Positions 1 through 64,000 of a DNA stretch of 64,000 nt are shown piece after piece. A program made the translations under genes and the position numbers. How positions within the stretch are numbered: position 1 is the stretch's first letter; each line of letters starts with the position of its first letter. The notes beneath the pieces are model-generated. The model saw only the letters and a list, made by a program, of their open reading frames with translations. It had not been told where the DNA came from and did not search any database. This DNA comes from Allostella vacuolata (GTDB lineage: Bacteria > Pseudomonadota > Alphaproteobacteria > ATCC43930 > Allostellaceae): the NCBI GenBank assembly GCA_006739055.1, contig AP019702.1, positions 3,745,388 through 3,809,387 on the forward strand, in the 5' to 3' direction.

Positions 1-508
1 GCGCGACCTGGCCGCCGGCATACGCTTCCGGCAGGGGCTGCAGGGCGCCCGAGGCGCGCACCATCCGCCCCTCGATCTGCACCGGGTCGAGCTGGACGGC
101 CGCACCCGGCGCCGGAATGCGCTCGACCGTCACCGTGTCGGCGTTGAGGAAGCGGGCGGCAAGGCCGGTGCCGGCCAGCAGCCGCCCCAGCGCTTCCTGC
201 GGCGGCAGCGTGCCGCTGACGCCCGGCGAGCGGACGCCGCGGGTGACCGCCCCTTGCGTCAGGACCTGGACCCGGGTGGCCGCCGAGAAGGCCGCCAGCG
301 CCCCGTCGACCGACTGGGCCGGAATCGAGAAGGCGACCGGCCCGGCCTGGGCCAGCTGCGCCGGCGGGCCGGCGGCCAGCGCGGCCGGCGGGCCGAGCAG
401 TGCCGCGCTCAGCAGCAGCCGGCCCAGCCAGCGATCCTGCCGCCGCCGGGCGGAGGGCCCAAGCCCGGACCGTTCCCCACCCATTCCATCGATCCCCGCC
501 TTCGCCAT
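1..508 (-). CDS. TonB-dependent receptor, FecA-like, N-terminal part (truncated by window edge)
   Basis: This is the 5' part of an outer-membrane ferric-siderophore or ferric-citrate-type receptor; the gene continues beyond the left edge. From the ATG at 506-508 the frame stays open. It encodes an Arg-rich n-region, a hydrophobic signal core (around residues 27-45) and then a secretin/TonB short N-terminal (STN) signalling domain beginning VAFSIPAQSVDGALAAFS. The STN domain is what a FecR-type anti-sigma factor reads in trans-envelope signalling. FecR- and FecI-like genes lie directly upstream on the same strand, the classical fecI-fecR-fecA order. A second ATG eight codons downstream is a possible start. 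The ligand cannot be deduced because the plug and barrel are outside the window. Confidence 0.85.
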   Translation of the reverse strand, partial: MAKAGIDGMGGERSGLGPSARRRQDRWLGRLLLSAALLGPPAALAAGPPAQLAQAGPVAFSIPAQSVDGALAAFSAATRVQVLTQGAVTRGVRSPGVSGTLPPQEALGRLLAGTGLAARFLNADTVTVERIPAPGAAVQLDPVQIEGRMVRASGALQPLPEAYAGGQVA

Positions 509-561
509 CCTGCTGCCCCGCTGGAACTGGATGCAGCCTCCCCGGGCCTGGCCCGCGAGAC

Positions 562-576
562 TGCGTCTTACTCGCC
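562..576 (-). promoter_or_regulatory. Candidate ECF-sigma promoter element before the receptor gene
   Basis: Read on the minus strand, GGCGAGTAAGACGCA lies about 54 bp before the receptor start. A near-identical 15-mer (AGCGAATTAGACGCA, 12 of 15 identical) sits at the same relative place in the second Fec cassette at 57246-57260. Conservation in two otherwise different intergenic gaps suggests the binding site of the cognate FecI-type sigma factors. The assignment to a promoter element is inference. Confidence 0.4.
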
Positions 577-629
577 TCTCGAACGACAAGACGACGGCGG
601 GCGGGAAATCCCTGGGAAGATTCTTCGGC

Positions 630-1664
630 CTACAGCAGCAGGGTCAGGTACGGGGTCAGGTGCACGACCCGGACCCCGACTCCGCGCTCCAGCGCGTCGA
701 GGACGGAAGCCGGCCGGTCCAGCGCGAAGACGCCCGACACGACATGGCCCGCCACCCGGTCGTCGAGCAGCACGATCCGGCCGGTCGAATAGCGGTTCAG
801 CTCGCCGACGACCGACGACAGCGGCTGCTGGCTGAACACGAGCTGGCCGTGCCGCCAGGCGAAGGCGGCGGCCGGATCGGCCGCGGCGGGCGGCGACAGG
901 CCGGCTCGCCCGGCCGCCACCCGCCAGCCCGGGCGCACCCGCACGGCGCGGTCCCAGGCCGGGCCGTCGCGATCGGCGGCGGCCACCTCGACCACCCCCT
1001 CGCCGACGGTGACGACGATCCGCCCGTCCTGCCGCCGCACGCCGAACTGGGTGCCGACGACGCGCACCGCGCCCACCTCCGTCTCGACCAGGAAGGGCCG
1101 GTCGGCATCGGGCCGGACATCGAACCAGGCTTCGCCGCGCAGCAGCCGCACCCGCCGCGCGCCCGGGCCGAGGCGGGTGGTGATCGCCGTATCGGTGTTG
1201 AGCTCGGCCGTGGAGCCGTCGGCCAGCGCCACCACCCGGTGGCCGCCGACCGCCGTCACATGGTCGGCCACCATGTTCTCAACGAGGGTCGGCCCGCGCG
1301 CCGCCCCCCAGCCCACGACCCCGACCAGCAACAGGGCGACAGCAGCGTTGCGCAGCCGCAGGCGGGGCCAGCGCCAGAATCGCGCGCCGTCGTCGGCCGC
1401 CGGCCCGCGATGGCCGGCCAGTTCCCGATGGACGGCGCGGGCCGGCTCCCGCAGTTCGTCGACGAGGGACTGCAGTTCGGCCCAGGCGCGCGCCTGCCCG
1501 GGGCCGCGGGCGAGCCAGGCCGCGAAGCCCGCCCGCTCGGCATCCGTCACGCCGTCGGCGCGCAGGCGATGAAACCAGGCGCTCGCCTCGGAAAAGAGCG
1601 CGTCGCCATTGTCCGCGGCGCCATTGAACGCGTCCGGCGGCGGTTCCTTGATCGTTTCGGCCAA
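630..1664 (-). CDS. fecR: FecR family anti-sigma factor / transmembrane sensor
   Basis: This is an inner-membrane anti-sigma regulator linking the upstream sigma factor to the downstream TonB receptor. The 344-aa protein has an N-terminal cytoplasmic DUF4880-type region (about residues 22-75, with AWFHRLRADGVTDAE and FAAWL), one transmembrane helix (about 107-121) and a periplasmic FecR domain (TAVGGHRVVALADGSTAELN through the GTQFGVR segment). The C-terminal DUF4974-like region includes LVFSQQPLSSVVGELNRY. The start is TTG at 1662-1664 with a weak Shine-Dalgarno. It lies 121 bp after the sigma gene and 121 bp before the receptor. In this family the periplasmic part contacts the receptor STN domain and the cytoplasmic part controls the sigma factor. 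Confidence 0.92.
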   Translation of the reverse strand: MAETIKEPPPDAFNGAADNGDALFSEASAWFHRLRADGVTDAERAGFAAWLARGPGQARAWAELQSLVDELREPARAVHRELAGHRGPAADDGARFWRWPRLRLRNAAVALLLVGVVGWGAARGPTLVENMVADHVTAVGGHRVVALADGSTAELNTDTAITTRLGPGARRVRLLRGEAWFDVRPDADRPFLVETEVGAVRVVGTQFGVRRQDGRIVVTVGEGVVEVAAADRDGPAWDRAVRVRPGWRVAAGRAGLSPPAAADPAAAFAWRHGQLVFSQQPLSSVVGELNRYSTGRIVLLDDRVAGHVVSGVFALDRPASVLDALERGVGVRVVHLTPYLTLLL

Positions 1665-1785
1665 TGTCCGTCCCAGCGGGTCCGTCCCAGAGGACGCGGC
1701 AGGAAGCCCGTCCCGGTTGTCGCGTCACTCTACTGCAAGGACGAGCGAAGTCGCCCGATCCCTGGCCGCTGCTGTGGCCGTCGCC

Positions 1786-2295
1786 TCACGTCCCCGGCCC
1801 CTTCAGGTGCGCGCGGCAATGCTCCAGGGCTTGGCGGAGGTGGTATTCGACCGTGCGCGGCGAGATGCCGAGCGCGTCCGCGATCTCCCGGTAGCTGCGC
1901 CCCTCCACATGGTAGAGCAGAAAGATCCGCCGTGCCTTGGGGGACAGTGCCCGGATCGCGCCCGCCAGCCGCTCGAAGGTCTGGCGCCGGTCGGCGAGCG
2001 CTTCCGCACCCGGGCCGGGCGCCGGGATCGCCTCGTCCGGCGGGCCGGCGTCGCGCAGGCGCCGCCGCTGCGCCTGGCGGCCGTGATCGATCGCGATGCG
2101 GTCCGCCACGGTGAACAGCAGCCCCGCCGGGTTTTCCACGCGCTCCCCGTCCGGCATCCGCGCCAACCGCAGGAAGGCGTCCTGGGCCAGATCGCGCGCG
2201 GCCTCGGGATCGCCCGTGCGCCGCGACAGGAACGCCTCCAGGCTGGCGCGGTGCTGCGAGAACAGGCCGGCGACCCTGGCCGCCCAGCCCGTCAC
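1786..2295 (-). CDS. fecI: ECF RNA polymerase sigma factor, FecI family
   Basis: This sigma-70 family extracytoplasmic-function factor is expected to transcribe the adjacent receptor gene when iron ligand is sensed. Region 2 is seen in LEAFLSRRTGDPEAARDLAQ followed by DAFLRLA. Region 4 HTH is seen in ALSPKARRIFLLYHVEGRSY and EIADALGISPRTVEYHL. I chose the GTG at 2293-2295 because AAGGGGA lies six bases upstream and the resulting 169 aa matches the usual family length. The frame also has an ATG at 2412, but that codon sits 8 bp from the Fur-like box, where the promoter should be. The factor is followed by its FecR partner. Confidence 0.9.
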   Translation of the reverse strand: MTGWAARVAGLFSQHRASLEAFLSRRTGDPEAARDLAQDAFLRLARMPDGERVENPAGLLFTVADRIAIDHGRQAQRRRLRDAGPPDEAIPAPGPGAEALADRRQTFERLAGAIRALSPKARRIFLLYHVEGRSYREIADALGISPRTVEYHLRQALEHCRAHLKGPGT

Positions 2296-2419
2296 GCCGT
2301 CCCCTTGCGCTGCGCCCCGGACACGCTCGGCCAGGTCGTCGGATGGATCCTGCTTCCGCTCACATGGATGCCGGTGGCTGGTTGCCCTCCCCCGCGTTAT
2401 ACGGCCTGTCACATACGAA

Positions 2420-2434
2420 TGCGAATAGTTCTCA
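2420..2434 (-). promoter_or_regulatory. Fur-box-like operator upstream of fecI (cassette 1)
   Basis: TGCGAATAGTTCTCA is an imperfect 7-1-7 inverted repeat close to the TGAGAATNATTCTCA form of the Fur box. It lies in the 141-bp gap between the SDR gene and the GTG start of the sigma factor, where an iron-responsive repressor would block fecI transcription. A very similar box precedes the second sigma gene at 59038-59052. Binding is inferred. Confidence 0.6.
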
Positions 2435-2436
2435 TA

Positions 2437-3189
2437 TCAATGGAACGACCGCCCGCCATCCACCGCGAGCGCCGTGCCGGTGACGAAGGACGATTCTTCC
2501 GAGGTGAGGAACAGCGCCGCCGATGCCATCTCGTCGACGGTGCCGAAGCGGCGGATGACGTAGCGGTCGAGGATCCGCTCGACGGCGGCGGCCCGGTCCG
2601 GCTCCTCGGCCAGCAGCCCTTCGACCATCGGCGTCTGTACCACCCCGGGACAGACCGCGTTGACCCGGATGCCGGCCGGCGCCAGGTCGATCGCCAGCGC
2701 CTTGCCGAACATCAGCAGGCCGGCCTTGGTCGCGCAGTAGGCGGCCGCGTTGGCGAGCGGGCGCAGCCCCGCCCCCGACGCGATGTTGACGATCGTGCCG
2801 CCGCCCGCCGCCTTCAGGTGCGGCACCGCCGCCTGGCAGACATGGAACGGGCCGGTCAGGTTGACCGCCATCATCGCCGACCATTCGGCCGCCGTCGTCG
2901 TCTCGAAGGAATGGAAGGTGCAGAGCCCGGCGCTGTTGACCACGCCGTCGAGCCCGCCCATGCGCTCGGCCGCCGCCCCGACCGCGGCTGCGACCGACCC
3001 GGGATCGGTTACGTCGCAGGCAAGCCCGATCGCCCCCGGCGCCATCTCCGCCACCGCCGCCGCCAGGCGATCCCCGTCGCGGTCGGCCAGCGCCACCCGG
3101 GCGCCCTCGGCCCGGAACAGGCCGGCCGTCGCGCGGCCGATGCCGGAAGCCGCGCCGGTGATCAGAATCCGTCGTCCATCGAGCCGCAT
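2437..3189 (-). CDS. SDR family NAD(P)-dependent oxidoreductase
   Basis: This is a classical short-chain dehydrogenase/reductase of 250 aa. The glycine-rich nucleotide motif TGAASGIG (residues 11-18), Asp36 after beta-2 (suggesting NAD preference), NSAG (85-88), Ser138, and Tyr151-x3-Lys155 (YCATK) are all present, so it should be active. Late motifs PGVVQTPM and a terminal AVDGGRS are typical of the FabG-like group. The substrate cannot be assigned. It lies upstream of the fec cassette on the same strand, but the Fur-like box between them suggests separate promoters. It is divergent from the oxygenase gene at 3289. Confidence 0.9.
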   Translation of the reverse strand: MRLDGRRILITGAASGIGRATAGLFRAEGARVALADRDGDRLAAAVAEMAPGAIGLACDVTDPGSVAAAVGAAAERMGGLDGVVNSAGLCTFHSFETTTAAEWSAMMAVNLTGPFHVCQAAVPHLKAAGGGTIVNIASGAGLRPLANAAAYCATKAGLLMFGKALAIDLAPAGIRVNAVCPGVVQTPMVEGLLAEEPDRAAAVERILDRYVIRRFGTVDEMASAALFLTSEESSFVTGTALAVDGGRSFH

Positions 3190-3288
3190 GATCCGCCCCC
3201 TCCATAGTCCCGTGCGAAGGGGAGCTTAACGCCGGCCGGCCGAGACGCTAGGCTCCGTTGTATCGGCCCCTTCCGCGGCGAGGTTCCC

Positions 3289-4320
3289 ATGTCCGGCCCA
3301 GGCTCTTGCGGCGGCGACCCTTCCGGCATCATTCCCGTCCTCGACCTCGGTCCGTGGCTGGAGGGCCGGCCCGGTGCGCAGGCGGCGCTGGGCGCGCAGC
3401 TGCACCGCGCCTTCACCACGGTCGGCTTCTACTTCATCGTCAATCACGGGGTGCCGGCGGACCTGGTCGACGGCGCCTTCGCCGCCGCCCGGCGCTTCCA
3501 TGGGATGCCGCTCGCGGCCAAGCAGGTCCTGGCGATCGACCGGCACAACATCGGCTACATGCCGATGCGCGGCGCCACCACGCGCTTCAACGCGCTCGGC
3601 ACCCGCCACCGGCCCAACGCCAACGAGGCGATCTTCTTCAAGCGCGAGCTGGCGGACGACCATCCCGACGTGCTGGCGGGCAGGCGCTTCCGCGGCCGCA
3701 ACCAGTGGCCGGACGAGGCGGCCCTGCCGGGCTTCCGCGCCGCGGTGCTGGCCTATTGCAGCGCGATGGAGGCGCTGGGCCGGCGCCTGCTGCCGCTCTA
3801 CGCCAGCGCGCTCGACCTGCCGGCGGACTGGTTCGATGCGGCCTTCGCCGACCCCATGTTCACGCTGCGCATGAGCCACTATCCGCCGGCCGAGCCGCCG
3901 CCCGCCGATGCCGACCCGGAGGACCCGGAATGGGGGCTCGCCCCCCACACCGACACCAGCTTCCTGACCCTGCTGGCCCAGAACCGCATCCCCGGCCTGT
4001 CGCTGCGCCTGCCCGACGGGCGGTGGATCGACGCACCGGCACCCGACGGCGCCTTCCTGGTCAATGGCGGCAACATGCTGCGGCTGTGGACCAACGACCG
4101 CTTCCTGGCGACGCCGCACCGCGTGCTCAACCGCAGCGGCGGCGACCGCTACGCCATCCCCTTCTTCATGGACTGCGCCCGCGACTGGCCGATCGAGCCC
4201 GTGCCGACGACCGTCGACGAGGCCCATCCGCGGCGGCACCCGACCACCACCTATGCCGAGTTCATGGAGACCTACCAGCGCTCCAACTTCCACCACGCGA
4301 TGGAGAAGCAGCCGGCCTGA
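3289..4320 (+). CDS. 2-oxoglutarate/Fe(II)-dependent oxygenase, isopenicillin-N-synthase-like
   Basis: This is a non-heme iron dioxygenase of 343 aa with the DIOX N-terminal domain (IIPVLDLGPWLEG, then FTTVGFYFIVNHGVP) and a 2OG-FeII jelly-roll C-terminal domain. The metal triad is visible as His220-x-Asp222 (PHTDTSFLTLL) and His277 (ATPHRVLN). Arg287 in DRYAIPFF fits the co-substrate-binding arginine of the RxS-type motif, with Ala-Ile after the Arg rather than a canonical Ser. The family oxidises diverse small molecules (ethylene-forming, gibberellin, purine and amino-acid oxygenases), and nothing in the neighbourhood fixes the substrate. It is divergent from the SDR gene. Confidence 0.87.
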   Translation: MSGPGSCGGDPSGIIPVLDLGPWLEGRPGAQAALGAQLHRAFTTVGFYFIVNHGVPADLVDGAFAAARRFHGMPLAAKQVLAIDRHNIGYMPMRGATTRFNALGTRHRPNANEAIFFKRELADDHPDVLAGRRFRGRNQWPDEAALPGFRAAVLAYCSAMEALGRRLLPLYASALDLPADWFDAAFADPMFTLRMSHYPPAEPPPADADPEDPEWGLAPHTDTSFLTLLAQNRIPGLSLRLPDGRWIDAPAPDGAFLVNGGNMLRLWTNDRFLATPHRVLNRSGGDRYAIPFFMDCARDWPIEPVPTTVDEAHPRRHPTTTYAEFMETYQRSNFHHAMEKQPA

Positions 4321-4435
4321 CCGGAAACCGGGCGCCATCCACACCGGTTCGACCAGGATGTGCCGCATGACGGTGGACGCGGCACGACGGCCGCGGCCAT
4401 AAGGCCGCATACACAGCGAAAGGCTGCCGCCCCCC

Positions 4436-5071
4436 GTGACCAACCGCCTCCTCCCCGTCCTCGCCCTGGCGCTCGTCCTGGCCCCGGCCGCCGCCGGCAT
4501 CGGCCACGCCCAGCCGGCGCCCATGCCGGTGGCCGGCGCGGCCGACCCCGCGCGCATCGCCGCCGGCACCTACCGGGCCGACCCCAGCCACACGCAGATC
4601 GCCTTCAAGGTCAACCATTTCGGCTTCAACGCCTATCACGGCCTCCTGCCGGGGGGCGCCGGGACGCTCGCGATCGACCCGGCCCGGCCGGCGGCCGCGA
4701 CGGTGGCGATCGAGATCCCGCTGGCCGGCGTCGTCACCACCAGCGAGGAGCTGAACGGGCACCTGAAGAGCGCCGACTTCTTCGACGTGGCCCAGCACCC
4801 GATGGCCCGCTTCCGCTCGACGTCCGTGGTGGTGGACGGCCTGTCGGCGCGCATCTCCGGCGAGCTGACGCTGCGCGGCGTGACCCGGCCGGTGGTGCTG
4901 GATGCCCGCTTCACCGGCGCCGGCGTCAACCCGATGAACAAGGCCGCCACCATCGGCTTCGAAGCCACGACGGCGATCCAGCGCAGCGAATTCGGCATCG
5001 CCTACGCCCTGCCCGCGGTCGGCGACCGCGTCGAGCTGACGATCACGGCTGCCTTCGAGAAGGCCCAATGA
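4436..5071 (+). CDS. YceI family periplasmic lipid-binding-like protein
   Basis: This is a secreted YceI-domain protein of 211 aa. Residues 1-25 form a signal peptide (LLPVLALALVLAPAAAG, cleavage near GHAQ). The mature part begins with the diagnostic GTYRADPSHTQIAFKVNHFG and continues as a lipocalin-like barrel. HLKSADFFDVAQHP and the GELTLRGVTRPVVLD strand are also typical. YceI proteins bind polyprenoid or other amphipathic molecules, and their cellular role is poorly known. The start is GTG at 4436. The next gene starts about 90 bp downstream on the same strand. Confidence 0.9.
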   Translation: MTNRLLPVLALALVLAPAAAGIGHAQPAPMPVAGAADPARIAAGTYRADPSHTQIAFKVNHFGFNAYHGLLPGGAGTLAIDPARPAAATVAIEIPLAGVVTTSEELNGHLKSADFFDVAQHPMARFRSTSVVVDGLSARISGELTLRGVTRPVVLDARFTGAGVNPMNKAATIGFEATTAIQRSEFGIAYALPAVGDRVELTITAAFEKAQ

Positions 5072-5162
5072 CCGCGCCCCGCATGTCGCCGGCCCGCATG
5101 TCGTCGGAACGCGCGGTGGCATGCGGGCGTTCTTCCCGCGCCCGACGGAGGGGTATTCCACG

Positions 5163-5312
5163 ATGAACCTGTCGCTGAACGTGATCACCCTGCAGCCGCT
5201 CCTGGCCCTGGTGATCGGCATCCTGATCCTGATCTTCCCGCGCATCCTCAACTATGCGGTCGCCGCCTACCTGATCGTGATCGGGGTCATGGGCCTGTCG
5301 ACCCAGCTATGA
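5163..5312 (+). CDS. DUF3096-like small membrane protein
   Basis: A 49-aa protein consisting almost wholly of two hydrophobic helices (about residues 8-24 and 30-44) joined at a PRILNYAVAAYL turn. This matches the DUF3096 pattern of tiny inner-membrane proteins of unknown function. The ATG at 5163 follows GGAGGGG about 8 bases upstream, a strong ribosome binding site that supports this start over the in-frame ATG at 5121. It is probably co-transcribed with yceI. Confidence 0.75.
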   Translation: MNLSLNVITLQPLLALVIGILILIFPRILNYAVAAYLIVIGVMGLSTQL

Positions 5313-5334
5313 CGCCGATGACCACGGCCGCCCG

Positions 5335-5862
5335 ATGACGACGGGCCCCGCGATCGCCGCCGTCTCGGCCGCGATCGGACTGCGGCTCGCCCGCGCGGCC
5401 GACACGGTGCCGGGCGCCCGCTTCCGCCACGGGCTGGCGGGCAGCAAGGGCGCCGAGCTGGCCCTCACCCTGTTCCGGCTTCGGCCGGTGGCCGCCGAGG
5501 TGCCGGGCCGCCAGCCGGACCCCGGGGGCATCCGGCCGGCATCCACCCTGGAGCTGGACTATCTCGTGGCAGCCTTCGGGCGCGATGATCACTACGAGCC
5601 GGACCGGCTGATCGCGGCGGCCATGCAGGCGATGCTGGACCGTCCGGTGATCGACGCCGAGGAACTGGCGGCCGCGATCGCCGCCCGGTCCTTCGCCCTG
5701 GCCGGCATCGACCCCGCGTCCCTGGGCCGGCCCGAGATCGTCACCGTCGAGCTGACGCCGGCCGACCTGGCCGCACTCGGCCAGCGCTTCGCAACCGCCA
5801 TCGGCGGGGCGACCGCCGCCTACCGGGTGCGGGGCCTGGCCTTCCCGGCCGGCCGCGCCTGA
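5335..5862 (+). CDS. Hypothetical protein, possible DUF4255/Pvc16-N-like domain
   Basis: A 175-aa soluble protein that I do not recognise with certainty. The pattern TLELDYLVAAFGRDDHYEPD then LIAAAMQAMLDRPVI, followed by a helix and EIVTVELTPADLAALGQRF, resembles the Pvc16 N-terminal domain (DUF4255) of contractile-injection-system cap proteins, including the aMqaLhdnPv-type helix. No other injection-system gene is in the window, so if the match is right this is an orphan. It lies 22 bp after the DUF3096 gene and 19 bp before the transglycosylase, suggesting one transcript. Confidence 0.6.
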   Translation: MTTGPAIAAVSAAIGLRLARAADTVPGARFRHGLAGSKGAELALTLFRLRPVAAEVPGRQPDPGGIRPASTLELDYLVAAFGRDDHYEPDRLIAAAMQAMLDRPVIDAEELAAAIAARSFALAGIDPASLGRPEIVTVELTPADLAALGQRFATAIGGATAAYRVRGLAFPAGRA

Positions 5863-5881
5863 CGCCCGCCGGCGCCGACGG

Positions 5882-6547
5882 ATGCTGACCATCCTGTTCC
5901 GCATCCTGCTGGCGCTGGCGGTGCTGCCGCTGCTGCTCATCGTCGCCTATCGCTGGATCGACCCACCGCTCACCCCGCTGATGGTCATCCGCTGGGCCGG
6001 CGGGGCGGCGATCGACCACCGCCCCATTCCGCTGGAGGCGGTGGCACCGGCCCTGCCGCGCGCCATCATCGCGTCGGAAGACAACCGCTTCTGCACCCAT
6101 GCCGGCATCGACTTCGACGCGGTCCGGGACGCGATCGACGAGCAGGAGGAGACCGGGCGCCTGCGCGGCGCCAGCACCGTCACCATGCAGGTCGCCCGCA
6201 ACCTGTTCCTGTGGCCGGGCGGCGGCTTCGTCCGCAAGGCGGTCGAGGCGCCGCTGGCGCTGGCGATCGACGCCCTTTGGCCGAAGCGGCGGGTGATGGA
6301 AGTCTATCTGGGCATCGCCGAATGGGGCGACGGCGTGTTCGGCGCGGAAGCGGCCGCCCGGCGCCATTTCCGCAAGCCGGCCGTGCGCCTGACCCGGACC
6401 GAGGCGGCGCGCCTGGCCGCCGTCCTGCCCAACCCGCGCCGCTGGAACGCGGCCGTCCCCACCGCCTACATCCAGCGCCGGACGGCGACCATCGACGGCC
6501 GGGTCAACCAGCTCGGCCCGGCCGGAGTCGCATGCGTCGACCCCTGA
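5882..6547 (+). CDS. mtgA: Monofunctional peptidoglycan glycosyltransferase
   Basis: This is a GT51 transglycosylase that polymerises lipid II into glycan strands at the outer face of the inner membrane. The 221-aa protein has one N-terminal membrane anchor (about residues 4-22) and no transpeptidase domain. Catalytic motif I is ASEDNRFCTHAGID, with Glu66 as the expected catalytic base. Motif II is GASTVTMQVARNLF (96-109), and RKAVEAPLALAID plus KRRVMEVYLGIAEWG follow. Length and order match MtgA. It is the last gene of a short plus-strand run beginning with yceI. Confidence 0.93.
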   Translation: MLTILFRILLALAVLPLLLIVAYRWIDPPLTPLMVIRWAGGAAIDHRPIPLEAVAPALPRAIIASEDNRFCTHAGIDFDAVRDAIDEQEETGRLRGASTVTMQVARNLFLWPGGGFVRKAVEAPLALAIDALWPKRRVMEVYLGIAEWGDGVFGAEAAARRHFRKPAVRLTRTEAARLAAVLPNPRRWNAAVPTAYIQRRTATIDGRVNQLGPAGVACVDP

Positions 6548-6649
6548 CCGGGCCGACAACCCCTCGGCTGCGGACAAGTCCGATCTTGCGGCATAAGTAC
6601 GATTGCCTAAGCTGGATACATCGCAGCTTGTGATTTGATCCGCCGGGAC

Positions 6650-6835
6650 ATGCAGCACGCTGAACGAGACGCGTTCGACAGGCTGAAGGCGGAACTGGCC
6701 CGCGCCTTTGACGCTCCCGATTCGCTCTATCGCCCGCTGACAGCCGCAGACGTCATCGCCCGAAACAAGGCTCGGCACCGTGACGATCCTGCACGGTCGC
6801 ATGCATCAGGACGCCGGGAGGACTTCCCCTCATGA
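6650..6835 (+). CDS. Hypothetical 61-aa protein
   Basis: A short, charged, mainly helical protein (FDRLKAELARAFDAPD, then YRPLTAADVIARNKARHRD) that I do not recognise. The LTAADVIARNKAR-type segment has the look of a small antitoxin or DNA-associated protein, but no toxin gene follows. An in-frame TTG at 6635 could extend it by five residues. The upstream 60 bp is more AT-rich than its surroundings, consistent with its own promoter. A strong hairpin follows the stop codon. Confidence 0.45.
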   Translation: MQHAERDAFDRLKAELARAFDAPDSLYRPLTAADVIARNKARHRDDPARSHASGRREDFPS

Positions 6836-6840
6836 CCACG

Positions 6841-6870
6841 GGCGGCCGGGCCCGTCGCTGCCCGGCCGCC
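6841..6870. terminator. Bidirectional terminator-like hairpin
   Basis: An 11-bp perfect stem (GGCGGCCGGGC pairing with GCCCGGCCGCC) with an 8-base loop lies between two convergent genes, the 61-aa ORF ending at 6835 and the OYE gene ending at 6884. There is no U tract, so termination strength is uncertain. Confidence 0.55.
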
Positions 6871-6883
6871 GGCAGGCCGGCGG

Positions 6884-8922
<2,039 letters not shown>

Positions 8923-8995
8923 GCTCGTGTTTCTCCAGCTGCGGTGAACGCGCCCGTCAATATAGGCCCTCGGCGTGCCGGATTTAAGGCAATCC

Positions 8996-9421
8996 CTATC
9001 CGGCCATCGCGCCCGCGTTCAGCAGCGCGACCGCCAGTTGCACGCCGACCATGGCCAGCGCCGCCGCCTGGTTGCCGGCCTCGATCAGGTGGCGCAGGGT
9101 CGGCATCACCAGCGTCGCCACCAGGAAGGTGGCGATCTGCAGGATCACCGCGACCGCGCCCCACAGCACCACGTCGAGCCACACGGCCGAGGTGGCGAGC
9201 GTGGCGGCCAGCGGGATCGCGACGCCGAGCAGGATGCCCAGCATCATGATGCCGGCCGCCATGTTGCCCTCGCGGATCAGCGTCCGCTCCCGGAACGGCG
9301 TGATCGCCATGTAGAGCAGCACGCCCGCCGCCAGCAGCACCAGCGTCGTCACGAAATGCAGCAGCAGCACCGGCACGCCGGCACCCAGGCTGGTAAAGAT
9401 GCGGCTCAACGCGTCGTCCAT
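8996..9421 (-). CDS. DUF350 family inner-membrane protein (YjfL-like)
   Basis: A 141-aa integral membrane protein with four predicted helices (about residues 15-40, 52-75, 80-105 and 118-138). The DUF350 pattern is visible: REGNMAAGIMMLGILLGVAIPLA in the second helix region and EAGNQAAALAMVGVQLAVALLNAGAM at the end. The conserved charged-Gly-Asn repeats recur in both halves. Function is unknown. It sits 25 bp after the DUF2491 gene and 73 bp before the pspA-like gene, a conserved arrangement. Confidence 0.87.
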   Translation of the reverse strand: MDDALSRIFTSLGAGVPVLLLHFVTTLVLLAAGVLLYMAITPFRERTLIREGNMAAGIMMLGILLGVAIPLAATLATSAVWLDVVLWGAVAVILQIATFLVATLVMPTLRHLIEAGNQAAALAMVGVQLAVALLNAGAMAG

Positions 9422-9446
9422 CGGACGGTATCCCTCTTCCTGCAGT

Positions 9447-11060
9447 TCAGGCGATCGTCAGCGCCGCCGGGTTGACGTCGATGCCGGCGGCGATCTCGAC
9501 GAAGGCCTCGCCGTCGCCCTCGATCACCGAGACCAGCAGGTATTCGGCCTCCGGCGCCGGCGCGGCCGCACCGGTCGAGCGGGCATAGAGCATGGCGTGG
9601 ACCTGCCGCGTGCGGGTGCCGCGCGCATCCTCGATGGTCTCGGTCCATTGGCGCGGGTCCACCCGCCGGTCGCCGGGCAGCCAGTGGCGCGCATAGGTCT
9701 GCCCGTCCTTGGTCTGGAACTCGGGCCAGCCGACCATGCCCTCGCGCTCGTCCATCCAGAAGGCCCATTCCTCGCTGTCCGCGGGATGGACCTCGTCGAT
9801 CGGCTGGAACCAGCGGCATTCCTCGGGCCGGCCGTCCTCGTCGAGCCAGAGCTGGAACCAGCCGTCGCTGCCGGCGAGGTAGAGCCGGTGCATCGCCACC
9901 TCGCCCGCGTCGATCCGGCCGACCGCGGCGACCGAGACCAGGGCATTGCCCTCCCCGCCCGGCGGCTGGGTCACCTTGGTCACGCCCTCGGCCATCAGGA
10001 ACGGCGTCGGGTCGAACGGGAAGGTCATCCCGACCCGGAAGAAGGACGGCTTGTAGGGCTCGCCCTCCATCTTGCGGCGGAGGATCCCGCGCGCGGTGTC
10101 GATGGGGCCCATGTTCGCTCCTTTCGCGGCCGTCGCCGCCCCGGCTGCGCGGCGGCGGCGGAAGAACCGCCAGGTGATGAAGGCAAACCCGCCCAGCAGG
10201 AGCACGGTGACCAGCAGCCCGCCGAAGCCGGAACCGTCATCGCCGGCCGCATCCGTGGCGCGCGCCACGTCCGGCGGCAGGCGCCCGGGCTGCGGCGCCT
10301 CGCCCTGCAGGGCCGCGGTCTCGCGATCCAGCTCGTCGAGCTTGGCCTTCAGCGCCGGGTCGCTGGCGGCGCGCTGGTCCGCCTCGGCCCGCCACGACCG
10401 CACGCCCGGGTCGTCGCGGTTGTCATGGAATGCCCGGGCATGGCCCGGACGGTTCAGCGTATCCAGCAGGTACCACAGAAGGATCCCGTCCCAGGCGCCG
10501 AACCGGCCGCCCTGGGCATAGGCGGGGGGCTGCCAGCGGCCGGCATCGGCGGGCGGCGACCCGCCGCGGAAGGAATAGGTCGGCTCGCGCCGGGTGGAGG
10601 GGGTGCGGTCGCGGACCAGCGGCCCCTGCGGCAGGGTGATCGCCCCGCGCGACCCGGCGCCCGCACCGGAATCGGGCCGGGAGCCGCCGCGGAAGATGTT
10701 CAGCGCATCCAGCGCGCCGCCGCGCTGCATCGCCCGGTCGGCACCCGACTGGGCGGGCTGGTTGCGCGGGACATAGACCGGCGCGGACGGCCGCGTGTAG
10801 CCGCCGGACGTGGAGGGGCGGCGCGAGCTGGACGAGCCGGGCGAGAAGGACGGCGTGCGGCCGCTCGACGGCCGCGAGTATCCGCCCGACGAGCGGCTGC
10901 GCGCCTCGGCCTCGGTCGCGACGACGCTGCCGACGGTGGCCAGCGCGACCGCCTGGAGCAGCGGCTGGGCCGACGGCAGGGCCGCCAGCCACAGGGTGGC
11001 CGCCACGACCAGCCGGCGCACCAGCGACGCGGCCCCGGTCCGCCCGGGCTTGCCCGTCAA
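9447..11060 (-). CDS. DUF2491 family protein (YjfK-like) with extended secreted/low-complexity N-terminus
   Basis: A 537-aa protein. Residues about 15-50 form a signal or anchor segment ending at TEAEARS. Residues about 55-190 are Ser/Arg/Pro/Gly-rich low complexity (GYSRPSSGRTPSFSPG and similar). A transmembrane helix lies at about 278-297, followed by RRRR. The C-terminal part (about 315-537) is the DUF2491 domain: GRIDAGEVAMHRLYL, DGWFQLWLDEDGRPEECRWF and MLYARST. E. coli YjfK is essentially the C-terminal domain alone, so the N-terminal half is an addition. It is first in the operon with the DUF350 and PspA-like genes. Confidence 0.82.
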   Translation of the reverse strand: MTGKPGRTGAASLVRRLVVAATLWLAALPSAQPLLQAVALATVGSVVATEAEARSRSSGGYSRPSSGRTPSFSPGSSSSRRPSTSGGYTRPSAPVYVPRNQPAQSGADRAMQRGGALDALNIFRGGSRPDSGAGAGSRGAITLPQGPLVRDRTPSTRREPTYSFRGGSPPADAGRWQPPAYAQGGRFGAWDGILLWYLLDTLNRPGHARAFHDNRDDPGVRSWRAEADQRAASDPALKAKLDELDRETAALQGEAPQPGRLPPDVARATDAAGDDGSGFGGLLVTVLLLGGFAFITWRFFRRRRAAGAATAAKGANMGPIDTARGILRRKMEGEPYKPSFFRVGMTFPFDPTPFLMAEGVTKVTQPPGGEGNALVSVAAVGRIDAGEVAMHRLYLAGSDGWFQLWLDEDGRPEECRWFQPIDEVHPADSEEWAFWMDEREGMVGWPEFQTKDGQTYARHWLPGDRRVDPRQWTETIEDARGTRTRQVHAMLYARSTGAAAPAPEAEYLLVSVIEGDGEAFVEIAAGIDVNPAALTIA

Positions 11061-11169
11061 ACGCTTCTCCCCGCCACGTCACCCCTCTCCGGCATGCCGC
11101 ACCCGAATCCGCCCAGCATATCGGTCGGCAGCCGGCCCATGACCAGGGGGCGCCCGACGATACCGGGGG

Positions 11170-11502
11170 TCAATCGACGATGAAGAGCTTCGCCCCCTTT
11201 TCGGTGGCGGAGCGGTGCGCGGCGTCGCCGTGATCCGAGACCTGGTAGCTCATGCCGGGCGTGAGCGTCGATGTCCGCCCGTCGCGCAGCTCGCTCACCA
11301 GCTCGCCCTCGACGACCAGGATGATGTGGCCGCGATCGCACCAATGGTCGGCCAGGTAGCCCGGCGAGTACTCGACCATGCGGATCCGGATGTCGCCGAC
11401 CTCGATGGTGCGCCACAGGGCGAAGCCCCGCTCGCCCGGATGGCGGGTCGGCTCGACCTTGGACCAGTCGGTGACGGTGAACGGCAGGGCCGGAATCTTC
11501 AT
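11170..11502 (-). CDS. Small cupin-fold protein with DHWC motif
   Basis: A 110-aa single-domain cupin. Conserved features are SPGYLADHWCDRGHIILVVEGELVSEL and the late TLTPGMSYQVSDHGDAAHRSATEKGAKLFIVD. The His-Trp-Cys-x3-His group supplies the expected metal ligands, so the fold match is good while the function is unknown. I start at the ATG at 11500-11502, because the longer frame to 11697 runs into the insertion sequence. It is divergent from glgE and was originally about 110 bp away before the insertion sequence entered. Confidence 0.85.
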   Translation of the reverse strand: MKIPALPFTVTDWSKVEPTRHPGERGFALWRTIEVGDIRIRMVEYSPGYLADHWCDRGHIILVVEGELVSELRDGRTSTLTPGMSYQVSDHGDAAHRSATEKGAKLFIVD

Positions 11503-11577
11503 GGGACGGGCTCGCGGCTGGGGGTTGCGGTCGTTGGCTGGCCCGGACCGTAGGCGACCGGACGGCATCCTGGCAAC

Positions 11578-11592
11578 GGAACCTGGGGCGCG
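11578..11592. repeat. Left target-site duplication of the insertion sequence
   Basis: GGAACCTGGGGCGCG directly abuts the left inverted repeat and is repeated exactly at 12971-12985 immediately outside the right inverted repeat. A 15-bp duplication is long for an IS and agrees with the IS1202-type group. Confidence 0.85.
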
Positions 11593-11673
11593 GTGTCGGT
11601 AACACGTCATCTGTCTGGAGTTTGTAGCAAGTGATCTGTCCGGTTTTGGAATCGCTCCAGGGAGGGGCGGTGC

Positions 11674-12855
11674 ATGAGCCGGACGGAGGTGCTGCAAGGA
11701 CTACGGGAGATGAGGTTTTCGGAGATCCACGATCGCTTCCGACGGGGACGTTTGAGCGCGTTGGAGGCTGCGGAATGGCTTGGGGTGTCGGAGCGGACCT
11801 TCCGGCGGCTGCGCGGCCGGTACGAGGTTGAGGGGGCGGCGGGATTGCTGGACCGTCGGCTTGGGAAGACGAGCCCGCACCGGATCGCGGCGGACGAGGT
11901 GGAGCGGGTGACCGGGCTGTACCGCGATCGGTATTCGGGATGGACGGTGAAGCACTTCCACGAGCGGGCGCGCGAGCGCCATGGGGTGACGGCGAGCTAC
12001 GGCTGGACCAAGAGCGTGCTGCACGCCTCGGGCCTGGTGCGACCGGCACCGCGGCGCTCGGTCCACCGCAAGCGGCGTCCGCGCAAGCCGCTGCCGGGAA
12101 TGATGCTGCACCAGGACGGCTCGCGGCACCTGTGGCTGCCGGCCCTGGGGAGGCAAGTCGACCTGATCGCGACCATGGACGATGCGACGAGCGAGCTGTA
12201 CTCGGCCTTCCTGGTCGAGGAGGAAGGCACGGCCTCGACGTTCCGGGCGCTGGGCGAGGTGATCGGCCGGCACGGGCTGTTCTGCCAGCTCTATACCGAT
12301 CGCGGCAGCCACTACTTCCACACGCCCAGGGCCGGCGAGCGGGTGTCGCGGACGATGTTGACCCAAGTCGGCCGCGCCCTGGCGCAGCTCGGCATCCGGC
12401 ACATCGGCGCCTACTCGCCCGAGGCGCGCGGCCGATCGGAGCGGCTGTTCGCGACCCTGCAGGACCGGCTGGTCAAGGAGCTGGCCGACGCCGGCATCGC
12501 CACCATCGAGGCGGCGAACCGGTTCATCGCCGAGACCTACCTCCCGGCCCACAACCGGCGCTTCGCGGTGGAGGCGACCGAGCCCGGAACGGCGCTGTTG
12601 CCCTGGACGGGCGGCGATCTCGCCGAGATCCTCTGTCACCAGGAGGATCGCGTCGTCGGCAACGACAATACCGTCACCCTAGGCCGGCTGCGCCTGCAGA
12701 TCGAGCCGAGCCCGCTGCGTCCGCACTTCGTCCGGGCGACCGTCCAGGTCCGGCGCTATGGCGACAGCACCATCGGCCTCTTCTACGGCCATCGATGCAT
12801 CGGGCGCTACCAGCCCGACGGAGCGCCGCTGCGCCATGACCGACGGGCCGCGTGA
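11674..12855 (+). CDS. DDE transposase of the insertion sequence
   Basis: A 393-aa transposase. The N-terminal HTH region (FSEIHDRFRRGRLSALEAAE, then WLGVSERTFRRLRGRYEVEG) binds DNA. The rve/DDE integrase core follows. The catalytic residues visible are Asp in MMLHQDGSRHLW, Asp in LYTDRGSHYF and Glu in RGRSERLFATLQDRLVKEL. A C-terminal beta-rich tail begins VGNDNTVTLGRLRLQIEP. The gene fills the element almost completely and is intact, so the element may still be active. Confidence 0.9.
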   Translation: MSRTEVLQGLREMRFSEIHDRFRRGRLSALEAAEWLGVSERTFRRLRGRYEVEGAAGLLDRRLGKTSPHRIAADEVERVTGLYRDRYSGWTVKHFHERARERHGVTASYGWTKSVLHASGLVRPAPRRSVHRKRRPRKPLPGMMLHQDGSRHLWLPALGRQVDLIATMDDATSELYSAFLVEEEGTASTFRALGEVIGRHGLFCQLYTDRGSHYFHTPRAGERVSRTMLTQVGRALAQLGIRHIGAYSPEARGRSERLFATLQDRLVKELADAGIATIEAANRFIAETYLPAHNRRFAVEATEPGTALLPWTGGDLAEILCHQEDRVVGNDNTVTLGRLRLQIEPSPLRPHFVRATVQVRRYGDSTIGLFYGHRCIGRYQPDGAPLRHDRRAA

Positions 12856-12872
12856 CACGCTTCCACGCAGCC

Positions 12873-12910
12873 CGCTTTGGCCCCGGGGGCATGCCCCCGG
12901 GGCCAAAGCG
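12873..12910. terminator. 38-bp perfect palindrome inside the IS, after the transposase gene
   Basis: The two arms CGCTTTGGCCCCGGGGG and their exact complement meet at a central CATG. It starts 17 bp after the transposase stop codon and would fold into a very stable hairpin in RNA. A role in ending transposase mRNA, and in blocking read-through into glgE, is likely but there is no U tract. Confidence 0.6.
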
Positions 12911-12970
12911 TGAACGAAGCGGACAACTCACCTGTTACAAGCACCGGCCAACTTGACTTGTCACCGACAC

Positions 12971-12985
12971 GGAACCTGGGGCGCG
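12971..12985. repeat. Right target-site duplication of the insertion sequence
   Basis: Exact copy of the 15-bp sequence at 11578-11592. It is followed by 20 bp and then the glgE start codon. Confidence 0.85.
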
Positions 12986-13005
12986 GTCGCGGAGTTGGGT
13001 CCAGG

Positions 13006-19288
<6,283 letters not shown>

Positions 19289-19292
<4 letters not shown>

Positions 19293-21457
19293 CCGCCCAC
19301 GGCGCGGGCCCGCTCGACGCGGCGACGGTCCAGGCCCTGGTGGACGGGTCGCTGGGCGACCCCTTCTCGATCCTGGGACCCCATGGCGGCATCGTCCGCA
19401 CCTTCCAGCCGGGTGCCTCGCGGGTCGAGGCGCTGGTCGGCGGGCAGGTCGTGCCGATGGCCGCGCTCGACCCGCCGGGGCTGTACGCCGCACCGGTGGC
19501 CGGCCCCTACCGCCTGCGCATCGCCTGGCCGGGCGGCGTGCAGGAGACCGAGGACCCCTATTCCTTCGGCCTGCTGCTGGGCGACGTGGACCTGCACCTG
19601 GCGGCCGAGGGACGGCATTTCGAGCTCGCCGCGGCACTCGGCAGCCGGCCGATGGAGGTGGACGGCATCCCGGGGGTGCGCTTCGCCGTCTGGGCGCCCA
19701 ATGCCCGGCGCGTCGCCGTGGTGGGCAACTTCAACAGCTGGGACGGCCGCCGCCACCCGATGCGGCTGCGCCACGGCTCGGGCATCTGGGAGCTGTTCAT
19801 TCCGCGCCTCGGCCCCGGCGAACGCTACAAGTACGAGATCATGGCCGCCGACGGCAGCCGGCTGCCGCTCAAGGCCGACCCGCTGGCGACCGAGACCGAG
19901 CGGCCGCCCTCGACCGCGTCGGTCGTGGCGGCGCCGGCCGCCCACCACTGGCGGGACCAGGAATGGATGGAGGGGCGGGCGGCCCGCCATGCCCCCGACG
20001 CTCCGATCTCGATCTACGAGGCGCATGCCGAATCCTGGCTGCACGGCATCACCGACGCGCCGTCCTGGGACAGCCTGGCGGAGCACCTGATCCCGCACGT
20101 GCGGGCGCTGGGCTTCACCCATGTCGAGCTGCTGCCGGTGGCCGGTCACCCGTTCGGCGGCTCCTGGGGCTACCAACCCCTGTCGCTGTTCGCACCGGCC
20201 GCGCAGATGGGCGGGCCGGACGGCTTCGCGCGGTTCGTCGATGCCTGCCACGCCGCCGGCATCGGGGTGATCGTCGACTGGGTGCCGGCCCATTTCCCGA
20301 CCGATCCGCACGGGCTCGGCCGCTTCGACGGGACCGCGCTCTACGAGCATCTCGACCCGCGGGAAGGGTTCCACCAGGACTGGAACACGCTGATCTACAA
20401 TTTCGGCCGCCGCGAGGTGCAGGGCTTCCTGATCGCCAGCGCCATCCACTGGCTGGAACGCTTCCATCTCGACGGGCTGCGGGTCGACGCCGTCGCCTCG
20501 ATGCTCTATCGCGACTACAGCCGCGCCGCCGGCGAGTGGGTACCCAACATCCATGGCGGGCGCGAGAACCTGGAGGCGATCGGCTTCCTGCGCCACCTGA
20601 ACGCCGTGGTCGGCGAGCGCTGCCCGGGCGCGATGATGATCGCCGAGGAATCCACGGCCTGGCCCGGCGTCACCCGGCCGATCGCCGAGGGCGGGCTCGG
20701 CTTCAGCTACAAGTGGAACATGGGGTGGATGCACGACACCCTGCACTACATGGCCTACGACCCGATCCATCGCCGGCACCACCACCACGAGATGACCTTC
20801 GGCCTGGTCTACGCCTTCTCGGAGCGGTTCCTGCTGCCGCTGTCCCATGACGAGGTGGTGCATGGGAAGGGTTCGCTGATCGCCCGCATGCCCGGCGATC
20901 GCTGGCAGCGCTTCGCCAATCTGCGCGCTTACTATGCCTTCATGTGGGCGCATCCCGGCAAGAAGCTGCTCTTCATGGGCGGCGAATTCGCCCAGGAGCG
21001 CGAGTGGAACCATGACGGCGCGCTCGACTGGCACCTGCTGGAGGACCCGCTGCATGACGGTATCCGCCGGCTGCTGGGCGACCTCAACGCCGCCTATCGC
21101 GGCGAGGAGGCGCTCCACGCCCTCGATGCCGAGCCGGACGGCTTCCGCTGGGTCATCGGCGACGATGCCGGCAACTCCGTCTTTGCCTTCCTGCGTCGGG
21201 GCCGGGACGGCGCGCCGCCGGTCCTGGTGGTCGCCAACATGACCCCGGTGCCACGCTCGTCCTATCGCGTCGGCGTGCCCCGGGCCGGCCGCTGGCGCGA
21301 GGCGCTGAACAGCGACGCCGCCGTCTATGGCGGATCCGGCATGGGGAACTTCGGGGGTGTCCGCAGCGTAGACATTCCGGCCCACGGGGAAGCGCAGTCG
21401 CTCGAACTGATCCTGCCGCCCCTGGGCGTGATCTTTCTTCGACCCGAGGGGGAATAG
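19289..21457 (+). CDS. glgB: 1,4-alpha-glucan branching enzyme
   Basis: GlgB introduces alpha-1,6 branches into the GlgE product. The 722-aa protein has the N1/CBM48 modules ([20 protein letters not shown], then [11 protein letters not shown]) and a GH13_9 barrel. The nucleophile is Asp400 in [14 protein letters not shown], the acid/base is Glu453 in [13 protein letters not shown], and [13 protein letters not shown] carries the transition-state-stabilising Asp. A C-terminal all-beta domain follows. Length and motifs fit full-length GlgB. The ATG overlaps the treS stop codon by 4 bp; glgX begins 3 bp after this stop. Confidence 0.96.
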
Positions 21458-21460
21458 CGC

Positions 21461-23554
21461 TTGGCCGATCCGACATCCCGCCTTCAGGCGGGCAGCCCCT
21501 ATCCGCTGGGCGCGACCTGGGATGGCCTGGGCGTCAACTTCGCGATCTTCTCCGCCCATGCCGAGCGCATCGACCTGTGCCTGTTCGAGCCATCGGGGCG
21601 GCGCGAGATCGCCCGCCTGACGCTGCCCGAATGCACCGACGAGGTCTGGCACGGCTATCTTCCCGGCGCCGAGCTGGGCCAGCTCTACGGCTATCGTGCC
21701 TATGGGCCCTACGAGCCGCAGCGCGGCCATCGCTTCAACCACCACAAGCTGCTGCTCGACCCCTATACGCGACGGCTGGCAGGCGAGGTCCGCTGGACGG
21801 ACGCGCTCTACGGCTACCGCCTGGGGGCCGGCCGCCAGGACCTGTCCTTCGACCGGCGCGACAGCGCGGCAGCGATGCCGAAGGCGGTGGTGGTCGACGA
21901 CGCCTTCAACTGGGGCGACGACCGGCCGCCGGCCGTGCCGTGGCAGGATACGGTGATCTACGAGGCGCATGTCCGGGGCCTGACCCGGCTGCGCGAGGAC
22001 ATCCGTCCCAACGAGCGCGGCACCTTCGCCGCCCTGGCCAGCCCGCAGATGATCGAGCACCTGCAGCGCATCGGCGTGACGGCGGTCGAGCTGCTGCCCA
22101 TCCATGCCTTCGTCCAGGACCGCTACCTCCTGGAAAAGGGCCTGCGCAACTACTGGGGCTACAACACGCTGGGCTTCTTCGCGCCGGAGCAGGCCTACCT
22201 GTCGTCGGGCTCGAACAACGAGCTGCGGATCGCGATCCGCCGCCTGCACGCGGCCGGCATCGAGGTCATCCTGGACGTCGTCTACAACCACACCGCCGAG
22301 GGCAGCGAGCTGGGCCCGACCCTGTCGTTCCGCGGGCTCGACAATGCCAGCTACTACCGGCTGCTGCCGGACAACCCGCGGCACTGCATCAACGACACCG
22401 GCACCGGCAATACGCTCAACATCAGCCATCCGCGGGTCCTGCAGATGGTCATGGACTCCCTGCGGCACTGGGTCACCTCCTACCATGTCGACGGGTTCCG
22501 GTTCGACCTGGGGGTGACGCTGGGCCGCGAGGGCCACGGCTTCGATCCGGGCTCCGGCTTCTTCGACGCCCTGCGCCAGGACCCGGTGCTGCAGCGCGTC
22601 AAGCTCATCTCGGAGCCGTGGGATATCGGGCCCGGCGGCTACCAGCTGGGCGGGCACCCGGTCGGCTTCGCGGAATGGAACGACCGTTTCCGCGATGGGG
22701 TGCGCCGCTTCTGGCGCGGCGACGGCGGTCAGCGGCCCGACATCGCCGGCCGGCTGGCCGGTTCGGGCGACGTCTTCGACCGCGGCGGCCGCCGGCCCTG
22801 GGCCTCGATCAACTACGTCGCCTCCCATGACGGCTTCACGCTCAACGACATCGTCTCCTACGCCGAGCGCCACAACATCGACAACGGCGAGGACAATCGC
22901 GACGGGCACGGCGAGAACTGCTCCGCCAACTGGGGCGCCGAGGGACCGACCGACGACCCGGAGATCCAGGCGCTCAGGGCCCGGGTGCGCCGCTCGCTGC
23001 TGGCGACCGTCTTCCTCGCCCAGGGCACGCCGATGCTGCTGGCCGGCGACGAGTTCGGCCGCACCCAGAACGGCAACAACAATGCCTATTGCCAGGACAA
23101 CGCGGTTTCCTGGCTCGACTGGGCGTCGGCCGAGCTGCCCCAGAACGCCGCCCTCGCCGCCTTCGTCGCCCGGCTCACGGCGCTGCGCCATGCCCACCCG
23201 ATACTGCGCTGCCGCCACTTCCTGCATGGCCGCGAGGAGGTGATGCCGGGCGTGCTCGACATCGCCTGGTTCGACGAGCAGGGGCAGGCGATCGGCCACG
23301 ACGCCTGGAACGACCCGGAGCAGCGCACCCTGGTGCTGCGCCGGGCCGGGGCCCGGGAGGACGGCCGGGTCGATGTGCTGACGCTCGCCCTCAACCCCGG
23401 CGACGAAGACCGCATCTTTCGCCTGCCGGAGCCGATCCTGCCCTCGCTGGTGCTGGTCGATACCGCCTCCGACGGCCTGGAGGAACACCGCTTCGACGGC
23501 CGCCAGGTGCAGGTCACGGCCCACGCCCTCGTGCTGGTCCTGGCGCTCGCATGA
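21461..23554 (+). CDS. glgX: Glycogen debranching enzyme GlgX
   Basis: GlgX hydrolyses alpha-1,6 branches from limit dextrins. The 697-aa protein begins with a CBM48 module (GSPYPLGATWDGLGVNFAIF) and has a GH13_11 isoamylase-type barrel. The nucleophile is Asp349 in VDGFRFDLGVTLGRE, the acid/base is Glu385 in LISEPWDIGPGGYQLG, and NYVASHDGFTLNDIVSY follows. LAGDEFGRTQNGNNNAYCQD is a typical GlgX tail motif. The start is TTG at 21461, 3 bp after glgB, and the gene overlaps treZ by 4 bp. It would produce linear chains for MalQ and TreY. Confidence 0.94.
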   Translation: MADPTSRLQAGSPYPLGATWDGLGVNFAIFSAHAERIDLCLFEPSGRREIARLTLPECTDEVWHGYLPGAELGQLYGYRAYGPYEPQRGHRFNHHKLLLDPYTRRLAGEVRWTDALYGYRLGAGRQDLSFDRRDSAAAMPKAVVVDDAFNWGDDRPPAVPWQDTVIYEAHVRGLTRLREDIRPNERGTFAALASPQMIEHLQRIGVTAVELLPIHAFVQDRYLLEKGLRNYWGYNTLGFFAPEQAYLSSGSNNELRIAIRRLHAAGIEVILDVVYNHTAEGSELGPTLSFRGLDNASYYRLLPDNPRHCINDTGTGNTLNISHPRVLQMVMDSLRHWVTSYHVDGFRFDLGVTLGREGHGFDPGSGFFDALRQDPVLQRVKLISEPWDIGPGGYQLGGHPVGFAEWNDRFRDGVRRFWRGDGGQRPDIAGRLAGSGDVFDRGGRRPWASINYVASHDGFTLNDIVSYAERHNIDNGEDNRDGHGENCSANWGAEGPTDDPEIQALRARVRRSLLATVFLAQGTPMLLAGDEFGRTQNGNNNAYCQDNAVSWLDWASAELPQNAALAAFVARLTALRHAHPILRCRHFLHGREEVMPGVLDIAWFDEQGQAIGHDAWNDPEQRTLVLRRAGAREDGRVDVLTLALNPGDEDRIFRLPEPILPSLVLVDTASDGLEEHRFDGRQVQVTAHALVLVLALA

Positions 23555-25320
23555 GCCGGGGATTCGCCTTCCCGCTCGGTTTCGGTGCCGAGCCGGTCTC
23601 GCCCGATCGCACCCGGTTCCGCCTCTGGGCCCCGGCCCAGCAGGCGGTCTCGCTGGTCATCGAGGGCCGCCCGCCCCTGCCGATGGCACCGGACGGCGAC
23701 GGCTGGTTCGCCGCCGAGGCCCCATGCGGGGCCGGCGCGCTCTACCGCTATCGCCTCGAGGACGGGCTGGAGGTCCCCGACCCCGCCTCGCGCTTCCAGC
23801 CGCAGGACGTGTTCGGCCCCAGCATGGTGGTGGATCCCGGCGCCTATCGCTGGCGCCATCCCGGCTGGACCGGCCGCCCCTGGCGCGAGGCGGTGATCTA
23901 CGAGCTGCATGCCGGCGCCTGCGGCGGCTTCGCCGGGGTTGCCGCCATGCTGCCGCGCCTGGCCGAGCTGGGGGTGACGGCCGTCGAACTGATGCCGGTC
24001 AACGATTTCCCGGGCCGCCGCAACTGGGGCTATGACGGGGTGCTGCCCTTCGCCCCCGACGCCGCCTACGGCACGCCCGACGAGCTGAAGGCGCTGGTCG
24101 ACACGGCCCACGGCCTCGGCCTGATGATGATGCTCGACGTTGTCTACAACCATTTCGGGCCGGACGGGAACTTCCTCGGCCGCTACGCGCCGCAGTTCTT
24201 CCATGGCGACGGCACCACGGCGTGGGGCCAGGCGCTCGACTTCCAGCGGCCGGCGGTGCGCCGCTTCTTCACCGAGAACGCGCTCTACTGGCTGATGGAG
24301 TACCGCTTCGACGGGCTGCGCTTCGACGCCGTCCAGGCGATCGGCGAACCGGGCTGGCTGGACGAGACCGCGGCCGCGATCCGCGCCGCGACCGAGCCCG
24401 GCCGCCATGTCCACCTGGTGCTGGAGCATGACGAGAACGAGGCCAGCCACCTGCGGGCCGGCTTCGATGCGCAATGGAACGACGACGCCCACCACGTCCT
24501 GCACACCATCCTGACCGGCGAGCGCGAGGGCTACTATTCCGACTATGCGGACGATGCCGCCCGCCGCCTCGCCCGCTGCCTGGCCGAAGGCTTCGCCTAC
24601 CAGGGGGAGGCATCGGCCTATCGCGACGGCCGGCCGCGCGGCACGCCCAGCGCCGGCCTGTCGCCCACCGCCTTCGTGCAGTTCCTGCAGAACCACGACC
24701 AGATCGGCAACCGCGCCTTCGGCGACCGGCTGACCACCATGGTGCCGCCGGCCGCGCTGGAGGCGGCGATCGCGCTGCAGCTCCTGGCGCCGCAGATCCC
24801 GCTGCTGTTCATGGGCGAGGAGGATGCGAGCCCGACCCCGTTCCTCTTCTTCACCGACCATCGCCCGCCCCTCGACGAGGCGGTGCGCGAGGGCCGGCGG
24901 CGGGAGTTCGCCCGGTTCCCGGCCTTCGCCGATCCGGAGCGGCGCAGCCGCATCCCCGACCCCAACGCCGAGGCGACCTTCCGGGCTTCGATCCCGGCGC
25001 CCGATCCGGAGCACGGGGCCGCGCGGCGCGCCCTCTACACCCGCCTGCTGGCCCTGCGCCATGCCGAGATCGCCCCGCGCCTCGACCATGCCCGCTCGCT
25101 CGGCGCCGCAGCGGTGGGCGAGCGGGCGGTGCGCGCCCGCTGGCGGATGGGCGACGGGGCGGTGCTGACCCTGCTGGCGAACCTCGGACCGGACGCCGTC
25201 GCGGTCGAGCGCCCGGCCGGCCGGGCCCTGTTCGCCCAGACGCCGGAAGCCGAGGCCGGCCTCGGGGCCGGCCGTCTCGACGGCTTCACCACCGCCGCCT
25301 TCCTGGAGCCGGCCGGGTGA
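23551..25320 (+). CDS. treZ: Malto-oligosyltrehalose trehalohydrolase
   Basis: TreZ releases free trehalose from maltooligosyltrehalose made by TreY. The 589-aa protein has an N-terminal beta module (RFRLWAPAQQAVSLVIEG) and a GH13_10 barrel. The nucleophile is Asp259 in GLRFDAVQAIGEP, the acid/base is Glu292 in HLVLEHDENEASHL, and LQNHDQIGNRAFGDRL supplies the third acid. FMGEEDASPTPFLFFTDH is diagnostic of the family. The ATG at 23551 overlaps the glgX stop codon. The TreY partner is two genes downstream, separated by malQ. Confidence 0.94.
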   Translation: MSRGFAFPLGFGAEPVSPDRTRFRLWAPAQQAVSLVIEGRPPLPMAPDGDGWFAAEAPCGAGALYRYRLEDGLEVPDPASRFQPQDVFGPSMVVDPGAYRWRHPGWTGRPWREAVIYELHAGACGGFAGVAAMLPRLAELGVTAVELMPVNDFPGRRNWGYDGVLPFAPDAAYGTPDELKALVDTAHGLGLMMMLDVVYNHFGPDGNFLGRYAPQFFHGDGTTAWGQALDFQRPAVRRFFTENALYWLMEYRFDGLRFDAVQAIGEPGWLDETAAAIRAATEPGRHVHLVLEHDENEASHLRAGFDAQWNDDAHHVLHTILTGEREGYYSDYADDAARRLARCLAEGFAYQGEASAYRDGRPRGTPSAGLSPTAFVQFLQNHDQIGNRAFGDRLTTMVPPAALEAAIALQLLAPQIPLLFMGEEDASPTPFLFFTDHRPPLDEAVREGRRREFARFPAFADPERRSRIPDPNAEATFRASIPAPDPEHGAARRALYTRLLALRHAEIAPRLDHARSLGAAAVGERAVRARWRMGDGAVLTLLANLGPDAVAVERPAGRALFAQTPEAEAGLGAGRLDGFTTAAFLEPAG

Positions 25321-27383
25321 GCGACGCCCTGCTGCGCGACCTGGCCCGGCGGGCCGGCATCCACACCGACTGGACCGACTATCGCGGGACGGCCCGCAGC
25401 GTGGCGCCGGCGACGCTGCGCCACATCCTGGCCGCCATGGCCCTGCCGGCGGACAGCCCCGGCGACATCGCCCGGTCGCTGCACCGGCTCGACGATGCCG
25501 CGGCCGGCCACACCGCCCCGCCGCTCGTCACCGCCGATGCGGGCAAGCCGGTCGCCCTGCCGGTGGGCGAGATCGGTGCGAGCCGCGGACAGCTGATCCT
25601 GGAAGACGGCTCGCGGCGCGATGTCGTCCTCGACGCCGGGCCGGAAGGACGGCCGCAGATGGCGGCCATCGCCGAGCCCGGCTACCACCGGCTGATCCAG
25701 GACCACCGCGAGACCGTGCTGGCGGTGGCGCCGCCGCGCTGCTTCGGCATCGCCGACATCGCCCCGCGCCGCCGGCCCTGGGGGCTGGCGGCGCAGATCT
25801 ACGGCGTGCGCCGCCGGGGCGATGGCGGGATCGGCGACCTGGGCGGGGTCGCCGTCCTGGCGGAGGCCGCCGCCCGCCACGGCGCCGACCTGCTGGCGCT
25901 CAGCCCCTGCCACGCGCTCTTCGCCGCCGAGCCGGGCCGCGCCGGACCCTACAGCCCGTCGAGCCGGCTCTTCCTCAACGTCCTGCACGGTGATCCCTCG
26001 CTGGTGCTGGGCCAGGATCGCGTCGCCGGCGCAATCGCCGCGGCCGGCGTGGCGGAGATCCTGGAACGCTGCGAGCCGGCGGGCCTGATCGACTGGGCCC
26101 ATGCCGGCGCGGCCAGGCTCGAGGTCCTGCGCGCCCTGTTCGACGCGCTCGACGGCGAGCCGGAGGACTGCGCTCGCTTCCGGCGCCATGCCGGGCCGGC
26201 GCTGGAGGATCATGCGCGGTTCGAGGCCCTGCACGCGGCCGAGCGCGGCCGCGGCGGCGAATGGAGCTGGCGCCGCTGGCCGGAGCCGCTGCGTGACGCC
26301 ACCAGCCCGGCGGTCGCCGCATTTGCGGCCGAGCACGCCCGCGAGGTCGCCTTCCACGCCTTCCTGCAATGGATCGCCCACCGCTCCCGCGAGGCAGCCC
26401 AGCGGCGCGCGCGGGAGGCCGGGATGCGCATCGGGCTGATGGCCGACCTGGCGGTCGGCATGGACGGCGATGGCAGCCATGCCTGGAGCCGGCCGGGCGA
26501 CGTCATGACCGGGCTGGCGGTCGGCGCGCCGCCCGACCTGATCAACGGGGTCGGCCAGAACTGGGGGCTGACCACCTTCTCGCCGCCGGCCCTGGTGACC
26601 GGCGGCTTCGCCCCGTTCCTCGCCACCCTGCGGGCCGCGATGCGCGACGCGGGCGGGGTGCGCATCGACCATGTCATGGGCCTGGCCCGGCTGTGGCTGG
26701 TGCCGGAAGGGGCCAGCGCCACCGACGGCGCCTACATCACCTATCCGGTCACCGACCTGCTGCGGCTGGTGGCGCTCGAATCGCACCGCCATCGCGCCAT
26801 CGTGGTGGGCGAGGACCTGGGCACCGTCGAGCCGGCCTTCCGGCGCCAGCTCGACCGGCGTGGCGTGCACGGCATGCGGGTGCTGTGGTTCGAGAAGGAC
26901 GAGCGCGGCTTCCTGCCGCCCGCCGCCTGGACCCGCGACGCGGCCGCGATGACGACCACCCACGACCTGCCGACGGTCGCCGGCTGGTGGCTCGATTCGG
27001 ACATCCGCCTGCGCGGCGCCATCGCCGGCCGGCCTGACGGCGACCCGGCGGAGCTGGCCGACCGGGCCGATGCCCGCGCGGCGCTGTGGCGGGCCTTCCA
27101 GGCTTCGGGCGCCGCCGCCGGGCCGCCGCCGCCGGCCGGGCCGCCGGCGACCGACCAGGTGGTCGACGCCGCCATCCGCCATGTCGCGCGCGCCCGGTCG
27201 CGACTGATGATCCTGCCGGTCGAGGATGCGCTCGGCCTCGGCGACCAGCCGAACCTGCCGGGGACGATCGACGAGCACCCCAACTGGCGCCGTCGCCTGC
27301 CCACAGATGCCGGGCAAGTGCTGGATGCCGCCCCCGTGGCCGCCCGGCTGCGCACCATCCAACGCGAGCGCACCCGCCGATGA
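25317..27383 (+). CDS. malQ: 4-alpha-glucanotransferase (amylomaltase)
   Basis: MalQ disproportionates maltooligosaccharides, lengthening short chains and recycling maltose or glucose. The 688-aa protein has a GH77 barrel: WGLAAQIYGVRRRGDGGIGD, MADLAVGMDGDGSHAW, nucleophile Asp451 in VRIDHVMGLARLW, acid/base Glu499 in VVGEDLGTV, and TTTHDLPTVAGWW. The start is GTG at 25317 overlapping the treZ stop codon (GTGA), and its stop overlaps treY. Placement between treZ and treY suggests it supplies chains of the right length to TreY. Confidence 0.94.
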   Translation: MSDALLRDLARRAGIHTDWTDYRGTARSVAPATLRHILAAMALPADSPGDIARSLHRLDDAAAGHTAPPLVTADAGKPVALPVGEIGASRGQLILEDGSRRDVVLDAGPEGRPQMAAIAEPGYHRLIQDHRETVLAVAPPRCFGIADIAPRRRPWGLAAQIYGVRRRGDGGIGDLGGVAVLAEAAARHGADLLALSPCHALFAAEPGRAGPYSPSSRLFLNVLHGDPSLVLGQDRVAGAIAAAGVAEILERCEPAGLIDWAHAGAARLEVLRALFDALDGEPEDCARFRRHAGPALEDHARFEALHAAERGRGGEWSWRRWPEPLRDATSPAVAAFAAEHAREVAFHAFLQWIAHRSREAAQRRAREAGMRIGLMADLAVGMDGDGSHAWSRPGDVMTGLAVGAPPDLINGVGQNWGLTTFSPPALVTGGFAPFLATLRAAMRDAGGVRIDHVMGLARLWLVPEGASATDGAYITYPVTDLLRLVALESHRHRAIVVGEDLGTVEPAFRRQLDRRGVHGMRVLWFEKDERGFLPPAAWTRDAAAMTTTHDLPTVAGWWLDSDIRLRGAIAGRPDGDPAELADRADARAALWRAFQASGAAAGPPPPAGPPATDQVVDAAIRHVARARSRLMILPVEDALGLGDQPNLPGTIDEHPNWRRRLPTDAGQVLDAAPVAARLRTIQRERTRR

Positions 27384-29962
27384 CCCGACCGCGCGCCACC
27401 TACCGCCTGCAGCTCCATGCCGGCTTCGGCTTCGCCGCCGCCGCCGCCATCGTCCCCTACCTCGCCCGGCTGGGGATCAGCCACCTCTATTTGTCTCCGA
27501 TCCTGACCGCCCGGCGCGGGTCGCCCCATGGCTACGACGTCGTCGATCCGACCCGGGTGAACCCGGAACTGGGCGGCGAAGCCGGGTTCCGCGCGCTGGT
27601 GGCCGAGGCACGGGCAGCCGGGCTCGGCATCCTCGTCGACATCGTGCCGAACCACATGGCGGTCGGGCCGGAGAACCCCTGGTGGCAGGACGTGCTGGCC
27701 CATGGGCGTGCCAGCCGCCACGCGGCGGTCTTCGACATCGACTGGGAATCCGAGGATCCCGGGCTGCGCGGCAAGCTGCTGTGCCCGTTCCTCGACCGGC
27801 CCTATGGCGAGGCCCTGACGGCGGGGGCGCTGGCCCTGGCGGCCGACCCGACCCACGGCTGCGTGGTCCGCCACCACGACACGGCCTTCCCGATCGCCCC
27901 GGCCGACCAGCCGGCGATCGCGGCGGCCGGGCCCGGCGCGTTCGACCCGGCGACCGCGGACGGGCGGGCGCGCCTGCACCAGTTGCTGGAGCGCCAGCAC
28001 TACCGGCTCGCCTGGTGGCGGGTCGCCGGCGACGAGATCAACTGGCGGCGCTTCTTCGACATCGGCGAGCTGGCGGGCGTGCGGGTCGAGGATCCCCATG
28101 TGTTCGAGGCGACCCACGCGACCTTGCTTGCCCTCTATCGCGAGGGGCTGATCGACGGGCTGCGCGTCGACCATGTCGACGGGCTGGCCGACCCCGCCGG
28201 CTACTGCCGCCAGCTGCGCGAGCGCCTGGAGACGCTGGCGCCCGAGCGACCGGCGGACGCGCCGCCCGGACCCGCCTGGCTGCTGGTCGAGAAGATCCTG
28301 GCCGACGGCGAGACGCTGCCCGGCGACTGGCGCACCGACGGCACCACCGGCTACGACTTCATGGACGAGGCGGGCGCCCTCCTCCACCACCCGGACGGCG
28401 CCGCACCGCTGGCGGCATTGTGGGCCGGGCGCACCGGCCGGCCGGCCGCGTTCGAGGCGGAGGAGCGCGCCGCCCGGCGCGAGATTATCGACCGCGCGTT
28501 CACCAGCCAGCTCGATGCCGCCGCGGCCGCCCTGCACCGGCTGGCGCGGCTCGATCCCGCGACCCGCGACTTCAGCCGCGCGGCGATCCGCCGGTGCCTG
28601 GTGGCGTTGCTCGCACACTTCCCGACCTACCGCTCCTATGCCGGGCCGGCGGGCCGCCCGGCCGCGGACCAACCGATGTTCGAGCGCGCCCTGGACGGCG
28701 CGCGGCGCGACCTCCGCCCCGCCGAGCGGGCCATGCTGGCGGCGATCGACGGCTGGCTGGGCGGCGCCCCGGCGCCGGCCGGACACGCGGACGCCCACCG
28801 CCTCGCCATCACCCGCTTCCAGCAGCTGAGCGCGCCCGTCGCCGCCAAGTCGGTCGAGGACACCGCCTTCTATCGCCACGGCCGGCTGCTGTCGCGCAAC
28901 GAGGTCGGCTCCAATCCCGGCGTCTTCGCCCGGCCCGCCGCCGCCTTCCACACGCGCCTGGCGGCCCGCACCGGCAGCTTCCCGGCGGCAATGCTGGCGA
29001 CCGCCACCCACGACCACAAGCGCGGCGAGGACGTGCGGGCGCGCCTGGCGGTGCTGAGCGAGATCCCCGACGCCTGGGCTGCGGCCGTGGCGGGCTGGCT
29101 GCCGGCGGGGGACGAACCCGCGCCCGGCGATGCGATGACGCTGTGCCAGATGGCGATCGGCGCCTGGCCGCTCGACCTCGACGCCCGGGACCGCGACGGG
29201 CTGCGCGGCTTCGCCGACCGGCTCGGCGAATGGCAGCGCAAGGCGCTGCGCGAGGCCAAGCTGGCCACGGACTGGACCAGCCCCGACGAGACATACGAGA
29301 CGGCGGCACGGGCGTTCCTGGACGCGCTGCTGGACGGGTCGGACCGGACCCGGTCCATCGCCCGCTTCGCGGCCCGGATCGCCCCCGCCGGGGCCGTCAA
29401 CGGGCTGGCGCAGATGCTGCTGCGGCTGACCGCGCCGGGCGTGCCGGACACCTATCAGGGCACCGAGTTCTGGGATTTCAGCCTGGTCGACCCCGACAAT
29501 CGCCGGCCGGTCGACTATGCGGCGCGCGCGGCGGCGCTGGCGTCGGCGGCCCCGATCAGCGAACTGGCGGCGCACTGGACGGACGGACGGGTCAAGCAGG
29601 CGATCCTGGCCCGCGCCCTGGCGTTCCGCGGTGTCGCCGACCGGCTGTTCGCGGAAGGAAGCTACGAGCCGCTGCGGGTGACGGGCCCGCGCGCCGCCAA
29701 CGTGCTCGCCTTCGCGCGTCGGCTGGAGGGACGGGCCGCGGTGACGGTGGTCCCACTCTATCCCTGGCAGCTTCGCGACGGCCAGGCCGGCATCGCCATT
29801 CCGGCGGCGGCGCTGCGCGGGACGACGGTCGAGCTGCCCTTCGCGGCGGAGACGGCGGAGAACGTGCTGGATGGCCGACGCCTGCCGGTCATGGGCCGGG
29901 CGCTCGAACTGGCCGACCTGCTGCACCCGTTGCCGGTCGCCCTGCTCGCTCTCGAGGCCTGA
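27380..29962 (+). CDS. treY: Malto-oligosyltrehalose synthase
   Basis: TreY converts the reducing-end glucose of a maltooligosaccharide into an alpha,alpha-1,1 linkage. The 860-aa protein begins RATYRLQLHAGFGFAAAAAI and has GH13_26 features. These are HLYLSPILTARRGSPHGYDV, DIVPNHMAV, nucleophile Asp264 in GLRVDHVDGLADP and acid/base Glu304 in WLLVEKILADGETL. Later motifs are SVEDTAFYRHGRLLSRNEVG, THDHKRGEDVRARL and PDTYQGTEFWDFSLVDPDNR. It is the last gene of the trehalose/glucan operon and starts inside the malQ stop codon. No clear terminator follows. Confidence 0.95.
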   Translation: MTRPRATYRLQLHAGFGFAAAAAIVPYLARLGISHLYLSPILTARRGSPHGYDVVDPTRVNPELGGEAGFRALVAEARAAGLGILVDIVPNHMAVGPENPWWQDVLAHGRASRHAAVFDIDWESEDPGLRGKLLCPFLDRPYGEALTAGALALAADPTHGCVVRHHDTAFPIAPADQPAIAAAGPGAFDPATADGRARLHQLLERQHYRLAWWRVAGDEINWRRFFDIGELAGVRVEDPHVFEATHATLLALYREGLIDGLRVDHVDGLADPAGYCRQLRERLETLAPERPADAPPGPAWLLVEKILADGETLPGDWRTDGTTGYDFMDEAGALLHHPDGAAPLAALWAGRTGRPAAFEAEERAARREIIDRAFTSQLDAAAAALHRLARLDPATRDFSRAAIRRCLVALLAHFPTYRSYAGPAGRPAADQPMFERALDGARRDLRPAERAMLAAIDGWLGGAPAPAGHADAHRLAITRFQQLSAPVAAKSVEDTAFYRHGRLLSRNEVGSNPGVFARPAAAFHTRLAARTGSFPAAMLATATHDHKRGEDVRARLAVLSEIPDAWAAAVAGWLPAGDEPAPGDAMTLCQMAIGAWPLDLDARDRDGLRGFADRLGEWQRKALREAKLATDWTSPDETYETAARAFLDALLDGSDRTRSIARFAARIAPAGAVNGLAQMLLRLTAPGVPDTYQGTEFWDFSLVDPDNRRPVDYAARAAALASAAPISELAAHWTDGRVKQAILARALAFRGVADRLFAEGSYEPLRVTGPRAANVLAFARRLEGRAAVTVVPLYPWQLRDGQAGIAIPAAALRGTTVELPFAAETAENVLDGRRLPVMGRALELADLLHPLPVALLALEA

Positions 29963-30004
29963 GCCCCCGGCGGGGAGCCCAGGCTTCGAGGGCGTCGCGG
30001 ATGG

Positions 30005-30085
30005 TCAGAAGCCGACCACCCCGAACAGCATCAGCAGGATGATGATGCTGATGGGCACACCCAGCAGCCACAGAATGATCGGCAT
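30005..30085 (-). CDS. 26-aa hydrophobic membrane peptide
   Basis: A very small gene: ATG at 30083-30085, stop at 30005-30007, preceded by an excellent Shine-Dalgarno (AAGGAGA, six bases from the ATG). The product begins MPIILWLLGVPISI and is a single hydrophobic helix ending in Phe, with no charged residue at all. I recall similar tiny proteins in alpha- and betaproteobacteria but cannot name a family. It is convergent with treY and may be translated from its own short transcript. Confidence 0.6.
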   Translation of the reverse strand: MPIILWLLGVPISIIILLMLFGVVGF

Positions 30086-30194
30086 CGAGTTCTCCTTCGC
30101 GTCCTTGTGCAGTGGGACTGCAACCTAAACGCCGCGAAAGGATATCCGTTGCCGACGAATTGGGCCTTTCCCGCAGGTTTCCGGGCCTGTCCGG

Positions 30195-31037
30195 TCAGCC
30201 GATGCCGTCCCAGCAGGCGCGCGACAGACGGGCCACCAGGCCGACGGCGCCCGACCAGCCGGGCATCCCGTCCGGCAGTTCCTCCGGGATATGGTCGACG
30301 AAGGCCGTCAGGACGTAGAGCGGCTGCGCCCCGCGATAGACGAGGCCGGCGTCGGAGCGACCGCGCACCCCACGCCCGGTCTTGTTGCAGATCCGCCCGC
30401 CGAACGGCAGCAGGGCCGGGATCATCGAGCGGTGGACCTGCCAGGAGAGGATATCCAGCGCATAGCGGCACCACTGGCTGGTCGAGCCCAGATGGGCCGC
30501 CGCCTGCTCGTCCGCGGCGCCGGCCAGGATCATCTCCAGCAGCCGGCCCTGGTCGGCGGGGGTAGTGGTCGTCACCGCATCCACCGGATGGTCCCAGGGC
30601 AGGCCGAGCGGCGGGATCTTGAAGCGGTGGACCGTGCCGGCGAGCCCGATCGCCCGGCAATAGGCGTTGAGCTCGTCCAGGTCGATGCGGTCGACGACGA
30701 TGCGGGTCGAGACGTTGTCGCTGGTGATGATCATGTGGACGATGGCGTCCCGCAGCGGGATCACCACGCCCGGCGTCAGGTGCTGGAAGGTGCCGGACGC
30801 CACCCCCTCCTGGTATTCCGCCTCGATGCGGACCGGCTCGTCGAGATCGAGCCGGCCCTCATGCACGGCCTTGAAGGCGGCCATCATGATCGAGGTCTTG
30901 CGGGTGCTGGCCGACGGCGTCTCGACCCCGCCCGCCCGGTCGGCGACGGCGCCGGTCGCGAGGTCGCGGACGTACCAGCTCGTCGTGAAGGGTTGGGCAT
31001 CGCACAGTTCGTGGAGCCGTCGCGCCAGCGCTTCCAT
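30195..31037 (-). CDS. Class A beta-lactamase-like serine hydrolase
   Basis: A 280-aa protein of the penicillin-recognising fold. The Ser44-Thr-Arg-Lys47 motif (SxxK), SDN in IITSDNVSTRIVVDR and KTG in ICNKTGRGVRGRSDAG are in the usual order. The Glu166-type omega-loop residue is not obvious. There is no signal peptide: the protein begins MEALARRLHELCDAQPF. It may therefore act in the cytoplasm or on non-antibiotic substrates, as many class-A-like hydrolases do. It is downstream of a peptide-type solute-binding protein on the same strand (31 bp gap), so a role in peptide or amide metabolism is possible. Confidence 0.82.
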   Translation of the reverse strand: MEALARRLHELCDAQPFTTSWYVRDLATGAVADRAGGVETPSASTRKTSIMMAAFKAVHEGRLDLDEPVRIEAEYQEGVASGTFQHLTPGVVIPLRDAIVHMIITSDNVSTRIVVDRIDLDELNAYCRAIGLAGTVHRFKIPPLGLPWDHPVDAVTTTTPADQGRLLEMILAGAADEQAAAHLGSTSQWCRYALDILSWQVHRSMIPALLPFGGRICNKTGRGVRGRSDAGLVYRGAQPLYVLTAFVDHIPEELPDGMPGWSGAVGLVARLSRACWDGIG

Positions 31038-31068
31038 GGGTCTCTCCGGTGTCGTTCCGGCCGACGCG

Positions 31069-32670
31069 CTACTTGCGGATCGAGACGTTCCACAGGTAGG
31101 GGCTGCCGAGCGGCGAGGACTTTACGCCGACCAGCCGCTTGCTCGCCACCACCTCGCTGACGACGTGGAAGGTGCTGATCATCGGCACCTCGTCGACGAA
31201 GCGGCGGAACAGCTCGTCGGCGGCGTTCCTGATCTCGGCCGGGTCGCTGCTCGCCTCGCCCTTCTTGAGCAGGGCGATGACGTCGGGGTTCTTCCACACC
31301 TTGCGCGTCTCGGGCCCGACGATCCGCTCCCAGTGGCCGAGCGGCTCGTAGCGCGGCGAGTAGCCGAAGGCCTGCAGCTGGTAGGCGCCCTTGTTGTAGT
31401 TGGCGAGCTGGAGGGCCCACTCGACGACCTCCAGGTTGATCTTGACCCCCACCTCTTCCAGCATGCCCTGGGCCAGCACCGCCTGGTCGTACATCATGGC
31501 GAAGCGCTTGTTGGTGGTCATGGTGAGCGGCTGGCCGTTGTAGCCGCCGGCCTTGAGCAGGGCCCGGGCCTTGTCCCGGTCCGGCTTGGTGCCGGTCGCG
31601 TGCAGGGGCGAGTAGTAGCGGCTGAAGGTCGGCATGGCCGATGCCGTGCCCTTGCCCCGGTCATAGGTGATGACGGCGGCGATCGCGTCGCGGTCGATCG
31701 CCGCGGCCAGGCCCTGGCGCACGCGCTTGTCCTTCAGCATCGGGTCGCGGTCGTTGAGCAGCAGGCCGTACCAGCTGGTCGTCTCGGTCGAGGACACGGT
31801 CACGGTCGGGACCTTGCGCAGGTCGGCCGCGGCGTCGCCGGTCATGACCGCCAGATCGACATCGCCCGACACCAGGGCCGCCTTGCGCGTCGCCGGGTCG
31901 GGCACGATCAGGTAGCGCACCCGCTCGACCAGCGCCTCGCGCTTTCCGGTCAGGCCGGACGCCGGCGTGGTCTGGGCGACGTAGCCCGGAAAGCGCACCA
32001 GTTCGATCGACTGGCCGACCTTGCGCTCGGCCACCCGGAACGGGCCGGTGCCGATCAGTTCCTTCCAGGTGCCGTCGGGGTTGAGGGACGCCGGGTGGAT
32101 GACAGGCGTCATCACGCAGTCGACCCGGGCCATCGTCGCCAGGAACGAGCCGTTCGGGCGATTGACGCGAAAGATCACGGTCCGGGGGTCGGGGGTCTCG
32201 ACCGCCTCGACCTTGAAGCCGGTCTGGCCGCTGAAGTTGGAGCGGCAGCGCCACGCCGAGCCCTCGGCCATCAGGTAGTCCCAGGACCACTTGACCTCGG
32301 CCGAGGTCAGGGGGGCGCCGTTATGGAACTTCACGCCCTCCCGCAGGGTGAAGACATAGGTGCGACCGCCATCCTGGATCTCGTACTTCTCGGCCAGGAC
32401 CGGCGCCACCTCCAGGTCGTCGCGGAAGCCGACCAGCCCTTCGACCACCTGGCGGTAGGCGTCGTGCGCCAGCGCATCGCGCTCGCGCTGGGGGTCGATG
32501 CCGCGGACATCCTCGACCGCGGCGACCACGATCGTGTCGGCCGGCGGCGCGGCCATCGCGGCCCCCGGGAGCACCGCACCCGACAGCATGGACGCCGACA
32601 ACCAGGCCGCCGATGCGCCCAGGGCGATGCCCGCCCGTATGGTCGCGGTTCGATTCGCGCTTGCCTTCAT
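31069..32670 (-). CDS. ABC transporter substrate-binding protein, peptide/nickel (family 5) type
   Basis: A 533-aa periplasmic solute-binding protein of the DppA/OppA/NikA class. The signal peptide covers about residues 1-40 (AGIALGASAAWLSASMLSG, cleavage near AMA-APP). Family motifs are LREGVKFHNGAPLTSAEVKWSWDY in two blocks, TGPFRVAERKVGQSIELVRF, VRQGLAAAIDRDAIAAVI and the terminal SPYLWNVSIRK. The true start is the ATG at 32668-32670 with GGAGAGCGGGGA upstream; the open frame beyond it belongs to the next gene's shadow. No permease or ATPase genes are adjacent. The linked hydrolase is likely co-transcribed. Confidence 0.9.
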   Translation of the reverse strand: MKASANRTATIRAGIALGASAAWLSASMLSGAVLPGAAMAAPPADTIVVAAVEDVRGIDPQRERDALAHDAYRQVVEGLVGFRDDLEVAPVLAEKYEIQDGGRTYVFTLREGVKFHNGAPLTSAEVKWSWDYLMAEGSAWRCRSNFSGQTGFKVEAVETPDPRTVIFRVNRPNGSFLATMARVDCVMTPVIHPASLNPDGTWKELIGTGPFRVAERKVGQSIELVRFPGYVAQTTPASGLTGKREALVERVRYLIVPDPATRKAALVSGDVDLAVMTGDAAADLRKVPTVTVSSTETTSWYGLLLNDRDPMLKDKRVRQGLAAAIDRDAIAAVITYDRGKGTASAMPTFSRYYSPLHATGTKPDRDKARALLKAGGYNGQPLTMTTNKRFAMMYDQAVLAQGMLEEVGVKINLEVVEWALQLANYNKGAYQLQAFGYSPRYEPLGHWERIVGPETRKVWKNPDVIALLKKGEASSDPAEIRNAADELFRRFVDEVPMISTFHVVSEVVASKRLVGVKSSPLGSPYLWNVSIRK

Positions 32671-32807
32671 TCCCCGCTCTCCCCTTCGCGCCGCAGTGCG
32701 GCAATGGATCGAGTCGGAATTTTTTGCGCAAACATTGCGGTCGGGCAAGCACCAACCGGGGCCCGGTCGCCGGGAGGCCGGCGATCGGGCGCGCGGCTGC
32801 CGGGCGG

Positions 32808-33131
32808 TCAGGCCTGCTTGGCGATCTGCTCCCGGGCGACGGCGAGCAGCATGTCCATCTGCTTGCGGACGTCCGCCGCGCTGGTCGCCACGCCCTTGGC
32901 CGACAGGTCGGCCACGACCTTCTGCAGCACGTCGTCGTCGCCGGGCTTCTCGAAGTCGGCCACCACCACCGACTTTGCATAGACCTCGGCCTCGTCGCCG
33001 GCCAACCCCAGCTTCTCGGCCGCCCAGGCGCCGAGCAGCTTGTTGCGCCGGGCATTGACCTTGAAGATCGCCTCCTGGTCGCGCTCGAACTTCTTCTCGA
33101 AGCCCTTCTCGCGATCGTTGAACGTGCTCAT
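32808..33131 (-). CDS. DUF1476 protein, ATP synthase inhibitor zeta-type
   Basis: A 107-aa helical protein starting STFNDREKGFEKKFERDQEA and continuing RNKLLGAWAAEKLGL and DVRKQMDMLL, the DUF1476 signature. In Paracoccus the homologue is the zeta subunit, which inhibits the F1FO-ATPase through its N-terminal segment. The family is essentially restricted to alphaproteobacteria, which supports the taxonomic placement. It is divergent from purC and has its own upstream region of about 215 bp shared with that gene. Confidence 0.92.
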   Translation of the reverse strand: MSTFNDREKGFEKKFERDQEAIFKVNARRNKLLGAWAAEKLGLAGDEAEVYAKSVVVADFEKPGDDDVLQKVVADLSAKGVATSAADVRKQMDMLLAVAREQIAKQA

Positions 33132-33347
33132 GAAGCTCCTCGTCTGCCGGAAAGGATCGCTTCATATAGCCCCGCCGCCGGCGGATGACGAGGGCCGGCG
33201 CCTGCGATCGGCCGGCTGCGGCAGCGGCGCCGGTTGAGTGGGGGGGCCGGCGTTGCTATATGTCCGGCTCGCAAGCGCCGGGCTGCCTTTCTTCGCAGAA
33301 GGCCGGCGCCCGGCGCGACGACCCCTCCTCTTTCCTGGTGGCCGCCC

Positions 33348-34127
33348 ATGTCCCGCCGCAGACAGATCTATGAAGGCAAGGCCAAGGTCCTGTTCGAGGG
33401 TCCGGAGCCTGGCACTCTCATCACCTATTTCAAGGATGACGCGTCAGCCTTCAACAACCAGAAGAAGGGCACCATCACGGGCAAGGGTGTCCTGAACAAC
33501 CGCATCAGCGAATACCTGATGCTGCGGCTGGGCGAGGTCGGCGTGCCGACCCATTTCGTCCGCCGGCTCAACATGCGCGAACAGCTCGTCCGCGAGGTCG
33601 AGATCATCCCCATCGAGCTGGTGGTGCGCAACGTGGCGGCGGGATCTCTGTCGAAGCGACTCGGCATCAAGGAGGGGACCCATCTGCCGCGCTCGATCGT
33701 CGAATATTATTACAAGAACGACGAACTGGCGAACCCGATGGTCTCCGAGGAGCACATCACGGCGTTCGGCTGGGCATCGACCCAGGACCTGGACGACATG
33801 ATGGCGCTGGCGCTCCGGGTCAACGACTTCCTGACCGGCCTCTTCCTCGGCATCGGCATCCGCCTGATCGACTTCAAGCTGGAGTTCGGCCGGCTCTACA
33901 CCAACGACGACATGCAGATCGTCGTCGCCGACGAGATCAGCCCGGACAATTGCCGGCTGTGGGACGGCAAGACCAACGAGAAGATGGACAAGGACCGCTT
34001 CCGCCAGGACCTCGGCAACGTCGAGGCTGCCTACCAGGAAGTGGCCCGCCGCCTCGGCATCCTGCCGGAGGACGGCCAGGGCGACCACGGTCAGGGCGAC
34101 CACAAGGGCGTCAAGACGCTGCAGTAA
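33348..34127 (+). CDS. purC: Phosphoribosylaminoimidazole-succinocarboxamide synthase
   Basis: PurC (SAICAR synthetase) joins CAIR and aspartate using ATP. The 259-aa protein begins [20 protein letters not shown] and carries [39 protein letters not shown] and [20 protein letters not shown] is also present, all PurC signatures. A short Gly/Asp/His-rich tail precedes the C-terminus. The ATG at 33348 is preferred over the longer frame because homologues start here. It is the first gene of the pur run, followed after 59 bp by purS. Confidence 0.96.
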
Positions 34128-34186
34128 CCACCCCAAGCGGGAACGAAAGGCCGTCGGATGGCGACCCGAGAGAGAGGACCAGAGGC

Positions 34187-34429
34187 ATGAAGGCGCGCGT
34201 CCATGTCACCCTGAAGTCGGGCGTGCTCGATCCCCAGGGCACCGCGATCCAGGGCGCGCTCGCCCATCTCGGCTTCGAGGGCGTCCAGGGCGTCCGCCAG
34301 GGCAAGCTCATCGAGCTCGACCTGGCGGAGAGCGACCCCGTGCGCGGCCGCGCGGTCGTCGAGGAGATGTGCCGGCGGCTGCTCGCCAACACGGTGATCG
34401 AGAACTACGCCATCGAGGTCGTGCCATGA
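34187..34429 (+). CDS. purS: Phosphoribosylformylglycinamidine synthase subunit PurS
   Basis: An 80-aa structural subunit that bridges PurQ and PurL in the three-part FGAM synthase. It begins [20 protein letters not shown] and has the typical [19 protein letters not shown] and [17 protein letters not shown]. The start ATG has GAGAGAGGA upstream. Its stop overlaps the purQ start (ATGA), implying translational coupling. Confidence 0.95.
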
Positions 34430-35115
34430 GGTCGGCCGTCATCGTCTTTCCCGCGTCGAACTGCGACCGGGACGCGGAGACGGCCCTGCGCGACATCACC
34501 GGCCGGGCGCCGCACATGGTCTGGCACGCCGAGGGGACCTTCCCCGAGGTCGACCTGATCGTGCTGCCCGGCGGCTTCTCCTACGGCGACTACCTGCGGG
34601 CGGGCGCCATGGCGGCCCATTCGCCGGTGATGCGCGAGGTGGTGGCCCGGGCCGGCCGGGGCGTGCCGGTGCTCGGCATCTGCAACGGCTTCCAGATCCT
34701 GTGCGAGTCGGGCCTGCTGCCCGGCGCGCTGATGCGCAACGCCTCGCTCAAGTTCCTCGGCCGCGACGTCCATGTCCGGGTGGAGACGAGCCAGAGCCTG
34801 TTCACCAGCCGCTATGCGGTGGGTGCGGTCGCGCGCATGCCGATCGCGCATGGCGACGGCAACTACTTCGCCGACGACGCCACGCTGGACCGGCTGGAGG
34901 AGCGCGGGCAGATCGCCTTCCGCTACTGCCTGCCGGACGGCACGGTCGGCGGCGCCGGCAACCCGAACGGGGCCCGGCGCGACATCGCCGGCATCTTCAA
35001 CGAGACCAAGACCGTGCTGGGCCTGATGCCGCATCCGGAGCGGGCCGCCGACCCGCTGCTGGGCGGCACCGACGGCCGCGCCATGTTCGAAGGTCTCGCC
35101 GAAGCCCTGTCGTAA
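34426..35115 (+). CDS. purQ: Phosphoribosylformylglycinamidine synthase subunit PurQ (glutaminase)
   Basis: A class I glutamine amidotransferase of 229 aa delivering ammonia to PurL. The nucleophile cysteine is in [11 protein letters not shown], and the catalytic His-x-Glu is in [27 protein letters not shown] and [17 protein letters not shown] are PurQ-specific. It overlaps purS by 4 bp and is followed after 38 bp by purL. Confidence 0.96.
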
Positions 35116-35153
35116 GACTTCCCAGCGGCCCCCATCCGAAGAGAGCTGCGGCC

Positions 35154-37358
35154 TTGACCCTGCCGAACGCGAAGATTTCGCCCGAAACCGTGGCCCAGCA
35201 CGGGTTCACGCCCGACGAGTACGCGCGCGTGCTGCGCATCCTCGACCGCGAGCCGACGATGACCGAACTCGGCATCTTCTCGGTGATGTGGAGCGAGCAC
35301 TGCTCGTACAAATCGTCGAAGAAGTGGCTGCGCACCCTGCCGACCCAGGCGCCGTGGGTGATCTGCGGGCCGGGCGAGAATGCCGGCGTCATCGACATCG
35401 GCGACGGGGACGCGGCCATCTTCAAGATGGAGAGCCACAACCATCCCTCCTTCATCGAACCCTACCAGGGCGCGGCGACGGGGGTCGGCGGCATCCTGCG
35501 CGACGTCTTCACCATGGGCGCCCGGCCGGTCGCCAACCTGAACGCGCTGCGCTTCGGCCGGCCCGACCACCCCAAGACGCGCTACCTCGTCTCCGGCGTC
35601 GTCGCCGGGATCGGCGGCTACGGCAACTGCGTCGGCGTGCCGACCGTGGGCGGCGAGGTGAACTTCCACCCCGCCTATGACGGCAACATCCTGGTCAACG
35701 CCATGACGGTCGGCCTGGCGCGCGCCGACCGCATCTTCTATTCGGCCGCCGCCGGCCCGGGCAACAACGTCGTCTATGTCGGCGCCAAGACCGGCCGCGA
35801 CGGGATCCACGGCGCGACGATGGCGTCCGCCGAGTTCACCGAGGATTCCGAGGCCAAGCGCCCGACGGTCCAGGTCGGCGACCCCTTCACCGAGAAGCTG
35901 CTGATCGAGGCCTGCCTGGAGCTGATGAACGAGGACGCGATCGTCGCCATCCAGGACATGGGTGCCGCCGGCCTGACCTCGTCTTCGGTGGAGATGGCGG
36001 GCAAGGGCGGGCTCGGCATCACCCTGCACCTCGACCGGGTGCCGATGCGCGAGCCGGGCATGAGCCCCTACGAGATCATGCTGTCGGAGAGCCAGGAGCG
36101 GATGCTGATGATCCTGCGCCCGGGCAGCGAGGACACCGCCCGGCGCATCTTCGAGAAGTGGGAGCTGAACTTCGCCGTCATCGGCGAGGTGACCGAGAGC
36201 GGGCGCCTGATCCTGCAGATGGACGGCGCGGTGGCGGCCGACCTGCCGGTCGGCCCCCTGGTCGACGAGGCGCCGCAGTACGACCGCCCGTGGGTCGCCA
36301 CGCCCAGGCGGCCGGTCGTCGCCGTGGGCGACGTGCCGCCCAACCCCGACCCGCTGGCCGCCCTGGAGCGGCTGGTCGGCTGCCCCGACCTCGCCAGCCG
36401 CCGCTGGGTATGGGAGCAGTATGATTCGACGGTCATGGCCGACACCGTGCAGCGCCCGGGCGGCGATGCCGCGGTGGTGCGCGTCCATGGCAAGAGCAAG
36501 GGCCTGGCCATCACCACCGACTGCACGCCGCGCTACTGCCAGGCGGACCCGGTGGAGGGCGGCCGGCAGGCGGTGGCCGAGACCTGGCGCAACCTGACCG
36601 CGGTCGGCGCCCGCCCGCTTGCCATCACCGACAACATGAACTTCGGCAATCCCGAGAAGCCGGAGATCATGGGCCAGTTCGTCGGCTGCATCCAGGGCAT
36701 GGGCGAGGCCTGCAAGGCGCTCGACTACCCGGTCGTGTCCGGCAACGTGTCGCTCTACAACGAGACCGAGGGCCGGGCGATCCTGCCGACCCCGGCGATC
36801 GGCGGGGTCGGCATCATCGACGACGTCGCCAGCTGCGTCCGGGTCGCCTTCCCGGCCGAGGGCCAGGACCTCGTCCTGATCGGCCGCACCGAGGGCTGGC
36901 TCGGCTGCTCGATCTACCTGCGCGAGGTGTTCGGCCGCGAGACGGGCGCCCCGCCGCCGGTCGACCTGGCGGCCGAGCGCCGCAACGGCGACTTCGTCCG
37001 CGACCTCATCCTCGACGGCCTGGCGACCGCCTGCCACGATTGCTCCGATGGCGGGCTCGGCGTCGCGGTGGCCGAGATGGCGATGGCGTCGGGCATCGGC
37101 GCGCGCCTGACCCTGCCGGACGGCGCGCCCCGCATCGACGCCTGGCTGTTCGGCGAGGACCAGGCCCGCTACCTGGTCACCACCCGGGATGCCGATGCGG
37201 TGCTGGCCGGCGCGGTGGCGGCGGGCGTGCCGGCGGCGCGCATCGGCACCACCGGCGGCGGCGAATTGACAGTCGACGGCGCTGGCGCCATATCGGTGGA
37301 TCGGCTGCGCACGGCCCACGAACGCTGGTTCCCGGCCTGGATGGCGGGCGACGCCTAG
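35154..37358 (+). CDS. purL: Phosphoribosylformylglycinamidine synthase subunit PurL
   Basis: The synthetase subunit, 734 aa, of the small PurL type that works with PurS and PurQ. Visible motifs are [38 protein letters not shown] with [16 protein letters not shown] after it, and the second-half counterparts [18 protein letters not shown] and [16 protein letters not shown]. The start is TTG at 35154 with a plausible GAGAG upstream; longer frames are shadows of purQ. It catalyses the fourth step of purine synthesis. bolA follows after 50 bp. Confidence 0.96.
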
Positions 37359-37408
37359 CCTTCGCTGCCCCTGGCCCCTCGACACCCTAGAACGGCGGGA
37401 AGCACACC

Positions 37409-37639
37409 ATGGCGATGGATGCGGCAACGATCGAACGGCTGATCAAGGAGAGCATCTCCGACGCGCAGGTGACGATCGAGGACCTGCGCGGCGACGGCGA
37501 CCACTATGCCGCGCACGTCATCTCGGCCGCCTTCGTCGGCAAGTCGCGGGTGCAGCAGCACCAGATGGTCTATGCCGCCCTGCGCGGCCGCATGGGCAAT
37601 GAGTTGCACGCGCTGGCGCTGCAAACCGGCGTTCCCTAA
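37409..37639 (+). CDS. bolA: BolA family protein
   Basis: A 76-aa BolA/IbaG-type protein with an alpha/beta class-II KH-like fold. It has GDGDHYAAHVISAAFVGKSR and VQQHQMVYAALRGRMGNELHAL, in which the conserved HQ.VY motif and the histidine ligand region are clear. BolA proteins form [2Fe-2S] complexes with monothiol glutaredoxins, and the partner gene is immediately downstream. Position between purL and grxD is common in alphaproteobacteria. Confidence 0.92.
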   Translation: MAMDAATIERLIKESISDAQVTIEDLRGDGDHYAAHVISAAFVGKSRVQQHQMVYAALRGRMGNELHALALQTGVP

Positions 37640-37715
37640 GATCCGCCCACCTAAGATCCGCCCAACCGCCCCCCGCAATGGCTGAATCCCCTTCGGCCGC
37701 CCCGGAGTACCTGCC

Positions 37716-38060
<345 letters not shown>

Positions 38061-38073
38061 CCAGTCCGTGAGA

Positions 38074-38100
38074 CCCGGCCGCCCCGAGCGGGCGGCCGGG
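38074..38100 (+). terminator. Terminator-like hairpin after grxD
   Basis: A perfect 11-bp stem (CCCGGCCGCCC with GGGCGGCCGGG) and a five-base loop, followed by CCTTGG, lies between grxD and rarD. No poly-U tract is seen, as is common in high-GC genomes. Confidence 0.55.
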
Positions 38101-38134
38101 CCTTGGATAGAGAAGCCGGCGCCGAGGAGCCATC

Positions 38135-39037
38135 ATGCCCGACCGGGCGCCGGACGCCCATCGGGCCGCCGGCTATGCCGCAGCCTTCGGCGCGTTCCTG
38201 ATCTGGGGCCTGACCCCGATCTATTTCAAAGCCGTGGCCGCGGTCCCGCCGCTGGAACTGGTCGCCCACCGGGTGGCTTGGTCGGTGCCGTTCCTGGCGG
38301 TCGTGGTGACCGCCGGGCGCGGCTGGCCCGCGGTCCGCATGGCGCTGGCCCGGCCCCGGACCATGGCGATCCTGGGCGTCACCACCCTGATCATCGCCGG
38401 CAACTGGTTCCTCTTCACCTGGGCCATCACCAGCGGGCGGATCGTCGAGGCGTCGCTCGGCTATTTCCTGGGGCCGCTGGCCTCCATCGCGCTGGCGCTG
38501 GTCTTCCTGGGCGAACGGCTCGACCGGCGCCGCACCATCGCCCTGCTGCTGGCGGGCGCGGCCGTGCTCTACGAGGCCGCACGGGTCAGCGAGGGGCCGT
38601 CGGCCGCCCTGCTGCTGGGGGCCAGCTTCGCGGTCTATGCCCTGATCCGCAAGCGCATCGCGGTCGATTCGGTGACCGGCCTGCTGATCGAGACCCTGTA
38701 CCTGCTGCCGGTCGCGCTCGGCTACCTGCTGTGGGTCGGCGACGGGTCGCTCGGCAGCCTGGGGACGAGCGACCCCGGCTTCGACCTGCTGCTGCTGGTC
38801 GGCGGCACGATCACCACCACCCCCCTGCTGCTCTTCACCATCGGCGCGCGCCGGCTCGACCTGACGACCATCGGCTTCCTGCAATACATCGCCCCGTCGA
38901 TCTCGTTCCTGCTCGGCGTGCTGGTCTATGGCGAGAGCTTCGGCTGGGAGCGGGCCGTCACCTTCGCGGCGATCTGGGCGGCGATCCTGCTCGCCAACCT
39001 GCCGGCCCGGCGACCGCGGCAGGGAACCTCGCGCTGA
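38135..39037 (+). CDS. rarD: EamA-family transporter RarD
   Basis: A 300-aa inner-membrane protein with ten predicted helices in two EamA repeats. RarD-type signatures are visible: AAFGAFLIWGLTPIYFKAVA, ELVAHRVAWSVPFL, NWFLFTWAITSGRIVEASLG, YFLGPLASIALA, and in the second half LQYIAPSISFLLGVLVYGE. Members are drug/metabolite superfamily exporters, and RarD itself has no firmly proven substrate. The start ATG has GAGGAG upstream. It appears monocistronic after the grxD hairpin. Confidence 0.9.
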   Translation: MPDRAPDAHRAAGYAAAFGAFLIWGLTPIYFKAVAAVPPLELVAHRVAWSVPFLAVVVTAGRGWPAVRMALARPRTMAILGVTTLIIAGNWFLFTWAITSGRIVEASLGYFLGPLASIALALVFLGERLDRRRTIALLLAGAAVLYEAARVSEGPSAALLLGASFAVYALIRKRIAVDSVTGLLIETLYLLPVALGYLLWVGDGSLGSLGTSDPGFDLLLLVGGTITTTPLLLFTIGARRLDLTTIGFLQYIAPSISFLLGVLVYGESFGWERAVTFAAIWAAILLANLPARRPRQGTSR

Positions 39038-39104
39038 CCGCGACCTTTCCACCAGCGGGCCGCCCTGCCGTACGGCCCGATCCGTCGAGGGGGAGACGAT
39101 CCGC

Positions 39105-39725
39105 ATGAAGCACCGCCCGTTCATTTGGTCGCCGCCGGCCCTGCTGCTCGCGGCGCTGCTGGCGCAGCCCGCGGCCGCGGCGGCGCCGCCCGCCCTCGAC
39201 TGCGCGCGGGCGGCCCAGCCGATGGACACGCTGGTCTGCCGCGACCCGGGGCTGGCGGCGCTCGACCGCGAGACGACCCGCCTCTACGGCGTGGCGCGGG
39301 CGACCCTGATCGGGCGGCGGCTCGAAGGGCTCGACGAGACACAGCGCGCCTGGCTGCTGCGGCGCAACGACTGCCGCAACGCGGTCGACCCGCGCGCCTG
39401 CGTGCTCGCCATCCAACTCGACCGCATCGCCACCCTGCGTCAGCACCATGCCGTCACCCGGGCACCGGCCGAGCGCGGCACCAGCCGCGGGCCGGTCGCC
39501 TTCGACTGCGGCGGGGCACCGCTGGCCGCCACCTTCGTCGACGGCGAGCCGGCCATGGCCCATCTGCGCTATCGCGGGGTCGGCTATGCCTTGCTGCAGA
39601 CGCCGTCGGCCAGCGGCATCCGCTACGCCGGGGCCGAGGGGGCAGCACTGGTCGGCAAGGGGACGGAAGCCGCCATCACCCTGCCCGACCGCACCGAACT
39701 CACCTGCCGCGAGCGGGGCCGCTAG
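39105..39725 (+). CDS. Secreted LprI-like plus MliC-like protein (putative lysozyme inhibitor)
   Basis: A 206-aa exported protein. The signal peptide is about residues 1-26. Residues about 30-115 show the LprI/DUF1311 cysteine pattern (LDCARAAQPMDTLVCRDPGL, then LDETQRAWLLRRNDCRN and RACVLAIQLDRIATL). Residues about 125-206 resemble MliC/PliC membrane-bound lysozyme inhibitors (VAFDCGGAPLAATFVDGEPA, GSG-free version ending LPDRTELTCRERG). Both domains are linked to lysozyme inhibition, so a periplasmic defence role is plausible. Its end overlaps the convergent gene by 4 bp. Confidence 0.75.
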   Translation: MKHRPFIWSPPALLLAALLAQPAAAAAPPALDCARAAQPMDTLVCRDPGLAALDRETTRLYGVARATLIGRRLEGLDETQRAWLLRRNDCRNAVDPRACVLAIQLDRIATLRQHHAVTRAPAERGTSRGPVAFDCGGAPLAATFVDGEPAMAHLRYRGVGYALLQTPSASGIRYAGAEGAALVGKGTEAAITLPDRTELTCRERGR

Positions 39726-40060
39726 CGCCTCTCCCGGCGCAGGACCATGCCGCCATGGTGCAGCACCCCGTCGATGAACTCGCCGTCGGCGGGAAAGCCC
39801 GTGTCGTCGACATAGTCGATGCGGTTGCCGGTCAGCCGCCACCGCCCCTGATAGGCGCTCTTGCGGCTGCCGCGCGCCTCGTCGTAGCGGCCACCCGGCA
39901 GCAGCTCGTGGCGGACATGCCCGTCCGCCGTCACCCACATGCCGACCGCGGTCTCCTCCGTCATCGTGACCGGCTGGGCGGGCGCGGGCGCCTGGGCCAG
40001 GAGCGGGCCGGCCGCCAGGGCGGCCACGGCGATCACGAACAGGGTCCGGGGAATGGTCAT
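39722..40060 (-). CDS. Atu4866-like small secreted protein
   Basis: A 112-aa protein with a signal peptide (about residues 1-23, AVAALAAGPLLAQA). The mature part GMWVTADGHVRHELLPGGRY and GRWRLTGNRIDYVDDTGFPAD matches the Atu4866 family of small beta-barrel-like proteins, whose function is not known. The start is the ATG at 40058-40060; a longer frame to 40252 is unlikely because it would precede the signal peptide. It is convergent with the lysozyme-inhibitor-like gene. Confidence 0.75.
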   Translation of the reverse strand: MTIPRTLFVIAVAALAAGPLLAQAPAPAQPVTMTEETAVGMWVTADGHVRHELLPGGRYDEARGSRKSAYQGRWRLTGNRIDYVDDTGFPADGEFIDGVLHHGGMVLRRERR

Positions 40061-40275
40061 CGGATGCTCTCCTCTCGGTTCAGCTCGCGCAGAGGATCGC
40101 GCCGGCATGTCCCGGGGCGGTAGACCGGGCATCCGGAATCCTTGCCCGATCCTCCGGCGAGGGTGGCCGGCTACCGAGCCGGCCCTTCCCCGATTGTCCC
40201 CAGGACAATGTTCCGGTTGCCGGCCGAGGGCGGGCGGCCGCAGTCTCTGCACCGGTCCCGCCCGGAGGAATCCCC

Positions 40276-40914
40276 ATGGTCACGTTCGGCAATCTCGCGG
40301 CGTTCGCGCTGGTCGCGCTCGGCATGGTCCTGACGCCCGGGCCGAACATGATCTACCTGATCGGGCGGTCCATCACCCAGGGGCGGGTGGCGGGATTCAT
40401 CTCGCTGGCAGGCGTCATCCTGGGCTTCGTCTTCTACATGCTGTGTGCCGCCTTCGGGCTGACGGCCCTGCTTCTGGCGGTGCCGCTCGCCTACGAGGCG
40501 GTGCAGTGGGCGGGGGCGGCCTACCTGCTGTGGCTCGCCTGGGCGGCCATCCGGCCGGGCGCGCGCTCGCCGCTGGAGCCGCGCGCCGACCTGCCCCGCG
40601 ACCGGCCCGGACGGCTCTTCGCCATGGGCTTCCTCACCAACCTGCTCAACCCCAAGATCGCCGTGCTCTACCTGTCGCTGCTGCCGCAGTTCATCGACCC
40701 GGCCCGGGGCGAGGTGCTGCTGCAGGCGATCGTGCTGGGCCTGACCCAGATCGCGGTCAGCTTCTCGGTCAACCTCGCGATCGTCATGGCGGCCGGCTCG
40801 GTCGCCCTGTGGTTCGCGACCCGGCCGGCATGGCTGCGCATCCAGCGCTGGCTGATGGCGACGGTCCTGTCGGCGATGGCGGTGCGCCTGGCGCTGGAAC
40901 AGCGCCAGGGCTGA
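40276..40914 (+). CDS. LysE family translocator (amino-acid exporter, RhtB type)
   Basis: A 212-aa inner-membrane protein with about six helices. The LysE/RhtB signature GMVLTPGPNMIYLIGRSITQGRVAG is at the N-terminus, and FAMGFLTNLLNPKIAVLYLSLLPQFI, split over helices 3-4, is typical. Members export amino acids such as homoserine, threonine or lysine; the cargo cannot be read here. The ATG at 40276 follows GGAGGAA about 6 bases upstream. It is convergent with the next gene. Confidence 0.9.
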   Translation: MVTFGNLAAFALVALGMVLTPGPNMIYLIGRSITQGRVAGFISLAGVILGFVFYMLCAAFGLTALLLAVPLAYEAVQWAGAAYLLWLAWAAIRPGARSPLEPRADLPRDRPGRLFAMGFLTNLLNPKIAVLYLSLLPQFIDPARGEVLLQAIVLGLTQIAVSFSVNLAIVMAAGSVALWFATRPAWLRIQRWLMATVLSAMAVRLALEQRQG

Positions 40915-40940
40915 GGGGGTGGCGAGCCGGCCCCCCCGAT

Positions 40941-41474
40941 TCAGGCGACCGCCCGCCGCCGCCGGCGACGCCAGCCGAGCACGGCGCCGGCCACGAAGCC
41001 GAGAAACACGCCCGGCACCGCGAAGCCGAGGAAGACCATGTAACCGGCTGCGCCCTCGAAGCTGCTGACCTGGGCCGCCTCCACATAGAGGGTGCCCGCC
41101 GCGATCCCCAGGGCCCCGCCGACCACCATGCCGATGATGGCGCCGATCACCGCCTCGATGGCGCGCAAGGCCGGGTGGGACCGGTCGCCGCCCGCCTGCC
41201 GCCGGATCCAGCGCCCGAAGAAGTGCGCGGCCAGCGCCCAGATCATCGGGGGGATGAGCATGAAGGGCACCGCCACCCAGACGATCTCCGCCTCGGCCGG
41301 GATCACCCCCACCAGTTGCCCATAGGCGAACAGCGCGACCGCGATCGCCGCCCCGCCCAGCAGCGCCAGGAACGGCGTGCGCGCCATCCAGCCCACGATC
41401 AGCGCGGGAATGAACACGCCCGGGCTGGCAAGGCTGCCGACCAGGGACCAGAGCAAGGCTTCCATCAGGTTCAT
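40941..41474 (-). CDS. Hypothetical multi-pass membrane protein
   Basis: A 177-aa protein with four or five predicted transmembrane helices (about residues 5-28, 33-57, 63-88, 107-128 and 140-165) and a basic C-terminus RRRRRR. I do not recognise a family. The Gly-rich helix GAIIGMVVGGALGIAAGTLY and the final basic tail suggest a small inner-membrane protein with the C-terminus in the cytoplasm. It is convergent with lysE and divergent from the TRAP binding protein. Confidence 0.65.
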   Translation of the reverse strand: MNLMEALLWSLVGSLASPGVFIPALIVGWMARTPFLALLGGAAIAVALFAYGQLVGVIPAEAEIVWVAVPFMLIPPMIWALAAHFFGRWIRRQAGGDRSHPALRAIEAVIGAIIGMVVGGALGIAAGTLYVEAAQVSSFEGAAGYMVFLGFAVPGVFLGFVAGAVLGWRRRRRRAVA

Positions 41475-41626
41475 CGCTGCCTCCGCCGGGCCGCCCGCCC
41501 CGGGTACACCTGCCCCGGGCTCCGCTTGCTTCCGACACGACCGGGTGACAGTTTACCGCATCCGACGGCCCTGGACCGAAGGTCCTCCTCGCCGTTCGGC
41601 AAAATCGCATTCGGAGATCGAGAGAC

Positions 41627-42727
41627 ATGGAAAGGCGTAGCTTTCTGCGCGGAACCGCGGCGGGCGCGGCCACGGCCATCGGCACGACCCTGGCCGCCCC
41701 GGCGATCGCGCAATCGGCGCCGGAGATCCGCTGGCGGATGACGTCGAGCTTCCCCAAGAGCCTCGACACGCTGTTCGGCGGCGCCGAGCTCGTCGCCAAG
41801 CGGGTCGCCGCGCTCACCGACAACAAGTTCCAGATCCGCGTCTTCGCGGCGGGCGAGATCGTGCCCGGCCTGCAGGCGCTGGACGCCGTCCAGGCCGAGA
41901 CGGTCGAGATGGCGCACACCGCCAGCTACTACTACGTCGGCAAGGATCCCACCTTCGCCTTCGACACCACCGTCCCCTTCGGCCCGAACGCGCGCCAGCA
42001 GTCCGCCTGGATGCACCATGGCGGCGGGCTCGAGCTGATGCGCGAGTTCTTCAAGCAGTACAACATCCTGAGCTTCCCCGTGGCCAACACGGGCGCGCAG
42101 ATGGGCGGCTGGTTCCGCAAGGAGATCAAGACGATCGAGGACCTGAAGGGCCTCAAGTTCCGCATCGCCGGCATCGCCGGCATGGTCCTGAGCAAGCTCG
42201 GCGTGGTGCCGCAGCAGCTGGCCGCGGGCGACATCTATGCCGCGCTCGAGAAGGGCACCATCGACGCCGCCGAATGGGTCGGCCCCTATGACGACGAGAA
42301 GCTCGGCTTCTACAAGGTGGCGCCGTACTACTACTATCCCGGCTGGTGGGAGGGGCAGGCGCAGCTCTCCGCCTACGTCAACCTGAACGCCTGGGGCAAG
42401 CTGCCGGAGCAGTACAAGGCGGCCCTGCAGTCGGCGTGCGCGGAGGCCTACACCGACACCCTGGCGAAGTACGACGCGGTCAACCCCGCGGCCATCCGCC
42501 GCCTCGTCGCCGGCGGCGCCCAGCTGCGGCCCTTCTCGCGCGACATCATGGCCGCCTGCTACAAGGCCGCGCACGAGCTGTATGACGAGACCGCGGCCAA
42601 GAATGCGAACTTCAAGAAGGTCTACGAGCCGTGGAAGAAATTTCGCGACGACGAGTACCTGTGGTTCCGCATCTCCGAGAACAGCTACGAGAACTTCGCC
42701 TTCACCGCCGCCCAGACGGTGAAGTGA
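41627..42727 (+). CDS. TRAP transporter substrate-binding protein, TakP-like
   Basis: A 366-aa periplasmic DctP-family binding protein. A Tat-type signal begins MERRSFLRGTAAGAAT. The mature sequence is strongly TakP-like: ASYYYVGKDPTFAFDTTVPF, QMGGWFRKEIKTIEDLKGLK, ALEKGTIDAAEWVGPYDDEK and APYYYYPGWWEG, in which the Arg and Glu-Trp pockets for a 2-oxo-carboxylate are conserved. Rhodobacter TakP binds pyruvate and other 2-oxo acids, probably as a metal-bridged complex. The permease genes lie directly downstream but on the opposite strand. A ligand of this class is inferred from family knowledge. Confidence 0.93.
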   Translation: MERRSFLRGTAAGAATAIGTTLAAPAIAQSAPEIRWRMTSSFPKSLDTLFGGAELVAKRVAALTDNKFQIRVFAAGEIVPGLQALDAVQAETVEMAHTASYYYVGKDPTFAFDTTVPFGPNARQQSAWMHHGGGLELMREFFKQYNILSFPVANTGAQMGGWFRKEIKTIEDLKGLKFRIAGIAGMVLSKLGVVPQQLAAGDIYAALEKGTIDAAEWVGPYDDEKLGFYKVAPYYYYPGWWEGQAQLSAYVNLNAWGKLPEQYKAALQSACAEAYTDTLAKYDAVNPAAIRRLVAGGAQLRPFSRDIMAACYKAAHELYDETAAKNANFKKVYEPWKKFRDDEYLWFRISENSYENFAFTAAQTVK

Positions 42728-42757
42728 TCTTGGGCTAGGAGCGCCGGCCGTCCCGGT

Positions 42758-44173
42758 TCACTGGATGAGGATCGGGACGGACTCGGTGTCGGCCCCTGGC
42801 ATCGGCGGAATGTCGATGCGGATCGTGCTGGGGTCGACCTCGGGGCCGCGGGTGATCCAGTAGGTCACCGCCTCCGGCCAGAAGATCACGATCGCCACCA
42901 GCACCAGCTGCAGCAGCAGCCACGGCACCGCGCCCCAATAGATGTCGCGGCTGCGCACGCTGGGCGGGGCGATGCCGCGCAGGTAGAAGAGCGCGAAGCC
43001 GAAGGGCGGGTGCATGAACGAGGTCTGCATGTTCACGCACAGCAGGACTCCGAACCACACCAGGTCGATGCCCATCTTGTCCGCGACCGGCGCCAGCAGC
43101 GGCACGATGATGAAGGCGATCTCGAAGAAGTCGAGGAAGAAGGCCAGGAAGAAGACGAAGACGTTGACGGCGATGAGGAAGCCGGCGACGCCCCCCGGCA
43201 GCCCCGACAGCAGATGCTCGATCCACAAGGACCCGTCGACCCCCTGGAAGACGAGGCTGAACACGGTGGAGCCGACCAGGATGAAGACCACCATGGCGGT
43301 GATCCGCATGGTGGTGTCCATGCCCTCCTTGATCAGCGGCCAGGTCAGGCGCCGGTTCATCGCCGCCAGCAGGATCGCGCCGACCGCCCCCATGGCGCCG
43401 GCCTCGGTCGGGGTGGCGAGCCCGAGGAAGATCGTGCCCAGCACCAGGAAGATGAGGGCGATGCACGGCACCATGCCCCACAGCACGCGCCGGATCAGCG
43501 GCCAGCCGCGCTCGGTCCGTTCCTCGGGCGGGATCGGCGGCATCCATCCCGGCCGGAAGACGGCGACGCCGGCGATGAACAGCACGAACAGCAGCACCTG
43601 GAGCATCGAGGGGCCGATCGCGCCCAGATACATGTCGCCGACCGAGCGGCCGAGCTGGTCGGCCAGCACGATCAGGACCAGCGACGGCGGGATCAGCTGG
43701 GTGATGGTGCCGGACGCCGCGATCACCCCCGTCGCCAGCCGCATGTTGTAGCCGTAGCGGATCATCGCCGGCAGCGAGATCATGCCCATGGCGATGACCG
43801 AGGCGGCGACGGTGCCGGTGATGGCGCCCAGCACCGCCCCCACGATGACGACCGCGACGGCGAGCCCGCCCGGGACCGCGCCGAACAGCTGGCCCGTCCC
43901 TTCCAGCAGGTCCTCGGCCAGGCCGCACCGCTCCAGCACCGCCCCCATGAAGGTGAAGAAGGGGATCGCCAGCAGCAGGTCGTTCGACATGATACCGAAA
44001 ATGCGGATCGGCAGGTTCTCGAGATAGTGGAAGGTGAACAGCCCCATCTCGATGCCGACGAAGCCGAAGAACAGCCCGGTCGCGGCCAGCGAGAAGGCGA
44101 CCGGGAAGCCGATGATGAGGAAGAGCACGAGGCCGCCGAACATCAGCGGCGCCATGTAGTCGAGCGGAGCCAT
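42758..44173 (-). CDS. dctM: TRAP transporter large permease (DctM)
   Basis: A 471-aa integral membrane protein of about 12-13 helices. DctM features are SNDLLLAIPFFTFMGAVLER, AVLGAITGTVAASVIAMGMI, YGYNMRLATGVIAASGTITQ with LIPPSLVLIVL following, and TPTEAGAMGAVGAILLAA. It belongs to the larger TakM/SmoG-like group with an extended C-terminus. It drives Na+-coupled uptake together with DctQ and the TakP-like protein. The ATG at 44171-44173 is 41 bp after the dctQ stop codon. It is convergent with the binding-protein gene. Confidence 0.92.
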   Translation of the reverse strand: MAPLDYMAPLMFGGLVLFLIIGFPVAFSLAATGLFFGFVGIEMGLFTFHYLENLPIRIFGIMSNDLLLAIPFFTFMGAVLERCGLAEDLLEGTGQLFGAVPGGLAVAVVIVGAVLGAITGTVAASVIAMGMISLPAMIRYGYNMRLATGVIAASGTITQLIPPSLVLIVLADQLGRSVGDMYLGAIGPSMLQVLLFVLFIAGVAVFRPGWMPPIPPEERTERGWPLIRRVLWGMVPCIALIFLVLGTIFLGLATPTEAGAMGAVGAILLAAMNRRLTWPLIKEGMDTTMRITAMVVFILVGSTVFSLVFQGVDGSLWIEHLLSGLPGGVAGFLIAVNVFVFFLAFFLDFFEIAFIIVPLLAPVADKMGIDLVWFGVLLCVNMQTSFMHPPFGFALFYLRGIAPPSVRSRDIYWGAVPWLLLQLVLVAIVIFWPEAVTYWITRGPEVDPSTIRIDIPPMPGADTESVPILIQ

Positions 44174-44214
44174 CGGTCCTGGTCTTTCCTGGGCGGCGAA
44201 CCCTTGAGGGGCGG

Positions 44215-44754
44215 CTACTGCAGCGGCTTCTGATAGTCGACGTCGAGCGCGATCCGGCCGCTGAGCGCGGCGATGCGCTTCACCAGTTCCGAGAGGCCCT
44301 GCAGGGTGAGCATGGCGAAGGCCAGCGGCATCAGGATCTTGACCGGCCAGCGCAGCAGCCCGCCGGCATTGCTGGATCCCTCGCCGCGCTGCCAGGAATC
44401 GAGGAAGAACGGCCATGTCATCCAGGTCAGGATCGCCATCGCCGGCAGCAGGAAGAAGATCAGCCCGAGGATGTCGATCCACAGGCGGCCGCGCGGCGAG
44501 GCCATCGAGAAGACGAGGTCGACCCGCACATGGCCGTTCTGCCGCAGCGTCGTCGAGGCGCCGAGCAGGAAGATCCCGGCGAACATGTACCACTGGATCT
44601 CCAGCCACGCGTTCGAGCTGAGGCTGAAGGCATAGCGGCTGGCGGCGTTGCCGGCGCTGACGAGGCAGGCGAGCAGGACCAGCCAGGAGGCCACCTGGCC
44701 GAACGCGTCGTTGGCCCGATCGACCGCCCGGCCGATGCGCAGCAGGAAATTCAT
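44215..44754 (-). CDS. dctQ: TRAP transporter small permease (DctQ)
   Basis: A 179-aa membrane protein with four helices. Hallmarks are the N-terminal GRAVDRANDAFGQVASWLVLL, AWLEIQWYMFAGIFLLGAST and the conserved NGHVRVDLVFSMASPRGRLW loop, followed by DSWQRGEGSSNAGGLLRWPV. These match the TakQ-type small subunit. It is the first gene of the minus-strand dctQM pair and is divergent from the citrate-synthase-like gene 213 bp away, where both promoters must lie. Confidence 0.9.
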   Translation of the reverse strand: MNFLLRIGRAVDRANDAFGQVASWLVLLACLVSAGNAASRYAFSLSSNAWLEIQWYMFAGIFLLGASTTLRQNGHVRVDLVFSMASPRGRLWIDILGLIFFLLPAMAILTWMTWPFFLDSWQRGEGSSNAGGLLRWPVKILMPLAFAMLTLQGLSELVKRIAALSGRIALDVDYQKPLQ

Positions 44755-44967
44755 CGAAAGCGGCTCCAGAGGCGAACCCGCGGGTCCGCCAGCCGGCGGC
44801 GGTTGCGCGGTACGGGACGCCCCCGGTTGCGGCAGAGGCCGATGGGTGCGCGTCGGTGCGCTCCATATCCGCAACCGACCGGGCTTCACAATACGAAAAG
44901 AACCGATGATGCGGCCCGGCGGCAATTTTGCCGCAGCTGCGGGCCGGCTTGCGCCATATTCCACCCC

Positions 44968-46167
44968 ATGACCGGCAGCCGCCTGATCGACGCCGCAGAA
45001 GCCGTCCGCCGCCTGGGCGTGCGGCGCGCCACCCTCTATGCCTATGTCAGCCGCGGCCTGGTGCGGGCCGAGCCGCATCCGGCCGACCCGCGGCGCAGCC
45101 TCTATGCGGCCGAGGACATCGACCGCCTGGCCGCCGGACGGGCCCGCGGCCGCAGCCCGGGGCGCGCCGCCGCGACCACGCTCGACTGGGGCCTGCCGGT
45201 GCTCGATTCCGCGATCACCGCGATCGAGCGCGGCCGGCTCTTCTATCGCGGGATCGATGCCGTCGACTGGGCCGGGCACCAGGGGCTGGAGGCGACCGCG
45301 CGCCTGCTGTGGGGCTGCGGCGAGGCCGACCCGTTCGCCGAGCCGCCGCCGCCTGGGCGCTGGTCCATGACCGGTCTGCCCGCCACCGCCCCGCTGGTCG
45401 CCCGCTGCATGGCGCAGCTGGCCGCCGACGGGCTGGCGGAATCCGAGACCTGGGCGCGCGAGCCGGCCCGGCGCTGGGCGGGAGCGGCGCAGCTGCTGCG
45501 GCGGACGGCGGCAGCCACCGTCGGCCGGGCGCCCAGCGCCGATCCGATCGCGCGCGTCCTGGCCGGCGCCTGGGGCGCGGACGACGAAACGGCCGGCCTC
45601 GTGCGCATGGCACTGGTCCTGTCCGCCGACCATGAGCTGAACGCATCGACCTTCTCGACCCGGGTGGTCGCCTCGACGGGCGCGGCCCTGGCGGCCGCGG
45701 TGATCGCCGGCATGGCCGCCCTGTCGGGCCCGCGCCATGGCGGCATGACGCTGCGCGTCCAGGCGTTGCTGGACGAGGTGGCGGCCCAGCCCTCGGCCGC
45801 GGCCGCGATCCGGCGCCGCCTGGATCGCGGCGACCGGCTGCCCGGCTTCGGCCACCCGCTCTATCCCGACGGCGACCCGCGCGGACGCGCCCTGCTGGAC
45901 CGCCTGTCGCCCGACCGGGCGCTCGGAGACACCATGGCCGCCGCCCTCGACCTGACCGGCGAGGCGCCCAACATAGACTTCGCCCTGGTGGCGCTGGCGC
46001 GCAGCCGCGGCCTGCCGGCGGACGCGCCCTTCGCGATGTTCCTGGTCGGCCGCACCGCCGGCTGGATCGCCCACGCCCTGGAGCAGCAGGCGGCGGGCGG
46101 CCTGATCCGGCCCCGCGCCCGCTATGTCGGCCCGCCGCCGCTGGCGAACGGCCCGGCCACCCGGTAA
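44968..46167 (+). CDS. Citrate-synthase-like protein with N-terminal MerR-type HTH domain
   Basis: A 399-aa protein. Residues about 5-55 are a MerR-like helix-turn-helix (LIDAAEAVRRLGVRRATLYA, then YVSRGLVRAEPHPADPRRSLY). Residues about 75-385 are a citrate-synthase fold with the catalytic His in SADHELNASTFSTRVVASTG, the second His in GFGHPLYPDGDPRGRALLD and the Asp in EAPNIDFALVALAR. Overall length is shorter than standard GltA. The enzyme half may act as a citrate or methylcitrate synthase or as an acyl-CoA/2-oxo-acid sensor. It is divergent from dctQM, so it may regulate that transporter. Start ATG 44968. Confidence 0.85.
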   Translation: MTGSRLIDAAEAVRRLGVRRATLYAYVSRGLVRAEPHPADPRRSLYAAEDIDRLAAGRARGRSPGRAAATTLDWGLPVLDSAITAIERGRLFYRGIDAVDWAGHQGLEATARLLWGCGEADPFAEPPPPGRWSMTGLPATAPLVARCMAQLAADGLAESETWAREPARRWAGAAQLLRRTAAATVGRAPSADPIARVLAGAWGADDETAGLVRMALVLSADHELNASTFSTRVVASTGAALAAAVIAGMAALSGPRHGGMTLRVQALLDEVAAQPSAAAAIRRRLDRGDRLPGFGHPLYPDGDPRGRALLDRLSPDRALGDTMAAALDLTGEAPNIDFALVALARSRGLPADAPFAMFLVGRTAGWIAHALEQQAAGGLIRPRARYVGPPPLANGPATR

Positions 46168-46195
46168 ACTGGCGCACCCGCACGGAGAATTCGCC

Positions 46196-46447
46196 ATGCG
46201 CGAGGTTGGGGCCGTCGAGGCCCAGGACACGCTCGACCAACTGCTCGACCTGGTCGAGCGCGGCGAACAGGTGGTGATCACCCGGCATGGCCGGCCGGTC
46301 GCCCGGCTGGTACCCGAGAAGCCGGCCAGGGATGTCGCGCCGGCCCGGGCGGCGGCCGACCGCATCATCGCCGACGCGAAGGCCCGCAAGAGCGGCCGCT
46401 TCGATCGGGAAGAGTTTCCACCGGTGGGCCCGATCTGCGGGGGATGA
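46196..46447 (+). CDS. Phd/YefM-type antitoxin, orphan
   Basis: An 83-aa protein of the Phd/YefM antitoxin superfamily. MREVGAVEAQDTLDQLLDLV then ERGEQVVITRHGRPVARLVP is the classic N-terminal DNA-binding part. The C-terminus (KARKSGRFDREEFPPVGPI) would neutralise a toxin. No PIN, RelE or Doc gene follows; the downstream 370 bp hold only a palindromic repeat. It lies 28 bp after the citrate-synthase-like gene and could share its transcript. It may act alone as a repressor or serve a distant toxin. Confidence 0.75.
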   Translation: MREVGAVEAQDTLDQLLDLVERGEQVVITRHGRPVARLVPEKPARDVAPARAAADRIIADAKARKSGRFDREEFPPVGPICGG

Positions 46448-46821
46448 AGCAGGCGAGGCTGACGAGAAAGGCGCGCTGGACATCGGCAAAAGCGTCCCTC
46501 GACTACGCTCGGGATGAGGATTTTTTCCTTTCTCCACAATCACTTGTGCAGGGAAAGGGTTCCCTCATCCCGAGCCTGGTCGAGGGACGCTATGACCGAC
46601 GGGCAATGCCCGGCTTCTACCCATCGCGATGGACGTCCCGGTGGTTCCGGAAGGGGAAGCCGCCGCGGCGGCCATAGCCCCCCGCCGACGCACACCCCCC
46701 ATTCCGAATCAGCAAGGCTTCGGGCGTGGCATGCGCCGTTCCGCGCGGTATGTTGCATTGCGAAGAGGCGTGCGGACACTTTGCCCAGACGCCCTGCCCC
46801 GACACCCTGCCCAGGTTCGTG
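46448..46821. other. Intergenic stretch of 374 bp without a supported gene
   Basis: It holds the palindromic repeat at 46492-46590 and then about 230 bp leading to the MFS gene. Short frames here lack family features and ribosome binding sites. The 60 bp before 46822 could contain the MFS promoter, but I see no convincing -35/-10 pair. Confidence 0.5.
46492..46590. repeat. REP/BIME-like palindromic repeat pair
   Basis: Two 28-bp arms in inverted orientation (46492-46519 and 46563-46590) share 25 of 28 positions; each contains CTCGGGATGAGG or its complement and GCGTCCCTCGAC. The 43 bp between them contain a further inverted repeat (CCTTTC/GAAAGG, CACAA/TTGTG), so the whole unit folds as one long hairpin. 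It resembles the dispersed palindromes of alphaproteobacteria that contain a CTCAGGATGAGG-like core. Confidence 0.75.
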
Positions 46822-48315
46822 ATGCCACCCAGCCAGCCCGCGGGCGACCCGCCGCCCAAGACCCATCGCGAAATCCGCTCGACCATCTTCGGGCTGATGA
46901 TGGCCATGATGCTGGCGGCGCTCGACCAGACCATCGTCGCCACCGCCATGCCGACCATCGGCCGCGACCTGGGCGACTTCCAGAACCTGCCCTGGATCAT
47001 CACCGCCTACCTTATCGCCGCCACCGCGGTGGTGCCGCTCTACGGCCGGCTGGCCGACACCCACGGCCGGCACGTCACCATGCTGTCGGCCATCTGCATC
47101 TTCGTGCTGGGCTCGGTGGTGAGCGCGCTCGCGCCCTCGGTCGCCACGCTCGCGGTCGGCCGCGCCATCCAGGGCCTGGGCGGCGGCGGGCTGGTGGCGC
47201 TGGCCCAGACCATCATCGCCGACGTGGTGCCGCCCAAGGAGCGCGGCCGCTACCAGGTCTATATCGCCAGCGTCTTCGCGGCATCCGGCGTCGCCGGCCC
47301 GGTCCTGGGCGGCTTCATCGCCGAGCACCTGCACTGGTCGGCCATCTTCTGGATCAACATCCCGGCCGGCGCCGCCGCGCTCTTCATGACCAACTCCGTC
47401 CTGCGGCGGATGCCGCGGGTGCATCGCCGCCGGCGCATGGATTTCGCCGGGGCCGGGCTGATGGTGGCCGCGACCACGACCCTGCTGCTGGCGCTCAACT
47501 GGGGCGGGGTGCGCCTGCCCTGGTCCTCGCCCGTCATCATGGCCCTGCTCGTCACCTCGGCGATGATCTGGCTGCTCTTCGTCGCCCGGATCCGCACCGC
47601 GGCCGAGCCGCTGATCCCGCACGAGCTGCTGCGCAATTCCGTGGTCGTGCTGGGCATCACGTCGGCCGGGCTCGGCATGGGCACCTTCATGGGCCTGACC
47701 TTCTTCGTGCCGATCTACCTCGAGCTGGTGGTCGGGCTGTCGGCCAGCCAGTCGGGCATCGCCCTCATCCCCCTGCTGGTCGGCACGGTCAGCGGCGCCA
47801 TCACCTCGGGCCACGTCATGGCCCGCGTGCGCCACTACAAGCGCCTGCCGATGATGGGCCTCGCCCTCTCGACGATGGCGCTCGCCACCCTCACCCTCTT
47901 CCCCCAGGGCCTGCCGCTGTGGGCGCTGGAGATCATGTTCGCGGTCGCCAGCTTCGGCGTCGGCACCTCGTTCCCGGTGACGACGGTCGCCATCCAGAAC
48001 GCGGTGCTGATGCACATGATGGGCAGCGCCACCGCGACCATGCACTTCTTCCGCCAGCTGTCCGGCGCGCTGGTGATCGCGGGCTTCGGCGCGATCGTGC
48101 TGGGCAGCGGGGTCGTGGTCGGCCGCGGCGCCGGGACCGCCGTCACCGCCGGCGCCAGCGCCGGCCTGATCGCCAGCTTCCAGTGGGTGTTCTTCGCCGC
48201 GGCCTGCGGCGTCGCCCTGGCGCTCTGCGCCTTCGTTATGATGAAGGAGCTGCCGCTGCGCGACCGCGTCTCGACCGGCCCGGCCCCGTCCACCGCCCCC
48301 GCTGCCGGCGACTGA
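46822..48315 (+). CDS. MFS transporter, DHA2 (EmrB/QacA-like) drug exporter
   Basis: A 497-aa inner-membrane protein with 14 predicted helices. Motif D1/motif C features are LAALDQTIVATAMPTIGRDL, YGRLADTHGRHVTML (motif A), AIQGLGGGGLVALAQTIIAD, and FAASGVAGPVLGGFIAEHL. These are characteristic of drug:H+ antiporter-2 proteins that export hydrophobic drugs or toxic metabolites. The chosen ATG at 46822 gives an N-terminus of normal length; the frame continues to 46726. A second MFS gene follows 105 bp downstream on the same strand. Confidence 0.9.
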   Translation: MPPSQPAGDPPPKTHREIRSTIFGLMMAMMLAALDQTIVATAMPTIGRDLGDFQNLPWIITAYLIAATAVVPLYGRLADTHGRHVTMLSAICIFVLGSVVSALAPSVATLAVGRAIQGLGGGGLVALAQTIIADVVPPKERGRYQVYIASVFAASGVAGPVLGGFIAEHLHWSAIFWINIPAGAAALFMTNSVLRRMPRVHRRRRMDFAGAGLMVAATTTLLLALNWGGVRLPWSSPVIMALLVTSAMIWLLFVARIRTAAEPLIPHELLRNSVVVLGITSAGLGMGTFMGLTFFVPIYLELVVGLSASQSGIALIPLLVGTVSGAITSGHVMARVRHYKRLPMMGLALSTMALATLTLFPQGLPLWALEIMFAVASFGVGTSFPVTTVAIQNAVLMHMMGSATATMHFFRQLSGALVIAGFGAIVLGSGVVVGRGAGTAVTAGASAGLIASFQWVFFAAACGVALALCAFVMMKELPLRDRVSTGPAPSTAPAAGD

Positions 48316-48420
48316 GCCCCTTCTGCACGAGGCCGCGGCCTGCTATCGAGGCGGCCGGATAACAAGAATCGACGCCCCGGCGCCCGCCTCCCCGCGCCCG
48401 CGGCGCCGCAGAGGAAGCGC

Positions 48421-49875
48421 ATGGCGACCCCGGGCTGGAGAGAGCTGTTCGGCAGCGGGCATGGCGGCCGCGCGGTGGCGCTTGCCGCCGGCGTCACGCT
48501 GCATGCCGTCAACATCTTCGTCGCCGCCACCATCATGCCGTCGGTGGTGGCGGAGATCGGCGGACTGGCCTACTACGCCTGGAACTCGACCCTCTTCATC
48601 GTCGGCTCGATCATCGGCTCGGCGCTGGCGTCGGAGCTGCTGGCCCGGCATGGGGTGCGCGGCGCCTACCGCCTGGCGACGGCGGCGTTTGCCGCCGGCA
48701 CCCTGGTCGCCGCACTCGCCCCCGCGATGCCGGTCCTGCTCGCCGGGCGCGGCATCCAGGGGCTGGGCGGCGGCATGCTGTTCGCCCTGTCCTATGCGCT
48801 GATCCGCCTCGTCCTGCCCCAGCACCTGTGGCCGCGGGCGATCGCGCTGGTCTCGGGCACCTGGGGCGTGGCCGCCCTGTCCGGCCCGTTCGTGGGCGGC
48901 ATCTTCGCCGAGATCGGGGAGTGGCGGCTGGCCTTCTGGGCGGTGCTGGCGGCGACCGCCGCCTTCGCGCTGCTGTGCGCACGGGTCCTGCCGAGCCCGG
49001 CCGCCACCCCGGCCGCGGCCGCGCCGCCGCGCTTCCCGATCCGCCGCCTCGCCCTGCTGGCCGGCGCGGCACTCGCCATATCCGGCGCCAGCGTCATCCC
49101 CAGCCTGTGGGTCAACGCGGCCGGGCTGGTGGTGGCGCTGGCCCTGCTCCACTGGATGACGGGGCTGGAACGCCACGCGGCCGTCCGCCTGCTGCCATCG
49201 GACGCGCTGCGGCCGGCGACGCCGCTGGGTGCGGTCTACCTGACCATGGCGCTGACCACCGTCGGCACCAACGTCATCGTCTTCGTGCCGCTCCTGCTGC
49301 AGACGCTGCACGGGCTGACGCCGCTCGGCGCCGGCTATCTGACCGTGCTGCAGGCGCTCGGCTGGACGGCGGGGTCGCTGCTGTCGTCGGGGTCCGGCCC
49401 CGACCGGGTCGCGCGCGGCATGGCGCTCGGGCCGGCGGTGATGGCCCTGGGCCTGGCGATGCTCGCCTGGCGGATGCCGATCGCCAGCCATGGCGACCCG
49501 GCCCAGGTGGCCCTGCTCGGCGCCCTCCTGGCGACGGTCGGCATCGGCGTCGGCTTCAGCTGGCCGCACCTGCTGACCCGGGTGATGACGGTTGCCGCAG
49601 ACGGCGAGCGCAGCCTGGCCAGTTCCTCGATCTCGACCGTGCAGCTGGTCAGCAGCGCCTTCGCCTCCGCCCTGGCCGGGGTCGTCGCCAACCTGGCCGG
49701 GATCACCGACCCGGGCGGCCCGGCCGGCGCCGCCAACGCCGCGCTCTGGCTCTTCGGCCTCTTCGCGCTGGGCCCGCTGGCGGCCGCCACCGCGGCCGCC
49801 CTCCTGATCGGACCCGCGGTCAGGTCCGCACGAACAGGATCATCGACACCGCCACCAGCGCCAGGCCGAGATTGA
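48421..49875 (+). CDS. MFS transporter
   Basis: A 484-aa protein with 12-14 predicted helices. LHAVNIFVAATIMPSVVAEI replaces the first-helix motif of DHA2 proteins, and GRGIQGLGGGMLFALSYALI then SGTWGVAALSGPFVGGIFAE are motif C-like. It has no obvious motif A arginine cluster of the standard type. The substrate is unknown. The last 56 bp overlap a convergent small membrane-protein gene, and its final 25 residues (SARTGSSTPPPAPGRD) are non-membrane. It probably forms an export locus with the preceding DHA2 gene. Confidence 0.87.
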   Translation: MATPGWRELFGSGHGGRAVALAAGVTLHAVNIFVAATIMPSVVAEIGGLAYYAWNSTLFIVGSIIGSALASELLARHGVRGAYRLATAAFAAGTLVAALAPAMPVLLAGRGIQGLGGGMLFALSYALIRLVLPQHLWPRAIALVSGTWGVAALSGPFVGGIFAEIGEWRLAFWAVLAATAAFALLCARVLPSPAATPAAAAPPRFPIRRLALLAGAALAISGASVIPSLWVNAAGLVVALALLHWMTGLERHAAVRLLPSDALRPATPLGAVYLTMALTTVGTNVIVFVPLLLQTLHGLTPLGAGYLTVLQALGWTAGSLLSSGSGPDRVARGMALGPAVMALGLAMLAWRMPIASHGDPAQVALLGALLATVGIGVGFSWPHLLTRVMTVAADGERSLASSSISTVQLVSSAFASALAGVVANLAGITDPGGPAGAANAALWLFGLFALGPLAAATAAALLIGPAVRSARTGSSTPPPAPGRD

Positions 49876-50008
49876 CCCCCCACCAGCCCTGGCGCCGCCG
49901 CGCCTCGGGCAGGTCGCGGTCGCGCAGCCGCTGCAGCCCGTACCAGGCCAGCAGCGCCCCGCCCCCCGTCGCCAACCCCAGCAGCGTCCCCGCCATGCCG
50001 GACGCCAT
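49820..50008 (-). CDS. Small two-helix membrane protein
   Basis: A 62-aa protein with two predicted helices (about residues 5-25 and 41-60) separated by a charged RLRDRDLPEARRRQGWW loop. I do not recognise a family. It lies 6 bp downstream of the CinA-type gene on the same strand, so it could be co-transcribed, and it overlaps the end of the convergent MFS gene by 56 bp. Confidence 0.55.
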   Translation of the reverse strand: MASGMAGTLLGLATGGGALLAWYGLQRLRDRDLPEARRRQGWWGVNLGLALVAVSMILFVRT

Positions 50009-50014
50009 GGGCGA

Positions 50015-50782
50015 TCAGGCCTCCGCCTCGACCGGGGTGTCCCCCAGGCGCACCATCATCGCCGTGACCTCGTCGGTCGCCTCGCCGAGCCGCCCGGCAT
50101 CGGTCCCGCGCAGGACGATGGCGGTGCCGGAGCGGCCCATGCGGAAGAACGGATAGCTGCCGATCTCCACATCAGGGAAGCGGTCCTGGATCGTCGACAG
50201 GTCGGCCGCCATGGTCCCCTCGGCCAGCATGCTGGTGACGGTGCGCGACAGCATCGGCAGGCCGCCCGACAGGCGGTGGCGGATGCTGTCGAACATCGCC
50301 CGCATGATCGACGGCACGCCGGCCAGCACGAAGACGTTGCCGATCTGGAAGCCGGGCGCGATCGAGATCGGGTTGTCGATCAGGGTGGCGCCTTCCGGCG
50401 TATTGGCCATGCGCAGGCGCGCCTCGTTGAGGCCGCCCGGCGGATAGTGCTGCTCCAGCCGGCGCACGGCCTCCGGATTGCGGATCAGCGGCAGGCCGAA
50501 GGCGGCGGCGACGCATTCGGACGTGATGTCGTCATGGGTCGGCCCGATGCCGCCGGTGGTGAAGACGTAGTCGAAGCGCGCCCGGACCGCATTGACCGTC
50601 TCGACGATCGTCTCGGGCACGTCGGGGATGACGCGGGCCTCCATCAGGCGCACGCCGCAGGCGTTCAGCTGCTCCGCCAGGAAGGGCAGGTTGGCGTCCT
50701 TGGTGCGCCCGGACAGGATCTCGTTGCCGATGATGAGCACGCAGGCGGTGACGGTCTTCCGCTCGGGACGGGAATCGGACAC
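50015..50782 (-). CDS. CinA/MoaB-like molybdopterin-binding domain protein
   Basis: A 255-aa protein consisting of the MoCF-biosynthesis-type domain found at the N-terminus of CinA. Clear motifs are ACVLIIGNEILSGRTKDANL, FDYVFTTGGIGPTHDDITSE and GVPSIMRAMFD. The C-terminal nicotinamide-nucleotide amidase domain of full CinA is absent, so a pyrophosphatase-like or nucleotide-binding role is more likely than deamidation. The start is GTG at 50780-50782 with AAGGAG 6 bases upstream. It is divergent from the hexapeptide-repeat protein. Confidence 0.88.
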   Translation of the reverse strand: MSDSRPERKTVTACVLIIGNEILSGRTKDANLPFLAEQLNACGVRLMEARVIPDVPETIVETVNAVRARFDYVFTTGGIGPTHDDITSECVAAAFGLPLIRNPEAVRRLEQHYPPGGLNEARLRMANTPEGATLIDNPISIAPGFQIGNVFVLAGVPSIMRAMFDSIRHRLSGGLPMLSRTVTSMLAEGTMAADLSTIQDRFPDVEIGSYPFFRMGRSGTAIVLRGTDAGRLGEATDEVTAMMVRLGDTPVEAEA

Positions 50783-50879
50783 GGTGGCTCCTTGGGCGGG
50801 TAGCAGGCTCTGGCGCTGTTTTAGCCGCAAGTGCCGCCCGGCCGCGACCGGATAGTGCGAGCAGGAAAGGGGACCAGGC

Positions 50880-51485
50880 ATGCTGCGCCGCTTCATCGGC
50901 GGGTTCGAGATCTCCGCCTTCCGCACCCAGATCGACGAGGCGCCCTGGGCCATCACGCTGGCGCTGGCCGACATCCTGCCGCGCATCATCCAGGGCCTGA
51001 CGCCGGGCTTCGTGGTGCAGGACGGCATCGCCATCCACCGCGACGCGATCGTCGAGGCGGGCGCGGTGGTCAAGGGGCCGGCCATCGTCTCGTCCGGCTG
51101 CTTCGTGGCCGCCGGCGCCTACCTGCGCGGCGGGGTCTTCCTCGACGACGGCTGCACGATCGGTCCCGGCTGCGAGGCGAAGTCGTCGATCCTGTTCGCC
51201 GGCAGCCGCCTCGCCCACCTCAACTTCGTCGGCGATTCGATCCTGGGGGCCGACGTCAACTGCGAGGCGGGGGCCGTCATCGCCAACTTCCGCAACGAGC
51301 GGGCCGACCGCCGGATCCGCATCCTCCACGACGGTCAGGTCATCGACACCGGGGTCGAGCGCTTCGGCGCCCTGCTGGGCGACGGCGTCCGGGTCGGGGC
51401 GAACGCGGTGATCGCGCCGGGCGCCTTGCTCTCTCCCGGTGCGATCGTGCCGCGCCTCGGCCTGGTCGACCAGTCCCCGCCCTGA
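50880..51485 (+). CDS. Left-handed beta-helix (hexapeptide-repeat) protein
   Basis: A 201-aa protein with hexapeptide repeats over about residues 50-190: AIHRDAIVEAGAVVKGPAIV, FVAAGAYLRGGVFLDDGCTI and VRVGANAVIAPGALLSPGAIV. HLNFVGDSILGADVNCEAGA resembles the GlmU/LpxA-like acetyl-CoA-binding coil with an active-site loop. It lacks the uridyltransferase half of GlmU, so it is a stand-alone acyltransferase-like protein of unknown substrate. The ATG follows GGAAAGGGGA upstream. Confidence 0.82.
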   Translation: MLRRFIGGFEISAFRTQIDEAPWAITLALADILPRIIQGLTPGFVVQDGIAIHRDAIVEAGAVVKGPAIVSSGCFVAAGAYLRGGVFLDDGCTIGPGCEAKSSILFAGSRLAHLNFVGDSILGADVNCEAGAVIANFRNERADRRIRILHDGQVIDTGVERFGALLGDGVRVGANAVIAPGALLSPGAIVPRLGLVDQSPP

Positions 51486-51541
51486 CGCCGGCCGGCCGTC
51501 CTGCGCCGGCAGGCGCACCCGAACCCTGGAAGCGAGCGACG

Positions 51542-51725
51542 ATGGCAATCCTGTGCTGGCTGCACAAGGTCCATGGCAGCGCCCTGATCGAGGGCATCCT
51601 GGCCGCCCTGCCGGACGAGGAAGTCCGCGAATGGCCCGAGGCCGGAACGTTCACGCAGCTGCCGCGGGGCGCGGCCGTCCTCTCCGCCGGGCGCGGCGGC
51701 CGGCTACTGAGAGGCCCCTTCCCCC
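51542..51725 (+). pseudogene. Possible 5' remnant of a hydroxyacid dehydrogenase gene
   Basis: From the ATG at 51542 the frame reads MAILCWLHKVHGSALIEGIL and AALPDEEVREWPEAGTF. The ALPDEEVREWPEAG segment resembles the N-terminus of glyoxylate/hydroxypyruvate reductase A, which typically begins MAILF and has a similar LLPxxEVRxWPE stretch. The similarity stops within about 40 residues. The frame has no stop before it runs through sfsA in another frame. It may be a decayed remnant or chance. Confidence 0.3.
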
Positions 51726-52457
51726 ATGCGCTTCCCCGTCCCGCTCGTTCCGGCCACCCTGCTGCGGCGCTACAAGCGTTTCCTGGCCGACGTCCGCCTG
51801 CCGGACGGCATGGAGGTGACCGTGCATTGCCCGAACCCCGGCGCGATGCTGGGCCTGGCCCGGCCGGGTGCCGAGGTATGGCTGTCGCCGGCCGGGCCGC
51901 CGCGCAAGCTGCCGTTCGGCTGGGAGCTGGAGCGCGTCCAGGACGGGCTGGTGGGAATCCACACCGGCCATCCCAATATGCTGCTGGCCGAGGCGGTGGC
52001 CGGCGGCCGCATTCCCGAGCTGGCCGGCTATTCCGGCGCCCGGCGGGAGGTGGCCTACGGCCGCAACTCGCGCATCGACCTGCTGCTGACGGCGCCGGAC
52101 CGGCCGCCCTGCTGGGTGGAGGTCAAGAACGTCCACCTGCGGCGCGGCGACCGCGCGGAGTTTCCCGACTGCGTGACCCTGCGCGGGGCCAAGCATCTGG
52201 AGGAGCTGGGCGACCGGGTGGAGGCGGGCGAGCGGGCGGTGATGGTCTATGTCGTGCAACGCACCGACTGCGATCGATTCGCCGTTGCCGCCGACCTCGA
52301 CCCCGGCTATGCCAGGGCATTCGCGCGGGCGCGCATCCGCGGCGTCGAATTATTGTGTTACGCTTGTGATGTACGGACGGACGGAATCGACATCGTCCGC
52401 CCGCTGCCCCTGATCCTCGACGAGGCGATCGTCGATGCGCGCGGGGCGCGGAATTGA
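51726..52457 (+). CDS. sfsA: SfsA family DNA-binding protein
   Basis: A 243-aa SfsA protein. Diagnostic segments are [57 protein letters not shown] and [21 protein letters not shown]. In it the PD-(D/E)xK-like core IDxLL...VEVKN is intact. The family was named for stimulation of maltose fermentation in E. coli and binds DNA; the biochemical role is unclear. Linkage sfsA-map-radC recurs in alphaproteobacteria. map starts 14 bp downstream. Confidence 0.95.
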
Positions 52458-52471
52458 GGGAAGGTCCTGCC

Positions 52472-53299
52472 ATGAACAGAAACGCCGCCGTCCGCGAGGA
52501 CCCCGAGGAGCGCAGCATCAAGATCCACGGTGCCGAGGCCCTGGTGGGCATGCGGCGCGCCGGTCGGCTGGCCGCGGAGACGCTCGACTTCATCACCCCG
52601 CACGTGGTGCCGGGCGTGACGACGGAGGAGCTGAACCGCCTCTGCCACGACTTCATCGTGGACCATGGCGCGATCCCCGCCCCCCTCAACTACAAGGGCT
52701 TCCCCAAGTCGATCTGCACCTCGATCAACCATGTGGTCTGCCACGGCATCCCCGGCGACAAGCGGCTGGTGGACGGCGACATCATGAACATCGACGTGAC
52801 CGTGATCCTGGACGGCTGGTACGGCGACACGAGCCGCATGTACCTGGTCGGCGACAAGGTGCCGCTGAAGGCGCGCCGCCTGGTCGACGTCACCTACGAG
52901 GCGATGATGCGCGGCATCGGCGCGGTGAAGCCGGGCGCCACCGTCGGCGACATCGGCCATGCCATCCAGAGCTATGCCGAGGCGCAGCGCTTCTCCGTGG
53001 TGCGGGATTTCTGCGGCCATGGCATCGGCCGCATCTTCCACGACGCGCCCTCGATCCTGCATTACGGCCGTCCCGGCTACGGCCCGTCGCTGCGCCCGGG
53101 CATGTTCTTCACCGTGGAACCGATGATCAATGCCGGCCGCTACGACGTGAAGGTCCTGGCCGACGGCTGGACCGCCGTCACCAAGGACAAGTCGCTGTCG
53201 GCGCAGTTCGAGCACACCGTGGCCGTCACCGAGACCGGGTTCGAAATCATGACCCTGTCGCCGGCCGGCCTGCACCAGCCGCCCTACAGCGCGGCCTGA
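52472..53299 (+). CDS. map: Type I methionine aminopeptidase
   Basis: Removes N-terminal methionine from nascent proteins. The 275-aa protein shows the pita-bread fold motifs: SICTSINHVVCHGIPGDKRL, the metal-binding Asp pair in MNIDVTVILDGWYGDTSRMY, His in DFCGHGIGRIFHDAPSILHY, and Glu residues in FFTVEPMINAG and AQFEHTVAVTETGFEIMT. I chose ATG 52472, since the TTG at 52454 overlaps sfsA and lacks family support. It is followed 17 bp later by radC. Confidence 0.96.
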   Translation: MNRNAAVREDPEERSIKIHGAEALVGMRRAGRLAAETLDFITPHVVPGVTTEELNRLCHDFIVDHGAIPAPLNYKGFPKSICTSINHVVCHGIPGDKRLVDGDIMNIDVTVILDGWYGDTSRMYLVGDKVPLKARRLVDVTYEAMMRGIGAVKPGATVGDIGHAIQSYAEAQRFSVVRDFCGHGIGRIFHDAPSILHYGRPGYGPSLRPGMFFTVEPMINAGRYDVKVLADGWTAVTKDKSLSAQFEHTVAVTETGFEIMTLSPAGLHQPPYSAA

Positions 53300-53316
53300 C
53301 CGGAAGGCCGGCCCCG

Positions 53317-54042
53317 ATGGCGCGCGCGTCGAACCGTCCCGGGCTCGACGACGCGTTGCTGCCGCTGGAGCCGGCCGACTACGAGGGCCACCGCGAGCGG
53401 CTGCGCGAGCGGTTCCTGGCGGGCGGCGGCGACGCGCTGGCCGACTACGAGCTGCTGGAACTGCTGCTCTTCCTCGCCATCCCGCGACGCGACGTGAAGC
53501 CGATCGCCAAGCGGCTCATCGCCCGCTTCGGCAGCTTCCACGCGGTCCTGGCGGCGGAGCCGGCCCAGCTCGCCACCGTCAAGGGCATCGGCGAGGCCAC
53601 CGCGGCCGCCATCAAGACCGTGCATGCGGCGGCGCTGCGCTTCAGCCGCGAGGCGATCATCGACCGGCCGGTGATGAGCTCCTGGCAGAAGGTCCTCGAC
53701 TATTGCCGGGCAGCGATGGCGCACAACGAGAACGAGGCGTTCCGGGTCCTCTATCTCGATGCCAAGAACGGCCTCATCCACGAAGAACAGCAACAGGTCG
53801 GCACCGTCGACCACACGCCGGTCTACCCGCGCGAGGTGGTGAAGCGCGCGCTCGAACGCGGCGCCTCGTCGATCATCATGGTCCACAACCACCCCTCGGG
53901 CGACCCGACGCCGAGCCGCGCCGACATCGAGATGACCAAGGAGGTGGCCAAGGCCGCCGCCACGCTCGGCATCGCGCTGCACGACCACATCATCATCGCC
54001 CGCGGCCGCCACGCCAGCCTGAAGGGCATGGGGCTGATCTGA
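53317..54042 (+). CDS. radC: RadC/JAB-domain protein (MPN family)
   Basis: A 241-aa RadC protein. The N-terminal UPF0758 helix-hairpin-helix region (about residues 25-115) has YELLELLLFLAIPRRDVKPI and AQLATVKGIGEATAAAIK. The C-terminal JAMM/MPN domain carries the metalloprotease-like motif SIIMVHNHPSGDPTPSRAD. The family's function is unresolved; its historical DNA-repair name is not well supported. It ends before a perfect 15-bp hairpin. Confidence 0.94.
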   Translation: MARASNRPGLDDALLPLEPADYEGHRERLRERFLAGGGDALADYELLELLLFLAIPRRDVKPIAKRLIARFGSFHAVLAAEPAQLATVKGIGEATAAAIKTVHAAALRFSREAIIDRPVMSSWQKVLDYCRAAMAHNENEAFRVLYLDAKNGLIHEEQQQVGTVDHTPVYPREVVKRALERGASSIIMVHNHPSGDPTPSRADIEMTKEVAKAAATLGIALHDHIIIARGRHASLKGMGLI

Positions 54043-54045
54043 CCT

Positions 54046-54083
54046 GCGCCATCCCGCGCCGGGTCCGCGGCGCGGGATGGCGC
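54046..54083. terminator. Bidirectional terminator hairpin between radC and the 54090 gene
   Basis: A perfect 15-bp stem (GCGCCATCCCGCGCC with GGCGCGGGATGGCGC) and an 8-base loop separate two convergent genes. It is the best stem-loop of this type in the window and could serve both strands. Confidence 0.7.
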
Positions 54084-54089
54084 TCGGCC

Positions 54090-54743
54090 TTACGGGCGGA
54101 ACTCGGCGCCGATCAGCAGCTCCCACCGGACCCATTGCTCGGGGCCCAGGACCTGCCGCGCTTCCGCCAGGGCATCCTGGCGGATCTTGCCGGTCGCTTC
54201 CTTCTTCGCGGCCTGGCTCATGTCCGACGCCTTGTGGATGCCGGAGATCCGATCCCCCATCGCGTCGCCCACCTTGGCAAGCCGGTCCGACTGCGCGGGC
54301 GTCAGCTCCAGGTACTGGATGACGGCCGGCCGGCCGAGCGCGCGAAGGCCGAAGGTCTGGATCTCGATCTGCTTCAGCCGCTGGTGCTGCGGCAGGCTGA
54401 CCACGGCCGCCAGGCGGCCGAACGTCTCCTCGTTGATGGCGATGAACAGGTCCTTCACCAACGCCACCCGCTCCGGCTTGGTGCCCGGCTTCAATGCCGT
54501 CTCGAAGGCCGCCCGGTGGCTCTCGATCACGGCGTTGGAAGCCGCCTGGGCCGAGCGGGCCTGCTCGGCGGTAAGGCCCAGATGCGCGATCACCGCCGGA
54601 TTGTGCAGGAGGCGGTTCAGGTGGCCGCGATTGCCATCCGGGCCGGGCGGGGCCGCGGCGGCCGGCTGCACGAACAGCACCGACGCGACGAGGGCGACGG
54701 CAACGGCGAGGAACTTCGACATGGGCGTGCGGCGCGAGGCCAT
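54090..54743 (-). CDS. Hypothetical secreted helical protein after the fec cassette 2 receptor
   Basis: A 217-aa exported protein. The signal peptide is about residues 1-32 (SKFLAVAVALVASVLFVQPA). The mature part is mainly alpha-helical, with LGLTAEQARSAQAASNAVIE, LELTPAQSDRLAKVGDAM and LGPEQWVRWELLIGAE, vaguely like CpxP/Spy-type LTxxQ repeats. I do not recognise a family. It starts at the ATG 54741-54743 with AGGAG upstream, 38 bp after the receptor stop codon, so it is probably the last gene of the iron cassette. Confidence 0.65.
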   Translation of the reverse strand: MASRRTPMSKFLAVAVALVASVLFVQPAAAAPPGPDGNRGHLNRLLHNPAVIAHLGLTAEQARSAQAASNAVIESHRAAFETALKPGTKPERVALVKDLFIAINEETFGRLAAVVSLPQHQRLKQIEIQTFGLRALGRPAVIQYLELTPAQSDRLAKVGDAMGDRISGIHKASDMSQAAKKEATGKIRQDALAEARQVLGPEQWVRWELLIGAEFRP

Positions 54744-54781
54744 TTCCGGCTCCTGATGGTTGGGGCGATGGGGGTTCGGCA

Positions 54782-57172
54782 TCAGAACGTGGCCTTGGCG
54801 GTCAGGAAGACCGAGCGCGGCAGGCCCTGGTTCAGGAAGATGCCGCTCGAGCCGGACACATATTTCTTGTCGAGGATGTTCTCGGCCCGCAGCCGCAGCT
54901 CCACCCCCTGGTATTGCCAGCCCAGGCTGAGATCGATCCGCGAGTAGTCCGGCAGGCGATAGGAGTTCTCGTTGTCGCCCTGCCGGCTGCGGACGTAGAT
55001 GTAGCCGATGCCGGCATCCCAGAGACCGAAGTCCGTCTCCAGGCTGTATTGCAGCATCGCCGTGGCCTTGTGGCTCGGCACGTTGGCCGGCGTGTTGCCC
55101 TTGTACTGGGTGGATTCGGTGTACTCGGCATCGAGATAGCCGTAGCCGCCGATGAGGCTGATCTGGTCGGTGATCCGGCCGACCACTTCCAGCTCCGCCC
55201 CCTTCACCTCCTGGTCGCCGGCGATGATCGACAGGGTCCGGTCGGCCGGGTCCGTCTCGACCCGGTTGGTCTGCGAGATCTGGAAGACCGAGAGCGTCGA
55301 GGCCACCCGGTCGCCGAACCACTGGCTCTTCACGCCGATCTCGAACTGCTTGCCCTCGGAGAACGGCACCGGCCCGCCCGAGGCCAGCGTGCCGACCTGC
55401 GGGGTGAGCGAGGTCGAGTAGCTGATGAAGGGGTTGAACCAGTCGTTCTGGTTGAAGATGGCGCCGATCGAATAGTCGAGCGACTTGTCGCTGCCGCCGG
55501 TATCGTTGAAGACCGTCTTGATGTCGGTGTAGCGGAGACCGCCGAACAGCTTCAGCTTCGGCCCGACCTTGGCGTAGTTCTGCAGGTAGACCCCGCGCTC
55601 GTTGATCGTCCAGTCCACCGTCCCCGTGAAGGGGCCGAGGTCGCCCACCGAGGCGAAGACCGGATTGAGGGGATCGATCGAGCCGCGCACGGTCCGTTGC
55701 ACGCGCCGGCTGTCATAGGATTCGCGGCGATGCGAGACGCCGATGGTGGTCGTGTTCTCGACGAAGCCGATCCGGTAATCGCCCTGCAGCTTCGCCCGCG
55801 CCTCCCGGTGCTCGAAGTCCGTCTTGAAGCGGATGATGTCCCGGTCGAGGAGCGTCGTGCGCGATGGCGCTATGCGGGTATTGGCCGAATCCCACAGGGC
55901 GTCGATTTCGTTCTTGCCATAGCTGCCGTCGACCGAGACCGACCACTGGTCTGATATCGGGTGGGAGACGCTGGCGGTGGCGATGTGGTTCGTGTTCCGG
56001 GTGAAGCTGTCCTCGCCGACCAGCGAGGGCCCGTTGAAGCCGAGGCTGCCATCGCTGAAGCGCAGGATGCCCGGGTCGGCCACGCTGTCCTGCTTGCTGT
56101 ACTCGTAGCCGAAATCGACCCGGGTCCCGGCGTCGCTCTGCCAGGCGATCTGCGGCTTCAGGATCAGGCGGTCGTCGTAGCTGCTCGAATGATTCCGGCC
56201 GGTGAAGGTCTGGTTCGCCTCCTGGGCCGTGGCGATCAGGCGGTAGGCCACGCCGTCGAGCCCGCCGATCGGGCCGGTCAGGTCGACCGAGCCGCGGCGG
56301 GTATCGAAGCTGCCGAGGGTGGTCGACACCTGGTTCCGGGTCTCGAACAGCGGCTTCTTGGCCGTGTAGCTGACGATGCCGCCGGGCGAGGCGGCGCCGT
56401 AGAGGACGGAAGACGTGCCCTTCAGCACCTCCACGCGCTCGAACAGGGAGCGATCATAATGGTAGTGGCGGCTGGCCGGCCGATGCCCGTCGATGTAGAC
56501 GGAGTTCGATCGGGTCCCGAGGCTGCCGCCGCGGGTGGTCGAGGATTCGAAGCCGCGGATGGTGAAGGTGTTGGTCATGGAACTGCCCGTCGCCCCCGGG
56601 GCCGTTCCTGGGATGTACTGAAGGATGTCGTCGAGCCGCTGGACGTTGAGCCGCTCCATCGTCTCCGACGTCATGACGTTGACGGTCGCGGGGGTCTCGA
56701 TCAGCGGCACGGGGACGTTGGTGGCGCCGCTGGCCTGGTAGGCGCCGAAGCTGCCGGTGGCCGTCTCGGCCCGGCCCCTGACGCTCACCGGCGCGAGTGC
56801 CACGACGCCGCTCGCTGCGCTCGCCGCCGCCATCTGCAGCGACACGGTGTTGGGGCCGCTGAACCGGTAGGTCATTCCGGTGCCGGCAAGGAGGCGGCTG
56901 AGGCCGTCCTGGGGGGTGAAGGTGCCGTTGAGGGGCGCGCTCCGCAGCCCCCGGACCGAGGCGACGTCGTAGATGAGCTGGAGCCCGGCCCGCTCGGCGA
57001 AGGTGAGCAGCGCGGAATTCAGGCCCTGGGCCGGAATGTCGAACGCGATCGCGCGTCGGGCGACGGACGGCGACGGCCCTCCCTCCTGGGCCGCGACCGG
57101 CCCCGGCGCCAGCGCCGCCTGAATCGCCAGGAGCCCGACCCCGCCGCCATCCGTCCCAGCCGGACGGCAGCC
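54782..57172 (-). CDS. TonB-dependent siderophore receptor, FecA-like (cassette 2); start codon disrupted
   Basis: An outer-membrane iron-siderophore receptor. The open frame gives an STN domain (IAFDIPAQGLNSALLTFAER), a plug (IETPATVNVMTSETMERLNV, YDRSLFERVEVLKGTSSVLY) and a 22-strand barrel ending LPRSVFLTAKATF with terminal Phe. Within the frame there is no ATG, GTG or TTG upstream of the STN domain back to the TAA at 57173-57175. The first usable in-frame ATG is at 56875, which would remove the STN domain. An ATG at 57215 begins a plausible n-region in another frame. A one-base indel around 57130-57170 is therefore likely. Coordinates give the open frame only. Confidence 0.82.
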   Translation of the reverse strand, partial: GCRPAGTDGGGVGLLAIQAALAPGPVAAQEGGPSPSVARRAIAFDIPAQGLNSALLTFAERAGLQLIYDVASVRGLRSAPLNGTFTPQDGLSRLLAGTGMTYRFSGPNTVSLQMAAASAASGVVALAPVSVRGRAETATGSFGAYQASGATNVPVPLIETPATVNVMTSETMERLNVQRLDDILQYIPGTAPGATGSSMTNTFTIRGFESSTTRGGSLGTRSNSVYIDGHRPASRHYHYDRSLFERVEVLKGTSSVLYGAASPGGIVSYTAKKPLFETRNQVSTTLGSFDTRRGSVDLTGPIGGLDGVAYRLIATAQEANQTFTGRNHSSSYDDRLILKPQIAWQSDAGTRVDFGYEYSKQDSVADPGILRFSDGSLGFNGPSLVGEDSFTRNTNHIATASVSHPISDQWSVSVDGSYGKNEIDALWDSANTRIAPSRTTLLDRDIIRFKTDFEHREARAKLQGDYRIGFVENTTTIGVSHRRESYDSRRVQRTVRGSIDPLNPVFASVGDLGPFTGTVDWTINERGVYLQNYAKVGPKLKLFGGLRYTDIKTVFNDTGGSDKSLDYSIGAIFNQNDWFNPFISYSTSLTPQVGTLASGGPVPFSEGKQFEIGVKSQWFGDRVASTLSVFQISQTNRVETDPADRTLSIIAGDQEVKGAELEVVGRITDQISLIGGYGYLDAEYTESTQYKGNTPANVPSHKATAMLQYSLETDFGLWDAGIGYIYVRSRQGDNENSYRLPDYSRIDLSLGWQYQGVELRLRAENILDKKYVSGSSGIFLNQGLPRSVFLTAKATF

Positions 57173-57245
57173 TTACCCACCCCCGGCGCCCCGCTACCGC
57201 CCCCCCATCCTTCATCCTTTCACGCCAAAGCCGGCACTTTAGGAA

Positions 57246-57260
57246 TGCGTCTAATTCGCT
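57246..57260 (-). promoter_or_regulatory. Candidate ECF-sigma promoter element (cassette 2)
   Basis: On the minus strand AGCGAATTAGACGCA lies 31 bp before the ATG at 57215. It matches the element at 562-576 in 12 of 15 positions. The shared position before a FecA-like gene supports a common FecI-type promoter element. Confidence 0.4.
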
Positions 57261-57350
57261 TCCTGTTCAGTGGGACGGGATTCCGGCGGGGAGTCGGTAA
57301 AGGATTCGCGAAATTTCTTGCGGGGGCGCCGCCCTTGGGGGCGGCAGCGG

Positions 57351-58376
57351 TCAGTAGAGCACCGTCACCAGCGGGGGCAGGGAGGCGACCGAGATCCGCA
57401 GGTCCCGGACGACGGTCGCCAGCGCCGCGTCCGACGCCTCCGTCTCGAACACGCCGCTGACCTTGCGGGAAGCGAGATCCCGATCGGCGATGAGGATCCG
57501 GCCGTGGCGGTAGCGGTTGAGCGCGGCCACCACCTCGCCGAGCGGGACATCGTCGAAGATCAGGCGACCGCGCCGCCAGGCGGTCGCGCGCTCGACATTG
57601 ACCTTGTGGACGGCCCCCAACCCGGCGCCCCCGTAGCGCACCGACTGGCCGGGCGCGACGATGACGGTCGAGCGCACGCCGGTGGGCCCGGCGAGAGCCA
57701 CCTCGACCGTGTGCTCGGCGACGGTGATCTCGACCTCTTCCGCAAGGCGCTCGACCATGAACCGGGTGCCCAGGGCGCGCGCGGTGCCGCGGGCGGCCGC
57801 GACCACGAACGGCCGATGCTCGCCGCCGCCGGCCGGCGCAACGGTGAAATAGGCGAGCCCCGCGAGAAGCCGCACCTCGCGCGTGCTCTGGCCGTAGTCG
57901 ACCGCGATGGCGCTGGCGGGCCCGAGCGCAACCGTGCTGCCATCGGACAGCGCGACAAGGCGCTGCTCCCCCGGCGCGGTGCGGTAGTCCGCCGTCACCA
58001 GGACGACGGGATCGCCCGCCCAGAACGCCAGGCCCCCGACCAGGACGAGCAGGCACGCGGCCACGGCCGCGACGCGCGGCCATCGGGCGCGGCGGCGGCC
58101 GAGGGTCGGCAGCGGCGAAACCCGGGCCCCCGCCGGCAATGGAACGATGTCGTCGCGCAGCGCGCCCGGGGCGAAGCGCAGCCGGCCCATCTCGTCCCAG
58201 GCTGACCGGGCTTCCTCGAAGGCGGTCCGGTGCGCCGAGGCCTCGCCGAGCCAGCGGTCGAGGTCGCGGCGTTCGGCGTCGGACAAGGGATCGCCGCCGA
58301 GACGCGCCGCCCATGCCGCCGCCGCCGTATCGATCTCGTCCTGCCGGTCGCCGCCCGTGCCCACGCTCGTGTCCAA
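57351..58376 (-). CDS. fecR: FecR family anti-sigma factor / transmembrane sensor (cassette 2)
   Basis: A 341-aa inner-membrane signalling protein. The N-terminal DUF4880-type region (about residues 18-62, with LSDAERRDLDRWLGEASAHR) precedes one transmembrane helix (about 103-119) and a periplasmic FecR domain (YRTAPGEQRLVALSDGSTVA, then GTRFMVERLAEEVEITVAEH). The C-terminal part FDDVPLGEVVAALNRYRHGR is the DUF4974-like region. Start is TTG at 58376. It is about 135 bp from the probable start of the receptor and 88 bp from the sigma gene, and it should signal between them. Confidence 0.92.
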   Translation of the reverse strand: MDTSVGTGGDRQDEIDTAAAAWAARLGGDPLSDAERRDLDRWLGEASAHRTAFEEARSAWDEMGRLRFAPGALRDDIVPLPAGARVSPLPTLGRRRARWPRVAAVAACLLVLVGGLAFWAGDPVVLVTADYRTAPGEQRLVALSDGSTVALGPASAIAVDYGQSTREVRLLAGLAYFTVAPAGGGEHRPFVVAAARGTARALGTRFMVERLAEEVEITVAEHTVEVALAGPTGVRSTVIVAPGQSVRYGGAGLGAVHKVNVERATAWRRGRLIFDDVPLGEVVAALNRYRHGRILIADRDLASRKVSGVFETEASDAALATVVRDLRISVASLPPLVTVLY

Positions 58377-58464
58377 ATTCCACCCGGTGCCGTTCGGCAG
58401 ACACCTGCCATTGAGTAGGACGGAAGAACGACCCCCACCCGGTAACGCGGAGCCCCGGAATCGT

Positions 58465-58980
58465 TCAGTCGCGTTCGCGGCGACGCCGCAGCATGACGTG
58501 CCTGGTCGCCATCATCAGATGCTTCTGGACGGAACTGGTGGAGATTCCCAGGCGATCGGCGACGTCCTGGTAGATCAGGCCCTCGATGCGGGCCAGGGCG
58601 AACACCTGGCGCGTCCGTTCGGGGAGCTCGAGCAGCGCTTCGCGGATCGAGGCAAGTTCGTCGCGGCCACTGACGACCGCCTCCGGCAGCGGCAACTCGT
58701 CCGCGACCTGGGCGATCTCGACGTCGTCGGCCCGCTCGGTCGGCGCCTGCCGTTCCCGGCGCAGATGGTCGATGGCGAGGTTGTGTGCCGTCCGATAGAT
58801 GTAGGAGCGCTCGTGGGCGATCGCCACGGTCGGGTTGCCCGCCCGGAACTCCGCGAAGCGCAGGAACGTCTCCTGGGTCAGGTCGGCGGCGGCGTCGGGA
58901 TCCCGCAGCTTCCGGCTGAGAAAGGCCTGGAGCTCGCGGCGATGGGCGAGGAACAGGTCCTTCAGGTCCTTCTTGGTCAA
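58465..58980 (-). CDS. fecI: ECF RNA polymerase sigma factor, FecI family (cassette 2)
   Basis: A 171-aa FecI-type sigma factor. Region 2 is seen in ELQAFLSRKLRDPDAAADLT and QETFLRFAEFR, region 4 in LPERTRQVFALARIEGLIYQ and DVADRLGISTSSVQKHLMMA. The start is TTG at 58978-58980; there is no ATG in frame at the correct place. A Fur-like box lies 58 bp upstream. It shares the architecture of the first sigma gene but is clearly divergent in sequence, so the two cassettes are paralogous rather than recent copies. Confidence 0.9.
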   Translation of the reverse strand: MTKKDLKDLFLAHRRELQAFLSRKLRDPDAAADLTQETFLRFAEFRAGNPTVAIAHERSYIYRTAHNLAIDHLRRERQAPTERADDVEIAQVADELPLPEAVVSGRDELASIREALLELPERTRQVFALARIEGLIYQDVADRLGISTSSVQKHLMMATRHVMLRRRRERD

Positions 58981-59037
58981 TGATGCGTTCCGATCCCGCT
59001 CGCCGTCCCGATCCCGGACAGGTGACGCTACGACAAT

Positions 59038-59052
59038 TGCGAATTGCTCTCA
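59038..59052 (-). promoter_or_regulatory. Fur-box-like operator upstream of fecI (cassette 2)
   Basis: TGCGAATTGCTCTCA matches the box at 2420-2434 in 13 of 15 positions and fits an iron-responsive 7-1-7 repeat. Both sites are also followed by a TATCAAT on the plus strand. It lies in the 173-bp gap between fecI and the LysR gene. Confidence 0.5.
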
Positions 59053-59153
59053 ATATCAATTCTCGCGCGGACTCCAGGACTTCCCGACTCCTGGTCGTAT
59101 TTCCGTCTTGTTTGACAAGACTGCGGCATCAGCAGGACCGGTTGCTTTCGAAG

Positions 59154-60083
59154 TCAGTCGCAGCGTCCGTGCGTCCGGCCGGGGGGCAGCACGTCCCAGT
59201 AGGGCGGGTCGCCGAAGGTCCGGCGCAGGCTGGCGACGAGGGCATCGAGCTTGGCCGACGGGCCGCGCTGCCGGGGGTGCGCCAGGTAGATGTCGGCCCC
59301 CTCGGCCTCGTGGCCGACATCGAGCGCCGACAGGCGGCCGTCGTGCAGCGCGTCATGGACGAGGAAGGCGGGCAGCAGGGCGATCCCCAGGCCGGCCAGC
59401 GCCGCATCGCGCATGACGATGCCGTTGTTGACCCGCAGCGCGGCGCGCGGACGCACGACCACCGCCCCCTCGGGCCCGGCGAAGGTCCAGTCGTTGCCGC
59501 GGTTGGCGTAGAGGATCGCCCGCCCCTGCCCCAGCTCCGGCAGCGAGCCCGGGGCGCCGTGCCGGGCCAGATGGGCCGGCGCGGCGACCAGCAGGCGGCG
59601 GCTCGCGGCCAGCCGCCGGGCGACCAGGCGGTCGTCGCGGATCGGCCCGTGGCGCAGCACGGCGTCGTAGCCGTCCGCCGCGACGTCGACGAAGCGGTCC
59701 TCCAGTTCCAGCGCCAGTTCGATGCCGGGGTGCGCGGCCAGGAACGGGTAGAGGGCCGGGCCGAGATGCAGGGTGCCGAAGCTGACCGGCGCCGACAGAC
59801 GCAGCGGCCCGGCCAGCGTGCCGCGCCGCTCCGCCAGCTCGGCCATTGCCGCCTCCGTCTCGCGCAGCATGCGCTGCGCCCGCACCAGGAACGCCGCGCC
59901 GTCCTCGGTCAGGGACAGCCGGCGCGTGGTCCGCTGCAGCAGCCGGGTGCCGAGCGCGCGTTCCAGTTCGGCCAGCCGGTCGCTTACCACCGACTTCGAC
60001 AGGGCCATCCGTATGGCGGCCGCGCTGATCGATCCGCTCTCCGCGACCGCGGCGAAGGCCGCGATGCCGTCCAGCTTCATCAT
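59154..60083 (-). CDS. LysR family transcriptional regulator
   Basis: A 309-aa LysR regulator. The N-terminal winged HTH (AFAAVAESGSISAAAIRMAL then SKSVVSDRLAELERALGTRL and LQRTTRRLSLTEDG) is complete. The C-terminal effector domain starts near GPLRLSAPVSFGTLHLGP, of the AaeR/DsdC-like group with a YANRGNDWTFAGPEG segment. It is divergent from the alpha/beta hydrolase gene, 107 bp away, and is its likely regulator. The inducer is unknown. Start ATG at 60083, with a second ATG directly after it. Confidence 0.93.
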   Translation of the reverse strand: MMKLDGIAAFAAVAESGSISAAAIRMALSKSVVSDRLAELERALGTRLLQRTTRRLSLTEDGAAFLVRAQRMLRETEAAMAELAERRGTLAGPLRLSAPVSFGTLHLGPALYPFLAAHPGIELALELEDRFVDVAADGYDAVLRHGPIRDDRLVARRLAASRRLLVAAPAHLARHGAPGSLPELGQGRAILYANRGNDWTFAGPEGAVVVRPRAALRVNNGIVMRDAALAGLGIALLPAFLVHDALHDGRLSALDVGHEAEGADIYLAHPRQRGPSAKLDALVASLRRTFGDPPYWDVLPPGRTHGRCD

Positions 60084-60190
60084 CGTTCGGATCTTCCGGA
60101 AATCGGTTTCGGTCGGCGCCGGCTATTGGCGACAGTGGCCCCCGCCTATCCTGCTGTCGAGCGGCCGATGCGGCCGGCTGAGGAGACGAA

Positions 60191-61117
60191 ATGCGCAGCA
60201 TGAGCAGAATGATCGGGACCGGCATCCTGGCGGCCATGCTGGCGGGGCCGACCGCCGTCGCCGGGGCGGCGGCACAGGCGCCGGCCGCGATCGAGAGCGC
60301 CAGCGCCGAGGTCAACGGCACGACGCTGCACTACCTGGCGGCCGGCGCGGGCGAGCCCGTCCTGCTGCTGCACGGCTATGCCCAGAACAGCCACATGTGG
60401 CGGCCGCTGATGGCCGAGCTCGCCCGGACCAACCGGGTGATCGCCCCCGACCTGCGCGGCTTCGGCGGCTCGGCCAGGCCCGAAGGCGGCTACGACAAGA
60501 AGACGATGGCCGCCGACGTCCACGCGCTGGCCGTGTCGCTGGGGCTGGAGCGGGTGCGGATCGCCGGCCACGACATCGGGCTGATGGTTGCCTACGCCTA
60601 TGCCGCGCAGTATCCGGCCGCGGTCGACCGGATCGCGCTGATGGACGCCTTCCTGCCCGGGGTCGGCGACTGGACGACGGTCTGGCTGCTGCGCGACCTG
60701 TGGCACTTCCATTTCTACGGGCCGACCCCGCTCGCCCTGGTCGCGGGCCGCGAGCGCATCTATTTCGAGCACTTCTGGAACGACTTCGCCGCCGACCCGG
60801 CGCGCTCCGTCTCCGAGGCCGACCGCCGGCTCTACGCCGCGGCCTACGCCCAGCCCGGCGCGATGAAGGCCGGCTTCGAGGTGTTCCGTGCCTTCGAGCA
60901 GGATGCCCGGGACTTCGCCGGCTTCGCCCGGACCCGGCTCCCCATGCCGATGCTGGTGATGGCCGGCGAGAAGGCGTCGGGCGAATTCCTGGTGGCCCAG
61001 GGCCGGCTGGTGGCCGATCATGTGGAAGGGGTCGTGGTCCCGGGCGCCGGCCATTGGCTGGTGGACGAGGCCCCCGCCCAGGTCATCCCGAAGCTGGTGG
61101 AGTTCCTTGCCAAGTGA
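60191..61117 (+). CDS. Exported alpha/beta hydrolase, epoxide-hydrolase-like
   Basis: A 308-aa protein. Residues 1-28 form a signal peptide (GTGILAAMLAGPTAVAGA). The alpha/beta-hydrolase core has the oxyanion-hole motif LLLHGYAQNSHMW and the nucleophile elbow GHDIG (Asp128). The Asp indicates an epoxide hydrolase or dehalogenase-type catalytic nucleophile rather than a serine. The catalytic His is in GAGHWLVDEAP. It is divergent from the LysR gene and its stop codon is overlapped by the GNAT gene. The substrate is unknown. Confidence 0.9.
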   Translation: MRSMSRMIGTGILAAMLAGPTAVAGAAAQAPAAIESASAEVNGTTLHYLAAGAGEPVLLLHGYAQNSHMWRPLMAELARTNRVIAPDLRGFGGSARPEGGYDKKTMAADVHALAVSLGLERVRIAGHDIGLMVAYAYAAQYPAAVDRIALMDAFLPGVGDWTTVWLLRDLWHFHFYGPTPLALVAGRERIYFEHFWNDFAADPARSVSEADRRLYAAAYAQPGAMKAGFEVFRAFEQDARDFAGFARTRLPMPMLVMAGEKASGEFLVAQGRLVADHVEGVVVPGAGHWLVDEAPAQVIPKLVEFLAK

Positions 61118-61616
61118 ACCGCTGACCGCGCCATGGCGGATCCGGCCGGTGGTCCCGGCCGACGCCGCCGCCATCGTCGGCCTGCTCGACCCGATCATCC
61201 GGGCGGGCGGGCTGACCGCCATGGCGCCCGGCACGGTCTGCGACCAGCGCGCCTTCATCGCCGGCCTGCCGCCGCGCGCCACCTACCTCCTGGCCGAGGA
61301 CATGCGCGGCACCCTCCTCGGCATCCAGGACATCCTGCCGATCCCGGGCGACGGCGATTGCGACGAGGGCGGCGAGATCAGCACCTTCGTCCGCCTCGGC
61401 CAGCACGGTCGGGGCATCGGTCGCGGCCTGTCCGACGCCAGCTTCGCCGCCGCCCGCGCCCGGCGGCACCGGCGCCTCTTCGCCACCATCCGCGCCGACA
61501 ACCCGGGCGCGCTCGCCTTCTATCGGGCCCTCGGCTTCCGCATCGTCGAGCGGCGCGACGGACCGCCGCTCGCGACCATACGCGCCACGCGCGTGCTCGA
61601 CGCCATCGGGGCGTGA
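61107..61616 (+). CDS. GNAT family N-acetyltransferase
   Basis: A 169-aa acyl-CoA N-acyltransferase fold. RPVVPADAAAIVGLLDPIIR marks beta1-alpha1, and STFVRLGQHGRGIGRGL marks the acetyl-CoA P-loop (Q/RxxGxG/A, here QHGRGIG). ATIRADNPGALAFYRALGFR is the C-terminal signature. The start is TTG at 61107, overlapping the hydrolase stop codon by 11 bp and preceded by GGTGGAG. Translational coupling with the hydrolase is likely. The substrate is unknown. Confidence 0.85.
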   Translation: MPSEPLTAPWRIRPVVPADAAAIVGLLDPIIRAGGLTAMAPGTVCDQRAFIAGLPPRATYLLAEDMRGTLLGIQDILPIPGDGDCDEGGEISTFVRLGQHGRGIGRGLSDASFAAARARRHRRLFATIRADNPGALAFYRALGFRIVERRDGPPLATIRATRVLDAIGA

Positions 61617-61628
61617 TGAAGCTTGAGG

Positions 61629-62039
61629 CTAGCCCCGAATGGCGGCAGCCACGTCCGTCCGGGAAAAGTCCTCGCCCTTGAACAACAGCGGTGCCCCCTT
61701 CGCTCGCGCCAGGGCGTAGGCGAAGCAATCGCCGAAATTGAGAGCGGCACCGTGGCCCGTACCCTTGCCGAACTGGATGTGGGCAAGACGCGCCAAGCTC
61801 AGCTGTTCCAATGTGACAGGCTCGATGCGGATGCCGGCCGAGGCAAGAAACTCGTCGAGCCAAGCCTCGGCCTGATCGGGCGACAATTGCTTCAAGCCGC
61901 GCAGCACCATGGAGAGTTCGAGGACGCTCGCCGCGGATATCAGAGGTTCGTCATCCTCGGCGATCCGCGAGGCATAGAGCAGTGCATCCTCCTCCTGGCG
62001 AAAGATCGAGATCAGCGCCGAGGTGTCGATGGCGATCAC
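61629..62039 (-). CDS. vapC: VapC-like PIN-domain toxin
   Basis: A 136-aa PIN-domain ribonuclease. The acidic residues are Asp5 (MIAIDTSALISIF), Glu41 (ASVLELSMVLRGL), Asp104 (LNFGDCFAYALARAKGAPLL) and Asp124 (GEDFSRTDV). These supply the metal-dependent nuclease site, which in homologues cuts tRNA or other RNA. It overlaps the upstream antitoxin by 4 bp and is translationally coupled to it. The family is of the alphaproteobacterial type with a GHGAALNFGDC core. Confidence 0.95.
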   Translation of the reverse strand: MIAIDTSALISIFRQEEDALLYASRIAEDDEPLISAASVLELSMVLRGLKQLSPDQAEAWLDEFLASAGIRIEPVTLEQLSLARLAHIQFGKGTGHGAALNFGDCFAYALARAKGAPLLFKGEDFSRTDVAAAIRG

Positions 62040-62290
62040 CGCGCAAGGCCATTCTCGTCATAGTCGACGATCCGGTCCGGGTCCGTCTCGGGCCGGTCCG
62101 GCAACGCGGCGTAGCGCCGACCGATGGCCATCAACGCCGCGGTGCGGCTCGCGCTCTCCCTCCGTCGCCGCTCCCGCTCCAGCCGTTCGCGCAACGCTAG
62201 GGTCACGGCCGAAGCCAGCGTCTCGCCGGTAAGCGAGGCGAGCTCGGCCGCCAGCCTGTGCGCCTCGTCGTTCTTGATGTTCAGGTGCAT
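62036..62290 (-). CDS. vapB: VapB-like antitoxin
   Basis: An 84-aa antitoxin with a short ribbon-helix-helix-like N-terminus (MHLNIKNDEAHRLAAELASL) and a charged C-terminal part (RERLERERRRRE... DRIVDYDENGLAR), typical of the Rv0623-like/PSK VapB group. It begins at the ATG 62288-62290; the long frame above it is a shadow of the D-aminoacylase gene. Gene order antitoxin-toxin with overlap is standard. The antitoxin is expected to repress its own operon. Confidence 0.88.
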   Translation of the reverse strand: MHLNIKNDEAHRLAAELASLTGETLASAVTLALRERLERERRRRESASRTAALMAIGRRYAALPDRPETDPDRIVDYDENGLAR

Positions 62291-62395
62291 GGCCAGGATA
62301 TGATAGACGATCCGATCCAATTCATCAGCCCTTCCCGGCCCGCAGCTCCGCCGGTCCCGGCGGGCTGACGTCCCGCCCTGCCCTCCGGAGGACCG

Positions 62396-63859
62396 ATGTC
62401 TCGACCCGATCTCATTCTGCGCGGCGGCGAGGTGATCGACGGCAGCGGCGGCCCGCGCCGCCGGGCCGACGTGGCGGTGACCGGCGACCGGATCACGGCG
62501 GTGGGCGACCTGGGGGCGCTCGGCGCCGACAGCGAGATCGACTGCACCGGGCTCGTCGTCACCCCCGGCTTCATCGACGTGCACACCCATGACGACCGCT
62601 ACCTGCTGGAGGAGCCGCTGATGCCGGCCAAGGCCAGCCAGGGCGTCACCACCGTCGTCGTCGGTAACTGCGGCTCCTCGCTGGCCCCCTACACCCGGCC
62701 CGACCTGCCGAAGACGGCGTCGGCCATGCTGGACGACCCGCGCTGGCGCTTCCCCACCGCCGGGCAGTATTTCGAGGCGCTCGACGCCGGGCGGCCGGCG
62801 CTCAACGCCGCGGTCCTGGTCGGCCACCGCTCGCTGCGCTTCAACTGCATGGACGACCTGGAGCGGCCGGCGACCGCGGCCGAGATCACCCTGATGCGCA
62901 GCCAGTTGCGCGAGGCGCTGGACGCCGGCGCCATCGGCATGTCGACCGGCCTCTTCTATCCCGGCGCCCAGAAGGCGACGACCGAGGAAGTGGCCGAGAT
63001 CGCGAGCGAGATGCGCGCCGACGACGGTGTCTACACCGCGCATATCCGCGACGAGGGCGACCGGCTGCTGGAATCGATCGAGGAGGCGGCCGAGATCGGC
63101 CGGCGCGCCGGGGTGCAGGTGATCCTGTCCCACCACAAGGCGGCGGGCCGCACCAACTTCGGCAAGACCGCGCAGTCGCTGCCGCTGATCGACAAGCTGC
63201 GGAAGAGCCAGCGCCTCGGCTTCGACGTCTATCCCTACGTCGCCTCCTCGACGGCGCTGCTGCCCGGCATCGTCGACCGGGCCGAGCGGGTCCACATCAC
63301 CTGGTGCAAGGGCCGGCCGGAATTCGCCAACCGCGACCTGGACGAGGTCGCCCGCGAACTGGGCGGCCTGTCGCGGGCCGAGACGGCCAAGGCGGTCATT
63401 CCCGCGGGCGCCATCTACTTCACCATGGACGAGGCCGACGTCAGCCGGGTCGTCGCCCACCCGCAGTCGATGATCGGCTCGGACGGCATCCCGTGGGACG
63501 CCTTCCCCCACCCGCGCCTGTGGGGCACCTTCCCGCGCGTGCTCGGCCGCTATGCCCGCGACCGGGGCCTGCTGTCGCTGGAATCGGCAGTGCACAAGAT
63601 GACCGGCCTGCCGGCGGGCGAGTTCGGCCTGAAGGACCGCGGGCTGGTGCGCGAGGGCGCCTTCGCCGACCTCGTCGTCTTCGACGCCGGCACGGTCGGC
63701 GACTCCGCGACCTTCGAGGCGCCGAAGCAGCCGGCCGCCGGCATCGCCCGGGTCATGGTCAACGGCGAGACGATTTGGAGCGACGGCGCCAGCACCGGCG
63801 CCCGGCCCGGGCGGCCGCTCCGCCTCCAGACCGCGACGACGCGCGGCACCGCCGGCTGA
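62396..63859 (+). CDS. N-acyl-D-amino-acid deacylase family amidohydrolase
   Basis: A 487-aa metal-dependent amidohydrolase similar to D-aminoacylase. The first metal motif is FIDVHTHDDRYLLEEP. VVVGNCGSSLAP contains the family cysteine that bridges zinc, and VILSHHKAAGRTNFGK and PQSMIGSDGIPWDAFPHPRL supply the later ligands. SQGVTTVVVG and GLPAGEFGLKDRGLVREGAF are also typical. The enzyme would free D-amino acids from N-acyl derivatives. The ATG follows GGAGGACC. It is divergent from vapBC. Confidence 0.92.
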   Translation: MSRPDLILRGGEVIDGSGGPRRRADVAVTGDRITAVGDLGALGADSEIDCTGLVVTPGFIDVHTHDDRYLLEEPLMPAKASQGVTTVVVGNCGSSLAPYTRPDLPKTASAMLDDPRWRFPTAGQYFEALDAGRPALNAAVLVGHRSLRFNCMDDLERPATAAEITLMRSQLREALDAGAIGMSTGLFYPGAQKATTEEVAEIASEMRADDGVYTAHIRDEGDRLLESIEEAAEIGRRAGVQVILSHHKAAGRTNFGKTAQSLPLIDKLRKSQRLGFDVYPYVASSTALLPGIVDRAERVHITWCKGRPEFANRDLDEVARELGGLSRAETAKAVIPAGAIYFTMDEADVSRVVAHPQSMIGSDGIPWDAFPHPRLWGTFPRVLGRYARDRGLLSLESAVHKMTGLPAGEFGLKDRGLVREGAFADLVVFDAGTVGDSATFEAPKQPAAGIARVMVNGETIWSDGASTGARPGRPLRLQTATTRGTAG

Positions 63860-63994
63860 TCGGCGATTGTACACCGGCAGGAACCGGTAAAGCGCCGGAC
63901 CGGGCCGTTATCGCGCGGCCCCGGCGGTCCCAGATCTTGTCCATCGCCGCTGGGGCCCCGGCCGTGGCGGCGACCGAGACAAGGAACCGCCGCC

Positions 63995-64000
63995 ATGAGT
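63995..64000 (+). CDS. Start of a gene running off the right edge (two codons only)
   Basis: An ATG at 63995 is preceded by AAGGAAC about 10 bases upstream, a plausible ribosome binding site. Only two codons are inside the window, so nothing can be said about the product. Confidence 0.3.

Follow-up and report, generated by a model that had tools for sequence, protein, structure and literature searches.

The window, the whole 64,000-nucleotide stretch of the Allostella vacuolata genome that we analyzed, encodes a protein in which a helix-turn-helix (HTH) is fused to a citrate synthase (CS) fold. We refer to it as HTH-CS. We propose, with a probability of roughly 0.75, that HTH-CS is a one-component regulator whose sensor derives from CS and which in this genome is orphaned from its target in cis and acts in trans. 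HTH-CS would then belong to a known class, the enzyme-fold one-component regulators.

HTH-CS joins a MerR-type winged HTH to a complete CS fold

A first-pass annotation had described a 399-residue protein that couples an HTH to a CS-like domain, and the open reading frame, Pfam matches, and a structure model all bear this out (Table 1). Pfam Citrate_synt (PF00285) matched residues 74 to 383 with an E value of 5e-59 (200.6 bits; cut-off, 27). The HTH of the window protein scored below the curated Pfam cut-offs, with 19.9 bits for MerR_1 (cut-off, 21.6) and 18.9 bits for HTH_17 (cut-off, 27). At an E value of ≤0.001, the HTH of family members matched HTH_17 in 48/49 cases, MerR_1 in 33/49, and MerR in 29/49. 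The structure model (mean pLDDT, 88.2; pTM, 0.79) has an N terminus with helices at residues 9 to 16 and 20 to 28, strands at 34 to 36 and 44 to 47, and a helix at 48 to 59, which is the order of a winged helix. Judged by its relatives and by this model, the window protein has an N-terminal winged HTH of the MerR type. Neither the profiles nor the model revealed a dimerizing coiled coil or a MerR effector domain in the window protein, and the remainder is CS. Foldseek returned CS and methylcitrate synthase as the top matches, with CS-II structures as the closest folds. None of the curated NCBIfam citrate synthase families reached its cut-off (best, NF009005; 160.8 versus 332).

TABLE 1 Features of the HTH-CS locus and the candidate distal target. 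Positions are those of the window, except for the last row.
Feature	Position	Strand	Basis
HTH-citrate synthase fusion (putative CitC-type regulator), 399 aa	44968..46167	+	ORF from ATG 44968 to stop at 46167
N-terminal winged helix-turn-helix, about residues 6-58	44983..45141	+	Pfam HTH_17 in family members; structure model
Recognition helix TLYAYVSRG, residues 22-30	45031..45057	+	Alignment, 98 rows
Citrate synthase domain, residues 74-383; active-site H222, H257, H296, R305, D337, R362, R381	45187..46116	+	Pfam, alignment, fold comparison
Divergent gap, exactly 213 bp, HTH-CS to dctQ	44755..44967		ORF coordinates
dctQ, TRAP small permease	44215..44754	-	Pfam; context, outside the regulatory unit
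dctM, TRAP large permease, start inferred	42758..44173	-	Profile match; context
takP-like 2-oxo-acid binding protein, convergent with dctM	41627..42727	+	Profile and PDB sequence match; context
Promoter-like block for dctQ, TTGTGA - 16 nt - GATATG on the minus strand	44864..44891	-	Alignment; the -35/-10 reading is ours
CaiB-type CoA-transferase, window's genome (G000)	C1:2477225-2478601 (L161 5223-6602)	-	PF02515

The annotation had also called the catalytic residues intact. We found that this holds, since the protein has all seven counterparts of E. coli GltA H229, H264, H305, R314, D362, R387, and R407 (numbering without Met). H222, H257, R305, D337, R362, and R381 were found in 98/98 aligned rows and H296 in 93/98, with Gln in the other 5. 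Each residue of the recognition helix was invariant in 97 or 98 of the 98 rows, and its presence places the window protein in the CitC-type HTH-CS family as we define it here. Because HTH-CS keeps a complete CS active site, it probably senses a CS-type ligand; that it retains catalysis is, in our judgment, unlikely. In stand-alone CS proteins encoded next to HTH-CS genes, Glu replaces the catalytic Asp in 61/67 rows (including L104, L105, and L106). Among the proteins matched by our search patterns (26 HTH-CS and 63 partners), the segment from the DPR motif to the catalytic Asp has 31 residues in 25/26 HTH-CS proteins versus 45 to 49 in 63/63 partners. This shorter segment suggests that the small domain is altered in HTH-CS.

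We compared the window's genome (G000) with three genomes of the same genus (G001, G002, and G003). These carry HTH-CS genes at 66 to 73% identity and under constraint, which is more than chance. dN/dS was 0.36 to 0.39 in pairs with G000 and 0.32 to 0.39 in other pairs. Relative-rate tests disagreed: with G001 as the outgroup the window copy changed faster than the G002 copy (39 versus 23 sites; chi2, 4.1), and with G003 as the outgroup the reverse was found (23 versus 34). Taken together, the dN/dS values and the conflicting rate tests suggest that the window protein is maintained, with some relaxation of selection possible. Directly 3' of HTH-CS lies a gene for a Phd/YefM-type antitoxin (PF02604, TIGR01552; window positions 46196 to 46447, plus strand).

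HTH-CS genes share an operator and a changing set of divergent partners

We scanned species genomes and, of 400 confirmed loci, used the 80 that match the window protein best. Bosea-like (18) and Caulobacteraceae (14) rows are over-represented among them. Together with 17 loci from genomes of the same genus or order, these 80 made 97 loci, or 96 distinct ones, as L109 duplicates L030. The divergent partner at the 96 distinct loci was a stand-alone CS (50% or more identity to the genus partner) at 62, a CaiB-type family-III CoA-transferase at 15, a cupin at 5, GltA at 4, prpB-prpC at 3, and a SAM methyltransferase and an ORF that we take to be DinB-like (L029) at 1 each. The prpBC pair, of the methylcitrate cycle, is the partner in Dyella. 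Three GltA partners (L111, L115, and L116) are 58 to 62% identical to E. coli GltA, and the fourth (L015) was called from a cut stretch of 124 aa with 44% identity; the partner gene of L085 is interrupted by stretches of N. The remaining 5/96 loci, all from Burkholderiaceae (L039, L047, L054, L056, and L099), have no recognized partner, which counts against a regulatory role. Their operators are decayed, with 1 to 4 mismatches in the core, a situation that parallels the window. On a tree of the family, the CaiB label had to change 4 times and the CS label 6 times, and CaiB adjacency arose in at least 4 places. These repeated changes suggest that the regulator was kept through a succession of different partners.

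Several neighbors recurred in small numbers. A 161-aa cupin gene was found beside HTH-CS at L113, L114, and L117 to L119, at L111, L115, and L116, and at L196, either divergent or right behind gltA. At L196 a DUF2332-like frame follows the cupin gene, and L197 has a DUF2332 gene in the divergent position. The SAM methyltransferases divergent from HTH-CS in L025 (a betaproteobacterium) and L203 (of the window's class) are 64% identical to each other.

We found a palindromic operator, TCAATMTTGATY-N6-ATCAA, at the start of the HTH-CS gene. Its core, TCAATMTTGAT, was exact in 63/97 loci (including the best 80 of 400) and had at most one mismatch in 91/97. At the latter threshold, the core was found in 0/362 downstream windows of the same loci and, after shuffling, in 0.2 of 97 loci. 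The base frequencies of the operator come from the 88/97 loci chosen for three or fewer mismatches and overstate its conservation.

We saw the same picture in 144 class genomes that were sampled separately and that may overlap the 80 loci. The 23-base operator pattern occurred with at most one mismatch in 28/144 genomes; the pattern read backwards gave 3 matches. The HTH profile identified HTH-CS in 17/144 genomes. A perfect operator was present in 11 of these 17 versus 0/127 genomes without HTH-CS (Fisher P, 1.3e-12), and all 11 have a copy at the HTH-CS start. Within 160 bases upstream of HTH-CS, a core with at most one mismatch was found in 15/17 genomes, the exceptions being the window's genome and G091. 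Within 1.5 kb of HTH-CS in the 17 genomes, we found CS in 8, GltA in 1, CaiB in 1, a contig end in 1, the window itself in 1, and none of these genes in 5. Among those five are a cupin gene in G179, a methyltransferase gene like that of L025 in G072, and a DUF2332 gene in G071. The five genomes without CS or CaiB and the missing operator in G091 count against a regulatory role. Our judgment, with high confidence, is that HTH-CS binds the predicted operator. A one-mismatch site was also seen in G006 (C2:147841), near MFS and LysR-like ORFs.

The window's genome has lost the partner gene and its operator

The first-pass annotation placed HTH-CS divergent from dctQM across 213 bp, and the distance is exact. 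In G002 and G003 the gene order is HTH-CS, divergent stand-alone CS, dctQ, dctM; in G001 the HTH-CS/CS pair occurs but no TRAP genes accompany it. Where the window has the 213-bp gap, G002 and G003 carry the family operator as well as the stand-alone CS gene, and the gap lacks both. None of the CS, CaiB, cupin, or prp partners is divergent from HTH-CS in the window; dctQ is found there instead. We found no operator in the 260 bases upstream of the window's HTH-CS, where the best core had 4 mismatches, which is the chance level.

In the tree, the window's HTH-CS nests within the genus as sister to that of G002 (support, 90/69; contained in starred sets of 3 and 4 rows). Since it nests among the copies of G001 to G003, all of which are paired with CS, the phylogeny indicates that the window's genome lost the stand-alone CS gene. 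G000 is a single contig of 5.83 Mb with four CS-like genes, namely HTH-CS, PrpC, GltA, and citryl-CoA lyase. The last three are at most 35% identical to the partner of the sister species, so we rejected a relocated partner: the gene is missing and has not moved. A search of the 213-bp gap for partner remnants yielded nothing above chance (best E value, 0.32 with tblastn and 0.10 with blastn).

The sequence CATATCCGC beside dctQ is common to the window, G002, and G003 in the alignment and is readable as a -10 element with a TTGnnA -35 element. This conserved block suggests that dctQM probably has a promoter of its own. The gap also contains a palindrome, GCGGCAA-TT-TTGCCGC (44927 to 44944), which is unlike the family operator and may be due to chance in GC-rich DNA.

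The annotation's TakP neighbor is indeed near and TakP-like, with 2hzk/2hzl (E value, 1.5e-139) and then 7ug8 (ketoacid-binding protein) as the top PDB sequence matches; we take 2hzl to be TakP, and the PDB record itself says SmoM. It is nevertheless not part of the dctQM transcription unit, because takP lies on the plus strand, convergent with dctM.

A distal CoA-transferase gene is a candidate target in trans

Across G000, a single operator site with fewer than three mismatches was found; in this genome-wide scan we treated sites with three mismatches, which made up most rows, as noise, and the pattern read backwards is a poor control for a palindrome. This site, TCAATGTTGATTGATCCGATCAA at C1:2478667, lies 65 bp upstream of a gene for a 459-aa family-III CoA-transferase (CaiB; PF02515). 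It carries one mismatch, which counts against regulation in trans. In G003, a perfect second copy of the operator precedes the CaiB orthologue (73% identity). In both genomes, the operator-bearing caiB gene is far from HTH-CS or on another contig. At 15/96 loci, and in one genome of the class sample (G041), a homologue of the G000 CaiB (41 to 62% identity) is encoded divergently from HTH-CS and the operator separates the two genes; G020 is a genome in which CaiB and HTH-CS are adjacent. G001 and G002 have only a CaiB paralogue (42 to 44%) without an operator site. G016 has a CaiB orthologue but no HTH-CS match and no operator site, and G022, which was cut, was uninformative. Beyond the CaiB/HTH-CS pair, we found no operon around CaiB that is conserved across groups. 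The operator at caiB in G000 and G003 and the occurrence of CaiB as a cis partner elsewhere together suggest that CaiB is regulated in trans, and we consider it likely that its gene is the target of HTH-CS in the window's genome. In the G000 CaiB, PF02515 matches only residues 204 to 396, with the first 203 profile positions; our impression is that the N-terminal 200 residues resemble the remainder of the fold, shifted to the start of the protein.

Alternative roles for HTH-CS

The first-pass annotation had proposed a metabolite-sensing regulator that binds the 213-bp gap and controls 2-oxo acid uptake through dctQM and TakP. A regulator that would sense through a complete CS active site survives in our interpretation; control of the transporter we now consider highly unlikely. 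That HTH-CS is directly divergent from dctQ in the window's genome, that HTH-CS, CS, and dctQM are neighbors in G002 and G003 too, and that the cargo of the TakP-like protein is a 2-oxo acid all argue for it. We rejected it as the main explanation because a CS gene intervenes between HTH-CS and dctQ in G002 and G003, the family operator is absent from the gap, a conserved block before dctQ looks like a separate promoter for that gene, and the linkage is missing elsewhere. At the best 80 of 400 loci there were no TakP or DctQ matches, and the DctM matches at 10/80 were only 27 to 33% identical and belong to unrelated permeases. The annotation itself had held that conserved linkage to unrelated genes in other genomes would speak against its proposal; we found HTH-CS conserved beside CS, CaiB, and other genes in other genomes.

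HTH-CS might instead be chiefly an enzyme (a synthase of citrate or methylcitrate, or a lyase working in reverse) with the HTH as a minor or structural add-on. Retention of the seven active-site positions and the closeness of CS-II folds fit such a role, which we nonetheless regard as very improbable: it leaves the invariant recognition helix and the matching operator unexplained, the small domain is altered, and the probable orthologue CitC fails in E. coli gltA mutants, where CitB supports growth, as reported in PMC7083601. It is also conceivable that the window copy is a decaying relic that regulates nothing after losing its partner and operator. Those losses, the faster change relative to G002 with G001 as the outgroup, and the decayed operators of the partnerless Burkholderiaceae copies point in this direction. 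Against it stand the intact ORF, HTH, and active site, a dN/dS like that of other pairs, and the operator retained at caiB and common to G003, and we judge a relic to be unlikely, if slightly less so than the two roles above.

A model for regulation by HTH-CS

We therefore favor a regulator that acts in trans in the window's genome. In this model, a winged helix of the MerR/HTH_17 type was joined to a CS fold that became, or doubles as, a sensor. Members of the family would bind the palindrome at their own start codon and control themselves and the divergent gene, most often that of a stand-alone CS and otherwise a CaiB-like CoA-transferase, gltA, prpBC, or cupin gene. Citrate synthases form dimers, which close around bound oxaloacetate. 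A CS dimer could hold two HTHs over the two operator half-sites, and ligand-driven closure would then alter the fit of the HTHs, most simply releasing repression. HTH-CS would thus most simply repress both its own gene and the divergent one, with a CS-type ligand either releasing or engaging it; we lean toward repression over activation. Having lost both its divergent CS partner and the operator in cis, HTH-CS is an orphan in the window's genome and may act in trans on the CaiB-type CoA-transferase gene through the site at C1:2478667.

More tentatively, members of this family in Alpha-, Beta-, and Gammaproteobacteria may be trigger enzymes. The intact CS would sense the oxaloacetate/acyl-CoA or (methyl)citrate state through its active site, perhaps while still turning over, and would set the expression of an alternative citrate synthase, the methylcitrate cycle, or a CoA-transferase. 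Partners would have been swapped repeatedly with the helix and operator fixed, and the orphan copy would keep a target in trans. If our model is correct, an enzyme fold of central metabolism has a dedicated role in sensing for transcription, and its defined operator makes this testable in Caulobacter. The transporter beside HTH-CS is the leftover of a deletion, an example of how linkage in a single genome can mislead.

Relation to known systems

MocR/GabR regulators carry a winged HTH fused to an enzyme-fold sensor and control a divergent gene of the same chemistry. HTH-CS would work in a similar way, with a MerR/HTH_17-type HTH and a citrate synthase in place of the GntR-type HTH and aminotransferase fold. 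It shares the N-terminal winged HTH and a palindromic operator with the MerR family (Pfam MerR, MerR_1, and HTH_17), in which a coiled coil and an effector domain are found; in contrast, the C-terminal half of HTH-CS is a whole CS.

In Caulobacter crescentus, CitC and CitB (CCNA_03758 and CCNA_03757) were described as adjacent CS paralogues, like HTH-CS and its partner, that are 33% and 30% identical to GltA, respectively (Berge et al. 2020; PMC7083601). CitB probably falls in the same group as the Glu-bearing partners, yet that paper reports that it complements E. coli gltA and that CitC does not. In C. vibrioides OR37 (L095), we found that HTH-CS is 32.7% identical to E. coli GltA (196 aa) and that the partner is 29.0% identical. 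The agreement of these figures with the published ones suggests that CitC is very probably HTH-CS, an orthologue matched through the OR37 proteins. In the passages of PMC7083601 that we considered, CitC is described solely as a non-complementing CS paralogue, and neither "helix-turn-helix" nor "MerR" appears anywhere in the text (0 occurrences). Our literature search, with subscription papers and preprints outside its scope, found no description of an HTH-CS regulator. A regulatory role, if confirmed, would explain why CitC is conserved despite its lack of citrate synthase action in E. coli.

The closest solved fold and sequence is Mycobacterium tuberculosis CitA (PDB 8gmf, 8gi7, and 6wgy), some entries of which hold pyruvate. 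Unlike HTH-CS, CitA is a stand-alone protein with no HTH, and the two are 28 to 30% identical in fold alignments.
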